This document shows positions 1-64,000 of a DNA stretch of 64,000 nucleotides, piece by piece. The stretch spans positions 10,577,662 to 10,641,661 of the forward strand of contig OZ020252.1 of assembly GCA_963971285.1 (NCBI GenBank), given 5' to 3'. The notes beneath the pieces are model-generated. The model saw nothing but the letters and a program-made list of their open reading frames with translations. It made no database searches and was not told where the DNA came from. Both the position numbers and the translations under genes were made by a program. Positions within the stretch are counted from its first letter, which is position 1, and each line of letters opens with the position of its first letter. Source of the stretch: Astropecten irregularis (lineage: Eukaryota > Echinodermata > Asteroidea > Paxillosida > Astropectinidae).

Positions 1-330
1 TTACCATCATCTAAGGACTTCTGCCATGCTTGTAGAAGGTATTGTCAATGAGGGCAACACGATACTTCCTACAGCAGTCTCATATGGGTATATTTTGTTG
101 ATTTGTTCTCATATTATCCACGTATTGTAGGTTTCCCCCGTATATTTACCACAACTGGTTTAAGTATGAGTTGTGGGGAGTATCCTTAGAATGACGCCAC
201 AGCTATATAAACTCAAATGTAATTCAACCTGAAGATATGAATGTGTGTATAGCTAAGTGGAAATATATATAACTATATTAGTTGTGTTTTGCTAGAACGA
301 TATCAACTAATCTGTTCTTTACACACTGGT
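1..330. other. AT-rich DNA, nothing recognised
   Basis: No ORF of note, no tRNA box and no inverted repeat were seen before the first MITE. Confidence 0.5.
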
Positions 331-831
331 CCAAAGGTTACTTCATATTTTAGTTTTTGTCCAAGAAATGCAGATTCATGGGCACAAATATTAAGACAGT
401 ATCAGTCAAGTTGTGAAATTTGCCAGTTTTTTTAATAAACGGTGAAAAGCGCACGCGGTATTTTCAAATCTATTCACAGGGGTTTTGATATCACCCCGAG
501 ATGAAAACTGTTTTTTGGTCTTTGACTGTACTCTTTTCTGGAAGAGCCCCAGCATTTTAGGCAGAATAACTATACTGGGGTCGATTTCGCGAAGCCTTTC
601 GATCGATCGTAACTCGATTTACGTAGGTTAACCCATCGTTGGGAGACCTATCCTGCACAGAGCTGCAATTGTATCACACGTCCTACCATTGATAGTAAAA
701 TACGATGAGTTTGGTGAAATCGACCCCTGATATGTTTCTACCACCACCATCTTTACACCATGTAAATTATACGTAAATCTGTGAAGAATTCTGTTTTGGT
801 ATATGCTACCAAAGTATGATACTACCTTTAA
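331..831 (+). mobile_element. TTAA MITE family A, copy 1 (carries a nested insertion)
   Basis: The left end is degraded (CAAAGGTTACTTCATATTTTAG). The right end is the typical ACCAAAGTATGATACTACC followed by TTAA. The family landmark GCAGATTCATGGGCA follows the left end. A second MITE (577-727) interrupts the right half, which explains the unusual length of about 500 bp. Confidence 0.85.
577..727. mobile_element. GGGTCGATTTC MITE, copy 1, nested in family A copy 1
   Basis: An element of about 151 bp bounded by inverted GGGGTCGATTTC and GAAATCGACCCC. Its interior has the palindromic word CGATCGATCG and a mirrored block TTGATAGTAA..TACGATGAG that recurs in the copies at 5.1, 22.7 and 38.2 kb. 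It lies where family A normally reads continuously from the AGGCAGA block to the TGTTTCTACC block, so it inserted after the A copy. No clear target duplication was found. Confidence 0.8.
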
Positions 832-2267
832 GCCGAAAGAGCTAGATGGTGATAAATAGACTGATCACTGAGGCTTGGCAAAGGAGATCATTACTGATTT
901 AAAATTACATCAGGCTAGGCGATATATTGAAATAATTGTTAGTCATCCCTAGACAGCTAATGTAAAAGTCACTGCCTTAGCTGCCCGAATCCAAATGATC
1001 ACAGTCAGCCATTATAATTATACTGGACTATCAAGTGAACTTTACCGGTCATTGCTTCGTGGGCATTTTCTCTCTTGGCTGCATTAAGTGCAAAGCCTAA
1101 AAGACCGCCAAGGATCCGCTGGTGATTTTCAGGCAGACACCAAAATGAAAAGTGGAATAAGAGACAATCTTGCCGTAGATGCACTTCCTTTCCGATTTTT
1201 TTTAATATGAGGCCTGCAAAACCTCCAGTGTTCATGTTCAGAAAGTGATTTAATGCTCCCCTTGGGAGCCTGATTAAATGGCGGCATTTTCATGTTTTAA
1301 CCGATCCTTAAATTCAAAGACGTCTTTATGAACTTGAAGGAATCGTGAAAGAGCCGTTGGGTATTTTTTTCCCCTCTGTCGTATACTTCTCGTCTCAAAC
1401 GCACACACGCACGTGTATATGCACATCAAATACTCAGTGTATCTTGGTCTGAAGGCCTATACCGTATGGGCCTTTGGGATTCCTATGCATCGATTTCTGG
1501 TAGTACATGTACATGGTAGTTCGTCCTGAAACACGTAACACAGATTCACCACAAAATCATGATTTGTAGCGACCGAAAACTGTGAAAATGGAGAATACAT
1601 TCCAACAGACACGTCCTATAAATAAACATGTTTACCGAGCCTTGCAGTACATTTTAACGCTATTGTAAATTGGTTTCACACATATACCCAGTACGGCTGG
1701 TTGAAGTTCGGTCGGTGCAGAGCTCATATGTCAAAGCACAGTAAATAAATCTTGCATGATACAACCAACACGTGTCTTCACAAACCACAAGCGCAGTAAT
1801 TATTCGAGAAAATTGAAAATACAGCACATGCCTGAAAATTTGGCGCGAGGGTGACTACACATCGCGTATAGAGCGCACTAAAGGAACGCTCGCATACGGT
1901 GAATATAATGAGAATTGTTGAAGAATTGGCTAATATTACTTGGGATAACTGATACGACAGGACTGTAAATTCTCTGCAACTCTATACCTAGAATGGAATG
2001 ACACGTTGAACGTAGGTTTATTTGGATTAGATTGAAGCGGCGCCAGAAAACCATCTGCAAAATGATCCAATTTTGTGTGTGAATCCTCCTGGTTCACCAA
2101 TACATTAATGTCCTTTTCATTCACACAGGATTAAAACCCCAAACATAAACATAGCTCAAAGCTCATACAAGAATAATCATATTTCGACTGAGAAGAACTG
2201 CATCCGAAGTTAATCAATCCCCATTCCATGAAAACAAAAATCAAAAAACCATCAACCAAACGACTTA
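832..2267. other. Unannotated stretch
   Basis: Only short ORFs without protein-like features. A CA-rich patch with ACACACGCACGTGTA lies near 1400. No element boundaries were recognised. Confidence 0.45.
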
Positions 2268-2499
2268 AGCCCACTGCACACTATACGATCCGACATTCCG
2301 ACTAGGACCCGACTGGTTTTTGGAAGGATCGCAAAGCATTCTGGGAGTCTTAACCGTGATTGTTCCCAGTCGCAGACCCACTCTGATGGCCAGTCGGCAA
2401 GATTCGACTGTCGAATCACGGTTAAGACTCCCAGAATGCTTTGCGATCCTTCCAAAAACCAGTCGGGTCGTAGTCGGATCGTATAGTGTGCGGTGGGCT
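2268..2499. mobile_element. Long-TIR MITE flanked by TTA (Harbinger-like by duplication only)
   Basis: A 232-bp hairpin element. The arms, about 2268-2360 and 2413-2499, are near-perfect inverted copies, each beginning AGCCCAC and containing GGAAGGATCGCAAAGCATTC or its complement. The loop is about 50 bp. TTA precedes the left arm (2265-2267) and follows the right arm (2500-2502), so a 3-bp TTA duplication fits, as in PIF/Harbinger elements. There is no coding capacity. The low divergence between arms suggests a recent origin or selection for the hairpin. Confidence 0.85.
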
Positions 2500-3380
2500 T
2501 TAGGCAACTGAGTCCGAGATTTTGATTTTGAGTTACACGTTATTAAAAAACGTCTCAAGTGCACAATGCAAATAAATATAGGATTTTTTTGAGTTTTCGC
2601 AGAAAGACAGCAATGATTGATTTTTCAAAAACAGGAGAGATTTACAACAAATTGAAATTGTAAATTTGAAGAACATACTCAAAATCGCTGTGCGCAAAAT
2701 GTATTTGTCTATTCTTTCATATTCTGCTAAACATTGAAAAAATCCTTGATGTTCGAGTTTTCCAAAGAAAATTGTCATACTTCATTTTCTTTTCTAAATG
2801 CTACATTTGTCGTTTGAATGCGGACCAGTTTTTTGTATGCGTATCTTTACTTGCATGTTCTTGTCCTCTTGTCATTTAACCTTTGAGAAAGATCCTGCTA
2901 GGATCGAAACGTCAGGCCTTCCTTACTCCAAGCATTGAATGTAACAGTTACATTGTGCAAAGTGGATGTGTATACCGAGGAATCAAAATAAAGAAAACGA
3001 GAAATTCATAAAAAGCAAAAGGTGGAGAAGTTCACGCGCCGCCTGTATAAGATAAATGTCGACTGCAGTTAGCACACGTGTTATAAAAAAAAAAGCGAAC
3101 ACAAACCTGTAATAATATATTTATGTATGTTTTGTAGCTTCAGGGGAAAACGATGAAGACATAAGAGAAGAGACATCCGTTCCCGATACCGACTTCACAG
3201 GTTGACAGTCGATCTTTTCACCGCTCAAGGGCGCTTAGCAGCAGGGATGAAACTATTATTTCAGCCGTGTGCCATCACTCGATATACGGTGGCTATACAA
3301 AGTGTTCATCCAGAATGTACAGATAATGCATGATGGTAATGTTTTACCATAGAGCTATATATATATATAGTTCTCAAGTT
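2500..3380. other. Stretch between MITEs, one hammerhead-like motif
   Basis: Apart from the motif at 2883-2913, there is an A-rich segment near 3090 and a TA dinucleotide run at about 3355-3370 just before the next element. Confidence 0.4.
2883..2913 (+). other. Hammerhead-like core motif (Penelope-type repeat remnant?)
   Basis: TTGAGAAA is followed by a GATCC/GGATC stem and then GAAACGTC, which resembles the CUGAUGA-stem II-GAAA layout of a hammerhead ribozyme but lacks the exact CUGAUGA. The downstream AGGCC and CTCCAAGCATT words recur in the repeat at 55.3 kb. Catalysis is doubtful with this core. Confidence 0.35.
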
Positions 3381-4020
3381 TACGGAGCTCCACGAGTGCC
3401 ATTCCATTCTGGATATGAATTCAGATAACCACATGATTTTTCTCGCCAAGTCGTCTTTTGGAGTGGTAAAAGTCGTCTTGTTTCAATAATTGTCTCAACA
3501 AGATGTTTTGTTTTGAACGAAAACAAGAAGTCGACTTATCCTGATAAATAACGCCAGTTTTAGTAAGTCATCCTTGCAAGGTAAACAATCAGGGCCCAAT
3601 TTCATAAAACTGTTAAGCACATTTCTGTCTTAATAAAAACGGGGTTATAACAACCGAATTTCCATGTCTTGTGTATCACTTGTGATTGTTCTTTGGCTGT
3701 TGTTCGCTGGCCATGAATATCAAAAGGAATTTTCAATGGTGTTTTGTTTTATTGGGCGAGACATTTTTTATGATAAGAAGCAAATTTCTGTGCTTAGCAG
3801 TTTTATGAAATTGGCTCCAGGACAAGTTGACTTCCTTCTATCAGTTAGTCGTCTTGGCGAGAGAAATTATCAGAATATGTCTTCTTCTTAGTTTTCACTA
3901 AGTCATCTTTTACGAATAAATTATCTCGATAAGTCGACTTTTACGGCTTAATAGGTCGACTTGGCGATATAAATTATGTGGTTATCTGGCTAAGTTGAAT
4001 GGCACTCATAGAGCTCCGTA
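3381..4020. mobile_element. TACGGAGCTC MITE rich in AAGTCGACTT words
   Basis: Inverted termini TACGGAGCTC (3381) and GAGCTCCGTA (ending 4020) continue inward for about 70 bp with GAGTGCCATTC, AGATAACCACAT and CGCCAAGTCG matched on both sides. The interior repeats AAGTCGTCTT or AAGTCGACTT many times. A GGGCCC MITE (3592-3818) is inserted inside, so the original element was about 410 bp. No clean target duplication was identified. Confidence 0.8.
3592..3818. mobile_element. GGGCCCAATTTCAT MITE, copy 1, nested
   Basis: The ends GGGCCCAATTTCATAAAACTG and CAGTTTTATGAAATTGGCTCC are inverted copies over about 28 bp including the flanking TTAAGCA/TGCTTAGC. The interior carries TTGTGATTGTTCTTTG, shared with the copy at 63.5 kb. 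The short ORF here (hydrophobic, from 3664) exists only because of the element. Confidence 0.75.
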
Positions 4021-4936
4021 CAAGATACACTGTTTATTTCTCCTATTCGTATCAATCAAAATTCAGTAGAGAACTTAATTTTGAACGTATTCGAGTTTCA
4101 ATAATTGAGACCCTGATATTGATAATTTGTATAATTTAGAAGCAATCTATCAAAAATGATTCCATCTTCGAGGTAGACTGATAAAATACGTCATTAATGT
4201 CAGTGGCAATGAGAAATGATTGTCATCGGAATGAAAATAGGAAACACAGCCATCGTTTGAAGCAAGTCACCATTAACCTAGTTAGCAATATACCGCCTGG
4301 CTATCAAATAACTCGCAACGTGACGCACCCATTTAATGTACTTGCGCACAATGTTTAACTGTATGTATCTCCAGGTAGATCACGTATACCTGTGTTACAC
4401 TTAACGAAAAAAAAATAGGCGAAAATCGGAGTTGATTCGCCTTATGTTCTCCAGAAAGTAGCATTCGGGGCACGTTTCTAGCTATAATGAAACCCAACCA
4501 CGTAATCACTTATATTGCCAAGCATGCAGACTCCCTTCTATAGGGTCAGGGAATAGCGAACTCGTTTTACTTCGGATGAGCACGGTTATACGAAGTCCCT
4601 CTGTATATTATTTACAGGCAGCCTTGCCCCTGACTCAGCTCATAACGAATGCTCACCAATGACAGGAGATAATGAAAACACTATTTTTGTTTTAGTTGCA
4701 AACTGGCCAGTGTCTTCATTGATTACTCAGTCTTAAGTGCAGTAAACCTGGGCAGGTTTTGGGATAATTAAAGTAGAACATACGGTAGAATCCAGTTAGT
4801 TTACTTGATGGATAGTCTGAGTCTTGATTAGTATACAGGTCTATGTTAATGTGGCTCAGTCATGCACGTATCGGTAATGTCTACGATTGTGAAAACCTGC
4901 AGACGGAAAACTGAGAATCTAAAAGCCTCGGCAGGA
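4021..4936. other. Unannotated stretch
   Basis: No repeat shared with the rest of the window was noticed. No plausible ORF or tRNA-like box. Confidence 0.4.
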
Positions 4937-5087
4937 TTAAAGGTACTTTCATACTTTGGTAGCATACCGAAACAGAAATCTGCACAGATTTACCTATAAC
5001 TTATAGGGTATAAAGATGGTGACGGTAGAAACATATACCATTAAACCTCTTCTACCTGAAATGCTGTCCAGAAAATTATGGAACCCA
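4937..5087 (-). mobile_element. TTAA MITE family A, copy 2 (truncated)
   Basis: Begins TTAA AGGTACTTTCATACTTTGGT, runs through the landmark blocks CACAGATTTACC and GGTATAAAGATGG, and stops shortly after CCTGAAATGCTG. The distal half is missing and the sequence passes into the 3' half of a GGGTCGATTTC MITE. Confidence 0.75.
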
Positions 5088-5164
5088 TCGTATCTTACGT
5101 AGGCTGCAATGCGTCTTCAGTCCTACGATTGATACAGTAACGAAGAGTTTGGTGAAATGGGCCC
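5088..5164. mobile_element. GGGTCGATTTC MITE, copy 2 (half only)
   Basis: Retains the right half: TCTTACGTAGGCTGCAATGC, then CCTACGATTGATA, then GAGTTTGGTGAAATGGGCCC. The left terminus is absent, so a deletion or recombination joined it to the truncated A copy. Confidence 0.65.
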
Positions 5165-5249
5165 TAGTCCACTTAGCTATATTTTGTTTAAATTTCAATT
5201 GTGGGTCAGAACACAAACTGACTAGAACATCCGATATACTGAATTACAT

Positions 5250-5793
5250 ACATATAATTATTAAAAACGAGATTCGTTTCTACTATAGTGCATATCAAAC
5301 TGCTACAGATACACAGATATTTCCTATGCACATAAGGCTTGCCAGGCGCGGTTCTACGGGGGCCCCCCCCCCAAAAAAAAAAAAAAATTCTAGCTCCCCC
5401 CCAAAAAGAAATGCAAGTGAAAAACAAAATTCTTAAAAATACTGGATTTTTTAAGCGCCAATTACATAAAAAAACGCCTTGTGTGGACTATATATGTGCA
5501 TGTTTTTCGACCCCTAATAAGAAATAGCAGAAGCGAGTGTTCGAAGAACAAAAAATATTGGCTATTCTAGCCCCCCAAAAATAATGGCTCTTCTAGCCCC
5601 CCCCCAAAAAAAATATATTGGCTCTAGAACCGCGCCTGAGGCTTGCCCTTTACCGAAGTAGATGACCACTACATACTCAGTGCTTGTTGAGTGCACATGA
5701 AAACAAATCATGTGCTGGCTCTGGTGGGATTCGAACCTACGACATCATGCTTACTAGTGTAGATGTCATACCGCTAGGCCACAGAGCTAACTG
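5250..5793 (-). mobile_element. tRNA-derived SINE, interrupted by a hAT-like MITE
   Basis: On the minus strand the head begins near 5790 with GCTCTGTGGCCTAGCGGTA (A-box-like) and has GGTTCGAATCC (B box) about 50 bases on, followed by CCAGAGC that pairs with the 5' GCTCTG. The anticodon region does not fold with a normal 7-base loop, so this is not a canonical tRNA gene. The body continues to GGGCAAGCCT, where the hAT-like element (5343-5638) is inserted, and resumes in the AT-rich tail beyond it. The 3' limit is approximate. Confidence 0.6.
5343..5638. mobile_element. hAT-like MITE with perfect 8-bp target duplication
   Basis: A 296-bp element with ends CAGGCGCGGTTCTA and TAGAACCGCGCCTG. The 8 bases AGGCTTGC flank it on both sides (5335-5342 and 5639-5646), the duplication length typical of hAT transposons. 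The subterminal regions are rich in TCTAGCCCCCC-type runs next to A-tracts. It splits a SINE, which dates it as the younger insertion. Confidence 0.9.
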
Positions 5794-8135
5794 GGGTCAG
5801 CGGGATGCTATCAGATAAAATGTCCACTACCAGATGTACATTAAAATAACACAGTCTTCATTTCCCCAGAGACTACATGTTGAATCTGTGAGAAATCCTG
5901 AAAGTTTCAAGAACGTTTGAAAAACATTGCTTATATTTTTCACTGTGCAAACAAAAAGTACTGAATAATATTCTGCCAGACAACTTGTATAAGTACAATG
6001 CATAACATTATAACACAATAACACCCATTGTCAGGAAGCTCAGATGCCTTATGTACTTTTCTCGAAGGGTTACACCAGAGTATAACAGTGGATTCAACTC
6101 ATGTAATTGGATTCCACTTGATCGCAGGGTGATTTAATTCAAACTCAATGCAAAATTTAGCATTTAAATTTCCATTTTCTGGCCAATGAGCTTATGGCAA
6201 ATCTGATTTTCGACTCCTCATCCATTTTCTTGCATCGTCTGCAACTATGTCCCTTGCAGCACTAATCACATTTCTCGGTCAGACTACTCGACCTTGCTGT
6301 GGATTTTCTTTCCTTCATGAAGCGTAAGGGACTGTACCAGACTTCCTGCATCAATGCAAAGCCCAATACTGCTGAGATAATTTGCCTCAATTTCGCATGA
6401 AAATTGAATCGGTTTATCTACGGATATGCTGTCACAAGCCATGCGATATGCATTATCCAAATAAACAGATATCGTAAGCTCCGACTTGCCTCAATTGGCG
6501 GTGTCTTAAGTTTTCTTAGGCGTTATGTAAATAGTTAAATCTAAGAGCTGGTTATAGAAGTTAAGTGTCAAATTAATAAACATTGCCGCTTATCAAAAAA
6601 GACGATAATTTAATTAAAACAGTCTCAGGTTTTGCATCCAATTATGTTGTTTTTGTAAGAAAATGATCGCCTCGTGATTGATTACTTTATTTGTGACGTA
6701 TACAGAGTTGAATAGGTCCACATACTATTTAAATATTACTTCATGTGTAACAGCTGTGTCATACGATGGGGCATCAGCTACACTTAAAACCCTCCAGCTG
6801 CTTGGATAGCAAACATACACGCAAGTTAAGATAGCTACATAACAAACAATGGTATGAGCAGATGTGTGAATTTCATGAAATTGGACTTTGGATAGTGGAA
6901 ACTTGTCTTTAGAATGTGCTGCTTGAAGTAGCGATTCATTTTGTTAATTATTTTCTGAAACAAAATTGGCAGGATAATTAAGATGTTGCGAGGCCTGGCG
7001 ATTTAGGCGACAGCAAAATCGGTGTCAATGTTCTTTTCGGCAAACACGTGAGCATTGTGCAGCAGCCCGAGTTTTGGGAAATATTTCCAAATTTATGTGG
7101 TGTAGCCCGAGCCTCAATTAAATGAAAAGATTTATTCTTGCAAATAATGGATGTCATGAACTTACAAACTAAGGGAGTTTTTAGTCTTTGGACGAACCAG
7201 GGTTTAGCATACAAGAGTCTTGTATAAAAGGGTTGATGGTTTTGATGGCACCGCTGGAGTGCATGAAAGTGGATTACTGCATTAACTAGCTATGGTCAAC
7301 TTATAGGACCGCGTTCTCATGCCACTGGGGTTCAAGATCCCCGCCCTCAAGTCCTCCTTATATCTTGGCCTACTCCAATTTCCTTCTTATTGAGCCTGAA
7401 AGGTTTTGATAAGGTAGTCCCTTTCATCCTTTGATTTTATCGATGATCAGTTGAGAGGCCTTCCCTATCAATCATGAGTAGATACCTGTTGTCGGCAATG
7501 ATTGCTTGGCCTATTCCACACGTACGACTTCAATGAAGACGAATTAGGATCCTGCGGATATTTACCGGCTCTGCGGCAGTACATGGTCGCGTGCAGTAGG
7601 CCTTACATGCCACAAGGCTGCCAGTGTCAGTAATATATCGCAGCTACAGGGAGAAGGGATACAGATAAATTGCGTAGAACCGTGAAGAAAACTACATCAA
7701 TGACAGCATCGGTAATGACCATCACACATTGGCGCGATTTATTAAGATTAAAGATAGGTGCAAAGATTCGTGCGCGCGTCAATTTGTAAAATTGCCAATT
7801 TAATAAAGACCGCAAATTACAGGAGAAGACGAATTCCAAATCATGATCAAAACAGCTTGCAAGCCAGGTCATGACATCATTACTAAGACAAAATTACGTT
7901 AATTTCGAGCAGTGTATAGGTATGACCTCTGGGCGACGGTAGTATATTGCAATTTCTGAGATATGAAAAGAAAACATTATAGGGAGCGAGTATTGTTTAT
8001 CTTTCTGTGAAGTAGATATAGGCCTACACATTCCAGCCCCTTTTCGCCATAATGATATCGTTAGTTTCAGCTTTAGCAAATGGTTTCTTCACGCGCTTGC
8101 CCCGTATGCAATAGGCCTATAGGGTAATACCTGAA
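5794..8135. other. 2.3-kb stretch without recognised features
   Basis: Contains only short ORFs. A B-box-like GGTTCAAGATCC at about 7329 was considered as a SINE remnant but no matching A box was convincing. Confidence 0.4.
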
Positions 8136-8159
8136 TGATCTTGAGTTGGGGGAGTCGAA

Positions 8160-8720
8160 TCAAAAAGAAACAAATCAAAAGACCCGTGCCTATTCCCCTT
8201 TCCACACAGGCTACGAATCTCACGATTTACCTGCACGAATTGAAACATTTTAGGATTCGTGAGGATTCGGTTCTATTCGGGTTAGATTGCACCAATATAT
8301 CCAGGGATCTACTACGATTTACAAGACTCAGTTGCGAATGTTGTACGAACGTCAAAAATCAGTTACGAATCAGCTAAGAAAATGCTCTGGTGTGTATTCG
8401 TTTGATTCGTTACAGATTTGTGTATGATTCATGAACATGCAGCGATTTCACGAATCCCCGAATGAGGTTAGAATACACACGAATGCTTACGAATCAGTTT
8501 CGTACGATTCAGTTACGATGTCTAAGACTGTTGGACGATTTTGTTACGACGTAACTACGATTTTGTTTAATCGGGAATTTGTGGCCAAAACTTTGAACAG
8601 CTCAAAACGTTTACCACAAATTCCCGATCGCTTAAGAATTAAAAGAACTGAATACGAGTAAATGCGATATAGTTAAGAGCTTCAACAACTGATTACGATT
8701 CAGATACGAATGCTTAAGGG
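8160..8720. repeat. ACGAATC/GATTCGT word-saturated block with hairpin
   Basis: The words ACGAATC, GATTCGT and TTACGATTCAGTTACGA recur many times on both strands. Near its centre, ATCGGGAATTTGTGG (8570-8584) is exactly inverted at 8614-8628. The layout resembles other elements here whose interior repeats one short word, so this may be a MITE whose termini I could not fix. Confidence 0.5.
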
Positions 8721-8732
8721 GGTATCTAACTG

Positions 8733-8990
8733 AGTGGCAAATGCTAACGAACGTGGCGAATTTTGGATTCGCCAACTTTTCTGACGAATGTTGGCGAAAA
8801 TCAGGGTTTGCCTCTGACATTTGCGACATTAAGCGACTTTAAGCGATATATTTAGCGACAAATAGCAACATTTTAGCGAATGTTTGCGAAAATGTTTGCG
8901 AAAGGCAGTTGGCGACTATTAGCGACTGTACGCAAATGTTAGCGACAGCTTTTGCGAAGATTAGCAACTATTTGACAATCATTTGCCACT
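8733..8990. mobile_element. GCGAATG-rich TIR element
   Basis: The termini AGTGGCAAATG (8733-8743) and CATTTGCCACT (8980-8990) are perfect inverted copies. Between them TTAGCGA, GCGAATGTT and TTTGCGAA recur about every 15-25 bases. No target duplication is obvious. The element ends directly before the coding-like segment at 9003. Confidence 0.7.
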
Positions 8991-9002
8991 ATTGTGAATG
9001 TT

Positions 9003-9309
9003 TGGGACCTTTTGCTTACTCCTGGAGAAGTTCCAGGTGAATCTGGACCCAACCCTATATAAAAAGGGTGAGAAACCTTCCCCAGCTTTCAGATTTCTTC
9101 TGACGGCAGTCAAAGGATATTTCAAGAATATGGAAATGAATTTCTGCCAGGAAGAGGCCCAGACCCAACGTGGTGCTGTCCTTGAAGAGCTGTGTACCTG
9201 CATGGCTGCTGCATGCTACAGCTATCGTGCAAGTGTCCTCGTGCCCCAGATACTTCACGAACGATTCCAAGACTCATTTAATTTGTGGACTTCTCCAAAG
9301 ATACCGTAA
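9003..9309 (+). CDS. Unrecognised coding-like segment (candidate exon or pseudogene piece)
   Basis: About 102 codons are open in frame 1 of the ATG at 8998 and end at TAA (9307-9309). Codon use differs from the surroundings: many C or G third positions (for example CTG GAG AAG TTC CAG GTG) and a normal amino-acid mix rich in Leu, Glu, Phe and Cys. The ATG is unlikely to be a true start, because a stop lies just upstream and a MITE ends at 8990. An exon or a fragment of a mobile-element gene is more likely. No family was recognised. Possible splice sites are not convincing: an acceptor after TTTTGCTTACTCCTGGAG and a donor near the terminal GTAACT. The function is unknown. Confidence 0.35.
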
Positions 9310-9686
9310 CTGAGAAAGGTCCAAGAACACAATTACGGGTAACCAAGCCAGACGGCCGTCAAAACAGACCGTCAACCTTCGACACACTCGATTATCTGAG
9401 AATTTCACCGACGTTCAAAGAATATGGGACTTTGTCAAGAAGTCCATTTGGAAGTATCATTAAATTAATGTTTGATTTTCAGGGTCTGTGTGCAATTTAT
9501 CAAAAAATAGCCGGCGATTTTTTTTTTATAAAAACTTCATCAACTGCCTCCCGTTGGTTTTTCGCTGTACCATGTTGCCTAACAACAAAGATTCATATTG
9601 CTGTTGGAAATACAGAAAATGACTTCAGTTTAACCTTTTAAGAAGTTTTTGGCATATGAACATGGTAAGCAACAGACAGAACAGAA
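9310..9686. other. Downstream of the coding-like segment
   Basis: Open in several frames to about 9640, but the A+T-rich and homopolymer-interrupted sequence does not look coding. Confidence 0.35.
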
Positions 9687-10014
9687 TTAAAGGTACTACC
9701 CTCCTTTGGTATAGCATACAACGAACTAAATCTCCACATATTCACCTATAACTTACAGGGTTGAAAGATGGGGATGGTAGAGACATATACTTTTTTTCTG
9801 CCTGAAATACGGTATTTATCCAGGAAAGAGTGAAAACAACGACCAAAAACAATTTTGATCTTTTAAAGAAAAAAAAACATTTTTCAATGTTTTCTCAAAA
9901 AGTGGGCACCGTATGGGACTGAAAGTTTCACAGAGGACTATCACTGTATCTTCCTTGATATTTTTGCCCATGAATCTGCATTTGACAAAAACCGAAGTAT
10001 GATATTACCTTTAA
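9687..10014 (-). mobile_element. TTAA MITE family A, copy 3
   Basis: TTAA (9687-9690) and TTAA (10011-10014) bound the element. The left end AGGTACTACCCTCCTTTGGT is slightly diverged. The central GATCTTTTAAAGA palindrome and the AAAAAGTGGGCACCGTATG block are present. Confidence 0.9.
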
Positions 10015-10584
10015 TTAGACCTTGAAGAACTCATATTATTCGATTTTAATATATGAAAGGTAAATATAGCACAGTAATTCTTTTCTCCACAGGAAAATAC
10101 TAAGCCTCATCTTCAAATAAAAAGTCGAGTCTTCATCAGACCCTCATCATGAAAATTTAATATTTGTGACTATTTCCATTTTTCGTAACTTAATAATTCC
10201 ATGACAGAATAGGTTGATGACAAATTTGGAAACTACTTGAGAGCAAAGAGCTTGTGGGCAAGGGTGGAAACATAGGCGGACTGCATGAGACATTATGTTG
10301 ACAGTCAGATGTTGAGCTATAGCCAGTCTCAGGTATCTGCCCTAGCCTTGCATATCACACCAATTAATACACAGCGAATATCATCTTTCCAAGAGTAATC
10401 GAATTGGAGGGTTAACGTCTGGTGAAGAAGACTACATCCGATATCACACACGTGTGACTTCATATCGGCTTATATATCCAAACTCACACATTCAAAATGT
10501 TCAGTACACCTATCGACTTCCTATCATTTGGACAGTATAGGTTTCCAACAGGATGCAAACAAGCTCGTTTAATTCTATAATTAT
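10015..10584. other. Spacer between two family A copies
   Basis: 570 bp with no shared repeat seen; no ORF above 60 codons. Confidence 0.4.
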
Positions 10585-10949
10585 TTAAAGGTAATATCAT
10601 ACTTTGGTTTCTGTCAAAGAAATACAGATTCATGGCCAAAATATCAAGACAGTCTCAGCAATAGTCATCTGTGAAATTCCCAGTCCCATACGGTGTCGAC
10701 TTTGCTGTGAAAACAGTGAAAAACGGCCACAGTATTTGAAAAATCCTTTCAACGTTTTTTTCATCTTTAAAAGTTAAACATTGTTTTTGGTCATTGGTTA
10801 TAACTCTTTTCTGGATAAATACAGCATTTCAGGCACAACAATTTTAACGGTATGTTTCTATCACCACCATCTTTATACCCTGTAAGTTATATGTAAATAT
10901 GTGAAGATTTCTGTTTCGGTATGCTACCAAAGTATGATACTACCTTTAA
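10585..10949 (+). mobile_element. TTAA MITE family A, copy 4
   Basis: Complete copy, opposite in orientation to copy 3 just upstream. TTAA at 10585-10588 and 10946-10949; all family blocks are present (CAGATTCATGGCCAAAATAT, ACGGTGTCGACTTT, TTCTGGATAAATACAGCAT, TATACCCTGTAAGTTATATG). Confidence 0.92.
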
Positions 10950-12536
10950 AGCATTGGATGTTTTCACCAGAACAAGGTTCTAAACGTGAAGGGAAAACCT
11001 CCTCCCGAGCTTTAAAACTATCAATCAAGAGTATTTATAGAATATCAAAGCAACTGTTGGAGTTCAGAATCAATAATTAATTGGTTCGTGTTGGGTTGAA
11101 CATTAACACAAGTCTCATTCATTTTTATACTGCATGTGAAATAAATAGAGACCGCTGGTTCACATTTTCAAGAAGATAACGATTCAACACACTACCCAGA
11201 CAATCTTTGTGATTAATGTAAGCTGGAATGTTATAATTTTTAAGGCCCGAAATGTCTAGCATTTATGAATTGGTACACAAAGATAGCTAGAGAAATTGCA
11301 AATGACGCGCTTAAAGGCAGCGTTCATGATTTGCAAGGCCTCTCAAAAAAGATTGAGTTTGAGACAGAAAATGGACTCAACAGTTCGTAAACAGTGCAAA
11401 CAGTCACCATGGGAAATCTTGGTTCATCAGATGCTGGGTTTTCCAAGGAAATCAAGATTTAGTGTCTTTTAAAAAGATCGTTTGTCCAAACGATTTAGTA
11501 GCATTTCGTAAGTGCGGTGTAACCATGAAGGATTCGGAGGGAAGCACGATTTCATTATTTCTGCTATCCAGATAAACAAAGCTTAAAAAGGTACATGAAA
11601 CAACGTCTGTAAGGAAGTTTAAGACCTTCACATCTGTTTAAGTACTAAATTCAGCCAAAACGCAAATCTTTGCAAATATGCTCCTTTTAATGTTATACTA
11701 AAACACCTTAACGCAACATAATTTCAAATAGTGATATTATAATAATCTGGCACCGGTTAATGGTTTAATTACTTAATACAAGTAGAAAACTGGTGAAAAC
11801 TGATCAGCAAAAACAAAAATAATGACCTGAAATTATATAAAATGCTTGGATTTAGTAGGGCCTGACGCGTTTCGAAATATTTTAATATCTTGGTTTAATT
11901 ACTTGATTAAAACTGCGATGGTAGATTCAACGCGAATTTCGTCACCCGTTTGCAATGGACCTAATTGTATTTGCCCAACCAGAGGAATTTGGTTGGGTTG
12001 CGCTATAAAACGACAGCAATTAAACGAATTGCTATTTGTCAATCTTCATGGACTGCTATAATGGTCTGCAGTTTGTTTTTCTTATGGTTGCTCTGCTTGA
12101 TTGATTAAAGTCCACTCGCTGGTTTGGTTGGAAACATTTTCTTTAAAAATGTCCAATTAGTCAGAAGTAAATTTTTACTGCGTTTTACGATGCAGCAACA
12201 TTATACACTACTGCTTATTGCCATAACAAATTGAGTTGCGACTTTGTTTGGGTGTTTTTTTAATACAGTCTTAATGTATCCGTCATTATACATGTACTAC
12301 CTCACCAACATTGCTGGGATTTGCTATAGGTACAAAATTATAAAAAGGTTCTTTTAAATTTGGAAGATAAATTATAGCCTATCTGTATGCTTAAAAACGT
12401 TTTTTTTTAGATGGTACCTTTACTAACATGCAAAGGAAAATCTTTTTTCCGTAACTTGGTAGAATTATAAATGGGACGTGAAGATATTGCGATGAAGATA
12501 AATAAATTGCGCTGGAAAACTTCCCTCGCGACTATA
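10950..12536. other. Stretch holding a dispersed repeat, otherwise unannotated
   Basis: Includes the repeat at 11295-11500 and, at 11820-11880, a fragment (AAATGCTTGGATTTAGTAGG and GCCTGACGCGTTTCGAAA) that is the reverse complement of part of the 55.4-kb repeat. Nothing else was recognised. Confidence 0.45.
11295..11500 (+). repeat. Dispersed repeat, copy 1 (pair with 55.5 kb)
   Basis: Shares GATTGAGTTTGAGACAGAAA, CAACAGTTCGTAAACAGTGC, GGGAAATCTTGGTTCATCAG and AATCAAGATTTAGTGTCTTT with 55490-55680 in the same orientation at about 90 percent identity by eye. Both copies lie next to the CGTTTCGA motif. The element type is unknown. Confidence 0.7.
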
Positions 12537-12899
12537 GAAAGGTAGTATCATACTTCGGTAGCATACCGAAACAGAAATCTTCACATATTTACCTATAACT
12601 TACAGGGTATAAAGATGGTTATAGTAAAAACATGCCGTTAAAATTGTTACATCTGAAATGCTGTATTTATCCAGAAAATAGCATAACCAATGACTAAAAA
12701 CAATTTTGATCTTCGGACGATCAAAAATAACGGTGAAAAGATTTGAAAAATACCGGGGACGTTTTCACTGTTTTCTCAAAAAGTGGGCACCGTATAGAAC
12801 TGGGAATTTCACAGATGACTGATCCTGTATCCTCCTTGATATTTTTTGCTCATGAATCTGAATTTCTTTGACAAAAACCAAAGTATGATATTTCCTTGA
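12537..12899 (-). mobile_element. TTAA MITE family A, copy 5
   Basis: GAAAGGTAGTATCATACTTCGG at the left and CAAAGTATGATATTTCC TTGA at the right; both flanking TTAA sites are mutated. The internal blocks are intact. Confidence 0.88.
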
Positions 12900-13403
12900 A
12901 TGAGTTTGCGTCACTCGATTTCAATTATAGCGGCAACGCTAACGTCAAGGTGTTCATACAAACAAAAACAATCGACACAAATAAGTACATGAACCACTTA
13001 ATGCGACAAGCTTTCTTTCATAATGTAGGGCACCATCAAATATTTAGGTGCAAGTCTGCAAAGGTTTGTATATATGACCCTAAAGTAAACACAGTATATG
13101 TCCATTGCCGTCACACCACTATAGCAGACATGCCCTATATTGTGTATGCCATCAGTCAATGTGCGCGACGTATTCTGTGAAGATGGATTGTGCTACTAAT
13201 ATTAAGAGAAGGGGAGATAGCTTACAGGCTTAACAAGTTTAGGTCCTATGTCATATAAAACCAAAAGTATCAACTGTGTATGTGCGTTCTAGCAATAAGG
13301 ATTTGGATCCATGCATCAGAACGTAAAATCTAACATTGGGAAATATTTGCATTTCACATTTAGTATTTGCGGCTTCAATAAACCCCAATCTTCTATCAAT
13401 TAT
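12900..13403. other. Spacer with one ORF of doubtful meaning
   Basis: A 94-codon reading frame (12896-13180) begins inside the MITE end, so its ATG is not credible. The peptide has no recognised motif and the codons are AT-rich like the surroundings. Confidence 0.35.
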
Positions 13404-13822
13404 AATCTACTCATCAAATAACCACAAGTGAAACTGACTGAATTTATAGTCATTGAAAATTGAACAAAGAAACATTGACTGGAGCGGGATTCGAACCGGC
13501 GACCTTTTGAATACCGTACAGGCGCCCTTACCAAATGAGTTACCCAGCCCTATACGTTGGTGGTGTCCCCAATAGTAAATTATCGTTGTTCGTTTGGCAG
13601 TCAGAAGCCATGAAACCACTCACATACTGCTAAATCCCAAGGATCATTTCACCGATGCACGCAGCAATGCTGCAACCTGAGAACGATACATGGGGGATCA
13701 CTCAGAGAGGATACGGTTTTTTAATTAATATAATCATCAAATAACCACAAGGGAAACTGACTAAATTTAAACTCATTGAAAAGAGAACAAAGAAAAGTTG
13801 ACTGGAGCGGGATTCAAAATAG
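13404..13822 (-). mobile_element. tRNA-derived SINE S1, copy 1, with a partial second unit in tandem
   Basis: The tRNA-like part, read on the minus strand, is 13477-13550: GGGCTGG-type acceptor, A-box-like segment, B box GGTTCGAATCC (complement at 13487-13497) and a matching 3' acceptor CCAGTC. A flanking segment (complement of CATGGCTTCTGACTGCC, then GCAGCATTGCTGCGTGCATC) is shared with all other S1 copies. From 13741 the AT-rich end starts again (ATCATCAAATAACCACAAG) and runs to GGAGCGGGATTC at about 13815, so a second unit of about 337-bp period follows, truncated inside the B box. Confidence 0.75.
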
Positions 13823-14136
13823 TTTCGTTGTGTATAGGCCTAAGATACAAGTATTGTTATTCAATTAAAATAACAATGCACGAGTTAATTGACATTCATC
13901 AAGCACAAATTGTTAGCGTTTAACAATTCGGTGACTGAATTCCAAAAAAGGCACGCGGCAAAACAAGTGGTTTGTCTTGTAAACAGAAGACTGCACTTGA
14001 TTGACTAGCTTGCGGTTACTTTGCCCTCAGATTAGTCATGTATACAGTTTCATTCAATTAAAAACCAGACGTTGCTAGCTTCGAACTACTCAGAACGAAG
14101 CATGATATGCATCTGTGGCATCTTGCATCCGTAATA
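13823..14136. other. Short unannotated spacer
   Basis: No repeat or ORF recognised. Confidence 0.4.
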
Positions 14137-14479
14137 CTAAACGTAATGTTATACTTTGGTTTTTGTCAAAGAAGTACAGATTCATGGGCAACAATATCGA
14201 GAAAGATACAGTCATCTGTGAAATTCCCAGTCCCATACGGTGTTCACTTTTTGAGAAAACAGTGGAAAACGATCACGGTATCTATTCACAGGAGTTTTGA
14301 TGTTCCTGATATCAAAATTGGTTTTGGTCAATTGGTTTTACTCTTTTCTGGATAAATACAGCATTTCAGGCAGACGAAAAATTTACGGTATGTTTTACCA
14401 TCATCATCTTTATAGGTAAATCTCAGTGAAGATAGATTTTGTTTCGGTATATGCTACCAAAGTATGATAGTAAATTTAA
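14137..14479 (+). mobile_element. TTAA MITE family A, copy 6
   Basis: CTAA at the left (a mutated TTAA) and TTAA at 14476-14479. The ends are diverged (ACGTAATGTTATACTTTGG; CAAAGTATGATAGTAAA). Two overlapping short ORFs here encode peptides that recur in other copies and reflect the repeat only. Confidence 0.85.
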
Positions 14480-15776
14480 AGAAGTGAGGTGAGAAAGGGA
14501 TACATACGGATAAAAGATGCTGTTAGAGTATAGTCTAAAAAAGACTAACAAATTTCGATTAAACGAATACAAAATAGCGAAGAGTTCCACTTACATTTAT
14601 CGAATCATCGTGAGATGTGGTGTTGTTTCCTTTTGCTGTACACGATACAATTGATTCGTGGATACAGAGTGTACGGAGGCAGCAAAGAAAGCGAAGAAGT
14701 CAGAACTCAGAGCCGTGAGCATTAATCGCGTTGGGAGTTCCCGTTGGCGCGTGGTCATCCACTGACTGGTAGCTCATCAAATGGGAGCTTGTCGGCATCT
14801 AAGCCCGTTACTGACTGGTAAAGAACTACAGCTCAGCATCACGCACGGTCACAGTACCGTATGATCGGTCGGTATTGTACCACCGGCGTTGAGTGACAAG
14901 ACGCTAGCCAGCCACTGCTATCACAGAGTGACTTTTAATTAAAACTAAAATGACGGGTAAGATATTGGAGATGGGCTGACGGACGCCAAGGGTGCTAATG
15001 ACAGCTTCCTTGGTAGCAAAGGCCTAGACGCATTATAAATCGAGGTTAGCCTTATCTTCATACGGAAGCCGAAAGCAATCACATTTGACAAATGAAGTCA
15101 AACCTACTGATGCTAAACTACAGGTGTATACCTTTATAGAAGTATAATACCAATCTAAAGTTGCCTGTATTTGATATGATCTTCACCTAGTGTGTTGTAT
15201 AGTCATTGCAGGGTGAATCTGTCAAAACTGTTAAGATTAAACAAATAATATCCGATACTCATATCACGCGATGGTTGAAATTTACAAAAAAAAAAATTCC
15301 AGTGAGGTTTTCTCATCAAACAATCGATATATTGACCAATGCCAGGATTTGGCGAGAACTGCACGGTTTAGTGAAACGAGACATGTATACATACAGCTTG
15401 GTATGGTGTATGAATAAAACACGACAGTTATACATAAACATTATACAACGGTGATAACTGGTTACGGCTAGCAAAGCAGGCTTGCATTGCATACGAAGCG
15501 AGATGTCAAGAATTTATCTTTGCTGGATCCTGTCTCCATCAATATGGTATGGAAATGACATTTTAGAAACAAGTCAAGAATGAGTAATGTTATTACAAGT
15601 ATCCATGTTTGAATTTGTGATTAAATAGGCGGTTTCCCAAATGTATTGTATTGAGCGCGTGAGTTGCTGTCCGTTGTAAATTGTGACGTAGTTTAATAAG
15701 TCTTCGTCCTCGAAATGAAATAGGTTACATAGATGAATGGATGATATCAATTTTTCTATGGTAAGAATTTTACGTC
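14480..15776. other. Stretch with a GC-richer patch at 14.6-15.0 kb
   Basis: The patch from about 14640 to 14956 is richer in CpG than its surroundings and ends in AAAATGACGG followed by GTAAGA. No other element was seen. An 82-codon ORF near 15.2-15.45 kb is basic and A-rich without recognised motifs. Confidence 0.35.
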
Positions 15777-16085
15777 CATTTTTGATTAATCATTGAAAAG
15801 TGAACAAAAAAAAAAAGACTTGAGCGGGATTCCGACCAGTGACCTCCTGAATACCGTACAGGCGCTCTACCAACTGAGTTATCCAGCTCTACATTGGTGG
15901 TGTCCCAAATAGTCACTCATCTTTGTTCATTTGGCAGTCAGAAGCCATGAAACCACACACACACACACACCGTCATACCCCAGGGATCGTTTATTTGATA
16001 CGTGCAGCAATGCTGCAACCTGGGAACGGTACATTGGGATCAATCAAAGAGGATTCAGCTTTTAATCAATATGCTCAACAAATGA
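15777..16085 (-). mobile_element. tRNA-derived SINE S1, copy 2
   Basis: The B-box region is mutated (GGGATTCCGACC) and the A-box region reads CCAACTGAGTTATCCAGC on the plus strand. The body continues through TGGTGGTGTCCC, GTCAGAAGCCATGAAACC, a CA dinucleotide expansion at about 15953-15970, and CAGCAATGCTGCAACCTGG. Confidence 0.75.
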
Positions 16086-16770
16086 TATACCTTAAACCCT
16101 TGTAAGCAGCGTTTTGTTAAACAGATTTAACGTCATCTTTGCATGGATCCTGCAAAACTTTTTAATGAAGTTGGAAATCATACAAAATCAATACAGAGCA
16201 CACAAACTTTGATGTGTAAACTTAACAAACGGAGATTGGGAGAAAATTGGTTGAATAGAAATTCGGGTATCTTTTGATAATATGACTCAATACTTTAGGA
16301 CTCAAACGCTACTGATCTTTTCTATTTTGTCATGAGATTTGGGCTCAGGGTCGTGACTTGCATTATTCGTTGAGGTATGGAAAGGAGTTGACAGTTGTTC
16401 AGCACCAAGGACCAATGTTTAATGACTTAATTTCCAGGAAATTACTACAGGAATTTAAGACCTCGAATAGGACCTCGCACTTTCTTATGCTATTAAAATC
16501 AACATCACCAATGAAACTATTAATGAAAATTAATAGTCCTTGTCTGGTAGCACCTATGACCCATGTCATTGACAGAACATAAGCTCAACGCCTTGAAACA
16601 CTGGGTGTGGCAAGAGTGTGATGCCAGATGTGAAATTGCTTGAAAAATCTTACAAAAGTGTCATCGTGTGAAAGGACACCAATGCTTGTGAGTGACCGAC
16701 GTCGGTGGTGAATCCTTGAGAAATTTCTCAAGCATGAGACAAATTCGCAAGCCTCTTTTATAAGCATCAT
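16086..16770. other. Unannotated stretch
   Basis: Short ORFs only. No repeat shared with other parts of the window was noticed. Confidence 0.35.
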
Positions 16771-17060
16771 GTGAAGTGGAATCCATTACTGTTAGCAAAC
16801 ATTCTTCGCTTACGATAGGAGACTTTTAATTTTGCTTACGGTTAGCGTATTTCACTGGAGAGCTGCCTTTAGGCTCATATGCTAAGCAAGGACTTCCTGC
16901 AGAATGATTATGGCAGCGCGTTAGCAGAAAATAATCACGGATACCTTAAGCCTTGCTTACCGAAAGTCTTGCTTACGGATTTCATGAAATAGATTCCACG
17001 CGTAGCAGTGCCCGTAAGCACAAACATTTGCCGTATAGCGGATTCCATGAAATTGGGCCC
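16771..17060. mobile_element. GGGCCCAATTTCAT MITE, copy 2 (diverged)
   Basis: The right end is CCATGAAATTGGGCCC. The left end is degraded around GAAGTGGAATCCATTACTG. The interior repeats TTGCTTACGG, TTGCTTACC and GCTTACG, as the family does with CTTAGCA elsewhere. A family A MITE starts within six bases of its right end. Confidence 0.6.
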
Positions 17061-17065
17061 GGGCC

Positions 17066-17418
17066 AAAAGTTAGTATCATACTTAGGTAAGAAACCAAAA
17101 CAGAAATGCTCACAGATTTACGTATAACTTACAGGTTATGAAGATGGTGCTGGTAGAAACATACGATAAAATGTTTCCGCCTGGAAAGGTGTATTTATCC
17201 AGAAATAAGTAAAACAACGACCACAAAATCTGTTTGATCTTTTAAAAGATCAAAAATGAAAGAGAAAATACTTAAGAAATACCGTGGCTGTTTTTCACTG
17301 TTTTCTCAAAAGTGGGCACTGTATGGAACAGATGACTGTTACTGTATATCTGTCTTGATATTTTTGCCCATGAATCTGTATTTCTTTGATAAAAAACAAA
17401 GTATGATATTACCTTTAA
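17066..17418 (-). mobile_element. TTAA MITE family A, copy 7
   Basis: The left end (AAAAGTTAGTATCATACTTAGG) abuts the GGGCCC element. The right end CAAAGTATGATATTACC is followed by TTAA (17415-17418). The central GATCTTTTAAAAGATC palindrome is perfect here. Confidence 0.88.
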
Positions 17419-18023
17419 AACTAACGCGTCAATCTTCGAGTCTGAGACCAACAGGATACATTTGTTGTCTTCCACTTCCCTTTTTGGGGGTAACCCGCAA
17501 AATTCCATCTTTGTAGGCGATGAGTGCACACCAAATATGAAAATCAGGTCAGGGTTTTCGTTCATATCTGGATACACCTAAGGGGAGTTGTCGGCAATGT
17601 CTGCATGTGATGAACTGGGTAAAAACTCCCCAAGGATCAAAGAGAGACTCAACCTCACAAATTCTCAGAATCTGCATTTATAACGCTGATAGCGCAATCT
17701 CATACACATTTTTGTGCAAGGACCTGGCTGAGCCAGCAGGTAAATTGAGTTCAGTGGACTGGCTGTCTTAGAGGGGATCATATTATCTGTATTTCTCTTT
17801 CACATGTACAACCTTCTTTCTTCCTAATAGCCAGTAAATAAAATCCCAACAGAGTGAGGTGGATGTTTACTTAATCCTGGTCAATACCAGTATTTTACTC
17901 CTGAAATCGATAATAACTATGTGACAGGGCTTTTCTATTTAATGTGCTCATGGTATCTTTCCTCCTTAGAGTGTTATATACTCGTAATTCTTGTTTTAAG
18001 GTAACACAGTACATCCATTTTTT
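17419..18023. other. Spacer between family A copies 7 and 8
   Basis: Nothing recognised. Confidence 0.35.
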
Positions 18024-18389
18024 TTAAAGGTACAATCATACTTTGGTAACATACCAAGACAGAAATCTTCACAGATTTACCTATAACTTACAGGGTATGA
18101 AGATGGTAATGGTAGAAACAAACAGTTAAAATATTTTTGTCTGAAATGCTGTATTTACCAGAAAAGAGTAAAACCAATGACTAAATTCAATTCTGATCTT
18201 CGGAAGATAAAAAACCTGTGGAAAGATTGACAAAAAAACGTGGGCGTTTTGAACTGTTTTGTCAAAAAGTGGGCACCGTATGGGACTGGGAATTTCACAG
18301 ATGACTATTATTGTAACTTTCTTGATATTTTTGCCCACAAATTAATCTGCGTTTCTTTGACAAAAACCAAAGTTTGATATTACTGTTAA
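18024..18389 (-). mobile_element. TTAA MITE family A, copy 8
   Basis: TTAA at 18024-18027 and 18386-18389. The left end is AAGGTACAATCATACTTTGG; the AAAAAGTGGGCACCGTATGG block is intact. Confidence 0.9.
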
Positions 18390-19032
18390 TGCCTTCATAT
18401 TTTACTTTTACTTCTAGACAATGTTCATAAGATTTAACACAAGGTGTTTGCAATTGAATGAGACACGTTGCACTCTTATGTGTAGTACTACGAAGGTTCA
18501 ACCCATTAGCGTCATAGAGTATAGGCCTATATAAAATAGGGAGAAAGTGAAGCACGTATTGTGAAGCACACCCGTTTTCCGAAGCCAAGATTTTGTACAG
18601 TTTTGTACGTTTTGAAGCACATAGGCCTATATAACAGGGAACCAAGACATTTATATTCAGTTCGGCAACAGAATATGTCCGGTTCTGCGTGTGTTTAAAT
18701 TTCGTAACAGACTTTGAATTTCTAAACATTTGTGTGAGGTTTATATTTCAAATCGTTAATTGTACGAAGTATATATTTTTACAATCGTTTTTATTAAGAT
18801 TTATTTCAATTTTCATTTAGTATAGAGCCCAAGCCCTTACATCTGTTTCCATATGGTTAACATGTATTTCTATCAGTTTTTTTTTACAGTATAGATCTTC
18901 GTACAAGGGCGTGGAAACGATTAGGCCTATACTTAGATCACCGTTTGAATGGCAGAAGTGCACAACCTTATGGTTTTTCAAGAATTGCCCATTATCTTAA
19001 TAACGATAAAAATGTAACTTTCCTCTTAATCA
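18390..19032. other. Spacer with three TAGGCCTA octamers
   Basis: TAGGCCTA occurs at 18522, 18622 and 18922, the densest group in the window. The 144-codon ORF that overlaps here on the minus strand runs into the MITE and is not credible. Confidence 0.4.
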
Positions 19033-19310
19033 TCAAACAACGACAAAGGAAACGGACTGAACAGACGCATCGTATTTGAGTGACTCCACATGCACTGTTT
19101 CTCAGGTTGCTGCATTGCTGCGTGTATCGATAAAATGATCCTTGGGATATAGCAGTATGTGTGTGATTTCATGGCTTCTGCCTGCCAAACGAACAACTAT
19201 TGGGACACCACCAACGTAGGGCGGGATAGCTAATGTGGTAAGAGCGCCGGTACGGTATTACAGAGATCGCTAGTTCAAATCCCGCTCCAGTAATTTGTCT
19301 TTAGTTTGTT
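19033..19310 (+). mobile_element. tRNA-derived SINE S1, copy 3
   Basis: Plus-strand copy: GGTTGCTGCATTGCTGCG, then TTTCATGGCTTCTGCCTGCC, then ACCACCAACGTAGGGCGGG and a mutated A box (TAGCTAATGTGGTAAGAGC), then the B-box region AGTTCAAATCC. Mutations in both boxes suggest it is old. Confidence 0.75.
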
Positions 19311-19775
19311 AGTATCGTAATGAGAAAGTACATAAAGAAAACCCCAGAGTATTAGGGATCTTCGGGCAAAGGGATGCTAGTATAGCAAGCCCTATCGCAG
19401 GAGAGTTGCAAATATCTTGTGAGCTTTAAAGGGTGGGTGTTTTTGCTTATCATATTGATTGAATTAAGTATTTCAAACGCAGTTGTGTCGCTGTCGTAGT
19501 TTTAGCCTCCCTTGTGTTGGCGTTAAAATCATTTTATTAACTGGGAGCGGGAACGCCCCACCCACAAATGGCCATCCCGTCGTGACGTCATCTCGGGAAC
19601 CCGGTTGCGGATTCACAAGCCATCGAGTAATGCTACGTTGGTTCCCGCGTCACTGACGGCAATCAAAATCCCGTACTACTAGGAGTGGGGGCGTGGACAC
19701 AAAATGCTAATGGGGTGCGGTTAATTTTGAGAAAACAAATACCAGATGCGAGGAAAAACAAAACAAAACCAAACT
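19311..19775. other. GC-rich spacer containing a consensus CRE
   Basis: From about 19530 to 19690 the sequence is GC- and CpG-rich relative to its surroundings and includes TGACGTCA (19583-19590), the palindromic CREB/ATF site. No transcription unit could be tied to it. Confidence 0.35.
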
Positions 19776-20090
19776 TTAAAGGTAGTATCATACTTTGGTA
19801 AGAAACCAAAACAGAAATGTTCACAGACTTACGTATGACTTACGAGGTATGAAGATGGTGCTGGTAGAAACATAAGGTAAACAATTGTCCGCCTGAAATG
19901 GTGGATCAAAAATAAAAGAGAAAAGACTTAAGAAATACGTGGGCGTTTTCACTGTTTTTTTTTTCTCAAAAAGTGGTTACCGTATGGGACTGAAATTTTC
20001 ACAGATGACTATTGCTGTGTATCGGTCTTGATATTTTTGCCCATGATTCTGTATTTCTTTGCCCAAACCAAAGTATGATATTACCTTTAA
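19776..20090 (-). mobile_element. TTAA MITE family A, copy 9
   Basis: TTAA at 19776-19779 and 20087-20090, and the end sequence GGTAGTATCATACTTTGGT is exact. The central palindrome is deleted: GTGGATCAAAAATAAAAGAG joins the blocks that normally flank it. Confidence 0.92.
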
Positions 20091-21410
20091 TCAAATTTAA
20101 TGTATTTTTGAAAAAAAGTTAATTTAATTATTTATTAATGAATATATTATTATTAGGCCTATTATTATTATATCATTGCAGCTACCCTTTAAGATTTGGT
20201 ACAGGTGGGTGGGAATTATACTGCATCTATAGCAAGCTGTATAACAGTCGATAGAGATAGGGGTCATATGTCATCTTGATCCTGATAGGGTTCAAGCAAG
20301 GGTAAGTATACGACTGCAACGGACACATTATCTGCTGAAAGGTAATCCCTATTGAAATATCTATGTCATCTTTCAGCTCTCTGAGCCGATTCATCCAGAA
20401 GTATGCACAAGGATTCCTCCGCAGTGCACTTCACTGGCATCCTATGCAGTAATCTCGGTGAATGCTCTCTTTTCTAGAGAACTCCTTGCTCCAGTAAATG
20501 CGTTTGCACAATCTGCACGCATGGGATGCTACGTATGACAATTTATGTTATTTTCAGTTCAAGAATCAGCTCGTATTACCGTGGAAAATGCAGATTTTGT
20601 TGGACTAGTTGAATATATTATGACCGGCAAGTTAGCTTGGATAACTGTGAAGATTTGACCAAAAGTGCACTTCTTGCAAACCATATATATGGACAGTAAT
20701 GCATTTATAAAAAAAAAATGGTTTAGTATGTCGAAATAGTCTACATCATGCAACCCACGCAAAGTCAAGGCGCACCGTTTCTTTGTCAATGGTTGAACCG
20801 TTTAATTTATAGGTTACTTTATAGGTTACTGCGTGGGTTCCCCAGCAAATCGTTAAAGCGTTATAACACAGTCATGTACGGCAATCTCACGCTATATTAC
20901 GTTGTTGTAAAAGTCCCCACAACCACGCGTGCAGCGTTTGAACGCTACAATTGAGCGTTAAAACGCAAACGAACGGCTTAAGAACTGATTGACCTGGGAA
21001 TTTTGAGTCCCCGTTCAATAGCATTATTCACAGTGCATCCATCCTATATTCGAAGCGATGCAATCCAAACCGAGGCTTAGATTCAAAATAGTCTGGCACC
21101 CGTTTACCGTTTTAAAATTGGTGTTATTTTGTCTATTGGGTATACAAGGAAGTTGACAAAATAGATGCACCATGTTTAAGGCCTATATGGGGTCACAATT
21201 ATGCTGATTTGGCAGAATAAAGATACAAGGACCCAACCAGTACGCATCAACCTGCTTCATATCAATATCTTAGCCATGACGATTACAAAATAATACAACG
21301 AAGTAGATAAAAGAAATAAAAATACATTGATAAAACAAATTATAAAAATAAAGTAAAGGAACAAAAACATGAATAAAAGTTATGCATGGCGAAAGTACTA
21401 AAACAAGGTA
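20091..21410. other. Stretch with a GCGTT-rich segment
   Basis: AACCCACGCA (20752) is inverted as TGCGTGGGTT at about 20830, and AACGC/GCGTT words recur to about 20975. This may be another word-rich MITE, but the termini were not resolved. Confidence 0.35.
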
Positions 21411-21545
21411 GGTTTGCGGTGACACCATGTAATCTCTTCTGTGAGAGTGTGTGGCTCTGAGAAGAAAATTAAAATCGGTGGTAAATTATCTCTCGACGTT
21501 CCGAACAGTCTGCTCTGTTCGTCTTCAGGACGAACAACATAGTTT
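21411..21545. repeat. Dispersed repeat with hammerhead-like motif (pair with 32.1 kb)
   Basis: GGTTTGCGGTGACACCATGTAA at its start matches 32105 onward. The minus strand of 21494-21530 reads CTGAAGA, a CGAACAG/CTGTTCG stem with a 6-base loop, then GGAACGTCG. This has the layout of a hammerhead core, but CUGAUGA and GAAA are each changed by one base. Likely a Penelope-like or retrozyme-type remnant. Confidence 0.45.
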
Positions 21546-21560
21546 CATTGGAGGACATGA

Positions 21561-21613
21561 ATGTTATATTGACATAGGCCTCATCGGCGATGAGGCATAT
21601 GTCAATATAACAT
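21561..21613. repeat. Near-perfect 53-bp palindrome
   Basis: ATGTTATATTGACATA..CCTCATCG (21561-21586) is inverted at 21588-21613 with essentially no loop. One arm includes TAGGCC. Elements with this structure are not seen elsewhere in the window. Confidence 0.8.
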
Positions 21614-22344
21614 GGATGTTGCATTATGTCCCTACATTGTGCCCTGAGCAATCTGAAGTCTATTAGTGATCGCATTTTGTTGGCCGTTACATATGATTCT
21701 TGTGTTTACCCTCAGGAAACAGGATGTGACACCTGATGGGAATGCCTAAGGGCTCTATGCCTCCCCAATGCACTAACATATCACACATGGTATAGCAGGC
21801 CTACTGCTGCATCCTACATTACTGCATCTACTATAATGCCCATTCCATCACCGTAGGATAAGGGGGGATATAAACTCCAATGTGCAGCATCGCAAGTCCA
21901 AATGGCTAATGGGCTTCATTGTTTTGAAACTTCCAAGTCTCATGAGATGGGTTTTCCATGCACCCAGATTAATTGGCCTGCAGAATGAACCCAGTCTACA
22001 TGTATACGTGATGTGCATACGAACCATGAAATATAGGGCAGAAGTGAATGTTCCACATGCTACGACCGGGAACACTATATTTGACGAAGTTAGTTATTCA
22101 TAATATGTTTACAGATTTATGTAGGTCATTTAATTATTGGTTTGACTTTCACTCTAAACATTAGCAAGACACCCTAATAGAATGTGATATATTATTAGCG
22201 TAGACGAGAAGCCCAATGTGTATAGAAGAAAGCCATGTTTGGGAAGTATGAGACCTCACTGACAAATCAGTACGGCAACGGAATGCCCATGGAATTAGTT
22301 GAGGTCGAAACATTGGTTTAAGTTCGAATCATGGTGTCGATCCC
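21614..22344. other. Unannotated stretch
   Basis: No element or gene recognised; overlapping short ORFs on both strands around 21850-22100 have no protein-like features. Confidence 0.35.
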
Positions 22345-22620
22345 GGGGGGATGGGGGGGGGGGGGGGGGGGGTTATATCCGCCCCCAATATTTGAGGTGG
22401 GGGTGATGGCGTGTATTATCAATCCCCCCCCCCCCAATATTTCGAGGTTGAATTTCATTTAATACGGACAAAATATCTGGAAATAATGAAAAAATAGCAT
22501 GCTTCGTTTTTAAATGCTCTAAAACACGACTTTTCGACTCTGTTTTTGTTTTGTTTTCATGTCCCTGGTGTGGGAGGGGGGGGGGGGGGGTTTCCCATCT
22601 TCCCACACCCTCCCCTGGCT
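22345..22620. repeat. Poly-G/poly-C block
   Basis: Long G runs at about 22350-22372 and 22577-22590 and C runs at about 22422-22434, with GGTGGGGGTGATGG between. The repeated phrase CCCCCAATATTT(C)GAGG occurs twice, so the block is internally duplicated. G-quadruplex formation is possible. The run lengths may be unreliable in an assembly. Confidence 0.6.
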
Positions 22621-22693
22621 CGGACACCAAATCACCAATCATGAAAAGAAATCGACACAATCGAATACTGATTCTATAGTGAAAACAAGCATT

Positions 22694-22818
22694 GGTCGAT
22701 TTCACGAAGCCCTACGACCGATCGTAACTAGACTTACGAAGGATAACCCTTAGGCCTGCAATGCATCGTAAGTCCTACGACTAATATTAAGTTACGATGA
22801 GTTTGGTGAAATCGACCC
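22694..22818. mobile_element. GGGTCGATTTC MITE, copy 3
   Basis: GGTCGATTTCACGAAG at the left and TTTGGTGAAATCGACCC at the right enclose CCTACGACCGATCGTAACT and CTACGACTAATATTAAG. About 125 bp; no clear duplication in the flanks. Confidence 0.85.
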
Positions 22819-23352
22819 CAGAACTCATATCTGGTGCCTTGTGGAGACCGAGCACAATAGGATGAAAATATATCCACAAGGAAATTCTTAAGGTGTAGGC
22901 CCTATAGGTGATCTCTACAAGGTTTTCATGAAACTGATATTTGGAATTCACAAGAAATTTCCAAGTAATACTTATCCGCCGCTAAGAGAAGCATTTTACA
23001 TAAGCGACGTTCGCTATAGAAATTTCAACCCAGGAAAGTGATTCTGGTTCAAATGGGAGCGATTTCAATTCTGCTCTTTGGAGAGTGTTCATTTAGTACA
23101 CAAGAACAAAGCCATGTCTCCACAAGGATGCACATTCCGGTAGGGGCCTATGTATAAACATTCTCGTCTGTGGTAACAGTAAAGCAGACTTAGATTTTAA
23201 ATCTACGATGAAGATGAAATTGATCAGCTTTCGGTCAATACTGTAGCTTTGCATAAATTGAAAAATAGAATAATAAGGATTATTTGTATTGATTTTACTT
23301 GTAAACATAAACAACATTTAGAGGCAGGTTTTTGTCTCAACGACAATCAAAA
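22819..23352. other. Unannotated spacer
   Basis: Nothing recognised. Confidence 0.35.
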
Positions 23353-23725
23353 TTTAGGGTAGTATCATATTTTGGTAGGAAACTAAAACAGAAATGTTCA
23401 CAGATTGAATTATAATTTTTATGTTATAAAGATTGTGCTGATAGAAAAATACCGTTTCCGGTATTATTAAAAATTTCCGCCTGAAATGCTGTATTTATAT
23501 TAAAAAAATGAGTAAAAGCAATGACCGCTGACATATTTGTGACCTTTAAAAGATGAAAAATAACGGTGACAATATTAAAGAAATTCTGCGTGCGCTTTTC
23601 ACTGTTTTCTCAAAAAGTGGGCACCGTATATGGGACTGGGAATTTCAACGATGACTGTTACTGTATCTTTCTTGATATTTTTGCCCATGAATCTGCATTT
23701 ATTTGACAAAAATTATGATATTACG
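23353..23725 (-). mobile_element. TTAA MITE family A, copy 10 (degraded ends)
   Basis: GGGTAGTATCATATTTTGGT at the left; the right end AATTATGATATTACG is diverged and the flanking TTAA sites are lost. The internal AAAAAGTGGGCACCGTAT block is clear. Confidence 0.82.
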
Positions 23726-24286
23726 TCCGTTTCAATAATATATCAGAAATCATACGGCTTTGTGTTTTCTTCTACGAACAGAAGTAAATTCTGCCCATTC
23801 TGAATTCACTCGCTCGTTTCTATTTTTTTTTTAACCAATCCGTACTTCCATTGGCTTACACGTGATATTAATCATGGCAAAAACGGTCTTAATAAACATT
23901 CTGGATCATAAGATACGGCGCAGTAAGCGTTCTCCTTACAGCCATTGTTAAGATGTATTTCAGATTGATTGTTTGGATTGATATTTGTGATAATGAAATC
24001 TAGACAAATTCGTTTCATTTTCATTGAAGTATTGGAACGCATCATTCTCAATCATATTAACCACCCATTGTTCAATAAAGATCAAAAGGGCAAAATCCTA
24101 CCTTAAGGTTTCCTCACGATTATGATGGTGCATTTCAGACTTGACTATATAGACCACTGTGACTTTACTAAACCATGTTTTAAGAAAATAAACAAGGATA
24201 TACCGAAAATGCACGGAATGCCAAAAGTGGTATAAGAAACAGGTTCAGAAATTTGTTAATTTGTAAAAAATATTGTATTTTTGAAA
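23726..24286. other. Unannotated spacer
   Basis: AT-rich; contains TTAACCAATCCG and CCATTGGC words near 23830 but no other promoter-like signal. Confidence 0.3.
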
Positions 24287-24446
24287 TTACAGGTGCAGAA
24301 CAGGATTGGTAACATACCTAAACAGAAATGTTCACAGATTTATGTATACCTTTCAGGGTATGAAGATGATGCAAGTAGAAAGATAGACCTACAGTTAAAA
24401 AATTTCCGCCCGAAATAATGTATTTATCCAGAAATAAGTAAAACAT
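24287..24446 (-). mobile_element. TTAA MITE family B, copy 1 (truncated)
   Basis: Starts in the B end sequence (CAGGATTGGTAACATACC) and keeps GTTCACAGATTTATGTATA, GGTATGAAGATG and TATTTATCCAGAAATAAGT, then stops before the central palindrome. Confidence 0.75.
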
Positions 24447-24901
24447 GTATTATACCTCTAATGCTGCAAAATTACTGGGAATACAAATTTGTTATTTATT
24501 GTACAAATTTGTGAGTACATTAAATAGAAACGAAATTCAGGATTTTTATGTCGTACCTTGAACTAAATAATTTGAATATATTAATCCAGTAATTGTCAAT
24601 AGGCTATAGCTTGCTCCTCCACAAAAGTAAGCTGAGCAGCTTGAACGACGTTAATTAATGAATGAATTAATTAGACAGCTGTCACCTATCTAGTTTCCTA
24701 TCTGACTTGATTACCATGCGTTAGATATTAGAGACAAAACAGCTACAGCTCTGGATTGCCTCACCACAATAACTGACTCTGATTATGAAAGAAGTAAACA
24801 GCAAAATACCAGACACAAGGAAAAAACCTGTCACACAAAAGCCATGGAGTAATACGCATTTTTATCCGTTGCATGCAGACGATAGATTATCATACACAGA
24901 C
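24447..24901. other. Unannotated spacer
   Basis: No element seen between the truncated B copy and the truncated A copy. Confidence 0.3.
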
Positions 24902-25095
24902 TTAAAGGTAATATCATATACTTTCTGTCAAAGAAATGCAGATTCATGGGCACAAATATCAAGGAAGATACAGTAACTGTCATCTGTGAAATTCCCAGTC
25001 CTATGCAGTGCCCATGCGTTTAGAGAAAAAAGTGAAAACGCCCACAGTTTAAAAAAAAATCTATTCACAGGATGTTTGTCCTTAGTCCTTAAAGT
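24902..25095 (+). mobile_element. TTAA MITE family A, copy 11 (truncated)
   Basis: TTAA (24902-24905), then AGGTAATATCATATACTTTC and the GCAGATTCATGGGCA block, on to about the middle of the element. The right half is missing. Confidence 0.75.
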
Positions 25096-25590
25096 TTGGT
25101 TCAGCTGAAAAAAAAGAAAGGATTATTTATTTATATTTTGTGCACAAGTATATTGACTGTCGCCATGAGTAAAAAAATAGGTCGCATCTTTGCGTACACT
25201 TGTGAATATATTGAAATCTTTTCAGATAGGACATATATTAAATTACAAGCTTATATTATATTACATCTAATATTTTGACATTTGGATCTTCGTGCAAAAT
25301 GAATACTCGAAAATGGTGTCAGTGTAGCGCTGTTGTAGGTACAAAATAAGGTTTATCATTGCAAACTGTGATAAGGATAAGCCAAGTATATCACATGCGA
25401 GAAAATCAATTTATTGAGTAGGCCCCAGGCCCTATTTTGACTATATTCAGGCTAAATGTTGCATTGATGGAATGAAAATGATGCACCTTAAAAGAAACGA
25501 AGGGCTTGAGATACATAGCGAAGCTGAAGCCTTTCTTCGGCTTTATCACTGTGATCCAATCCCTTCATTTCGTTCTGTGAGCCTCAATGT
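25096..25590. other. Unannotated spacer
   Basis: Nothing recognised. Confidence 0.3.
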
Positions 25591-25915
25591 CAGGCGCGGT
25601 TCTACGGGGGGGGGGGGGGGCCTACAGGGGGCTGTAGCCCCCCAAAAGATTTGTCTAGCCCCCCGAAAAAATAAAAATAAAATGCACTTGAAAAAATAAA
25701 TGTTGGAAATTGGGAAAATACTTGATCTTTTCAGTTATTATGCGCCAATTACTTGGCAAACGCGCTGTGTAGGGCTATAGGTTGCATTTCTACACCTAAT
25801 AAGACAGCAGAAGAGAATGTTGGAAGATGACGTGACGTCACGTGCGAAGGGTCTAGCCCCCCGAAAAATGTTGATTTTCTAGCCCTCCACAAAATTGTCC
25901 CTAGAACCGCGCCTG
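25591..25915. mobile_element. hAT-like MITE, CAGGCGCGGTTCTA family, copy 2
   Basis: Ends CAGGCGCGGTTCTACGGGG and CCTAGAACCGCGCCTG match the element at 5343. The middle (AATTACTTGGCAAACGCGCTG, CACCTAATAAGACAGCAGAAG) is also homologous. The flanks (CTCAATGT, TCAAATGG) do not give a clean 8-bp duplication. A GTGACGTCAC palindrome lies inside at about 25834. Confidence 0.85.
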
Positions 25916-27094
25916 TCAAATGGCGGTAGCAAAATAAGTCCAAAAATATTTGCACTATTACGTAATAGAAAATATATAAAATTGAATTGTATAATTGTAT
26001 GCATTTACCACAGCTTTATTTTGGATAGGCCTAGCGCGTGCAAACGTCCAACCCGTTTCTACACCTATGTGCAGTCAATAGGTTGAGCACAGAGACATAA
26101 CATTAAATCTGATTTTTAAAAGCATTATGGTGCTTCCGCCGGGTTTGAGGCCAAAGAAAACGTTTCATAAAATCCCAATAATATAGGTTGTTCCATAACC
26201 TTACATAGCTTGTCTGCTCTGCAACAGGGTGGATATGATGCTTGTTTAACACGCAACTAGGCAAGTGTACAACTTTCAGGTCTCGGCAATAAATAGTTTT
26301 GCTACAGGCGACATGAAATTGATGTACATTACACAATTAAATACACAAAATCCTGTAAGGAAGAGCAATTTAACGGTTGTCCTTCCCCTTGGCATAGTTA
26401 AACGCACGGCCTATTGTATCTTCCATATACATCACTGTAGCCGTTATAGCAAACGTGCAGGATAATTCAACACGTCCTTAGGGGAATGCAAACAAGTAGA
26501 GACGTCTTTATACAATGCTAAAGAACCAAAATTAACATAATTTAGGCTTGTTTGTTTGTTTAAATTAAAATTTGGTTTCACTCTGAAACTGCTCTAACAC
26601 TTGTCTTCATCTACTTTTTGCGGCTACAAAACCATTCCCGTTGCATACCGTATTAAATTATTTCTAATACTGTTAAGGTATTGTGTAGGTTGTCATTAAT
26701 ACCCATTTAAATGTGCCTGCACATGACGCAAACCGTATGGCTAGTCCAGCGGGTTCACATCCAACTCAGTGCATTTCACTTTTTTTCGAATCAATATTTT
26801 TTTTTTTTCGGACATGTGTATGATGTTCAGCAATATCACTGCCGTACCAATATTGGATGGATGGATTCTATATTGCCGAGATGACTGTTCAGATTATGTG
26901 GATTTTCACATTTGTGCATTTAACTTGTCTCTAGTCATGAATTTCATTTCATTACAAAAACGATATGCAAGAAACGCCTAATGCATTTCATGTTGTAAGA
27001 CTTAGATCAAAATGTAGCCGATTTGTGCCACGAATTTGAAATGTTATTTTAAGTAGCTATAGTGAGTTCTAGGGGTTTACAAAACGGAGGCACA
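25916..27094. other. Unannotated stretch
   Basis: Short ORFs only. TAGGCCTA occurs at 26026. No shared repeat recognised. Confidence 0.35.
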
Positions 27095-27660
<566 letters not shown>

Positions 27661-28300
27661 TAACAAGCTTTTAAAGCATTATAAATACAGCGGGCAAATA
27701 TCACATTAATCACTGGAAATTTCAAGCTACTGTGATCATTATTGAACAATTTGTCTTTCTTAAAAAAAAAACCGCGCAAAAATAGTGTTTTCAACAAATT
27801 GTAGGCATACCGCACACCATAATACTGACCTAAATAATATATCATGCCTATACAAAGTGGCATGTGAATAGCAGCTTCGAGTCAGTGCTAAAAGGGTCAT
27901 AGGGGCCTATTCAACCAGGTAATCGAAAACTAACACATGGTTGGTAGACCGCCATCTAATTAAGCATCAAAATCCCTCCTCCAAAGTAGTATCAATATAA
28001 GAGGATCTTTCATTGCAAGGTCGATAGGAAGTATTGGGGACACAGATTCAGCATCAGGTTCCACGGGATATGTTTGTGTACGAACGACCGAGCGGGAAAT
28101 CAAGTGCGAGGGACAATCGGACGAGCTTATCACAAATTGAGGACTGGGCTTTTATATTAGGAGCTGAGATTTACAAAGGAGGTGGTTTAAGGGAATTCTA
28201 TTTGTACGGTATACAATGCCTAGCCCATGTCAAACACCAATGGTCAAGTTTATACGTGTATTAATAATTTATTAAAGTCATGATTGTCGATATTGTGACT
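27661..28300. other. Unannotated spacer
   Basis: A 76-codon ORF at 28034-28264 has somewhat mixed codon use, but no motif was recognised and it is not called as a gene. Confidence 0.3.
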
Positions 28301-28620
28301 GCAATAAATACTTAATCCACTACAAGGGAAAATAATGAAAACCATCATTTCTTTCGCCCAACACAAGGCCTCAGAAGGCCACTCAAGGTGAGGGTTAAAA
28401 AAAACAAACAATAAAATAGTAGAACCAGGAGCATAATATATTAGGAGGAAGAAAGATGAGTGTTTATGTTGGGTTTGAACTGAGACAAGTCATAATTATA
28501 AGGGGAAACAGGTTGCAGGTTCCATAGTGCAGCAGTGCGCGGGAAATAGCTGGAAGAGTACTCCACATTATTAGGTGCCATAACTGCAAATCAGTGATTG
28601 TTGTTTTGGCTAATCCAAGA
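28301..28620 (-). mobile_element. LINE 3' fragment
   Basis: The minus strand holds the end of a non-LTR reverse-transcriptase ORF followed by about 140 bp of 3' UTR. Everything upstream of the last 50 or so codons is lost or frameshifted, as in the 5'-truncated copies typical of LINE insertion. Confidence 0.6.
28441..28590 (-). pseudogene. C-terminal end of a LINE reverse-transcriptase polyprotein
   Basis: Reading the minus strand gives about 48 codons ending at a TAA (complement at 28441-28443). The peptide contains YFPRTAALWNLQPV and LSQFKPNINTHL, the (F/Y)..RT..LWN.LP ... L..FK..L..HL pattern found at the C terminus of CR1/L2-group and related LINE proteins; the intact LINE at 50.5 kb ends with the equivalent LWNVLPLDIRKAPSLASFKS. 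Upstream the frame is broken by a stop. It is a dead fragment, from a different family than the intact LINE as judged by the sequence difference. Confidence 0.65.
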
Positions 28621-28769
28621 GCATGATTATCATTGCCCAAGTTGTTTTGGTAAAGAGAACATGCCTTGTAATTGTTTAGGTTTCAGAATGCATTTCAATG
28701 TAAAACTTATTTATGAATCTTTCTTAATCTAGGAACGGATTTCTTATATTTGATTTTGTATACACGTTC

Positions 28770-28985
28770 CGGCTGCGTTTGTCTCCAGAGCTATGAGCGG
28801 GAGATCAGGTTGGCGAAGCGGTTCTTTCCTCGCCTTTCACCTCTGGCGGCCCGGGTTCGAGTCCAACTCGGTTCACAAGTGGATTGGGTTTTCAGTCCCT
28901 ACCAGATTCTGTGGGTTTTACCAAAGATATTACTTTGGGGTTTTCGTCCCACCTCTAAAACTGTATTTTCTTTTCATCATCTTTC
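28770..28985 (+). mobile_element. tRNA-derived SINE S3
   Basis: GGTTGGCGAAGCGGTTCTTT (A-box-like) and GGGTTCGAGTCC (B box, 28851-28862) are about 50 bases apart. The tail GGATTGGGTTTTCAGTCCCTACC and GTGGGTTTTACC..TCGTCCCACCTCTAAAACTG is a conserved-core type of body. Two overlapping ORFs across it are incidental. Limits approximate. Confidence 0.65.
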
Positions 28986-30696
28986 CATATATGGTTTTAT
29001 TGGGCTTTCATGCTACAGTGCCTAGGGCGCTTTTGAGGAATCCTTGGTTTCATAATCATAAATAGATCATATCAACTTGTGATTTAACTGGTTTTCAAAT
29101 AAATACGAACTGAATACAACATCAATTCAGTATGAAATAGGTGTTTCACAGAAACAGGGCTACTTAATCCTGTACCCTGATTTTAAAAGAGCTGCTTAAT
29201 CTAAAACTGAATACTGTTTATCACACCATATCATGCACTACGCATTGCTGGGTAAATCATTGAAAATAGAATAGCATTTTTGGGTTATTTTAAAAATATT
29301 TTTCATTTACGAAGAATGTCAAAAAAAAAATAGGATTTTTGATGTTAAAACTTCAACGGAAGCAATTTCATTGATTGAAAACTGATATCAGAAACCTAAA
29401 GTGAAATCAAAATAATTTTGATTGACCGGTAAAAAGACTCGTTATTTTCTCAATTTTACTTTTTGAATTAATTGTACTTTAACTTGACAGTTCTGTTCGA
29501 CCTCAATATCAAAGGCACTCTCTGATGATCAATTTGAAAAATGGTTTGTTATTTTACTGTCAGGTAAGCCTAAAATCGGATAATGCATCTTTTACGTTGT
29601 TACAAAGTCCACCACAAGTAACAAAATCAATCACTCAGTCGCAATGATGAATGATATATTAGGCGAATCATGATAAATGAATTGAAATAACCACAAGTGT
29701 ACAGTGATGGAAGTGGGTGTTCATAACATGATCATTTACATACCGAGTGACAGTTCCCGGATGAATAGAGACCATATCTCGCCTCTCGGGGTATGAACAT
29801 GGTCAGATCACATTTGGGGCTGAGTACCACGCAACTCTACCAGACACATTACATCATCATTAAATTATAACACAGTTAAGTCATTACTCATTGACAGTAC
29901 ATAAGGCTGAATACGATCATGGGTACAGTGCCCTGACATGGTTGAGAGAGCGCACTGTACGATATCTGAAGCTAAAATGCAATTAAATAGACATGAACGA
30001 TTGAAAATCACAGCAGTTATGCTCGTTTGTGAAGCTTAACTTAGAGAAGCATCAGTATGTACAAACGCCGACCAGTGTTCAGCTTGGCCTTGAGTGTAGT
30101 AAAATTAATGAATCGTAACCAATCGGGCTTAGCTTGTGATGTAAAAAAATCCACTAACATCTTGAGAAAATATGAAGTGTAAAGGGGAAAAGAGCTCTGG
30201 TAATTTGTATCAAATTATACGGTATAACCAAACAGGATGCTTTATCAAATATAGTAGTTGAACACGCTGAAGATGTCAAATTCATTCAGTCATAACATTT
30301 TGCATGAGATATTTACTCTGATTGAGCCTATAAAATAACTATTTAACTGGCCAAATTTATGCCGCTACTTATCACAAAAATAGCAAGCCTGTCAGAAGTA
30401 AGTGTCATGGGTAGTAAGAGGTTTTTTGTAAATCTTGTTCAATTTTATTCGAATTTTTTTTTTTAGATATAAATACCGTTTTTGTCAACAAGCTTTCCTG
30501 AGCAAGTTTGTTTTAAGCTTCACATGTCCATGCCAAAGTTCAGTTGATGAGCGAGGCATTTGGAATTCGCAATGAATTCCTTTGGAATGAATTTCAAGTG
30601 CTTGTACGACATGATCTGAAAATAATTACCAGGACACATGAAAGAAGGAAAGGCTATGGACGAAAATGGAAGGAAACAAACATTAAGATATGAGCA
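28986..30696. other. 1.7-kb unannotated stretch
   Basis: No ORF above 60 codons and no repeat shared with the window. Confidence 0.4.
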
Positions 30697-31044
30697 TTAA
30701 AAGTAATATCATACTTTGGTTTTTGTCAAAGACGTACAGATTCATGGGCAAAAATATCAAGGAAGATACAGTTACAGTCATTTGTGACAGTGGCAGTCTC
30801 ATACGGTGCCCAATTTATGAGAAAATCGTGAAAAACGGTCACAGTATTTCTTAAGTCTTTTCTCTTTTATTTTTGATCTTTTAAAAGATCAAAAAGATTT
30901 TCGGTTGTTGTTTTACTAATTTCTGGATAAATACACCATTTCAGGCGGAACAATTTTAACGGTGGGTTTCTACCAGAACCATCATCCTGTAAGTTATACG
31001 TAAATCTGTTTTGGTGTCTTACCAAAGTATGATACTACCTTTAA
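30697..31044 (+). mobile_element. TTAA MITE family A, copy 12
   Basis: TTAA at 30697-30700 and 31041-31044, with all family blocks and a perfect GATCTTTTAAAAGATC centre. One of the cleanest copies. Confidence 0.93.
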
Positions 31045-32104
31045 ATCAAAATTAACTTTATTTTGACGGTAATTCTGTTTTAAAGGCTGAAACAGTCTTT
31101 TTATCATGTTAATTCGGCCATTTTATTTGGCCGTAATTTATCCTTTGACGAATTAAATTGTCGAGTTATCAGCAAGAATGTGCCGCTTATTATACTATAG
31201 TTACACTAACATTTTACAATTTAGTCGTTCGATCTATTTTAATATCGAATCGAGCTGAAACAGGGAAAAACATCTGTAAACTAAACAATTTTTCGAATTT
31301 GGTGCGCGTAAAAGTTGTATGTAATACAAATAATGTATGCAAATAATGCGTTCTCTTATTAAGAATAGTAACCGCGCAGCACTCGTGATTAAGAGAATGT
31401 TGACCTCTTGGAACGGACAGTTATTGCAAAAATCGACCCCAGCAATCCAGGGCAAATATTAAAACAAATCAATGGCGGTTTTCCAAACACCTTAATAACC
31501 CAAGACTCTACGGTCAATCAAGGCGAGTCAACAAAGTACAAGAGGCTTGGGTGTCGGCACTGTCACTTTCTCTCTGAATAAATGAGCCGGAACGACCATT
31601 GACAGGGAACCTGGAACCGAGTTTAGTATTCTCTAATTGCATTTTTATTCGGGATGAGGCGCTGCCTCCGTGGATGAATATGCTCCAGGCCCCCTTGGCT
31701 ATACGGCCCTTTGAAGTGCCCGGTTTTTGCACCAATATCGTCACAAAAGATCTCCCCCGACCAAGTGAAGTGTGGAGAAATACTGTTCAGCGAGTCTGGG
31801 CCCAAATATGAGCCCGATCCGCGTCCGATATGAGTACTGAACATGTGTAATTGACTGCAAATTACAATTATTACATTGGCAAGCTGAACCTTTGTGAACT
31901 TGCACACACTGGTGTGTTTTCTCAATCATCTGGTCAGAATATTTCAATCTGGAATGCGAAGATCTACATTCAATCGCCTTGAGCAAACTAGGGCGATTCT
32001 GCTCAATAAAATGATGAACACAGTAGGCCTAGGTTCAGAGCAACTGTTGACCGTCAAAATGTTATTTTCACGTCAACCTATTTCCTGAAAAGGGAACAAT
32101 GGGG
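31045..32104. other. Stretch with overlapping ORFs at 31.5-31.9 kb
   Basis: Between 31514 and 31925, frames on both strands are open for 70-100 codons and the base composition is GC-richer than the surroundings. No frame stands out and no family was recognised, so no gene is called. Confidence 0.35.
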
Positions 32105-32216
32105 ATCGGTTTGCGGAAACACCATGTAAGAATCGTTCGTACTTTCCCACTTCTTATTTCGTCGCACTTCTCGTAAGGTTCTCAACGTTTCGAATAGCCT
32201 GCTCTAGTCATCATCT
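32105..32216. repeat. Dispersed repeat with hammerhead-like motif (pair with 21.4 kb)
   Basis: GGTTTGCGGAAACACCATGTAA matches 21411. On the minus strand, 32181-32216 reads GATGATGACTAGAGCAGGCT then ATTCGAAACGTTG, that is a GATGA-stem-loop-GAAAC layout with weak stem pairing (GACTAG against CTATTC). Shares TCAACGTTTCGAA with the other members. Confidence 0.45.
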
Positions 32217-34295
32217 AGATATATATAGATATAATTCATCATGTTGATGTATGCTTATACATTGAAACCTTTCTACTGCTAACAGACTACACATAAACCA
32301 TTGCATGCCACTGCAAGGACGTCACACATTACTTCCTCGGAATTAACCGAAAGGAATTTGATTGATGTATTATTAGATATGAAATAATCTAATAAACATA
32401 AATGTCCCAATAAAATGTGAGCTTTTTGTGACTACTATGAGCGATCCAGAGCGTGTCTGACGCCTGCATGATTATTAAATTCGAAAACCAGACACGTACA
32501 GCTAGATATACATGCATAGATAGGTGATTGAATAGATGGTAGATATAATAGACTTCTTGGGATATTTCTTCCAGGGATATTGTTCTTTTTAGACTTCTAC
32601 AAACATGTCAAAACTAGTTTTATGGTTAATGCGAAAAAGGGCCAGTTTTCCGTGTTTTTTTTTATCAGATAAAGTGAGATCGAAATATACATTTCTTTTA
32701 AAAATAACATTAAATGAGATCCGATTGTTCTTTTCTTAATTAAAATGAGGATCAAAGTGAGTGATACACTGTGAATTAAATTTTCTTATTTTTAAAAGGG
32801 AAAAATTGTGTCTTTTTCAATACGTGCATTAGATGATTGTAAAGTTGTGCACTAACCGCTTCCTAAACACAGTTAAGCAAGCAAATAACTAAAATAACTA
32901 CATTGTCCATTCATTCCGAGTTACAAGTTCAAATTTCAAGTTCAAATTTGGTAAATTGGGGATTCTCATTCCTGCTTACTTCGAATTTTCGAAGTACCAT
33001 TTAAAGGTTACATGTAAAAGGGATGAAAGTGCTTTCAGATTATTGCTTAATGCATAATTAATGACTATATACATTTTAACTTTTATGTAAGTGCTTCATT
33101 TTGGCCCCAACGTTAAAAAATCAGTGCATGTAAGCCTCCAAAAAAATCCCATCGGAACTGATCCACGCAACAATGCGTGTGACGTCATCGGCAGAACAAG
33201 TAGGCTTTCACCGCAGTAGCACATTGTATGTAGGATTTTGCTCTTCGATTTGAACAAAAACACTGGGTCGGCAGGTTAGCGACTTGTATACTATGTGGCG
33301 TTCTGCCGGTGATGTAGCAAGGTTTTTCGTCGCGAAAAGTCGGGTGCTAAATTTTGGGTGAAAAAACAACAAAACCTTTTCACAAACACTAATAGACATG
33401 TTGACATTTATGACAATACAGATGTACATGTATTCAACTTGATTTCAGGTACCCTTTAAAGATTGGTGGAGTGTATGTTTCCATATATTACATTTAATTT
33501 GATTGTTCTGCTCCAGTACATTTCACCATTTTGACGTCAATAACCTCTTATCTGGCAAACTATCTACCTACAATACGAACTCTATAGATCAATCGGTCCT
33601 GAAATGGTGTATTAATTAATAATGCCCTATGGACTTGAGATACTTGAGATAGCTATCCGGTTTAAAGAGAGAGAGAAAAACCAAAACCAAAACAAAACAT
33701 GTTAGCTAGGCAAAACTATGCAATCAAATTGAACTGCTCCACTCCATTGGACCATTCCAGCTTTGCTCTAAAGCCCCGCCTATGTGTGTTTACATACAGC
33801 ATGTGACCGAGTTTGGCCGAGGCTTTCGTGGTCACCTGATTAAAAGGCGCCCTCCAATTGGTCAAAGCGCACAGTTGATTGACAGGTTGGAAAGGTCCAT
33901 TATGCTTTGAAGAAGTATATTACTTATAGTTTTCAAATTCTAAGGCGGAAGAACATATTCAAAATATTCATGCCAATACTCATATTAAGTAAGGTACCTT
34001 TAAATATACTTTATATGAAAAAGGACGAAATACGAAAAAGAAAATTGACAGGACTGACTGTCAAATGTTACTATCCATTTGTCATAATATCCACAGCGAA
34101 CATAACACAAATCCCCCTACATCTTACGGTGGATTATGCTACACATCATAGGGCAGGTGAGATTGGACTAGTGTCAGTGACATTGTTAGCAGGGGCAGGC
34201 AAAAACATATCAACATTCAATATCCTACTGAAAACAGTTTATATACGAAGACAGCTCCCATTGACAACGTTCAGCCATTATGTTACTGCAAGGCT
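32217..34295. other. 2-kb stretch, mostly unannotated
   Basis: A TA-rich run follows the previous repeat (ATATATATAGATATA). A promoter-like cluster lies at 33740-33890. TGACGTCA occurs at 33180-33187. A 137-codon ORF at 33907-34320 is A/T-rich in codon use and runs into a MITE; not credited. Confidence 0.35.
33740..33890. promoter_or_regulatory. Promoter-like motif cluster
   Basis: Within 150 bp there are CCATTGG (33744-33750), CCCCGCC (33774-33780), CCAATTGG (33854-33861) and TGATTGACAG (33876-33885). The last is an exact match to the decameric PBC-Meis/Prep binding site. No adjacent gene was recognised, so a function is inference only. Confidence 0.3.
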
Positions 34296-34635
34296 TGAAG
34301 GTAGTATCATACTTTGGTAGCATACCGAAACAGAAATCTTCACAGAGTTACCTACAGCTTACAGGGTATAAAGATGGTGATGGTATAAACATACCGTTAA
34401 CATTTTTCTGCCTGAAATACTGTATTTATGAAGAAAAGACCAAAACCAATGGACAAAACAGTTTTGATCTTCGGAAGATCCAAAGCAATTGGTAAATTTT
34501 TTTTTAAATACCGTGGGCATTTTTCATTGTTTTCTCAAAAAGTAGCCACAGATGACTGTTACTATATCTTCTTGATATTGTCGCCCATGACTCTACATTT
34601 CTTTGACAAAAACCAAAGTTTGCAATTACATTTAA
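34296..34635 (-). mobile_element. TTAA MITE family A, copy 13
   Basis: GGTAGTATCATACTTTGGT is exact at the left (34300 on). The right end is AAAGTTTGCAATTACA then TTTAA. The flanking left TTAA is changed to TTGA. Confidence 0.88.
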
Positions 34636-35663
34636 CGATTAATACCTCTTCGTTATGTCAATCTAACAAACCTTCCGGACGTTCACGGCTTTTCAGAATC
34701 AGACTTTTGTGACGAATCACAAAGGCACGTGGAAGGTAAAAAGCCATTATCACACCACCAAAGGTATGACAATGTCTGCTTCGACTGATAAGAATTATGG
34801 CTAGTCCTAGCCGAGTATTAACTAGTACACATACTCCGTATTGTAGTAGTTTAGGGGCAGCCCATCAGCCCGAAGTCTCAAAAATCCAAACATTAATCAG
34901 TCAGACGTTTGATAATCCGAAGGGTTACTTCGAAAAGCTCATTCGAGTGCTTGGTAAGCCAAAGGCTCTGTTAGGTCCAAATGGCAGCTTATGAGATTCA
35001 ATAGTCTGTATGGGCATAAAGATCGATATTGGACAAAAAGATTTGATATTTCGAACGGACAATGGGGTTATAAAGTAAGGATCGAGTGATATTGGTAATC
35101 AATCACTTTTCAGGGTATCGGCTGAAAGATAGATCTTTTAATACACGACAAGGTTTGATGGCCCAAATCGGCAATAATGAGGCTCGATTACATTCTTATG
35201 GCAATGAGGTTTGATAGTTCTAAAAGAAACTTGGAATCGATATACCGGTAGTGGGAATCGATACTGATAAGTCCTCAATACCAGTTGGGATTATCAAACT
35301 TAATAGCTTTATGGAACTTTATTACCATATTTAACTTTTAATCCGATTAAGAATAATCCAGATCTAAACTCTAAACACTGAACCTTCGAAGCAATAAGCT
35401 CTTAAATCTTAGGTTTATGGAATATTGAGCTTCGCTTACGGAGATTTATTCATGCGGAATGGGAACCTTGGGATGCCCAAATCTTCAAACTACGGATAGG
35501 CCTACTTCCGGTTATCGAGTCAATCCGGTTTGTAGCGGCTGTGGACTCACTGGAAAGACTAACGTTTGTAGGAGTAACCAACATGACGTGTTGGTCATTA
35601 GTGCGTGGTCCTGCCACTCTTGATTAGGTGGAATATTGTGAACCTGTCAAGCAAAATGGTGCC
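34636..35663. other. Unannotated stretch
   Basis: TAGGCCTA at 35497; nothing else recognised. Confidence 0.35.
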
Positions 35664-35958
35664 TTAACCAAAATTGGTAATGGTCACAGAGCAGCGCTCA
35701 CAACTTGCTCATTGGGTCATCTGAGTCATGAGAAAATAGCGAAAACCTGACTCAATTTTTCTTATAAAACATGAAGAATGGTTTTGATTTTATCGCGAGA
35801 TCAAAACTGTTTGACTAATTTCTGGATGGACACATCATTGCAGCTTAGATATTTAACGGTAGGTTTCTACCAGCATCATCTTCATACCCTGAATGTTATA
35901 CGTAAATCTGTGAAAATGTTTGTTTGGGTATGTTACCAATCCTGTACTTTACCTTTAA
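35664..35958 (+). mobile_element. TTAA MITE family B, copy 2
   Basis: TTAA at 35664-35667 and 35955-35958. Has the B arm (TTGGTAATGGTCACAGAGCAGC, CATCTGAGTCATGAGAAAA), the B centre GATTTTATCGCGAGATC and the shared arm (CATACCCTGAATGTTATACG). The right end is GGTATGTTACCAATCCTGTAC. Confidence 0.87.
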
Positions 35959-36987
35959 CTAATTAGGCAGTTTTCTTTTAATTCCTATTAAATACCACCA
36001 AATTATTAATCATATGCTAGATTTTATTTCATGTAAAAATTGCAAAGGCACATAATTATACAGTTGTCTCTGGAAATGTTTTATCCGCTTGTCAGCATGT
36101 ACGTCAATTTCCTATGAACGGTTTAAATGAGATTCTTAAAATTGAGCTTCGTCTATAACAATGCACTCGTCAGTATTGCTACAAACTGACACGATGACAT
36201 GATATTGCCTCTTTCTCAGGGAAGTATAAGCCCCTCCCAAAATGTCGGCGCCTTGGGGAGGATGGAGGTTGTCTGCGAATTTCTTTTTATTAAAAACTGA
36301 TTCAACATGTCCGTGTATGATGGCAGCTGATTTTGTTCTATAAAAAGGCTTCAGCTTTAAATCTTGATATCCAATCCTTATTTCGTGATTTGTTTTTATT
36401 CTACATCGCTTCAAGTTCAATTTAATTGCAATGATTCATTCACATAGAAGTTGGATTTAAATTGTCTTTCTTTCTTTGCAAGTTTAACTAGTTTCTGTCA
36501 TGACTAAATCATCTTTCCATCTATAGCAGGGTTAAGATCTAAGGTAAACCTTGTGCAGTATCGAATACACTTAAGAGCTTTTACGGGAGACTGTGCTTTA
36601 GTGCAATAGATGGAGGGACATATAGGAATTGACATTGGGTATCTCAGGCCTATGTATGCACCGTTAATTGTGATTATCTACAGCAAAGTGGCAGAATAAA
36701 TTGATATTTGAGTACGCCAAAGAGGAATTTGAGGTTAATCCAAGGCAACAACCGTAATTGATTTACTAAATGAATCCACAATCCTATTATTTCAAATATA
36801 GGTCTATATGTCACTGGGCCAATATATGACATGATTTCGACCAATGCCATTTGGACAGATAGACCTACACTCAATACGGAGTTTTCCGTTGTAAAACAAG
36901 TGTACGGCCAATGGGTTTGTAAGAATGTTTCGTTGTGTTTGCGTTTGACAGATTGAGTAAGGATTCATCCTCAAGGGAGAGCAAACC
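35959..36987. other. Unannotated stretch
   Basis: Short ORFs only. Confidence 0.35.
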
Positions 36988-37335
36988 TTAAAGGTACAGT
37001 GCATGATTGGTAACATACCCAAGCAGAAATGTTCACATGATTTATGTATAACTTTTAGGGTATGAAGATGGTACTGGTGGAAGCATACCATTAAACCCTT
37101 TCCGCCTGAAATGTACTTATCCAGATATTAGTAAAACAAAGTAAAAACAGTTTTGATCTCGAGGTGAGATCAAAACTCCTGTGAATAGATTTGAGCGTTT
37201 TTAGCTGTTTTCTACAGTTTCCGATGATGATCTGATCTGAACATTTCACAGGTTTGTTTTTATTCCATGACAAATGAAATTATGAACAGTCTGTAGCTGT
37301 TCTGTCACTTTACAAACTCTGTGTCATACCTTTAA
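36988..37335 (-). mobile_element. TTAA MITE family B, copy 3
   Basis: TTAA at 36988-36991 and 37332-37335. The left end is AGGTACAGTGCATGATTGGT; the centre GATCTCGAGGTGAGATC is an imperfect palindrome. The distal arm ends GTGTCATACCTTTAA, unlike copy 2, so B is itself heterogeneous. Confidence 0.87.
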
Positions 37336-37974
37336 ATACGCATAACAATGATCATAATAACTAAGCTTTCAACAACGAATGTAGGATTTAAGCATAAAAA
37401 CATCTTCAGTTTTGCCAGGGGCATCTGCGAGAAACAAGTATTTCAGCATGTGAAAATATTTGCACTATTCACTCGCGCCTTCCTCATACAGAATCAAGTT
37501 ACTCAGGCACAATTTTTTGGGACTGCTATATTGATATAACCTATATGAAAAACAGGTAAAAATGCAGTCGTCTTTTTCCTTTCTGCATGCATCTGACTTT
37601 ATGCTGAAACTTCTTCGAACATTTAGGCTGAAAGTTTATCTCAGTACTTGTCAAAGCAAATTACGACGCACGAGCGGGACAAACATAACGACCAAGAAAT
37701 ATCATGCATGGGAGGAAAACTCAACGTTGCGTTTCACGAGTCACTCTGACAAAGATACGCATTTTAAGTTGATGGCTTTAGTATAATGAATATTCCGTTT
37801 TACCATTTCCTAGATATTCACAATGTAACTGTTAATCATTCACATAAGATTCTAAAAGCTCCGTCTGATATCATGCTTATTTGATCTCTTCCCGAGGAAG
37901 TGAGGTATAAATATTGACTGCATTTGCTGAAGGGGTATAATCTCCGTAACGTGCAAACAAAATATTGTATAAAG
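37336..37974. other. Unannotated spacer
   Basis: Nothing recognised. Confidence 0.3.
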
Positions 37975-38225
37975 GGTATTGCAAGTAACCCAAGAGCCCT
38001 TCTCAAAGCTTGGCTCCGGGGAAGGCTGCGGCTCCATTTCGTGAATCCATTTTAAAATTACGGGTATCAAAATAGAGGCTTTTGGCTGCGGGTCGGAAGT
38101 AATTATTTGGTTTGAAAAAGAAAACAGAGCTTCATGCAGCATCGATGAAAAATATCTATATTTTCAGCATATGGATAACAGAGACGAAGCCGGAGCCTGA
38201 GCCGGAGCCGAGCTTTGGAAAAGTC
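37975..38225. mobile_element. GAGCCT-hexamer element, copy 2 (unexpanded)
   Basis: The reverse complement matches the 27.1-kb element through TTTCTTTTTCAAACCA, CCTCTATTTTGATACCCGT and GATTCACGAAATGGAGCC. The flanking hexamers are few and degenerate (GGAGCCTGAGCCGGAGCC). Inverted ends are CTCAAAGCTTGGCTCC and GGAGCCGAGCTTTGG. It shows the family before the microsatellite grew. Confidence 0.7.
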
Positions 38226-38230
38226 CCCAT

Positions 38231-38377
38231 GGGTCGATTTCACGAAGTCCTACGATCGATCGTAACTCAATTTACGAAGGAAAACAAATCGCAGGGGGTC
38301 TATCTTACGTAGAACTGCAATGCATCATTTGTCCTACGATTGATAGTAAGTTACGATGAGTTTGGTGAGATCGACCC
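38231..38377. mobile_element. GGGTCGATTTC MITE, copy 4
   Basis: GGGTCGATTTCACGAAGTCC at the left and GGTGAGATCGACCC at the right. The interior CCTACGATCGATCGTAACT and CCTACGATTGATAGTAAG are as in copy 1. It lies six bases from the GAGCCT element. Confidence 0.88.
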
Positions 38378-38447
38378 GTGCAATATCAATACAGACTTTG
38401 GGTAAAGTGGTGTACATCGATTTAGAATAAAATCACGAAATTAATTT

Positions 38448-38761
38448 TTAAATGTACAAATATACTTTGGTAAAAAAAGAAACCAAAGCAGAAATGTCCA
38501 CAGATTTACGTATAAGTTACAGAGTATAAAGATGGACCTGGTATAAACATGCCGTTAAAAAATTCCGCCTAAAAACACCGAAAACAGTTTTGATCTCTGA
38601 GATCAAAACCTCACAATTACAATTACCTTATTCGCGTAATTACAATGGGTTTTTGCTGTTTTCTACTGTTTCCAATGATCAATAGTTTTTATTCCATGAA
38701 CAAATAAATTATGAACAGACCGCAGCTGTTCTATCACCTTTACATATTTAGTTAACTTTAA
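38448..38761 (-). mobile_element. TTAA MITE family A/B hybrid (B copy 4)
   Basis: The left end is A-like (ATATACTTTGGTAA) but the centre GTTTTGATCTCTGAGATC and the distal arm (CAGCTGTTCTATCACC) match B copy 3. TTAA at 38448-38451 and 38758-38761. Confidence 0.8.
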
Positions 38762-39967
38762 TTATTTGTTCAATGGGCCCCAACTCAAATAATCAACACA
38801 ATCTTTATCAAACTTATATATAATTTGTTTACCATACTTCAATTCGTTTTGGATGGCGAGGTGAAAAAAAAGGTGTTCCATCGTCCTGAAGTACACCCAA
38901 TCCCCCTTGTACTGTTCTCAGAATACCTGGGATAGTTCTTCACCCGATAGTGTACTTTGGTTATTGGCTCCAGTCTTATCCCTAGATTTGGTGGTTGAGG
39001 GCAATCATGTCAAAATGGGTCAAATGCCACACTGCTTATTGACTAGCTATGAGCAGTCTAGAATAGGGACTTCATACAAATATCAACATGTCAATTAGAA
39101 ATTTAACGTTTAAAGTAACATATCTTAACAGAATATGAAGATATGATGCTAAAGACCTCCTATAAAGATCACATTGCGTTCAAGAGTCTACCCTTTGCAT
39201 TAATATATTGCCGATGCTCACTCGGGCTTTCACATTTTGTGACATGTACTGGTTATGCTTACTAAATTAGGACGTAGCCTTGGTACATTTGCTAATAGCT
39301 AGGCAGCATTTGCTATTAGCTAACTGTACCTTTCTGAACAAGGAAAAGTTGTTTGTAGGTTTGAATTTCTAGCGTCTTTTCGCGAAGCGCTTGACTGTGG
39401 TAACGAGGTTCCATTCAATGCTAAGCAAGAATGTTCATTTCGACTCAGCAATTAAGCTCTACGAACGTTTTGAGAATTGTCAAATGTTAACCTTACTCCA
39501 ACAAGCTTTCTGTTTATTTTTTTATTTTGCGGGCCTGACGTTCTTAACTCTCCATTGGATAATACAAACCCTTTTCCAGAAACTTCTTTTTAAACTTCAT
39601 GTATAAGGCTGTGGATATCACTGGGAGTGGAGCATAGTACGTTAGCATACCTCTATAAGCTTTTGCCAAGGTCTAATATAATGGGCTCCTGCATAAATTC
39701 CAGTCGTATTGTCAGGTAGCTAGAGTGCTATCTCCCAATACAATCTCTAGTTCCATTGCCAGTTAGGCCTACAAGGAAAGGTTGTCCTTGTGGGACAATC
39801 ATGCTCTGTCAATTCTAGTGCTATAAAGCCCATGTCCTTAGTTCTAGTTCTTGTTTTCCCTGACATTTTGATATGTAATAAAATGTTTCATGCCAACTCA
39901 CTGCATATATTATGCTGATTGAGGCTCATTTTAGCGCTCCAGCACTTGGTAAGAAATTGGTGTCACA
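38762..39967. other. Unannotated stretch
   Basis: TAGGCCTA at 39764. The short motif TTTGCTAATAGCTAGGCAGC repeats inverted near 39290-39320. No gene recognised. Confidence 0.35.
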
Positions 39968-40075
39968 GTCTGACTTATGCTGACTTATGCCCTGACGAAT
40001 GCCATGTCTTATGCCCTGACTTATGCCTGCTGGCTTAAGCTGACATATGCTGACTTATGCTCTGACTTATGCTCT
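39968..40075. repeat. CTGACTTATGC short tandem repeat
   Basis: About eight to ten imperfect units of TGACTTATGC or CCTGACTTATGC. The array is interrupted by CTGCTGGCTTAAG. Confidence 0.8.
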
Positions 40076-40312
40076 TAAAACCCCTTGTTAATGTTATGCT
40101 CAGCAAACAATGGCACGCAGAAAACAAGTCAAAAGCAGTAAACATCACATGGACATTGGGTAGTAATCCTGTTTGGTTAAGGAACATTTTGCATGCTCAG
40201 AGAAGAAAATTTAGTGCTTTAAGCAGCTCTTTGCAATTGGCCCCTGGTTTAACATCTTCTCAAACGTTGGATCAGAATTACTACGCGTCTCTAGTATGCT
40301 ACGAAGTCCGGC

Positions 40313-40684
40313 TTAAGGTGAATGTACAATGTCAACAATTTCGGTGACATGTTGCCCCTGGGCAACACGACTTTAGGCCCTGTGTACACTAGCAACATTT
40401 TACCAACATGTTACCGAGATGTTGCTGCGACATGTTACCCAACTCGTTTTGGCTCTGTGTACACTAGCAACATTTGACCAACATGTTACCGAGATGTTGG
40501 TGTGACATGTTACCCAAACTCGTTTTGGCTCTGTATACACTAGCAACATTTGACCAACACGTTACCGAGATGTTGCTGCGACATGTTACCCAACTCGTTT
40601 TGCTCTGTGTACAGTGACAACATTTTCAGCAACAAGGTACCTGGACAACATGTTACCGAGATTGTTGACAGTGTACACTCTTAA
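40313..40684. mobile_element. TTAA-flanked MITE with an internal 76-bp tandem repeat
   Basis: TTAA at 40313-40316 and 40681-40684. The ends are inverted: TGTCAACAATTTCGGTGACA at the left against the complement of ACCGAGATTGTTGACA at the right. Inside, 40379-40607 is three units of about 76 bp beginning CTGTGTACACTAGCAACATT and holding ACCAACATGTTACCGAGATG. Each unit repeats the ACATGTTACC word of the TIR. Confidence 0.75.
40379..40607. repeat. 76-bp minisatellite (three units)
   Basis: Units begin at 40379, 40454 and 40531, with a partial fourth at 40605; they differ at a handful of positions each. Confidence 0.85.
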
Positions 40685-41690
40685 TGCTTAATGAGAACAT
40701 TTCTCTACCAAATTTTCTCTACCAAACCCCAGACGAGCTATAGATCAGTGAAGTTATTCATAAGATATGTAAAGTATGCGGGGTGTTTAACGTATTACAT
40801 GATTACCAGGTTATTTACTAATTACTAAAGGCGTCTGAAGTGAATTACGTAACATATGTCGCGCCATCACGTCGTCTAGAGTTATTAAAAGCGTTTTTCC
40901 GGACGTTAATTAGAGAGTTAGTAGTCTAACCATTAATCATTAAGAGAATATGTTGGTAATAGGAATAATTATCCAGTAGGCCCATTAACAGATTCTAACG
41001 AGTACATTTAAAACGGATGATTAGAGATTTAAGTATAAACAGAAGGACCATGTGTTAAATCATAGAGCTACAATGACCCTTATATTCAGCTTGAGTTGGA
41101 TGCATACGGAGCATGTTTTATTAAAGGTTGTGGAAATAATGAGCATACGTCTTGTGTTATGTTACCTTACTTATCTATGGTCTTGTGAAAAGGTTTTACA
41201 TTTAAACATAATACATAACATATCTTCCTCAGCGTCCTTCCTCCATGCATAAACAAAAGACTTAATGACTGGACGAGCGAGGGCGCTTCATAAAACATTT
41301 GAAATAAATTTCAATACTATTAATTTGAATATTTCTAACATCAAGAAACTAATGTTCTGCGTATCCAATAATGACACTCATATGCCAGTTTCATTCCTTG
41401 ATGTTTATTCCTAACTTTCAATTTTTTCTTCGAATCCGAGGTCAAACAGTAGCTCTAAGATAGGTTGTAGACGCCACCGTAACGTATTCAAACCCTTGCT
41501 AATATTTTGCTATACTACAGATAGGGCCGGATTCCGAATCGGTCGAAGCTATCATGTATACGCCGATCACTCCGTACCTAATGTCATCGGTGGTGCTGAC
41601 TCTCTGTGAAGCCCATGTACGAACGTTCCGAAGTGAGAATCACTACTCACAAGCATCTTACTGGCACTAATCAAGCAATCGTAATAGAAG
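40685..41690. other. Unannotated stretch
   Basis: AT-rich; nothing recognised. Confidence 0.35.
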
Positions 41691-41749
41691 TACGACAGCC
41701 GCTGCTCCTGGGTCGTGACCTAATGCACAAGGTGCTCCTGCCGATCTGA

Positions 41750-41792
41750 AATGCGCATGCGCGCGGTTGAACTTTGACCCATATTTATAAGT
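41750..41792 (+). promoter_or_regulatory. Promoter-like cluster: NRF1, DR1 and TATA motifs
   Basis: TGCGCATGCGC (41752-41762) matches the NRF1 palindrome. TGAACTTTGACCC (41768-41780) is a direct-repeat-1 nuclear-receptor site on the other strand. TTTATAA (41784-41790) is TATA-like. They sit in order within 40 bp, about 35 bp before the foldback element starts. No transcript or ORF could be linked to it. Confidence 0.35.
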
Positions 41793-41825
41793 CTTCCGGT
41801 CTTCCGTCTACAAAATAGTAGAGCA

Positions 41826-44633
41826 GCAGCCCAGAGCATTTTGATCAAACGAACGAGGTACCAACATCTGAACACATGAGCATTTATGGTTTAATGTATC
41901 ATACATAGATATATATGTCTGTCGGGACCCCCCTGCTGTATGTGCCCCCTGGGGCCTCTTAAAGACCCCAAAACTTACATTGATTACACGTGATCAAACG
42001 AACGAGGTACCACTTCAAACCAATTTTAAATGAACAGGTACAACACACAAAGTATGGAATGGCCCATGCCAGACAAATTTTCTGATGCAAAGGGCCCGGC
42101 AGACGTCCCTAGGGGGGCCCCAAAAGAATTATCCTAGATCAAACATTGGAGGTACCACTTGAAACCAATTTCAAATGAAGAGGTACATCACCCAGAGCAC
42201 AGAATGGCCCATGCCAGACAAATTTGCTGCTGCAAAAGGCCTGCCAGACGCCCCCAAATATGACCTCTCAACCACAGATCCTTGTGCAAATTACTTGAAA
42301 CTTTAAAAAAAAATGTTCCAATGAGGCCCAAATAAACACATACCAAAAATAAACTTCATGCGCCTATTAAAGCGTTTTTGAGATACGGCCATTTGAAATT
42401 TGCTCAAAATCCCCCTTTTTTAATAGCTCCGCCCCCGGCCGAGTCGCGAAAACGCATTTTTTTTAAGGCCATGACTTGATAATGGTAATAGGTATAGAGC
42501 TGAATTTTTTTTTATTCTTACTAACCTTATGCCCTAGATTCATAATCCGGCCTTAAATAGTATATTAAGTCCACTTTTGTACAATTATTTACCTAGAGTA
42601 AGCATTAAAGAGAAAACGAAATGCTGAAGAGATTATGCGTTTTGATGACAGGACATCAAGGACATCCTCTCCACCCGTTCCACTTGCCCTCTAAATGGAA
42701 CCATAATGCTACACGATCCATTGCAAATTCATGGAGGACCTTTCCAAACTTTAAATTAAAAATGTTGCATCCAATTTCACAAAGGAAGCAATATAATAAT
42801 GTCGGCCTTTGTCACTCTTAAGCTCAAAACCATGACAAACTCTGTAATCTTCAAAATACAACCTGACCATGAAGGATTTGAGTACCAAAGCTGAAATTGT
42901 ATATGTAATTAGATCTAATTATACAAAATTTAACTAAGTGCTTTAAGTTTAAAATAATTATTTTGTTAACTGTCCATGGGGGGAACCACTTGCATGGCGG
43001 AAAGACCGTCTTTTGGGGTCTTTTATGATTTTTTCACCTGAACCCAAATTTGGATGAATGCCAATCCTGTAGAAATGGATTGTTCATGTCCAATTAAATT
43101 CTGGTGGTAGTAATGCACTATGAATGACTTATCAGAAAAAGGTGATCTGTGGGCCTGTGGCCCCTGATGTGGTCACTGGGTGACCCCCAAAAATCAATAA
43201 AATCAATCACTTTCTGTTGAATTAAGTGCGCATTTTATGGGCAAATAACTTCCAAAATAGACACAATATCCACTATTTAAAACCCTAACCCTGCTCAGTA
43301 CAACATATTCCAACTGTTTTTACTGCTTGTTGGACACTGTTGGATTGGGCAGTAAACAGATGGTTGATATTCTTGTTGGACTTTGTTGGATTGAGCAGGT
43401 TACTCTACAATATGTAAAGTTGGTTTGTTGGATCGAGCAGTCGTCTCATTTCTGGCCAAGTGTTGGATTTGTAGGATTCAGCAGTACACTCATTTTTGGC
43501 CATGAGTTGGATTTGTTGGATTCAGCAGTCCAGTGTAGAACAGACAGTAGTTATTTCAGAGTTGGATTTGTTGGATTCAGCAGTAACCTCGTTTTTAGCA
43601 AATGTTGGACTCTGTTGGATTGAGCATGGTACCCCGCACATACGCCCAGGGGGTTAGGGTTTTAAGGCAAGATAATGAATCTAGGGCCAAAAGTTAGTAA
43701 GAAAACAAATGTTCAGTTCCATAGCTGTTACCGTTATAGTTATGACCTCTAAAAGTTGAAAAAAGCACGATGACACGTCTTCGCGACTCGGCTGGGGGCA
43801 TTTCGTCTTCTCTTTAATGCTTAGTGTAGGTAAATAATTGTACAAAAGTGGACTTAATATCTACTATTTAAGGCTGGATTATGAATCTAGGGCATAAGGT
43901 TAGTAAGAATACAAATTTTCAGCTCTATAGCTATTACCACTATCAAGTTATGGCCTTGAAAAAATGCACGATGACACGTTTTCGCGACTCGGCCGGGGGC
44001 GGAGCTAAAAAAGGGGGCATTTTGAGCAAATTTCAAATGGCCGTATATCAAAAACGCTGAGGCGCATGACGTTTATTTTTGGTACGTGTTTATTTGGGCC
44101 TCATTGAAACATCAAAAAAGGTTCAAGTAATTCACATAAGGATATGTTGCTGATTTAAGACGATAAGAATTTACATGTAAGCCTATGGGTAGAGGTCATA
44201 ATTATTTGGGGGCGTCTGGCAGGCCTTTTGCATCAGAAAATGTGTCTGGCATGTGCCATTCTGTGCTCTGGGTGATGTACCTCTTCATTTGAAATTGGTT
44301 TCAAGTGGTACCTCCAATGTTTGATCTAAGGTAATTCTTTTGGGGCCCCCCTAGGGACGTCTGTCGGGCCCTAATCTGCAGCAGAAAATTTGTCTGGCAT
44401 GGGCCATTCCATACTTTGTGTGTTGTACCTGTTCATTTGAAATTGGTTTGAAGTGGTACCTCGTTCGTTTGATCTAATGTAAATGTTGGGGTCTTTAAGA
44501 GGCCCCCAGGCGGCACATGCAGCAGGGGGGTCCCGGCAGACATCTATATCTATGTATGATACATTACACCATAAATGCTCACTGTGTTCAGATATTGGTA
44601 CCTCGTTCGTTTGATCAAAATGCTCTGGGCTGC
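41826..44633. mobile_element. 2.8-kb foldback element with arms of about 0.8 kb
   Basis: The left arm (41826-42624) and right arm (43798-44633) are inverted copies along their whole length. They start GCAGCCCAGAGCATTTTGAT and end at CGAAATGC/GCATTTCG. Each arm has internal direct subrepeats of about 145 bp (GAACGAGGTACC or ATTGGAGGTACC, then AATGGCCCATGCCAGACAAA). The 1.17-kb centre has no recognisable transposase; it holds a degenerate tandem array (43320-43640) and a direct duplicate of part of the right arm (43660-43797 against 43870-44003). No sure target duplication. Sea-urchin TU and other foldback elements have this layout. Confidence 0.85.
43320..43640. repeat. GTTGGATTTGTTGGATTCAGCAG degenerate tandem array
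   Basis: About six units of variable length (roughly 45-65 bp) built round TTGTTGGATT(C/G)AGCAG. The array is bracketed by CCCTAACCCT on the left (43285) and GGGTTAGGGTT on the right (about 43653), in inverted orientation. Confidence 0.75.
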
Positions 44634-44981
44634 CGGTCTATAGCTCCACATTAGAAGCAGTTGCCACATTCTCGCCACGCAATGCTTAACTTATTTTTAA
44701 TAAATTAATTTAAAGCGGCATAGGCTTACATGTATAGCTTAGAGATTGGATTGCAATAGCACAAACAATTGAAATACCTATTATGTATTATATTTAACAC
44801 AGAACCAACACAATTATTTGACAGTTTTTTCCCTGTCGATATCAAGTGTGCTTTAAGACCGGAAAAGGGAATTAAGTTAAACGCCAAGTCAATTACTATG
44901 CCAGCTACATACTCTTTAGACAGATATCGACATAAAACTCTAATGTATCAGATTTCGTTTAAGGAATAACATTTTAGTATA
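44634..44981. other. Spacer between two inverted-repeat elements
   Basis: A 66-codon ORF (44769-44969) has no recognised motif. Confidence 0.35.
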
Positions 44982-45862
44982 CAGTGTGTATAAAAAAAAC
45001 CGCAACAGGATTTAAATTCATATTTGTGAAGATTGTGTTAGCTGTACAGCAAAGTGAGTAGTATCATGTTAAAGCCACATTTCTCCTCTTTCCAATGATA
45101 TGGTTTTTTATTCATACACGGTCACGGATGGCTGAGTAATCATTCTTTTTCTACAATGGGTCAGAATGGACTTGGGACCAAGTTTTACACACGGCTTAAT
45201 TAGAGCATCAAACACATCAATGATTCTTTTTTGGAGAGTTGCAATATCAGGTGGAGGGGTAATAAACACTTTGCTCTTGAGATAACCCCCAGAGGAAAAA
45301 GTCACAAGTCAGATCCGGAGATCGCGATGGCCACTCCATATCATGATACAAGCAATCACTCGATGTCCAAAAACCTCAGCCAATCTGTTTCTTACTGCAA
45401 CTAGTCGATGGGCTGGTGCACCATCCTGTGCCCTCCATAGGCGTCTGAACACATCCATTTGTTGCATAGGAAAGTTTTCCATTAATTCAGGAATCCCGAT
45501 CACATTTTCATTTAAAATCTGTAAGTATCCATTTCCGTATCTGACTTGTAACTGTTTTCTTTGGCAAAGTGTTTATTACCCCTCCACCTGATTTTGCAAC
45601 TCTCCGACAAAGAATCATTGATGACTTTTGTGTTTGATGCTCTAATTAAGCCGTGTGTAAAACTTGGTCCCAAGTCCATTCTGACCCATTGTAGAAAAAG
45701 AATGATTACTCAGCCATCCGTGACCGTGTATGAATAAAAAACCATATCATTGGAAAGAAGAGAAATGTGGCTTTAACATGATACTACTCACTTTGCTTTA
45801 CAGCTAACACAATCTTCACAAATTTGAATTTAAATCCTGTTGCGTTTTTTTGATACACACTG
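44982..45862. mobile_element. Mariner-type element rearranged as a hairpin
   Basis: Ends CAGTGTGTAT and ATACACACTG are flanked by TA (44980-44981, 45863-45864), the target duplication of Tc1/mariner elements. The arms, about 295 bp each (44982-45275 and 45566-45862), are about 95 percent identical by eye. Each contains the end of a transposase gene reading inward-to-outward, so the element consists of two copies of the same 3' end facing opposite ways, with the 5' end lost. Confidence 0.88.
45108..45503 (-). pseudogene. Tc1/mariner transposase remnant (C-terminal half)
   Basis: On the minus strand, the peptide from 45503 downward contains QDGAPAHRLVAVRNRLAEVF, the region with the second catalytic Asp of mariner transposases. 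A frameshift follows; another frame then gives MEWPSRSPDLTCDFFLWG with the third acidic position (SPDL..CD). After a second frameshift the C-terminal tail continues (PPDIATLQKRIIDVFDALI) to the stop at 45108. The N-terminal half with the DNA-binding domain and the first Asp is missing, so this cannot encode a working enzyme. The right arm carries a second, shorter inverted copy of the same C-terminal end on the plus strand (PYLTCNCFLW near 45540-45580). Confidence 0.8.
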
Positions 45863-46646
45863 TATATACTGGCGTCATTTAATTAGTAAAGAAAGCTCAA
45901 ATAATTCGCAGTCGACATTGTGATAAACAGAATTTTTAACAAGATGAAGCTGTTCTTTTAGTAGGCCATTCATCAAAATTTCACATTGCCATGAAACATT
46001 TAAGGGAGGTTCCGATATTAATTTTCCACCAAGGCAATAGGGGTTTATCACGGCCTGACTGCGATGTCATAAGCTGGGTCTCCAATCTCTTAGATTTAGT
46101 TTTCAATTGCAAGAACGAAATATGTAATTCCGTTGCGAGTCATTTACGTGATCCAATTTCCCGTTGTTACCAATCTAATAATTGAAAAGTGGATATGGTT
46201 ACAGTGTGTGGGCGACTTGTAGAGAGCCTACCCCCATACTCGCCCTCAAAGGCTATTTTGTAAGTATACAATAGTTTGCCTAGAGTTGTTTGCTTAGAAA
46301 ATGTAAAGAACTAAAAGCGGCAAAATTTGCACTCGCGTTTTCATTAAACTAAAGGGGTGAAAGAATGTGAATTTTTTTTTAACTGTCCACAAAAAATCTA
46401 ACATTGGAGAAAAATGTATTGATTTAATTTTTTTACGTCATTCCCGATAAGGCTGTTGGCCATATTTGAAAAAAAACAAAACAAAAATGACCAAACTACT
46501 GATTCTACATGCCAAAACACAAACATCTAACTCATACCCCACTTCACACAACACATCGACCGAATGTGAAATTACAATGGATGTACATGTATTATGCGTA
46601 GCCGGACAAATGATGCTCTTGCCCTTAAATTTGGGGAGGTCACAAG
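45863..46646. other. Unannotated spacer
   Basis: A 64-codon ORF at 45991-46185 has no recognised family. Nothing else seen. Confidence 0.35.
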
Positions 46647-47214
46647 CAGTGTTGTAGTACTCGTACTCGGTACTCACACTCGAGTATTACTCGAGTACCG
46701 GTTTCAGAGTACTCGTACTCGTACTCGTCCTTTGGTACTTGTACTCGGGCTACAAAATACTCGGAACTCGACATCCAAAAATTGTACGTACTCGTACTCG
46801 AAAAAGAGTACTCGATAAAAAAAATCTGTTCAGTTAAAAGTTCGTGGATCTGAGCATTCTAACAATGAATCGAATCTAGCATATAGAAATTACATGCTTA
46901 TGAATAGTTGAGTCTGGAAAATAGACTTCGCCGTGCCTGGCGATTACGTTGTTGTAACGTATTACTGTTGCAACGCATAGCCACATGATTGTGTTGACTA
47001 CCATTTTTAGATCAGCTACAGCGCAACTTGTTCGTTTTTTTTTTCCGGAAGATAAGTACTTGTACTCGTACTCGGAAGGCAAGTACTTGTACTCGTATAT
47101 TGTACTCGGGTACTTGTACTTGACTGGCAAAGTACTCGACCTGTCTTTGTGCTCGGCAGTCAAAGTACTCGGCAGTACTTGGTACTCGGAATAAAGTACT
47201 CGACTACAACACTG
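46647..47214. mobile_element. hAT-like element made of TACTCG words, perfect 8-bp duplication
   Basis: 568 bp. Ends CAGTGTTGTAGTACTCG and CGACTACAACACTG. GTCACAAG lies on both sides (46639-46646, 47215-47222). Both subterminal regions are dense arrays of GTACTCG/CGAGTAC words (46658-46815 and 47054-47205); the centre is unrelated AT-rich DNA. No transposase. The peptide-like ORFs rich in Tyr-Ser are due to the repeat. Confidence 0.93.
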
Positions 47215-47264
47215 GTCACAAGGCGTCCCCAAAACAGACGTACAATTTTTTAGCAAGCACTGGG

Positions 47265-47967
47265 TTAAGGTACTATCATACTTTGGTAGCATACCGAATA
47301 TAAATCTTACACAAATTTAACAAATGGTAGAAACTTTATGGTTCAAGTTTTTCTGCCCGAAATGCTGTATTTATCAAGAAAAGAGTAAAACCAATGACCA
47401 AAAACTATTTTGATTTTTTAAGGTATAATACAAGATTGGTAAAGGTCACAGAACAGCACTCCCACCTTGTCTGATCCACCACATACATTTAATGATATAC
47501 CTGTGTCAATTTGAGCTCAATCGGACATCTGAGTCACGAGAACTACCGCGAAAACCAGACTCAGTTGTTCGTTTGAAACATAAAGAATGGTTTTGATCTT
47601 ACCCCGAGATCAAAACATTACTGTTTTTGGTCTTTATTTTACCAATTTTTGGATAAATAGGCCTACACCATTTCGGAAAGAAATATTTTAACAGGCTTTT
47701 ACCAGCACCATCTTCATACCCTGAAAGTTATATGTAAATTTGTGAACATTTTTATTTGCGTCTGTTACCAATCCTGTACTGTACCTTTGAAAGATAAACA
47801 AAAATACCGGTAAAAAGAGTTTAAGAATACCGTGGGCGTTTCCACAATAAGTTGGCATCGTATGGGATTGGAAAATTCACAGATGACTGTTACAGTATCT
47901 TTCTTGATATTTTTGCTCACGAATCTGCATTTCTTTGAGAAAAACCAAAGTATAATATCACCTTTAA
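47265..47967 (-). mobile_element. TTAA MITE family A, copy 14, split by a B copy
   Basis: TTAA at 47265-47268 and 47964-47967. The left part (to 47417) and right part (from 47791) together make one ordinary A element. The break falls in the central GATCTTTTAAAAGATC palindrome. Confidence 0.9.
47418..47790 (+). mobile_element. TTAA MITE family B, copy 5, nested in family A copy 14
   Basis: Begins TTAA AGGTATAATACAAGATTGG and ends CAATCCTGTACTGTACC TTTGA; the second TTAA (47787-47790) has mutated to TTGA. Contains the B arm (TGGTAAAGGTCACAGAACAGC, CATCTGAGTCACGAGAA) and centre GATCTTACCCCGAGATC. Confidence 0.9.
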
Positions 47968-49231
47968 GTTTTGTGGTTTTTCTTGTGAAACAAACTGCTA
48001 ACTCGGACCATTAGAGTAAGGAAGAGACAAACCTACCTTTTGGAATCGCAATAAGTCTTGAAGTACGTCAAGTCGTCATCTCAATGCGTGCGATGACTAC
48101 CCAAAGGAACTGCAGAAATGTGAAGTAGAGATAAATACAGATGGGTAATTTATACTGGACTTGCTATGCAGCTGGGCTTCATATCGTAGCGGAGACTTAT
48201 TAAAAACGCTGGGAGTAAGTCCTTCGTAGACACGGTATCGCCAATGCATTAGTTGTCATCAAGCAATTTAGAGCAGGTTACAGTTCTAGACCGCGGGCGC
48301 CTGACTACTCCTCTCGCCATACTTGCACCAAATGCCTTTCAATCAAGAAAGGTGTATTATACATCACAGTGGGGGCCGTGCACGTGCTGTGATTCCCTGC
48401 CTTACAATAGACTCAAGAGGATATAACCCTTTTTGGACTGTTTTGTCTAGACGACTATCTTTCAACGTATTTTAAGCACAAAGGATTATAAGGGACAATA
48501 GGGATAGACTGCAATTGTGGGGGACCATCAATTAATACATTTTCTTTGACAGGAGTAAACGGGCCATAGTCAGCGCAATTGCCAATCATTATAAGCTACA
48601 TTTGGAGCAAAAGGCGTTCGTATTCAGGGCAATTGGCCATCATTGTGAGCTACATTGACAAGTAGATCCAGTATAGAAACACTTTTATAAAGACTAGATA
48701 CCTGGTACTGAAAAATGTTAATTCCTATAGAATTGTCCCCTTGCACCGTACCGTTAACTCCCCGCTGCACACACGCAAAACTATCTAGTAATGTAAACAC
48801 CTAGACCCAAACACTCACAAATCACGGACATGTTATTAAAGCTACACGTCAGGTTAGAAATGATTTGAAGATCATTCAAAGAATTATACCTAGCAAATCA
48901 TCTTTTTGACAAATCATTTTTGTCAACCGCAAAGAATGTTCGGGTGGAGTGTATAAGTTCACGTATGTGCTTACATAAATTTTTTCTAAACAGAATATCG
49001 GCCTTGAATGAAATATTACCATTTTCACCACAATTACTTCAGTGAATAAACAGATTACCTTAACAACATTTTGAAATACATAGTTAAATCTGATCTTAAA
49101 TAAACACTTATGAATTATGGTTTTAGAGATTTTAGAGATGTTCTTTTTAATTTCAGTCAGTTTTCAGTGTGGTTATTTGAAAAAAAAAACCCGAGATTTG
49201 CCATCGTTTAAATTAAAAAATTTCACTTTTG
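47968..49231. other. Unannotated stretch
   Basis: A GC-richer patch at 48230-48420 contains GTGCACGTGC. No ORF or repeat was recognised. Confidence 0.35.
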
Positions 49232-49475
49232 AATAATGAATGTTGTCAGGTTGCAGCATTACCGCGATTATCGATGAAATGCTCCTTGATATATGGCGGT
49301 ATGTGCGTGGTTTCATGGCTTCTGACTGCCAAATGAACAAAGATAATTGACTGTTAGGGACACCACCAACGTAGGGCTGGATAGCTCAGTTGTTAGAGCG
49401 CCATAAAGTATTCAGGAAGTCGCCGGTTCGAATGCCGCTTCAGTCAATTAGTCTTTGTTCACCTTTCAATGACTA
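49232..49475 (+). mobile_element. tRNA-derived SINE S1, copy 4
   Basis: Plus strand. Contains GGTTGCAGCATTACCGCG, TTTCATGGCTTCTGACTGCC and the tRNA-like part 49374-49446: GGGCTGG acceptor, GATAGCTCAGTTGTTAGAGC (A box with a perfect GCTC/GAGC D stem) and GGTTCGAATGCC (B box, one change). The anticodon stem is poorly paired, so it is a SINE head, not a tRNA gene. Confidence 0.78.
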
Positions 49476-50490
49476 TAATGACTTGTAACTTGTATCTACA
49501 TATAATCAAGTTTGATTTACTTTGTATGATCATCCTATGGATATGAATGATCACCCCATGATTTTGCAATGAAAAAATAAGTCTTCGTTAAGTTGATTTG
49601 ATAATTTACAAAATGGCGCCAGACAGATTATGTGTTTTCGCCCATTACAGCCAAATGTGCATCATCCAAATTGATTTACTGCTCCAGTATTTGCCGTCAT
49701 TGTGTAACCTTCAAGTTCCATCAAGGTCTTATTTTGCAACCTTTTTCAAAAACCCATTTCTTACATTAATCCTTCAAAATATAACCTTCATCATTCAAAT
49801 GTATTTTCAGCACACATTAAATACTACGAAGAACGGTACAGTGTGTGATATTTTAATTTCACTGAAGTAAAACGAGCTTAACTACTGACAAAGGATTCGG
49901 ATTTATATAAAAGCCTGCGAAATGATTGTAGTGGAATATCCAGGTGAACATTAATTGAAATGGTATATACACTCAAGCATCGGCATTCGGCAGAGCAGAT
50001 ATAGAATCACTTTGTATGATGTCCTATATGAACAGCATATGGGCATACAACGATAAGAATCATGTAGGAGTGTTTAATGACAAAGTATGACACGGCAAAC
50101 ATGAACCTTAAAAATAATATTCTTGATGTGTAGTGGCCTTCATCTGACCTGCTTGTTCGGCGAACAATGACAGGAATAGAAAGCAAGTTGCCGGCCCCAC
50201 GCTGCAATTGAGTACCCCAGGTCCGAATGAAATCGGATACCAAGGGAAATTGAAAGCTGGGCAATGCGCAGCATTTTTAGAAAATGAGAAGAAAGCAACC
50301 ACAAAAATAATAACCTTAGGATCGAGTACGCCGAAGGTAGCACGTGTCTTTAGTATTGACGTCAAACTTAACATAAATCGCATATTAAATCGTATTTCAG
50401 CATTTTGTTTTTATTCAATAAAATTTTTAAAAAGAAAGTCTACATAAGCATTAAATTGTTTAAGATGCGGCAGTTGGAATTTTAAAATCA
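49476..50490. other. Region downstream of the LINE 3' end
   Basis: Overlapping ORFs on both strands at 50.0-50.4 kb have no recognised motif. The stretch from 49880 to 50490 was checked for a second LINE and none was found. Confidence 0.35.
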
Positions 50491-50517
50491 TATAAATAAT
50501 AATAATAATAAAGATTT

Positions 50518-50559
50518 ATAAAGCGCAACAATTATTTAAATATATTCTATTGCGCTTTA
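50518..50559 (-). other. LINE 3'-UTR stem-loop
   Basis: TAAAGCGCAA and TTGCGCTTTA are exactly inverted around a 22-base AT-rich loop, directly before the TTA-repeat tail. LINEs of the CR1/L2 type have 3' stem-loops and microsatellite tails recognised by their reverse transcriptase, so this is probably the template recognition site. Confidence 0.7.
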
Positions 50560-50573
50560 AGAGCTCATAGAAG

Positions 50574-53500
50574 CTAGTTAATGCTATTGAACAAATGAGA
50601 TTTCAGTTTAGATTTGAAACTTGCGAGAGAAGGGGCTTTCCTTATATCAAGTGGTAATACATTCCATAACCTGGGGGCTGCACACAAAAATGACCTATCT
50701 CCAAGAGTAACTTTTGTTCTATATGAGGGTATTTGTAGTGTAAATTTGTCATGTCTGCTACGTAAGTTATGACCATGTGATTCAGATTTTAGATTCAGTA
50801 GTTCAATTATGTAATTTGGGGCTTGACCATTCAGTGCTTTGTAAATTATCATTAGTATTTTGAAAGTGATTCTTTGTCGAACGGGTAACCAATGTAGTTC
50901 CTTAAGGAGAGGGGTGACTGAAGAGAACTTGGGGAGATTATAGATAAGTCGTGCACATGTATTTTGGACCCTTTGAAGCTTGGAAATTTGTGCATCTGGC
51001 AGCCCATACAGTAGGCTGTTACAGTAGTCTAATTTGCTAGTGACACACGCATGAATGACTGTTTTCATTGTATCTTTATCAAAGTATTTACGAATACGTC
51101 TCAAGTTATATATCATGAAATAGGCTGATTTGCAAGTACTAGTTATATGGGCTTCCATATTTAGGTTGGTATCAAATAAAACACCTAGGTTCCTAACAGT
51201 ATCAGATGGAGTTATAACACAGTCGCCTACTGAAATATCCCGTGCCCTGAATTTTGAAACCTGACGTGGAGTACCAATGGCCAAGAGTTCAGTTTTCCTA
51301 TCATTTAACTTCAGTTTGTTTTGTAACATCCAGGTCCTAATATAACTAATACATGTTTCCAGAAGTGAAATACAATCATTTTCATTTGGTGAACCAGGAC
51401 AGAACGAAAGATACAATTGTGTGTCGTCTGCATAGCAGTGACAGTTGATACCCGGAAACTTATTTTGGATATTTGTCAGGAGACGACTCGTGTATAATGT
51501 AAACAACAAAGGGCCGAGACGTGACCCTTGAGGAACACCGAAGGGCACCCTGAATTCCTCCGAGACAATGTCATCGATTTCAATTATCTGCTTTCTGTCA
51601 GACAAGTAGGATTCAATCCAATCTAGAATATTGCCACTAATCCAGAAATGGCTTTTCAAGGTTTTTAACAAATTCAAATGATCTATCGTATCGAAAGCAC
51701 TGCTCATATCAAGTAAAAGGAGCAGGGTAATCTTCTGATTGTCCATTGACATAAGAAGATCATTTTTGATTCTGAGCAATGTTGTTTCCGTACTATGAAA
51801 TTTTCGGTATGCAGATTGATTGAATGGTAACAATGAGTTTGATTCAAGGTGCTCTATGATTTGTTGGGTAGCAGCGCCTTCTACTAACTTAGAAATATAT
51901 CTCAGATTGCTGACGGGTCTAAGATTAGTGAATTCTGATTCAAGACCAGGTTTTTTCAGTAATGGTTTTACTAAAGCAACCTTCCACAGTGCAGGGAACT
52001 GCCCCGTTGACATGGATAGGTTTATTAAAGAGGTGATAATAGGTGTCAATACATCAAGGCATTGTAACAACAACTTGGTGGGTAATGGGTCCAGAGGACA
52101 AGACTTTTTACTAAGGTTGGATATCAATTCAACAACATTTCGTTGTGATAGCAATTTAAAATTAGTTAGCATTTCATTTTGTGATTTTTCTGGAGCTTCA
52201 TCACTGATCGGTGTGTCTATGTTACTGAGTTTTGAATCAATGTCACTGTGAATTTTCTGCACTTTATCAATGAAAAATTTCCCTAAGTTGTTGACAAACT
52301 CTTGTGTACTGACATTACAAGGTATAGTGGGCTGTTTATTTGACATACTAAGCAGCCCCTTCACAATATTGAACACTGCTTTAGCATCATCTTTATGTTC
52401 AGAGACTAGACCTTTCAGGTGAATTGTTCGTGCGTTATGCAATGAGAAAGAGTATGAGTTTCGAGCTGACTTAAAATCTTCCCAGTCTTTGTCTGTTCTC
52501 GATTTTAACCAACGTTTCTCTGCTTTTCGCTTTTTTCTTTTATCTTCCAATAGACCATCGGTCCACCATGGCACTCTAGGGCGTAAGACAACAGTTTTTG
52601 TGATTTTGGGAGCATGTTTGTCTAAGATGTCACTGAGAGTTGTGTTATATGATATTGCTAAATCAGTAACATCCTCAGGTGTTTCTTTTATACACAGACA
52701 ACTCTCACTGATGTCTCTTTGTAACAGCTCAACGTTGACAGTAGAAATCTTTCGAAAAGATATTTGTTTGACAGGTAGATGGGGTTTTCTTGAATTTAGA
52801 TTACACATTATAGGTATGTGATCTGAGATAAGCGATGGGTGTGCCCATGGTCTTCCGATGATAATATTTTCATCAGATTCTCGTCTAATTATCAAATCAA
52901 GAGTATGGCCGTGAGAATGTGTAGAAAAATTAACTAACTGTGAACAGCACAAAGACTCAAGAAGGTTTAGGAAGGATTGCGAATCTCTACTTATAGTATC
53001 AACATGTATGTTAAGATCGCCAACAATTAATAAAGGGATGCGAGACAGTAAATGGTTTTGAATGAAATCATTGAATTCAGATATGAAAGAAGCTACAGTT
53101 ACTGGGTGTAATTCTGAGTAGGGTGGTCTGTACATATTGATTAAGCACAATTGATAGTTTTTATATGTAATTTGGTACTCTGCATACTCGAAAGAGTTCA
53201 TCTCACCAGCTGCAGCTTGCAGAACGTTGAAAGTTTCCCTGTAGACAAGTCCAGTTCCCCCACCACGGCGGCTGCTTCGAGGATGATGAATGAACTTATA
53301 TCCAGACGGGATAAATTCCTGTAGAACTGTCGAGTCACTATCTGTCAGCCATGTTTCAGTCATTGAAACTATATCAGCATCGCTGTCGCAGATGAAATCA
53401 TTGATCAATGCTGTTTTGTTACGTACTGATCGCACATTCATTGAACATAGTAGAATGTTTGATGATGATTTAGAGGGCTTTGAAAACCTAAGGTAGTTTC

Positions 53501-53936
53501 TTCTCCGACCACCACGCCTGCCTCTCCTCGTTTTCTTCCGTTGAACTCCAATCTCGTTGATAACATTTCTAACGTTGGAAGGCAGTTGAAACTTTTTGTA
53601 TCTCCATTGAGATAGTTCCGCTTTAGAATACTGAATTCTCTGAATATTCTGCTGCTGATGATGATGATCGTCGCGATGAGTGGTAGAGGATGGTGGGGTG
53701 CCATCACGATTTTCAGGTCCGGGATTAGGATGCACATCTCCCGCATGAAGCAGTTCCAGTTGAAACGAAGAGCAACTATTCGGATGGTATGGAATTCTCC
53801 TTTGAAGAAACTGTTTTCTAACGAAGTGTTCATGTCTTGAAAATCCAAAAGTAGATTGTACGTTGCAGTGTACAGTCTTACATAGAGTACCATACAGGCA
53901 GAGAGTTAACAAAAGTCCAAGCTGAATAGGTCCCAT
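50574..53936 (-). CDS. LINE polyprotein: 2A-bearing N terminus, APE endonuclease, reverse transcriptase
   Basis: An intact 1120-codon ORF. Residues about 5-18 are hydrophobic (GLLLTLCLYGTL) and look like a signal peptide. Residues 62-74 are LLHAGDVHPNPGP, a 2A-like ribosome-skipping motif. Residues 133-150 are Arg/Lys-rich and may bind nucleic acid. The apurinic-type endonuclease spans about 160-380, with Asn167 (MNVRS), Glu194 (TETWL), GDLN (306-309) and SDH (371-373). The reverse transcriptase spans about 620-880: LLDMSSAFD (Asp743), GVPQGS (800-805) and YADD (835-838). The C terminus (SKLDYCNSLLYGLPDAQISK, then LWNVLP and LASFKSKLKSH) is typical of the CR1/L2 group. The protein nicks target DNA and copies LINE RNA by target-primed reverse transcription. 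All catalytic residues checked are present, so the copy may be young or still active. The first ATG was chosen because it alone puts the hydrophobic segment ahead of 2A. Confidence 0.95.
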   Translation of the reverse strand: MGPIQLGLLLTLCLYGTLCKTVHCNVQSTFGFSRHEHFVRKQFLQRRIPYHPNSCSSFQLELLHAGDVHPNPGPENRDGTPPSSTTHRDDHHHQQQNIQRIQYSKAELSQWRYKKFQLPSNVRNVINEIGVQRKKTRRGRRGGRRRNYLRFSKPSKSSSNILLCSMNVRSVRNKTALINDFICDSDADIVSMTETWLTDSDSTVLQEFIPSGYKFIHHPRSSRRGGGTGLVYRETFNVLQAAAGEMNSFEYAEYQITYKNYQLCLINMYRPPYSELHPVTVASFISEFNDFIQNHLLSRIPLLIVGDLNIHVDTISRDSQSFLNLLESLCCSQLVNFSTHSHGHTLDLIIRRESDENIIIGRPWAHPSLISDHIPIMCNLNSRKPHLPVKQISFRKISTVNVELLQRDISESCLCIKETPEDVTDLAISYNTTLSDILDKHAPKITKTVVLRPRVPWWTDGLLEDKRKKRKAEKRWLKSRTDKDWEDFKSARNSYSFSLHNARTIHLKGLVSEHKDDAKAVFNIVKGLLSMSNKQPTIPCNVSTQEFVNNLGKFFIDKVQKIHSDIDSKLSNIDTPISDEAPEKSQNEMLTNFKLLSQRNVVELISNLSKKSCPLDPLPTKLLLQCLDVLTPIITSLINLSMSTGQFPALWKVALVKPLLKKPGLESEFTNLRPVSNLRYISKLVEGAATQQIIEHLESNSLLPFNQSAYRKFHSTETTLLRIKNDLLMSMDNQKITLLLLLDMSSAFDTIDHLNLLKTLKSHFWISGNILDWIESYLSDRKQIIEIDDIVSEEFRVPFGVPQGSRLGPLLFTLYTSRLLTNIQNKFPGINCHCYADDTQLYLSFCPGSPNENDCISLLETCISYIRTWMLQNKLKLNDRKTELLAIGTPRQVSKFRARDISVGDCVITPSDTVRNLGVLFDTNLNMEAHITSTCKSAYFMIYNLRRIRKYFDKDTMKTVIHACVTSKLDYCNSLLYGLPDAQISKLQRVQNTCARLIYNLPKFSSVTPLLKELHWLPVRQRITFKILMIIYKALNGQAPNYIIELLNLKSESHGHNLRSRHDKFTLQIPSYRTKVTLGDRSFLCAAPRLWNVLPLDIRKAPSLASFKSKLKSHLFNSIN
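53715..53753 (-). other. 2A-like ribosome-skipping motif (codons 62-74)
   Basis: DVHPNPGP fits the D-V/I-E/x-x-N-P-G-P consensus, including the invariant NPG/P where the chain is released between Gly73 and Pro74. The upstream residues (SFQLELLHAG) are hydrophobic, as in known 2A sequences. It would separate a 73-residue leader from the enzyme part. Confidence 0.85.
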
Positions 53937-53960
53937 TGTGCTTGCTTTATAGTCCCAATT

Positions 53961-54290
53961 GAATCAAGATCACCCATGCATACAGTACATAGTAGAATAC
54001 TAACTCAACATAAAGCTATACACTAAGACTGGCTCCTTGTGTACAGAAGAATTTAAGCAGAATCCACAAAAATTGAACATCAAAATACAGCATGAGATCA
54101 AACAAATAATTATTCAAATTTGACCAGCAGTATCTAGGATACATATATTAAAGACTACTTACAACAAAAATTGATGAAACCAAGTATAAACAAGCAAGTA
54201 AGAGCTCTTTAGGAGAGCCAGCAAAAAGCATGTACATGCTTATGCGCTACAACCCAACAACAGATCTTAAAGGTATCTTAAAAAAATATC
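53961..54290. other. Probable LINE 5' UTR or flanking DNA
   Basis: No ORF and no repeat. The 5' boundary of the LINE could not be read. Confidence 0.35.
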
Positions 54291-54659
54291 TTAAAGGTAG
54301 TATCATACTTTGGCAGCACACCGAAACAGAAATACTCACATATTTACGTATAACTTACAAGGTATAAGGAATTTGATGGTAGCAACATACCGTTCAAATT
54401 GTTCTGCTTGAAATGCTGTATTTATCCAGAAAACAGTAAAACCAGTGACCAAATTATTTTTGATCTTTAAAAGATCAAAAATAAAAGAGAAAAGACTTAA
54501 GGAATACTGTCGCAATTTTTCACTGTTTTCTCAAAACGCTGGCACCGTTTGGGACTGAAATTTCGCAGATGACTGTTACTGTATCCCGCTTGATATTTTT
54601 TGCGCATGAATCTGTATTTTTTTTTGTGACAAAACCCAAATAATGATATTTATCTTTAA
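54291..54659 (-). mobile_element. TTAA MITE family A, copy 15
   Basis: TTAA at 54291-54294 and 54656-54659. The left end is GGTAGTATCATACTTTGGC and the right end is CCAAATAATGATATTTATC. The partial direct repeat TTAAAGGTATCTTAAAAAAA precedes it at 54267. Confidence 0.88.
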
Positions 54660-55317
54660 ATTGTTTGATGCCGACCATTTGCTATGGTATTTAAAAAAAA
54701 TAACAAAATGCAAGCTATGAACATCATAACTTTCGTGACATTTTAATTTCGATCTTATTTTTTTTACAGTATCGAATTAAAAAGAGCAATTCCACCGGCC
54801 GAGATTTTCCATCTGGCAAAGTTGTTTGTTCGACTTCAGGCCTGACTCTCAGCTGGGAATCAAGAGGCATCTGAAGGCCTTCAAGTCACTCATTTGGATA
54901 CTTGAGGACATCTATTGAAGAGTTCCGCTGGGCATTTCGCCCGGCCAGGCGACTAATAAAGTGAAATATACTCAACCTTCGTCTTCAATTTGATCTGGAG
55001 TAATTATCTGAGCAGTCCAGATAAATAACGTACAATGCATGACGATGATGATATACATTCGTGCAGAAATATTATATGGACGTCATGTATTTGAATCTGT
55101 TAAATAAACACATCGTATTACAACAATTCCTAACACGCTGTTTCATTTCATTTCTGAAAAAAATTGTGTTACGTAAACAATGTCCTTGTAGGAGTTTTGA
55201 GTTCATGGAGGTCATGGACTATAAACAATGAGATATCTCATTGTTTGTGAAATGATCCGATATTTCTTGAGAAGGGTGCTTAGAAAAGATAAAACTATGT
55301 GATAGAAAAATCAAGCT
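54660..55317. other. Possible 3' exon-like segment at 54778-54900, otherwise unannotated
   Basis: TTATTTTTTTTACAG (ending about 54770) resembles a splice acceptor and is followed by a GC-richer stretch open in three frames for 70 to over 100 bases, with ACTAATAAAG at 54952. Since no single frame dominates and no family was recognised, it is not called as a gene. Confidence 0.3.
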
Positions 55318-55430
55318 TGAAGTTAGGAAGGCCTGATGCGTTTCGATCCTAGGAGGATCTTCATCGAAGGTTAAAGATCCTTCTATCTACGATCGAAACG
55401 TACCAGGCCCTCCTAACTCCAAGCATTTTA
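55318..55430. repeat. Inverted repeat carrying hammerhead-like motifs
   Basis: AGTTAGGAAGGCCTGATGCG and the complement at 55402-55425 form the outer arms. TTTCGATCCTAGGAGGATCTTC lies inside one arm and GATCGAAACG inside the other. The minus strand at 55337-55368 reads GATGAAG, an ATCC/GGAT stem, then CGAAACG, the best hammerhead-like core in the window. The fragment at 11820-11880 is related. Confidence 0.55.
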
Positions 55431-55489
55431 TGAATTTCAGGTCATTATTTTGCCCATTGATCAGTTTGCAGCAGTTTATAAAAGGGAGA

Positions 55490-55680
55490 ATATAGGATTT
55501 ACAAGGCCTCAATTTTTTTTATTGAGTTTGAGACAGAAAATGGGCTCAACAGTTCGTAAACAGTGCAAAGAGTCATCATGGGAAATCTTGGTTCATCAGA
55601 TGCTGTTTTTTTTTCAAGGAAATCAAGATTTAGTGTCTTTTCTGAAGATCGTTCGTCCGAACGATTTTTGGAACAAACAT
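55490..55680 (+). repeat. Dispersed repeat, copy 2 (pair with 11.3 kb)
   Basis: Same blocks as 11295-11500 in the same order. It adds GAAGATCGTTCGTCCGAACG near 55645, a short inverted repeat only partly kept in the other copy. Confidence 0.7.
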
Positions 55681-55726
55681 AAAGGACACCCTCACTTGAG
55701 TTGTGTTAGTTATCCCCTTTCACTCA

Positions 55727-56016
55727 AGGTATGAAGATGGTGCCGGTAAAATACCGTTAAAATATTTCCACCTGAAATACTGTACGTGTATATCCAGAAA
55801 TGAATAAAACAAAGACTGAAAACAGTTTTCATCTCGGGGTAAGATCTAAACCATGTATTATATGAAAAATTGAGTGGGGTTCTCGCTATTTTCTCGTGAC
55901 TCGGATGTCCGACTGAGTTCAAATTTTCACAGGTTTATTATTTCATGTACATGTTTGATCAGATAAAGTTTGACTGCTGTCCTGTGACTTTTACCAATCA
56001 TGTATTGTACCTTTAA
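55727..56016 (-). mobile_element. TTAA MITE family B, copy 6 (5'-truncated)
   Basis: Starts abruptly at CAAGGTATGAAGATGGTGCC inside the element. The B centre GATCTCGGGGTAAGATC and the arm through TTTTACCAATCATGTATTG are complete, ending at TTAA 56013-56016. Confidence 0.82.
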
Positions 56017-56357
56017 AGTTACAGTACAGGACTGGTAACATACCCAAACAGAAATGTTCACAGATTTACGTATAACTCTCGGGGTATGAAGATAGTGGTG
56101 GTAGAAACATACCATTAAAATAGTTCCGCCAGAAATGAATAAAACAAAGACTGAAAACAATTTTGATTTTGGGGTAAGATCTAAACCATTCTTTATGTTT
56201 TATAAGAATAATTTAGTCGGGTTTTAGCTATTTTCTCGTGACTCAGATGTTTGATTGAGCTCAATTTGTCACAGCGTTATTATTTCATGTACATATTGGA
56301 TCAGACAAAGTGTGACTGATGTTCTGTGACCTTATCCAATAATATTTTATACCTTTC
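56013..56357 (-). mobile_element. TTAA MITE family B, copy 7 (tandem with copy 6)
   Basis: Starts at the TTAA that ends copy 6 and continues AGTTACAGTACAGGACTGGT; the right end TTATCCAATAATATTTTATACC lacks an intact TTAA. Full B structure. Confidence 0.87.
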
Positions 56358-56477
56358 ATTACATAGAGAATTATAGAGCTATGTCTGTTGGGTCATGAGA
56401 GCTTAACTGACGAAACATATTACAAAACTTGACATAACCAATAATGCCTGGCAGCTCCATGAAACAGTTATTCATTA

Positions 56478-56855
56478 GGCCAAAAAAAATTTGTTGTATT
56501 GGAGTAACGGAGGGTTGGAAAATAGGGTAGGGCGGGCGGATTTTGTTTTTTTGTTTTTTCCCCTGTATTAAATGCTTTTTTTCCCCCAGTATATCACAGT
56601 ATTTGACGAGTCAAATAACGACAAGAAATGACATTACAATTTTACCCAGTCTGGTTTCCATCTTTTGCTCCTTTTAAGCTTTTAATCTGCATACAAATTT
56701 GCGTGTTTTTTTTTTTTTTTTTGGGGGGGGGGGGGTTTCCCTGTTTTATTTTTAAATTTTCTGTTTTGTGGTTTTTTTTGGGGTTTAAAATGTTTACGGT
56801 CGGGGCATATTTTTGGGTCGGGCGGGTTACGCCAATACAACAATAAAAAATGGCC
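56478..56855. mobile_element. GGCC-ended MITE flanked by TA
   Basis: Left end GGCCAAAAAAAATTTGTTGT, right end (complement) GGCCATTTTTTATTGTTGT; both continue ATTGG.GTAAC. TA precedes GGCCA (56476-56477) and follows TGGCC (56856-56857). The centre holds a T-run next to a G-run (56709-56737) and GGGCGGGCGG / GGTCGGGCGGG at the two sides. Confidence 0.72.
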
Positions 56856-58192
56856 TAAGCCCGAGGAAGTTACAAACAAGAAACAACAGCAGACACTTCT
56901 CAAATGAATCGAGTTGATAAGTCGATTTATGAGCTTGAATTTCCGGAAACGTTACGCGCAATGAGAACGCTAGTCACAAGATTTGAATGAAATTCACAGT
57001 AGTATAAAAGAAAAGATATCCTTGCAGGATTTCCTCGGTATCATGCTACACCAAAAAGGACACATACAAAAAAATGAAAACCTCCACGAAACTTAAAGAT
57101 GTCAAGTATCAAAAAGCACACATGTCAATAGCAAATCCATATAGTATTCCCTGCAAATATTAGTCCAAAACAAAACCCATCTATAGCATGAAGGGAGCCT
57201 AGCATCTCCTTTTTAATGATGCATGGTTTTGTTTCTTTTCATGAGCTGGAGCGCCAGAGATCTTCTTTTGTAAACTTGGTCCATATCCTCTATTCTGTTA
57301 TTAATACCCTGGAGCTATTATATTGTCCGTCTATCCCTTTGCCTGTTTTTCTTAGCTTTTCATTTACCAGGTTACTAGATATCTTATTACGGTTTGGAGA
57401 TTTAGGTTGCAGATCTGCCGTATACAGATGTACCCTGTGTCATTGTATGTCCTTGGGTTGACCATAACTCCTACGGTTATTGCTATAAGGGTCTGTTATG
57501 TCCTATGTGAGGTTCTTTGGGACTTGATGTTTATTTTTCCATACATTATAGAAGTTCCATTTTGAAGCCTTTATGGTACAAATGAAATGTTTTCACATCG
57601 TGTCATAAGCGTCAACATAAAGCGTACAAACTATAACAGTTTAAAATCAGATTATGCAATATAGCTTGAACGAGCAGTTTTCTTCTGACATACTGACTTG
57701 CCCAAAAATTAAGATTTAAACATTAAACAAAATTGAAAATTTAAACAAATTATAAAGAAATAACATTCATCTGAAAACATAGGTCCTAAAGTTTACGTAA
57801 AATATATGTTTATATTTTTTTGGTTTTTTAATTGGTAAAATGTATATCAAAATCTAGGAAAACGATTATATCTATTCCTCTATTTCATACTTCTAGAATA
57901 ATGTTATTTCAGCACTTATTTTGCAATTAAGATATTTTACAATTATCACCTGTTACAAAAGTTGGGTTTAATTAGCATGTTTATATCATTCAATTACTAT
58001 AAACGTAGACCGATTTGAAATTGGAAAACAACAATAAATATTTGCATTTTTCTTTTTTTCCGTAAACATTTTTGTGAAGAACATGCTTAAACATACATCA
58101 TTGTTTGACCTTATGTGTATACAATGTCCCCTTTATAAACTCTGTACAAATAACTGTAAGGTTTTAAATCTCTGGGAATATCTGACTGGATT
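56856..58192. other. 1.3-kb unannotated stretch
   Basis: An 81-codon ORF at 57216-57461 encodes a Leu/Phe-rich peptide without a recognised motif; the rest is AT-rich. Confidence 0.35.
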
Positions 58193-58398
58193 TAAAGTCA
58201 TTGGAAAGTAAACAAAGAAAAATTGACTGGGGCGGGATTCGATCCAGCGACCTCCTGAATACGGTACCGGCGCTCTTAATACCAACTGAGCTATCCAGCC
58301 CTACGTTGGTGGTGTCCCTAATAGTCAATTATCTTTGTTCGTCTGGCAGTCAGAAGCCATGAAACCACACACATACCGTTCTATCCCAAGGATCATTT
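58193..58398 (-). mobile_element. tRNA-derived SINE S1, copy 5
   Basis: The complement of GGGCTGGATAGCTCAGTTGG lies at about 58283-58302, and the B-box complement reads GGATTCGATCC (58236 on). The body runs through TGGTGGTGTCCC and GTCAGAAGCCATGAAACC, as in the other S1 copies. Confidence 0.78.
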
Positions 58399-58754
58399 AA
58401 GATACATAAAACATCTAGTCAAAGTCAATGTATGCAACGGGGTCAAAATATGGATTGATTTGGGTTTTCGGGGTAGAGTTCCTGTCTCCATAAGGGATGG
58501 AATGAAATCACCTGTTAAAATGTCTATACAGGCTCCAGAGGGCATTCACTTTGACCTTACAAAATACACACTATGTCAGCATTTCAGGCTATAGAAACCT
58601 CTTTTATCTGCAGGCGTGTTGGTTTCGTTACAAGTATCATTTTCCAAAAAGTAGTCTGTGTCGTTTCTTTTACAGTTGAAAAATAAACTCTAGTTTCGCT
58701 GAATTCCGAGGAAATAAAATTTCATTCTTAACGTATTACTCAAAAGTAAACCCA
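58399..58754. other. Unannotated spacer
   Basis: Nothing recognised. Confidence 0.3.
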
Positions 58755-58892
58755 GTAAAAGTCATCTGTGAAAATTTCAGTCCCATACGGGGTGGACTTT
58801 TTGAGAAAAACAGTGAAAAACATACACGGAATTATTTTAATATGTGAACATTTCTGTTTTGGTTTCCTACTAAAGTATGATAGTACTTTTAA
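58755..58892 (+). mobile_element. TTAA MITE family A, copy 16 (internal deletion)
   Basis: Keeps GTCATCTGTGAAAATTTCAG to CAGTGAAAAAC and then jumps to the last 60 bases (GTGAACATTTCTGTTTTGG to AAGTATGATAGTAC). Ends at TTAA 58889-58892, which is also the start of copy 17. Confidence 0.78.
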
Positions 58893-59249
58893 AGGTTATA
58901 TCATACTTTGGTTTTTGTCAAAGAAATGCAGATTTATGGGCAAAAATATCAAGGAAGATACAGGTCATCTGTGAAAAATGTCAGCCCCATACGGTGCCCA
59001 CTTTTTGAGAAAACGGTGAGAAATGGCCACAGTATTTCATAAGTCTTTTCTCTTTTATTTTTGATCTTTGAACGACCAAAAAAAATTGTGGTCACTGGTT
59101 TTACTCTTTTCTGGATAAATACAGCATTTCAGGCACAGAAATTGTAACGCTATGTTTCTACTATCACCATCTTTATACCCTGTAAGTTATATGTAAATCT
59201 GTGAACATTTCTGTTTCGGTATGTTACCAAAGTATGATAGTACCTTTAA
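58889..59249 (+). mobile_element. TTAA MITE family A, copy 17
   Basis: Complete; TTAA at 58889-58892 and 59246-59249. In tandem with copy 16 in the same orientation. Confidence 0.92.
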
Positions 59250-59721
59250 GAATGCGATGGTGAAGGAATAATCATATAACACTCTGAAAATAGTTTCAAC
59301 TCAGATGAATCTTCAACAGGTAGACCGTTTCTGTTTCTGAATCAAACAGAAGACAAAACCTCATGCATGTCTATAGAATCAGAGAAGAGATTTCATAGTT
59401 ATTCGATCCAGGCCTTAAAATGTCCAGGGAGGTATTGGTGTCCACACCTCCGGACAAATGGTCCGTCTTAGACCAGGGCCGTATTAGAAATATGAAACTC
59501 TTAAAGAGAGGGATTTTGGAAGTCACATCTACTTATTCAGATTGAGAATGGCGATGGGCTGGGGACTCTGTCTAGATTGGCTGCACTCCCAGCGGAGGGA
59601 TGACCGATCAAATGCTACACTCATCGTGTGTAGCATTCTTATACACTCAGCAAAAGTTCACAAATACACACAAGATGCGCCTGGTTGTTAACTTCAAAGT
59701 GAAACGGGGCATATGGATGAA
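59250..59721. other. Unannotated spacer
   Basis: Nothing recognised. Confidence 0.3.
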
Positions 59722-60155
59722 GCAACAGCAGCAACAGCAGCAACAGCAGCAACAGGACTAACATGCAGAAGCAACAGTAGCAACAGCAACAACAGCAGCA
59801 ACATCATCTGTATCAGCAACAGCAACAGCAGCAAAACCATCACCAAAATCAGCAACAGCAGCAACAGCAACATCAGCTAACAGCTTGAGCTGAGCATCAG
59901 CAACAACAACAAGATAAGCAACAAGATCAGCAGCAGCAACATTAGCAACATGCAGAAGAAACAGTAGCAACTGCAACAACGTACAGCAGCAACATCATCA
60001 ACAACATCACCTGTATCAGCAACAGCAACATCGATCAGCAAAAGCAACAACATGCAGCAACAGCAACAGCAACAACAACAGCAGCAACAACAGCAGCAGC
60101 AACAACAACAACAACAACAGCAGCAACAGCAACAAAAACAGCAGCAACTGCAACA
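59722..60155. repeat. CAG/CAA trinucleotide array
   Basis: About 430 bp of CAGCAA and CAACAG triplets with scattered interruptions (AACATGCAGAAG, ATCATCTGTATCAGC). Blocks such as AACATGCAGAAGCAACAGTAG and ACATCATC..CTGTATCAGCAAC recur, so longer segments have also been duplicated. Frames across it contain stops, so no polyglutamine protein is claimed. Confidence 0.92.
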
Positions 60156-60789
60156 ATGATGAACTTGCGAAATATACAGAAGCGTCTCGAAAGCAGTATT
60201 ACTATAATTGGATTTAGTTTGGAAAATGTTTGGAAAATGTAAAAACACATTTCCTTCATTCGAGACTAAAGAGAAAAAATGTAGTGCGATTCAATTTGAA
60301 GACAATCCATATGTGGAACTGATTCCATGTTGTTCAATTGCAATTTTTATTAGGTCATTGATGTATTTTTGTAAAATTAAAATACACACAAACCCCAACA
60401 AATAGATCTGGTCATTTTTTAAACATCCCGATTGCATTATAATGGGAAACGACAAACCTATAAGTTATAATCGTGTAGTCATGCTGTCATATAAAAAAAA
60501 CCTGAAGGACTGTTGCGAGTCTAGGCCGGTCGCTCAGGCCGGTGTGTGAACCCAATTTAGGAAACAGGGCAAGAAATGGGAATTTTAAAATACACAATAG
60601 ATGTTTCCGAAACAATTATTAATTACAATTATAACTAACCTATGAAGTATGACGTCATAACTATAGATAGGTGGTACCATCTTGAAAATAAACTCACATA
60701 AGGCAGCAAAACCATCAGTCAAGGAAGCTGTCATGTTTGACATTATGCATTATAATTATGGGACATTCATATTGCGCAGCTACTACATG
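60156..60789. other. Unannotated spacer
   Basis: Nothing recognised. Confidence 0.3.
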
Positions 60790-61120
60790 TATATTGATAT
60801 ACTCTACTGAGCATTACAAATGTATCCCTGGTCATCGGGTGATAATTTACATTCCTCAAAACCATCTCAACTCCCTGGGGAGTATACAGCCCCTGAGCCC
60901 CGGCTACCGTATTCAGTGCACAGAGGCTAATCGAGCCACAAAGCCATCTCTACCCTCACAGGTACCTATTTACTCCTGAGAACAGAGGAGCAATATGTGA
61001 CAAAGCGTCTTGCCCAAGGACGCAAGCACCACTAGCCCATGGCTGGATTCGAACCCGAAATGTGTAGATTAACCACAAGACCTTCAGTTCGACACGCCAG
61101 ACCACTAGGCCATATCACCT
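60790..61120 (-). mobile_element. tRNA-derived SINE S4
   Basis: On the minus strand the head begins near 61118 with GATATGGCCTAGTGGTCTGG (A box, about 61103-61113) and has GGGTTCGAATCC (B box, complement at 61043-61054). The body contains CCTTGGGCAAGACGCTTTGT, CACATATTGCTCCTCTG and AAATAGGTACCTGTGAGGGT, a core type I have seen in SINEs of marine invertebrates. The 3' end is approximate. Confidence 0.75.
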
Positions 61121-61312
61121 TAAACCCCGCCCCCTACATTTTATGGGGTGCGTTTTTGCTATATACGGGAATCCCTAATTAATATAACGGATGTAAAGCA
61201 ATGCCAAATGCGAGTACTTGTACCATGAATTCTAATGTCAAATTATGCTAGCATAACGGACAATTATTCAACATACCATTAAGAAATTCAGCAACAGATA
61301 ATGCCTACTCAC

Positions 61313-61461
61313 AGGTCACAAGAAGTAGTCCGACGAATCCCACTGTCCCGTGTCCCTTGGAGAATGGTGCTGGCGCACGGTAGGGCACTTCAGCCTCAAT
61401 GCTCACCAAATGGCATTGAAGATTCCCCACCAGGGAATCAGTGAATCTCACCGTGACAGAG
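61313..61461 (-). CDS. Unrecognised exon-like segment (candidate)
   Basis: On the minus strand, TCCCTGACCGTGCAG precedes and ACCT|GTGAGT ends the segment, fitting an acceptor and a strong donor. One frame is open across it (peptide pieces SVTVRFTDSLVGN, then AEVPYRAPAPFSKGHGTVGF). Codons have many G/C third bases, unlike the AT-rich surroundings. Directly upstream (61462-61560) another GC-rich frame is open. No family was recognised. It could be an exon of an unseen gene, a pseudogene piece, or part of an uncharacterised repeat. Confidence 0.25.
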
Positions 61462-62405
61462 CTGCACGGTCAGGGAGCTCAGCACGGCAGCCTCCGTGCT
61501 GAAGGTCCAGCCAGTCAGTTAGTTTCCCACCTGGGAAAATGATGCTCCCTTAAGCCTACGGTGTTGGACACTTCAGTCCGTTAGATTTCCTCTCGTACAA
61601 GACGTCTCCACGTCAACACTGACAGCGCAAACCTACAAATCATGCCCTTGCTGTGAAAACCTGTTCATAACCAACCATAATTACATAACTTTGCGAACCT
61701 AATAATAGGGCAGGGTTTCTCAGATTAAGGACTTTATGCCAAGGAATTTCAACCAGTGGAGAAGCCTATTTAAAACCGCAACAATTCCAACAAAAGAAGA
61801 ATAGTATATGGATTTGTAACAAAGGTCACAGGCCGGATTCTGTAGTGGACTGGCCACAATCCCAACCCAAGAAGAGAGTATGATCTTCCACTAAACGTAT
61901 ACAAACATACATATACATGACTAACAAAGGCATAACGAACAAGTCTAATCATTATTGCATTGTTTGAAATGCAGACATAACACACATCTAAACATAAGGC
62001 TAGGACCTTTAAGCTGTCAAACCAGTGTACATCTGTAATAATAACATTTGCGGGTAATTGCGTGTGGAATCTGAAGTATTCTGCTACACGCCCTTACGTT
62101 GCTACAGTGACCATGCTTTGGCTTTTATAGAGGCCGTCTACATTTACATGCCTGTCAATTAATATAAATATTCACATAGGATGAGAGATAATAAATTACT
62201 GTACCACTCTTGTAATGGATTCCGTCGGCTTGGTTAGTTGGTTGTAAATCATACATTTCCTCGAAATACGTCCCTATTACCAATAGAAAGATGTAAAACG
62301 GTTTACTACCAACAGACCCATGAGATGTGTCAATTTAATTTGGAAACACATCTTTCACACAACATGCCGTATTCAAGCGAGCATGAACTGTATCGGTGTA
62401 AAACG
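61462..62405. other. Spacer; GC-richer to about 61640, then AT-rich
   Basis: The first 180 bp hold inverted words (GAGCTCAGCACGGCAGCC and CTCCGTGCTGAAG). The rest has short ORFs without features. Confidence 0.3.
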
Positions 62406-62759
62406 TTAAAGGGGATATCATACTTTGGTTTTTGTCAAAGAAAAGCAGATTCATGGGCAAAAATATCATGAAAGACACAGCAACAGTCATCTTTGAAATT
62501 CCCAGTGTCATACGGTGTCCACTTTTTGAGAAAACAGTGAAAAACGCCCACAGTATTTTTCAAATCTTTTCACCGTTATTTCTGATCTTTAAAAGATCAA
62601 AATTGTATTGGTTTTACTCTTTTCTGGATAAAAACAGCATTTCAGGCAGACACATTTTAACGATATAATGTTTCTACCATCACCAGCTTTATACCCTGTA
62701 AGTTATATGTACACCCGTGAAGATTTCTGTTTCGGTATGTCACCAATATATACCTTTAA
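62406..62759 (+). mobile_element. TTAA MITE family A, copy 18
   Basis: TTAA at 62406-62409 and 62756-62759. Complete except that the right terminus is eroded (GGTATGTCACCAATATATACC). The centre is GATCTTTAAAAGATC. Confidence 0.9.
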
Positions 62760-63514
62760 CGTGTCTCAAATAGGCATCAATATAAAGAAGGAAATGTGTT
62801 TAAGAAAATTTGAAAATAATCTTATAAAATCTTCCAGTTTTAAGATTGAGCCGAAGTTATTTTTCCCAAGAAAACGCTTCCCGCATAAGCCAATGACGGA
62901 TCTCGAGGGAGGTTTTAGGGGTTGCACCCCGCCCCCGTTTAGCCGCAGACCAATATTATTATTCATATCAGTGAAATGAAGGGTGAAAACGTTCATACAT
63001 AATTTAAAATAACAATGGAAATAGAGGTGACTTGGTGAATGTAAATAACCATGTCTGATGTTTACTGTAGTTGTTAATTTCTTTATATTGAGATCCACTC
63101 TACATGCACACTTAATATCGAACAATACTCCATAGCTGATGCCATAGGAGTGACGGTTGCCTCGGCAGTGTTGACGGTAGCCTCGGCAGTCACAAGGTTG
63201 GAAGATGAACAACAGAACTTCGACTTCTTGTCAAGAATTTGATACTGCCATCTGGTCAGAATTTATTGGATTAAATCTACCGTCTCAGAGAGTGACAGTC
63301 ACCGCGCGAGCCTCTTAAAAATAGGGGGAGGTGGACTAATGAAAGGCAAGAAAAACCTCTCTGGCACTCAAATGCTGGAAATCCTTGTATTAGACAGCTC
63401 ATTCTAACCATAGTATACTGTGACAAGTGTTTATGAACACCATTTATTAATTTTTGTGGAAAACAGAAAATTGAATTGAACAGACCTCGATATATGTGTA
63501 AGTTCATCTGTCAT
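62760..63514. other. Unannotated stretch
   Basis: A 148-codon minus-strand ORF (62766-63212) has no recognisable family, and part of it covers repetitive GGTAGCCTCGGCAGT; not credited. Confidence 0.35.
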
Positions 63515-63750
63515 CCAATTTCACAGCCCCTGCTTAGCAGAAAGATTTTCTAACCATGAAATGTCTGTTTTAATAAAAACAGGATGGACATAAAAATGTC
63601 CATGTGTTCTGTATTGCTTGTGATTGTTCTTTGTCTGTTGATCGCTGACAATGAATATCAAATGGGATTTGTAATGGTGATTTGTTTGAGAGAACAAGAC
63701 AAATTTGTGCTTAGCGATTTTGTTGTGCTTAACAGTTCCATGGCATTGGC
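63515..63750. mobile_element. GGGCCCAATTTCAT MITE, copy 3 (partial ends)
   Basis: CCAATTTCACAG..TGCTTAGCAG at the left and GTGCTTAACAGTTCCATGGCATTGGC at the right are inverted. Shares CTTGTGATTGTTCTTTG.CTGTTG with copy 1. Its short hydrophobic ORF parallels the one in copy 1 and is due to the repeat. Confidence 0.68.
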
Positions 63751-64000
63751 GCTTATTCAGATTAATGATACATATGCCTATACAATGAACGGAAACATTG
63801 TGCAGAAATGCAGATGCAAGCAGATGATACCAATGAATTAGAAATATCTATAAATGGAAAACTGGCCACGACCAAGATGATCAAAATATACAAACAGGTC
63901 GGGCTGAGTGCCCCTACTTTGTCCCCCAAATAAGACAGACAAGAAAAATGAAATGTGAGTTTAGCGTAGTATACGTGTTTTGTATTGATTCCCCCTATAT

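Follow-up and report, generated by a model that had tools for sequence, protein, structure and literature searches.

What does a hydrophobic, signal-like leader do in front of a 2A-like (StopGo) sequence at the start of a retrotransposon enzyme? The question is raised by a LINE located in a stretch of 64,000 nucleotides of the Astropecten irregularis genome (contig OZ020252.1; hereafter the window), whose open reading frame encodes, in this order, such a leader, the motif DVHPNPGP, an endonuclease and a reverse transcriptase. To our knowledge, the purpose of the 2A motifs that occur near the ORF start of LINEs is not settled. Odon et al. in 2013 reportedly described 2A-like sequences in L2, CR1, Crack and Rex1 LINEs, where they are said to be linked to single-ORF elements. 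The presence of 2A sequences in APE-type LINEs is already known, as cited in a study on sea-urchin proteins, and the viral and non-LTR retrotransposon 2As outlined there are at internal sites (Roulston et al., 2016; PMC4981915). A paper on jockey ORF1 refers to single ORFs and to a membrane role suggested for an esterase; the terms signal peptide and hydrophobic do not occur in its available excerpt (PMC4120745). Among the records listed by our literature searches there was no report of signal leaders ahead of LINE 2As, and the novelty of a leader in this position is provisional.

The Element and Its Genomic Copies

The minus strand carries the reading frame, which is open between 53963 and 50574 and comprises 1120 codons from the ATG at 53936 (start context CACAATGG) to a stop that ends at 50574 (single ORF, 50574..53936). 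A plus-strand reading of the same interval was rejected, as it contains stops throughout. The frame is therefore as intact as the original prediction, which gave no strand, had claimed. It is the sole long ORF of an APE-type LINE of 3773 bp (54257..50485, minus strand), the 5′ end of which reads TTGGGTTGTAGCGC and the 3′ end of which lies in a (TTA)n tail, both ends being common to two other copies, L089 and L090. The 321 bases of the 5′ UTR (53937..54257, minus strand) contain no further ORF of 80 aa or more.

A search for near-identical genomic copies showed that L089 and L090 share 99.79 and 99.76% identity, respectively, with the window copy over 3773/3774 bp, L090 having one gap and a broken frame; on account of these relatives the window copy is considered young, as had been suggested. 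Another copy, L091, is 5′-truncated and begins at window position 53645. The insertion sites of L089 and L090 differ from that of the window copy and the flanks are unlike, which indicates separate insertions. Only short segments are common to the flanks; the largest, a 45-bp match in inverted orientation (89%) and a 21-bp match in direct orientation (95%), link the 5′ flank of L090 to that of the window copy and may have their origin in a dispersed repeat at that place. No target-site duplication was obvious when the flanks were inspected by eye. Dispersed copies with a common 3′ end, some of them 5′-truncated, and a simple-repeat (TTA)n tail identify the element as a LINE, as does the succession of endonuclease (PF03372) and reverse transcriptase (PF00078) domains within one ORF. 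The single ORF, the tail and the literature suggest a placement in the L2/CR1 group of the jockey superfamily.

Organization of the Encoded Protein

All features of the protein are encoded on the minus strand. Residues 1–19 (53880..53936) form the signal-like hydrophobic leader MGPIQLGLLLTLCLYGTLC, with a 12-residue Kyte-Doolittle peak of 2.06 and a von Heijne score of 7.7 for the best cut, after residue 19; the score derives from a cleavage matrix checked on 8 human proteins only. The leader thus combines a hydrophobic core near the N-terminus with a plausible cut site, as expected of a secretory signal peptide, and its n-region is plain, with neither K nor R ahead of the core. A conserved block at residues 41–66 (53739..53816; ending in RIPYHPNSCSSFQLELLHAG) is L-rich with A-G at its end, and is followed by the 2A/StopGo core DVHPNPGP at residues 67–74 (53715..53738); the chain is predicted to break between Gly73 and Pro74. 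Counted from the last residue of the highest-scoring 12-residue window, taken as the end of the hydrophobic core, it is 54 residues to Gly73.

The motif LELLHAG, immediately upstream of the core, is of the kind described for StopGo sequences, where the D at position 12 is preceded by leucine-rich motifs with (A/S/C)G at their end (Li et al., 2026; PMC12846837). Position 14 is H, so that the window sequence departs from the canonical core D(V/I)ExNPGP and matches a published active variant with H at this position, the contexts of the two being different (PMC12846837).

Residues 133–147, near the start of the enzyme as predicted after release, form a basic RG-rich box, RKKTRRGRRGGRRRN (53496..53540); boxes resembling it were seen by eye in several relatives. 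The APE-type endonuclease domain (PF03372; 35.3 bits, cut-off 24.5) occupies residues 165–373 (52818..53444) and the reverse transcriptase domain (PF00078, RVT_1; 103.9 bits, cut-off 29.6) residues 661–919 (51180..51956). The translation contains the motifs ISDH and YADD, of the endonuclease and the RT, respectively. No Pfam domain was found in the window protein ahead of residue 165, and a PDB sequence search yielded only two proteins, both from R2 retrotransposons and matching a portion of the RT region. The order of leader, 2A and enzyme given in the original prediction is thereby borne out.

Recurrence of Leader and 2A-Like Motif

The layout had been called unusual, and in this genome it is common. 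The pattern GD(V/I)xxNPGP, searched as DNA in the 475.7-Mb genome, occurs at 116 places vs none for the reversed control, well in excess of chance. When 100 of the 116 places were examined one by one, at least 58 were followed, within 2.5 kb and in the same orientation, by an endonuclease match, a lower bound since it covers the best 150 candidates per search and only the matches judged to be near a motif. The 85 distinct leader rows fall into 34 clusters (single linkage, 50% identity), 27 of which have a complete leader, defined by an upstream stop and an ATG 40 or more residues ahead of the motif, whereas the remaining 7 lack one under this 40-residue rule. An A, S or C precedes the G of the upstream motif in 23 of the 27 representatives.

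Leaders were scored as hydrophobic when the Kyte-Doolittle mean over 12 residues reached 2.0 or more within the first 35 residues from the ATG. Counted from the first ATG, 18 of the 27 clusters contain such a stretch vs 2.98 expected from shuffles (0 of 200000 draws reached 18), and 21 of 27 do so vs 4.7 expected when a later ATG is permitted; the shuffle test overstates independence because the families share ancestry. In the window protein after the 2A the same threshold was reached in 0 of 16 Met-started and 0 of 1010 35-residue windows. Hydrophobicity of the leader as an accident of the window copy was rejected, as it recurs across the 2A clusters of the genome. In six of the 27 clusters no choice of ATG brings the leader up to the threshold (L082, L084, L088, L095, L107, and L129). 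L088 and L107 fall just under it. Several hydrophobic leaders have low von Heijne scores with this matrix (L067, −1.9; L116, 2.1; L125, 1.6).

Leaders can be divided into a short class of 69–89 residues (14 families) and a long class of 116–231 residues (7 families), and long leaders open in a signal-like manner too (e.g., MAVSQQAFCWALILIVHVSVC). The first 28 residues of the 14 short leaders have a median pairwise identity of 0.18 vs 0.14 when shuffled, and the 36-residue block ending in NPGP has an identity of 0.47. With identity near the shuffled value and hydrophobicity retained, the property has been kept and not the letters. The anatomy recurs across many families of this genome, with hydrophobicity conserved without sequence identity. 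A purine at −3 occurs in 21 and a G at +4 in 15 of 22 leader starts, uncontrolled counts on hand-chosen starts, 8 of which are not the first ATG.

The distance between core and Gly is 50–75 residues (median 58) in the 14 short leaders and 92–212 residues in the long-leader families. One leader, L124, has its hydrophobic stretch abutting the motif, with 30 residues from ATG to Gly, and its cluster is outside the 27 under the 40-residue rule.

A Proposed Role for Leader and 2A

We propose that this is a recently mobile single-ORF APE-type LINE that makes an ER-targeted leader and, separated from it by StopGo, a cytosolic or nuclear endonuclease-reverse transcriptase, a reading that we hold at about even strength. 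Each step of this route, from the pausing of the ribosome through binding by SRP to cleavage and skipping, is inferred. Since the core lies 54 residues before Gly73 (50–75 in the short families), it would be outside the exit tunnel at the 2A pause; the ribosome would pause just as the core clears the tunnel, and SRP could bind the exposed core during the pause. The leader would then go to the ER, perhaps together with the paused ribosome and the LINE RNA, and StopGo between Gly73 and Pro74 would keep the enzyme out of it. The first product would be an ER-targeted leader of 73 residues, consisting of a signal peptide and a short Cys-containing peptide, and the second a cytosolic or nuclear enzyme of 1047 residues starting at Pro74, with the basic box near its front. 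Any unskipped fraction would enter the ER, and partial skipping would result in dual targeting.

More tentatively, much of the 2A-LINE population of this genome may carry a conserved module of SRP-recruiting leader and StopGo, with XBP1u-like spacing in the short class, which would bring the LINE RNA to the ER or outer nuclear membrane and free the enzyme there, membrane targeting being a normal step of the life cycle; this extension we regard as possible but doubtful. If most LINE 2As do follow a selected ER-targeting leader, the job of the 2A would be to separate leader from enzyme, and LINE biology would gain a membrane step.

Alternative Explanations

Four other readings have to be weighed, and the composition of position 14 bears on the first of them. 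The residue is N, H, D or S in 12 of the 14 short leaders and E in 6 of the 7 long ones (Fisher p 0.003, the families being related), and the link between leader length and position 14 provides a natural series for StopGo tuning. If non-E residues lower skipping in the 12 short leaders, unskipped endonuclease-reverse transcriptase might enter the secretory pathway and form a second functional pool there; the activity of an E14Q mutant is cited as 56% or 26% (PMC12846837). The sea-urchin precedent invoked in the original prediction exists: in NLR proteins a 2A of 26 residues doubles as the signal and the unskipped form goes into the exocytic pathway (Roulston et al., 2016; PMC4981915). In those proteins, however, the 2A is itself the signal, and in the window leader signal and 2A do not overlap within about 26 residues. 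Because the two lie some 54 residues apart here, it appears no less likely that the leader alone is targeted than that the enzyme is dually targeted. In a viral context, moreover, a natural variant carrying H at position 14 was more than 95% active (Li et al., 2026; PMC12846837), and an endonuclease-reverse transcriptase in the ER lumen would have no evident use for a LINE. A functional second pool of this kind is considered unlikely.

It is likewise rather improbable that the leader is itself the point, i.e., that a small secreted or luminal peptide is made beside the enzyme with the 2A as a separator only. The start is signal-like and the remainder of the leader bears Cys, and some of the long leaders (116–231 residues) contain Cys and N-glycosylation sequons. 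Selection on the leader differs among the 18 pairs for which dN/dS was computed: values of 0.27 and 0.30 in two long-leader pairs (L071/L105 and L079/L100) agree with a constrained peptide and also count in favor of the ER-targeted leader proposed above, but constraint is weaker in most other pairs (0.44 for L076/L123, 0.29–0.64 in five deep pairs and 0.54–0.84 in eight close pairs; undefined in two pairs with zero synonymous changes). The short leaders also vary in both sequence and length between core and conserved block, and Pfam recognized nothing before residue 165 of the window protein.

The relatives that deviate from the standard pattern are relevant to a third reading, according to which the motif is an inactive relic wherever position 14 is not E and the ORF yields a single protein that is anchored in the membrane by its N-terminus. 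Whether related copies keep both NPGP and the hydrophobic stretch had been set as the test of the original proposal, and the answer is divided. Among the 2A clusters the stretch is present in 21 of 27 (18 by the first ATG). The front ends of 12 further open frames of 1004–1300 residues, selected from the endonuclease matches and lacking GD(V/I)xxNPGP, go partly against it. Three of these carry the variant MDI(S/A)xNPGP: L158 starts hydrophobic, L160 lacks an ATG upstream of the motif's own M, and the stretch examined upstream in L163 shows no stop. The other nine are without NPGP; four start hydrophobic (L164, L165, L166, and L169) and five have neither feature (L159, L161, L162, L167, and L168). 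That four of nine NPGP-less relatives keep a hydrophobic start makes the association of leader with 2A less convincing, indicates that an element with such a start does not always need a 2A and counts against the notion that the 2A is there to save the enzyme from a harmful leader.

The relic reading would also accommodate the 49 of 85 distinct rows without E at position 14, and of the residues seen there the tests described in the available part of PMC12846837 cover H and, as a mutation, Q only. Against it, the motif is found at 116 places vs none in the control, the upstream context of active 2As has been retained, and D, N, P, G, and P are invariant in an alignment of 10 leaders (A1), partly by construction as these were selected for the motif. 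We therefore judge loss of function to be quite unlikely. That the hydrophobic stretch has no targeting role, being due to chance or serving merely as 2A context in the tunnel, is very improbable, for although full FMDV StopGo activity requires a native stretch longer than 30 residues (PMC12846837) and the window n-region is plain, the core ends 54 residues upstream, outside that context, about 3 of 27 hydrophobic leaders are expected by shuffling vs 18 observed, and some NPGP-less relatives retain the stretch.

Comparison with Known Systems

The proposed module of ER-targeted leader and StopGo-released enzyme shares parts with several known systems. The 2A-bearing APE-type LINEs reportedly described by Odon et al. 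in 2013 likewise combine an APE endonuclease, an RT and a 2A-like sequence, whereas in the present genome most clusters whose start is complete have a signal-like leader ahead of the 2A, and position 14 is often N or H. XBP1u, which is not known to have a StopGo, is similar in layout only. Its hydrophobic segment lies about 52 residues ahead of the pause site, vs 54 residues in the window protein, provided that the ribosome pauses at the 2A, and a similar median of 58 in the 14 short leaders, but in XBP1u the region is internal and the arrest peptide C-terminal (PMC6624018). XBP1u-like spacing as a general rule was rejected in view of the 92–212 residues of the long leaders.

Viral StopGo/2A sequences have the same D-V-x-x-N-P-G-P core and leucine-rich context ending in A-G as the window sequence, in which H replaces E at position 14, a rare variant active in another context (Li et al., 2026; PMC12846837). 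The sea-urchin NLR leaders (PMC4981915) unite a hydrophobic N-terminal signal and StopGo in one leader, as is the case here; they differ in that 26 residues suffice, signal and 2A overlap and the cargo is an immune receptor, while in the window the leader has 73 residues, the two elements are 54 residues apart and a LINE enzyme follows. The 30-residue leader of L124 resembles the sea-urchin form.

Repeats Beside the Element and Elsewhere in the Window

Immediately beyond the 5′ end of the LINE element lies a dispersed repeat (window 54283-54400), and 35 of the 40 scored genome matches cover solely this part, at an identity of 86-89%. Pieces of the 5′ flank of the element are also found in the 5′ flank of L090, one of two other near-identical full-length copies, so that on the basis of these shared pieces the two copies may adjoin one and the same dispersed repeat.

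Elsewhere in the window, tandem arrays are represented by a hexamer repeated 32 times (98%; 27342-27533), a 75-bp unit present in 3.4 copies (40372-40625) and a long, imperfect AGC/AGCAAC tract (59721-60156). Three Rfam tRNA-family matches (5716-5788, 49375-49446, and 58224-58300) barely exceed the cut-off and are perhaps pieces of tRNA-derived SINEs.

Leaders of Related LINEs in the Same Genome

Eight related loci (L071, L079, L100, L105, L104, L121, L138, and L004) carry cysteine-containing leaders of about 160 residues, several of which are followed by a PCGxC-type cysteine motif; position 14 of the 2A core, canonically E, is E in all except L004 (H). Three others (L158, L160, L163) have MDI(S/A)xNPGP in place of the usual motif, and its upstream context, ..D(I/V)T(V/I)(F/C)M.., is also different. 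NPGP is absent from the long open LINE frames of L164, L165, L166, and L169, which start strongly hydrophobic and possibly encode membrane-anchored EN-RT proteins.

In the LINE at L124 (G000 C21:8924447-8924992) a hydrophobic stretch directly adjoins the 2A, MTTILGIVILLLMPLTLLSLICGDVHPNPGP. The motif of L124 is also present in L119, and comparison of the two leaders shows the same end and a different start. L124 is arranged like the sea-urchin signal-2A (PMC4981915).
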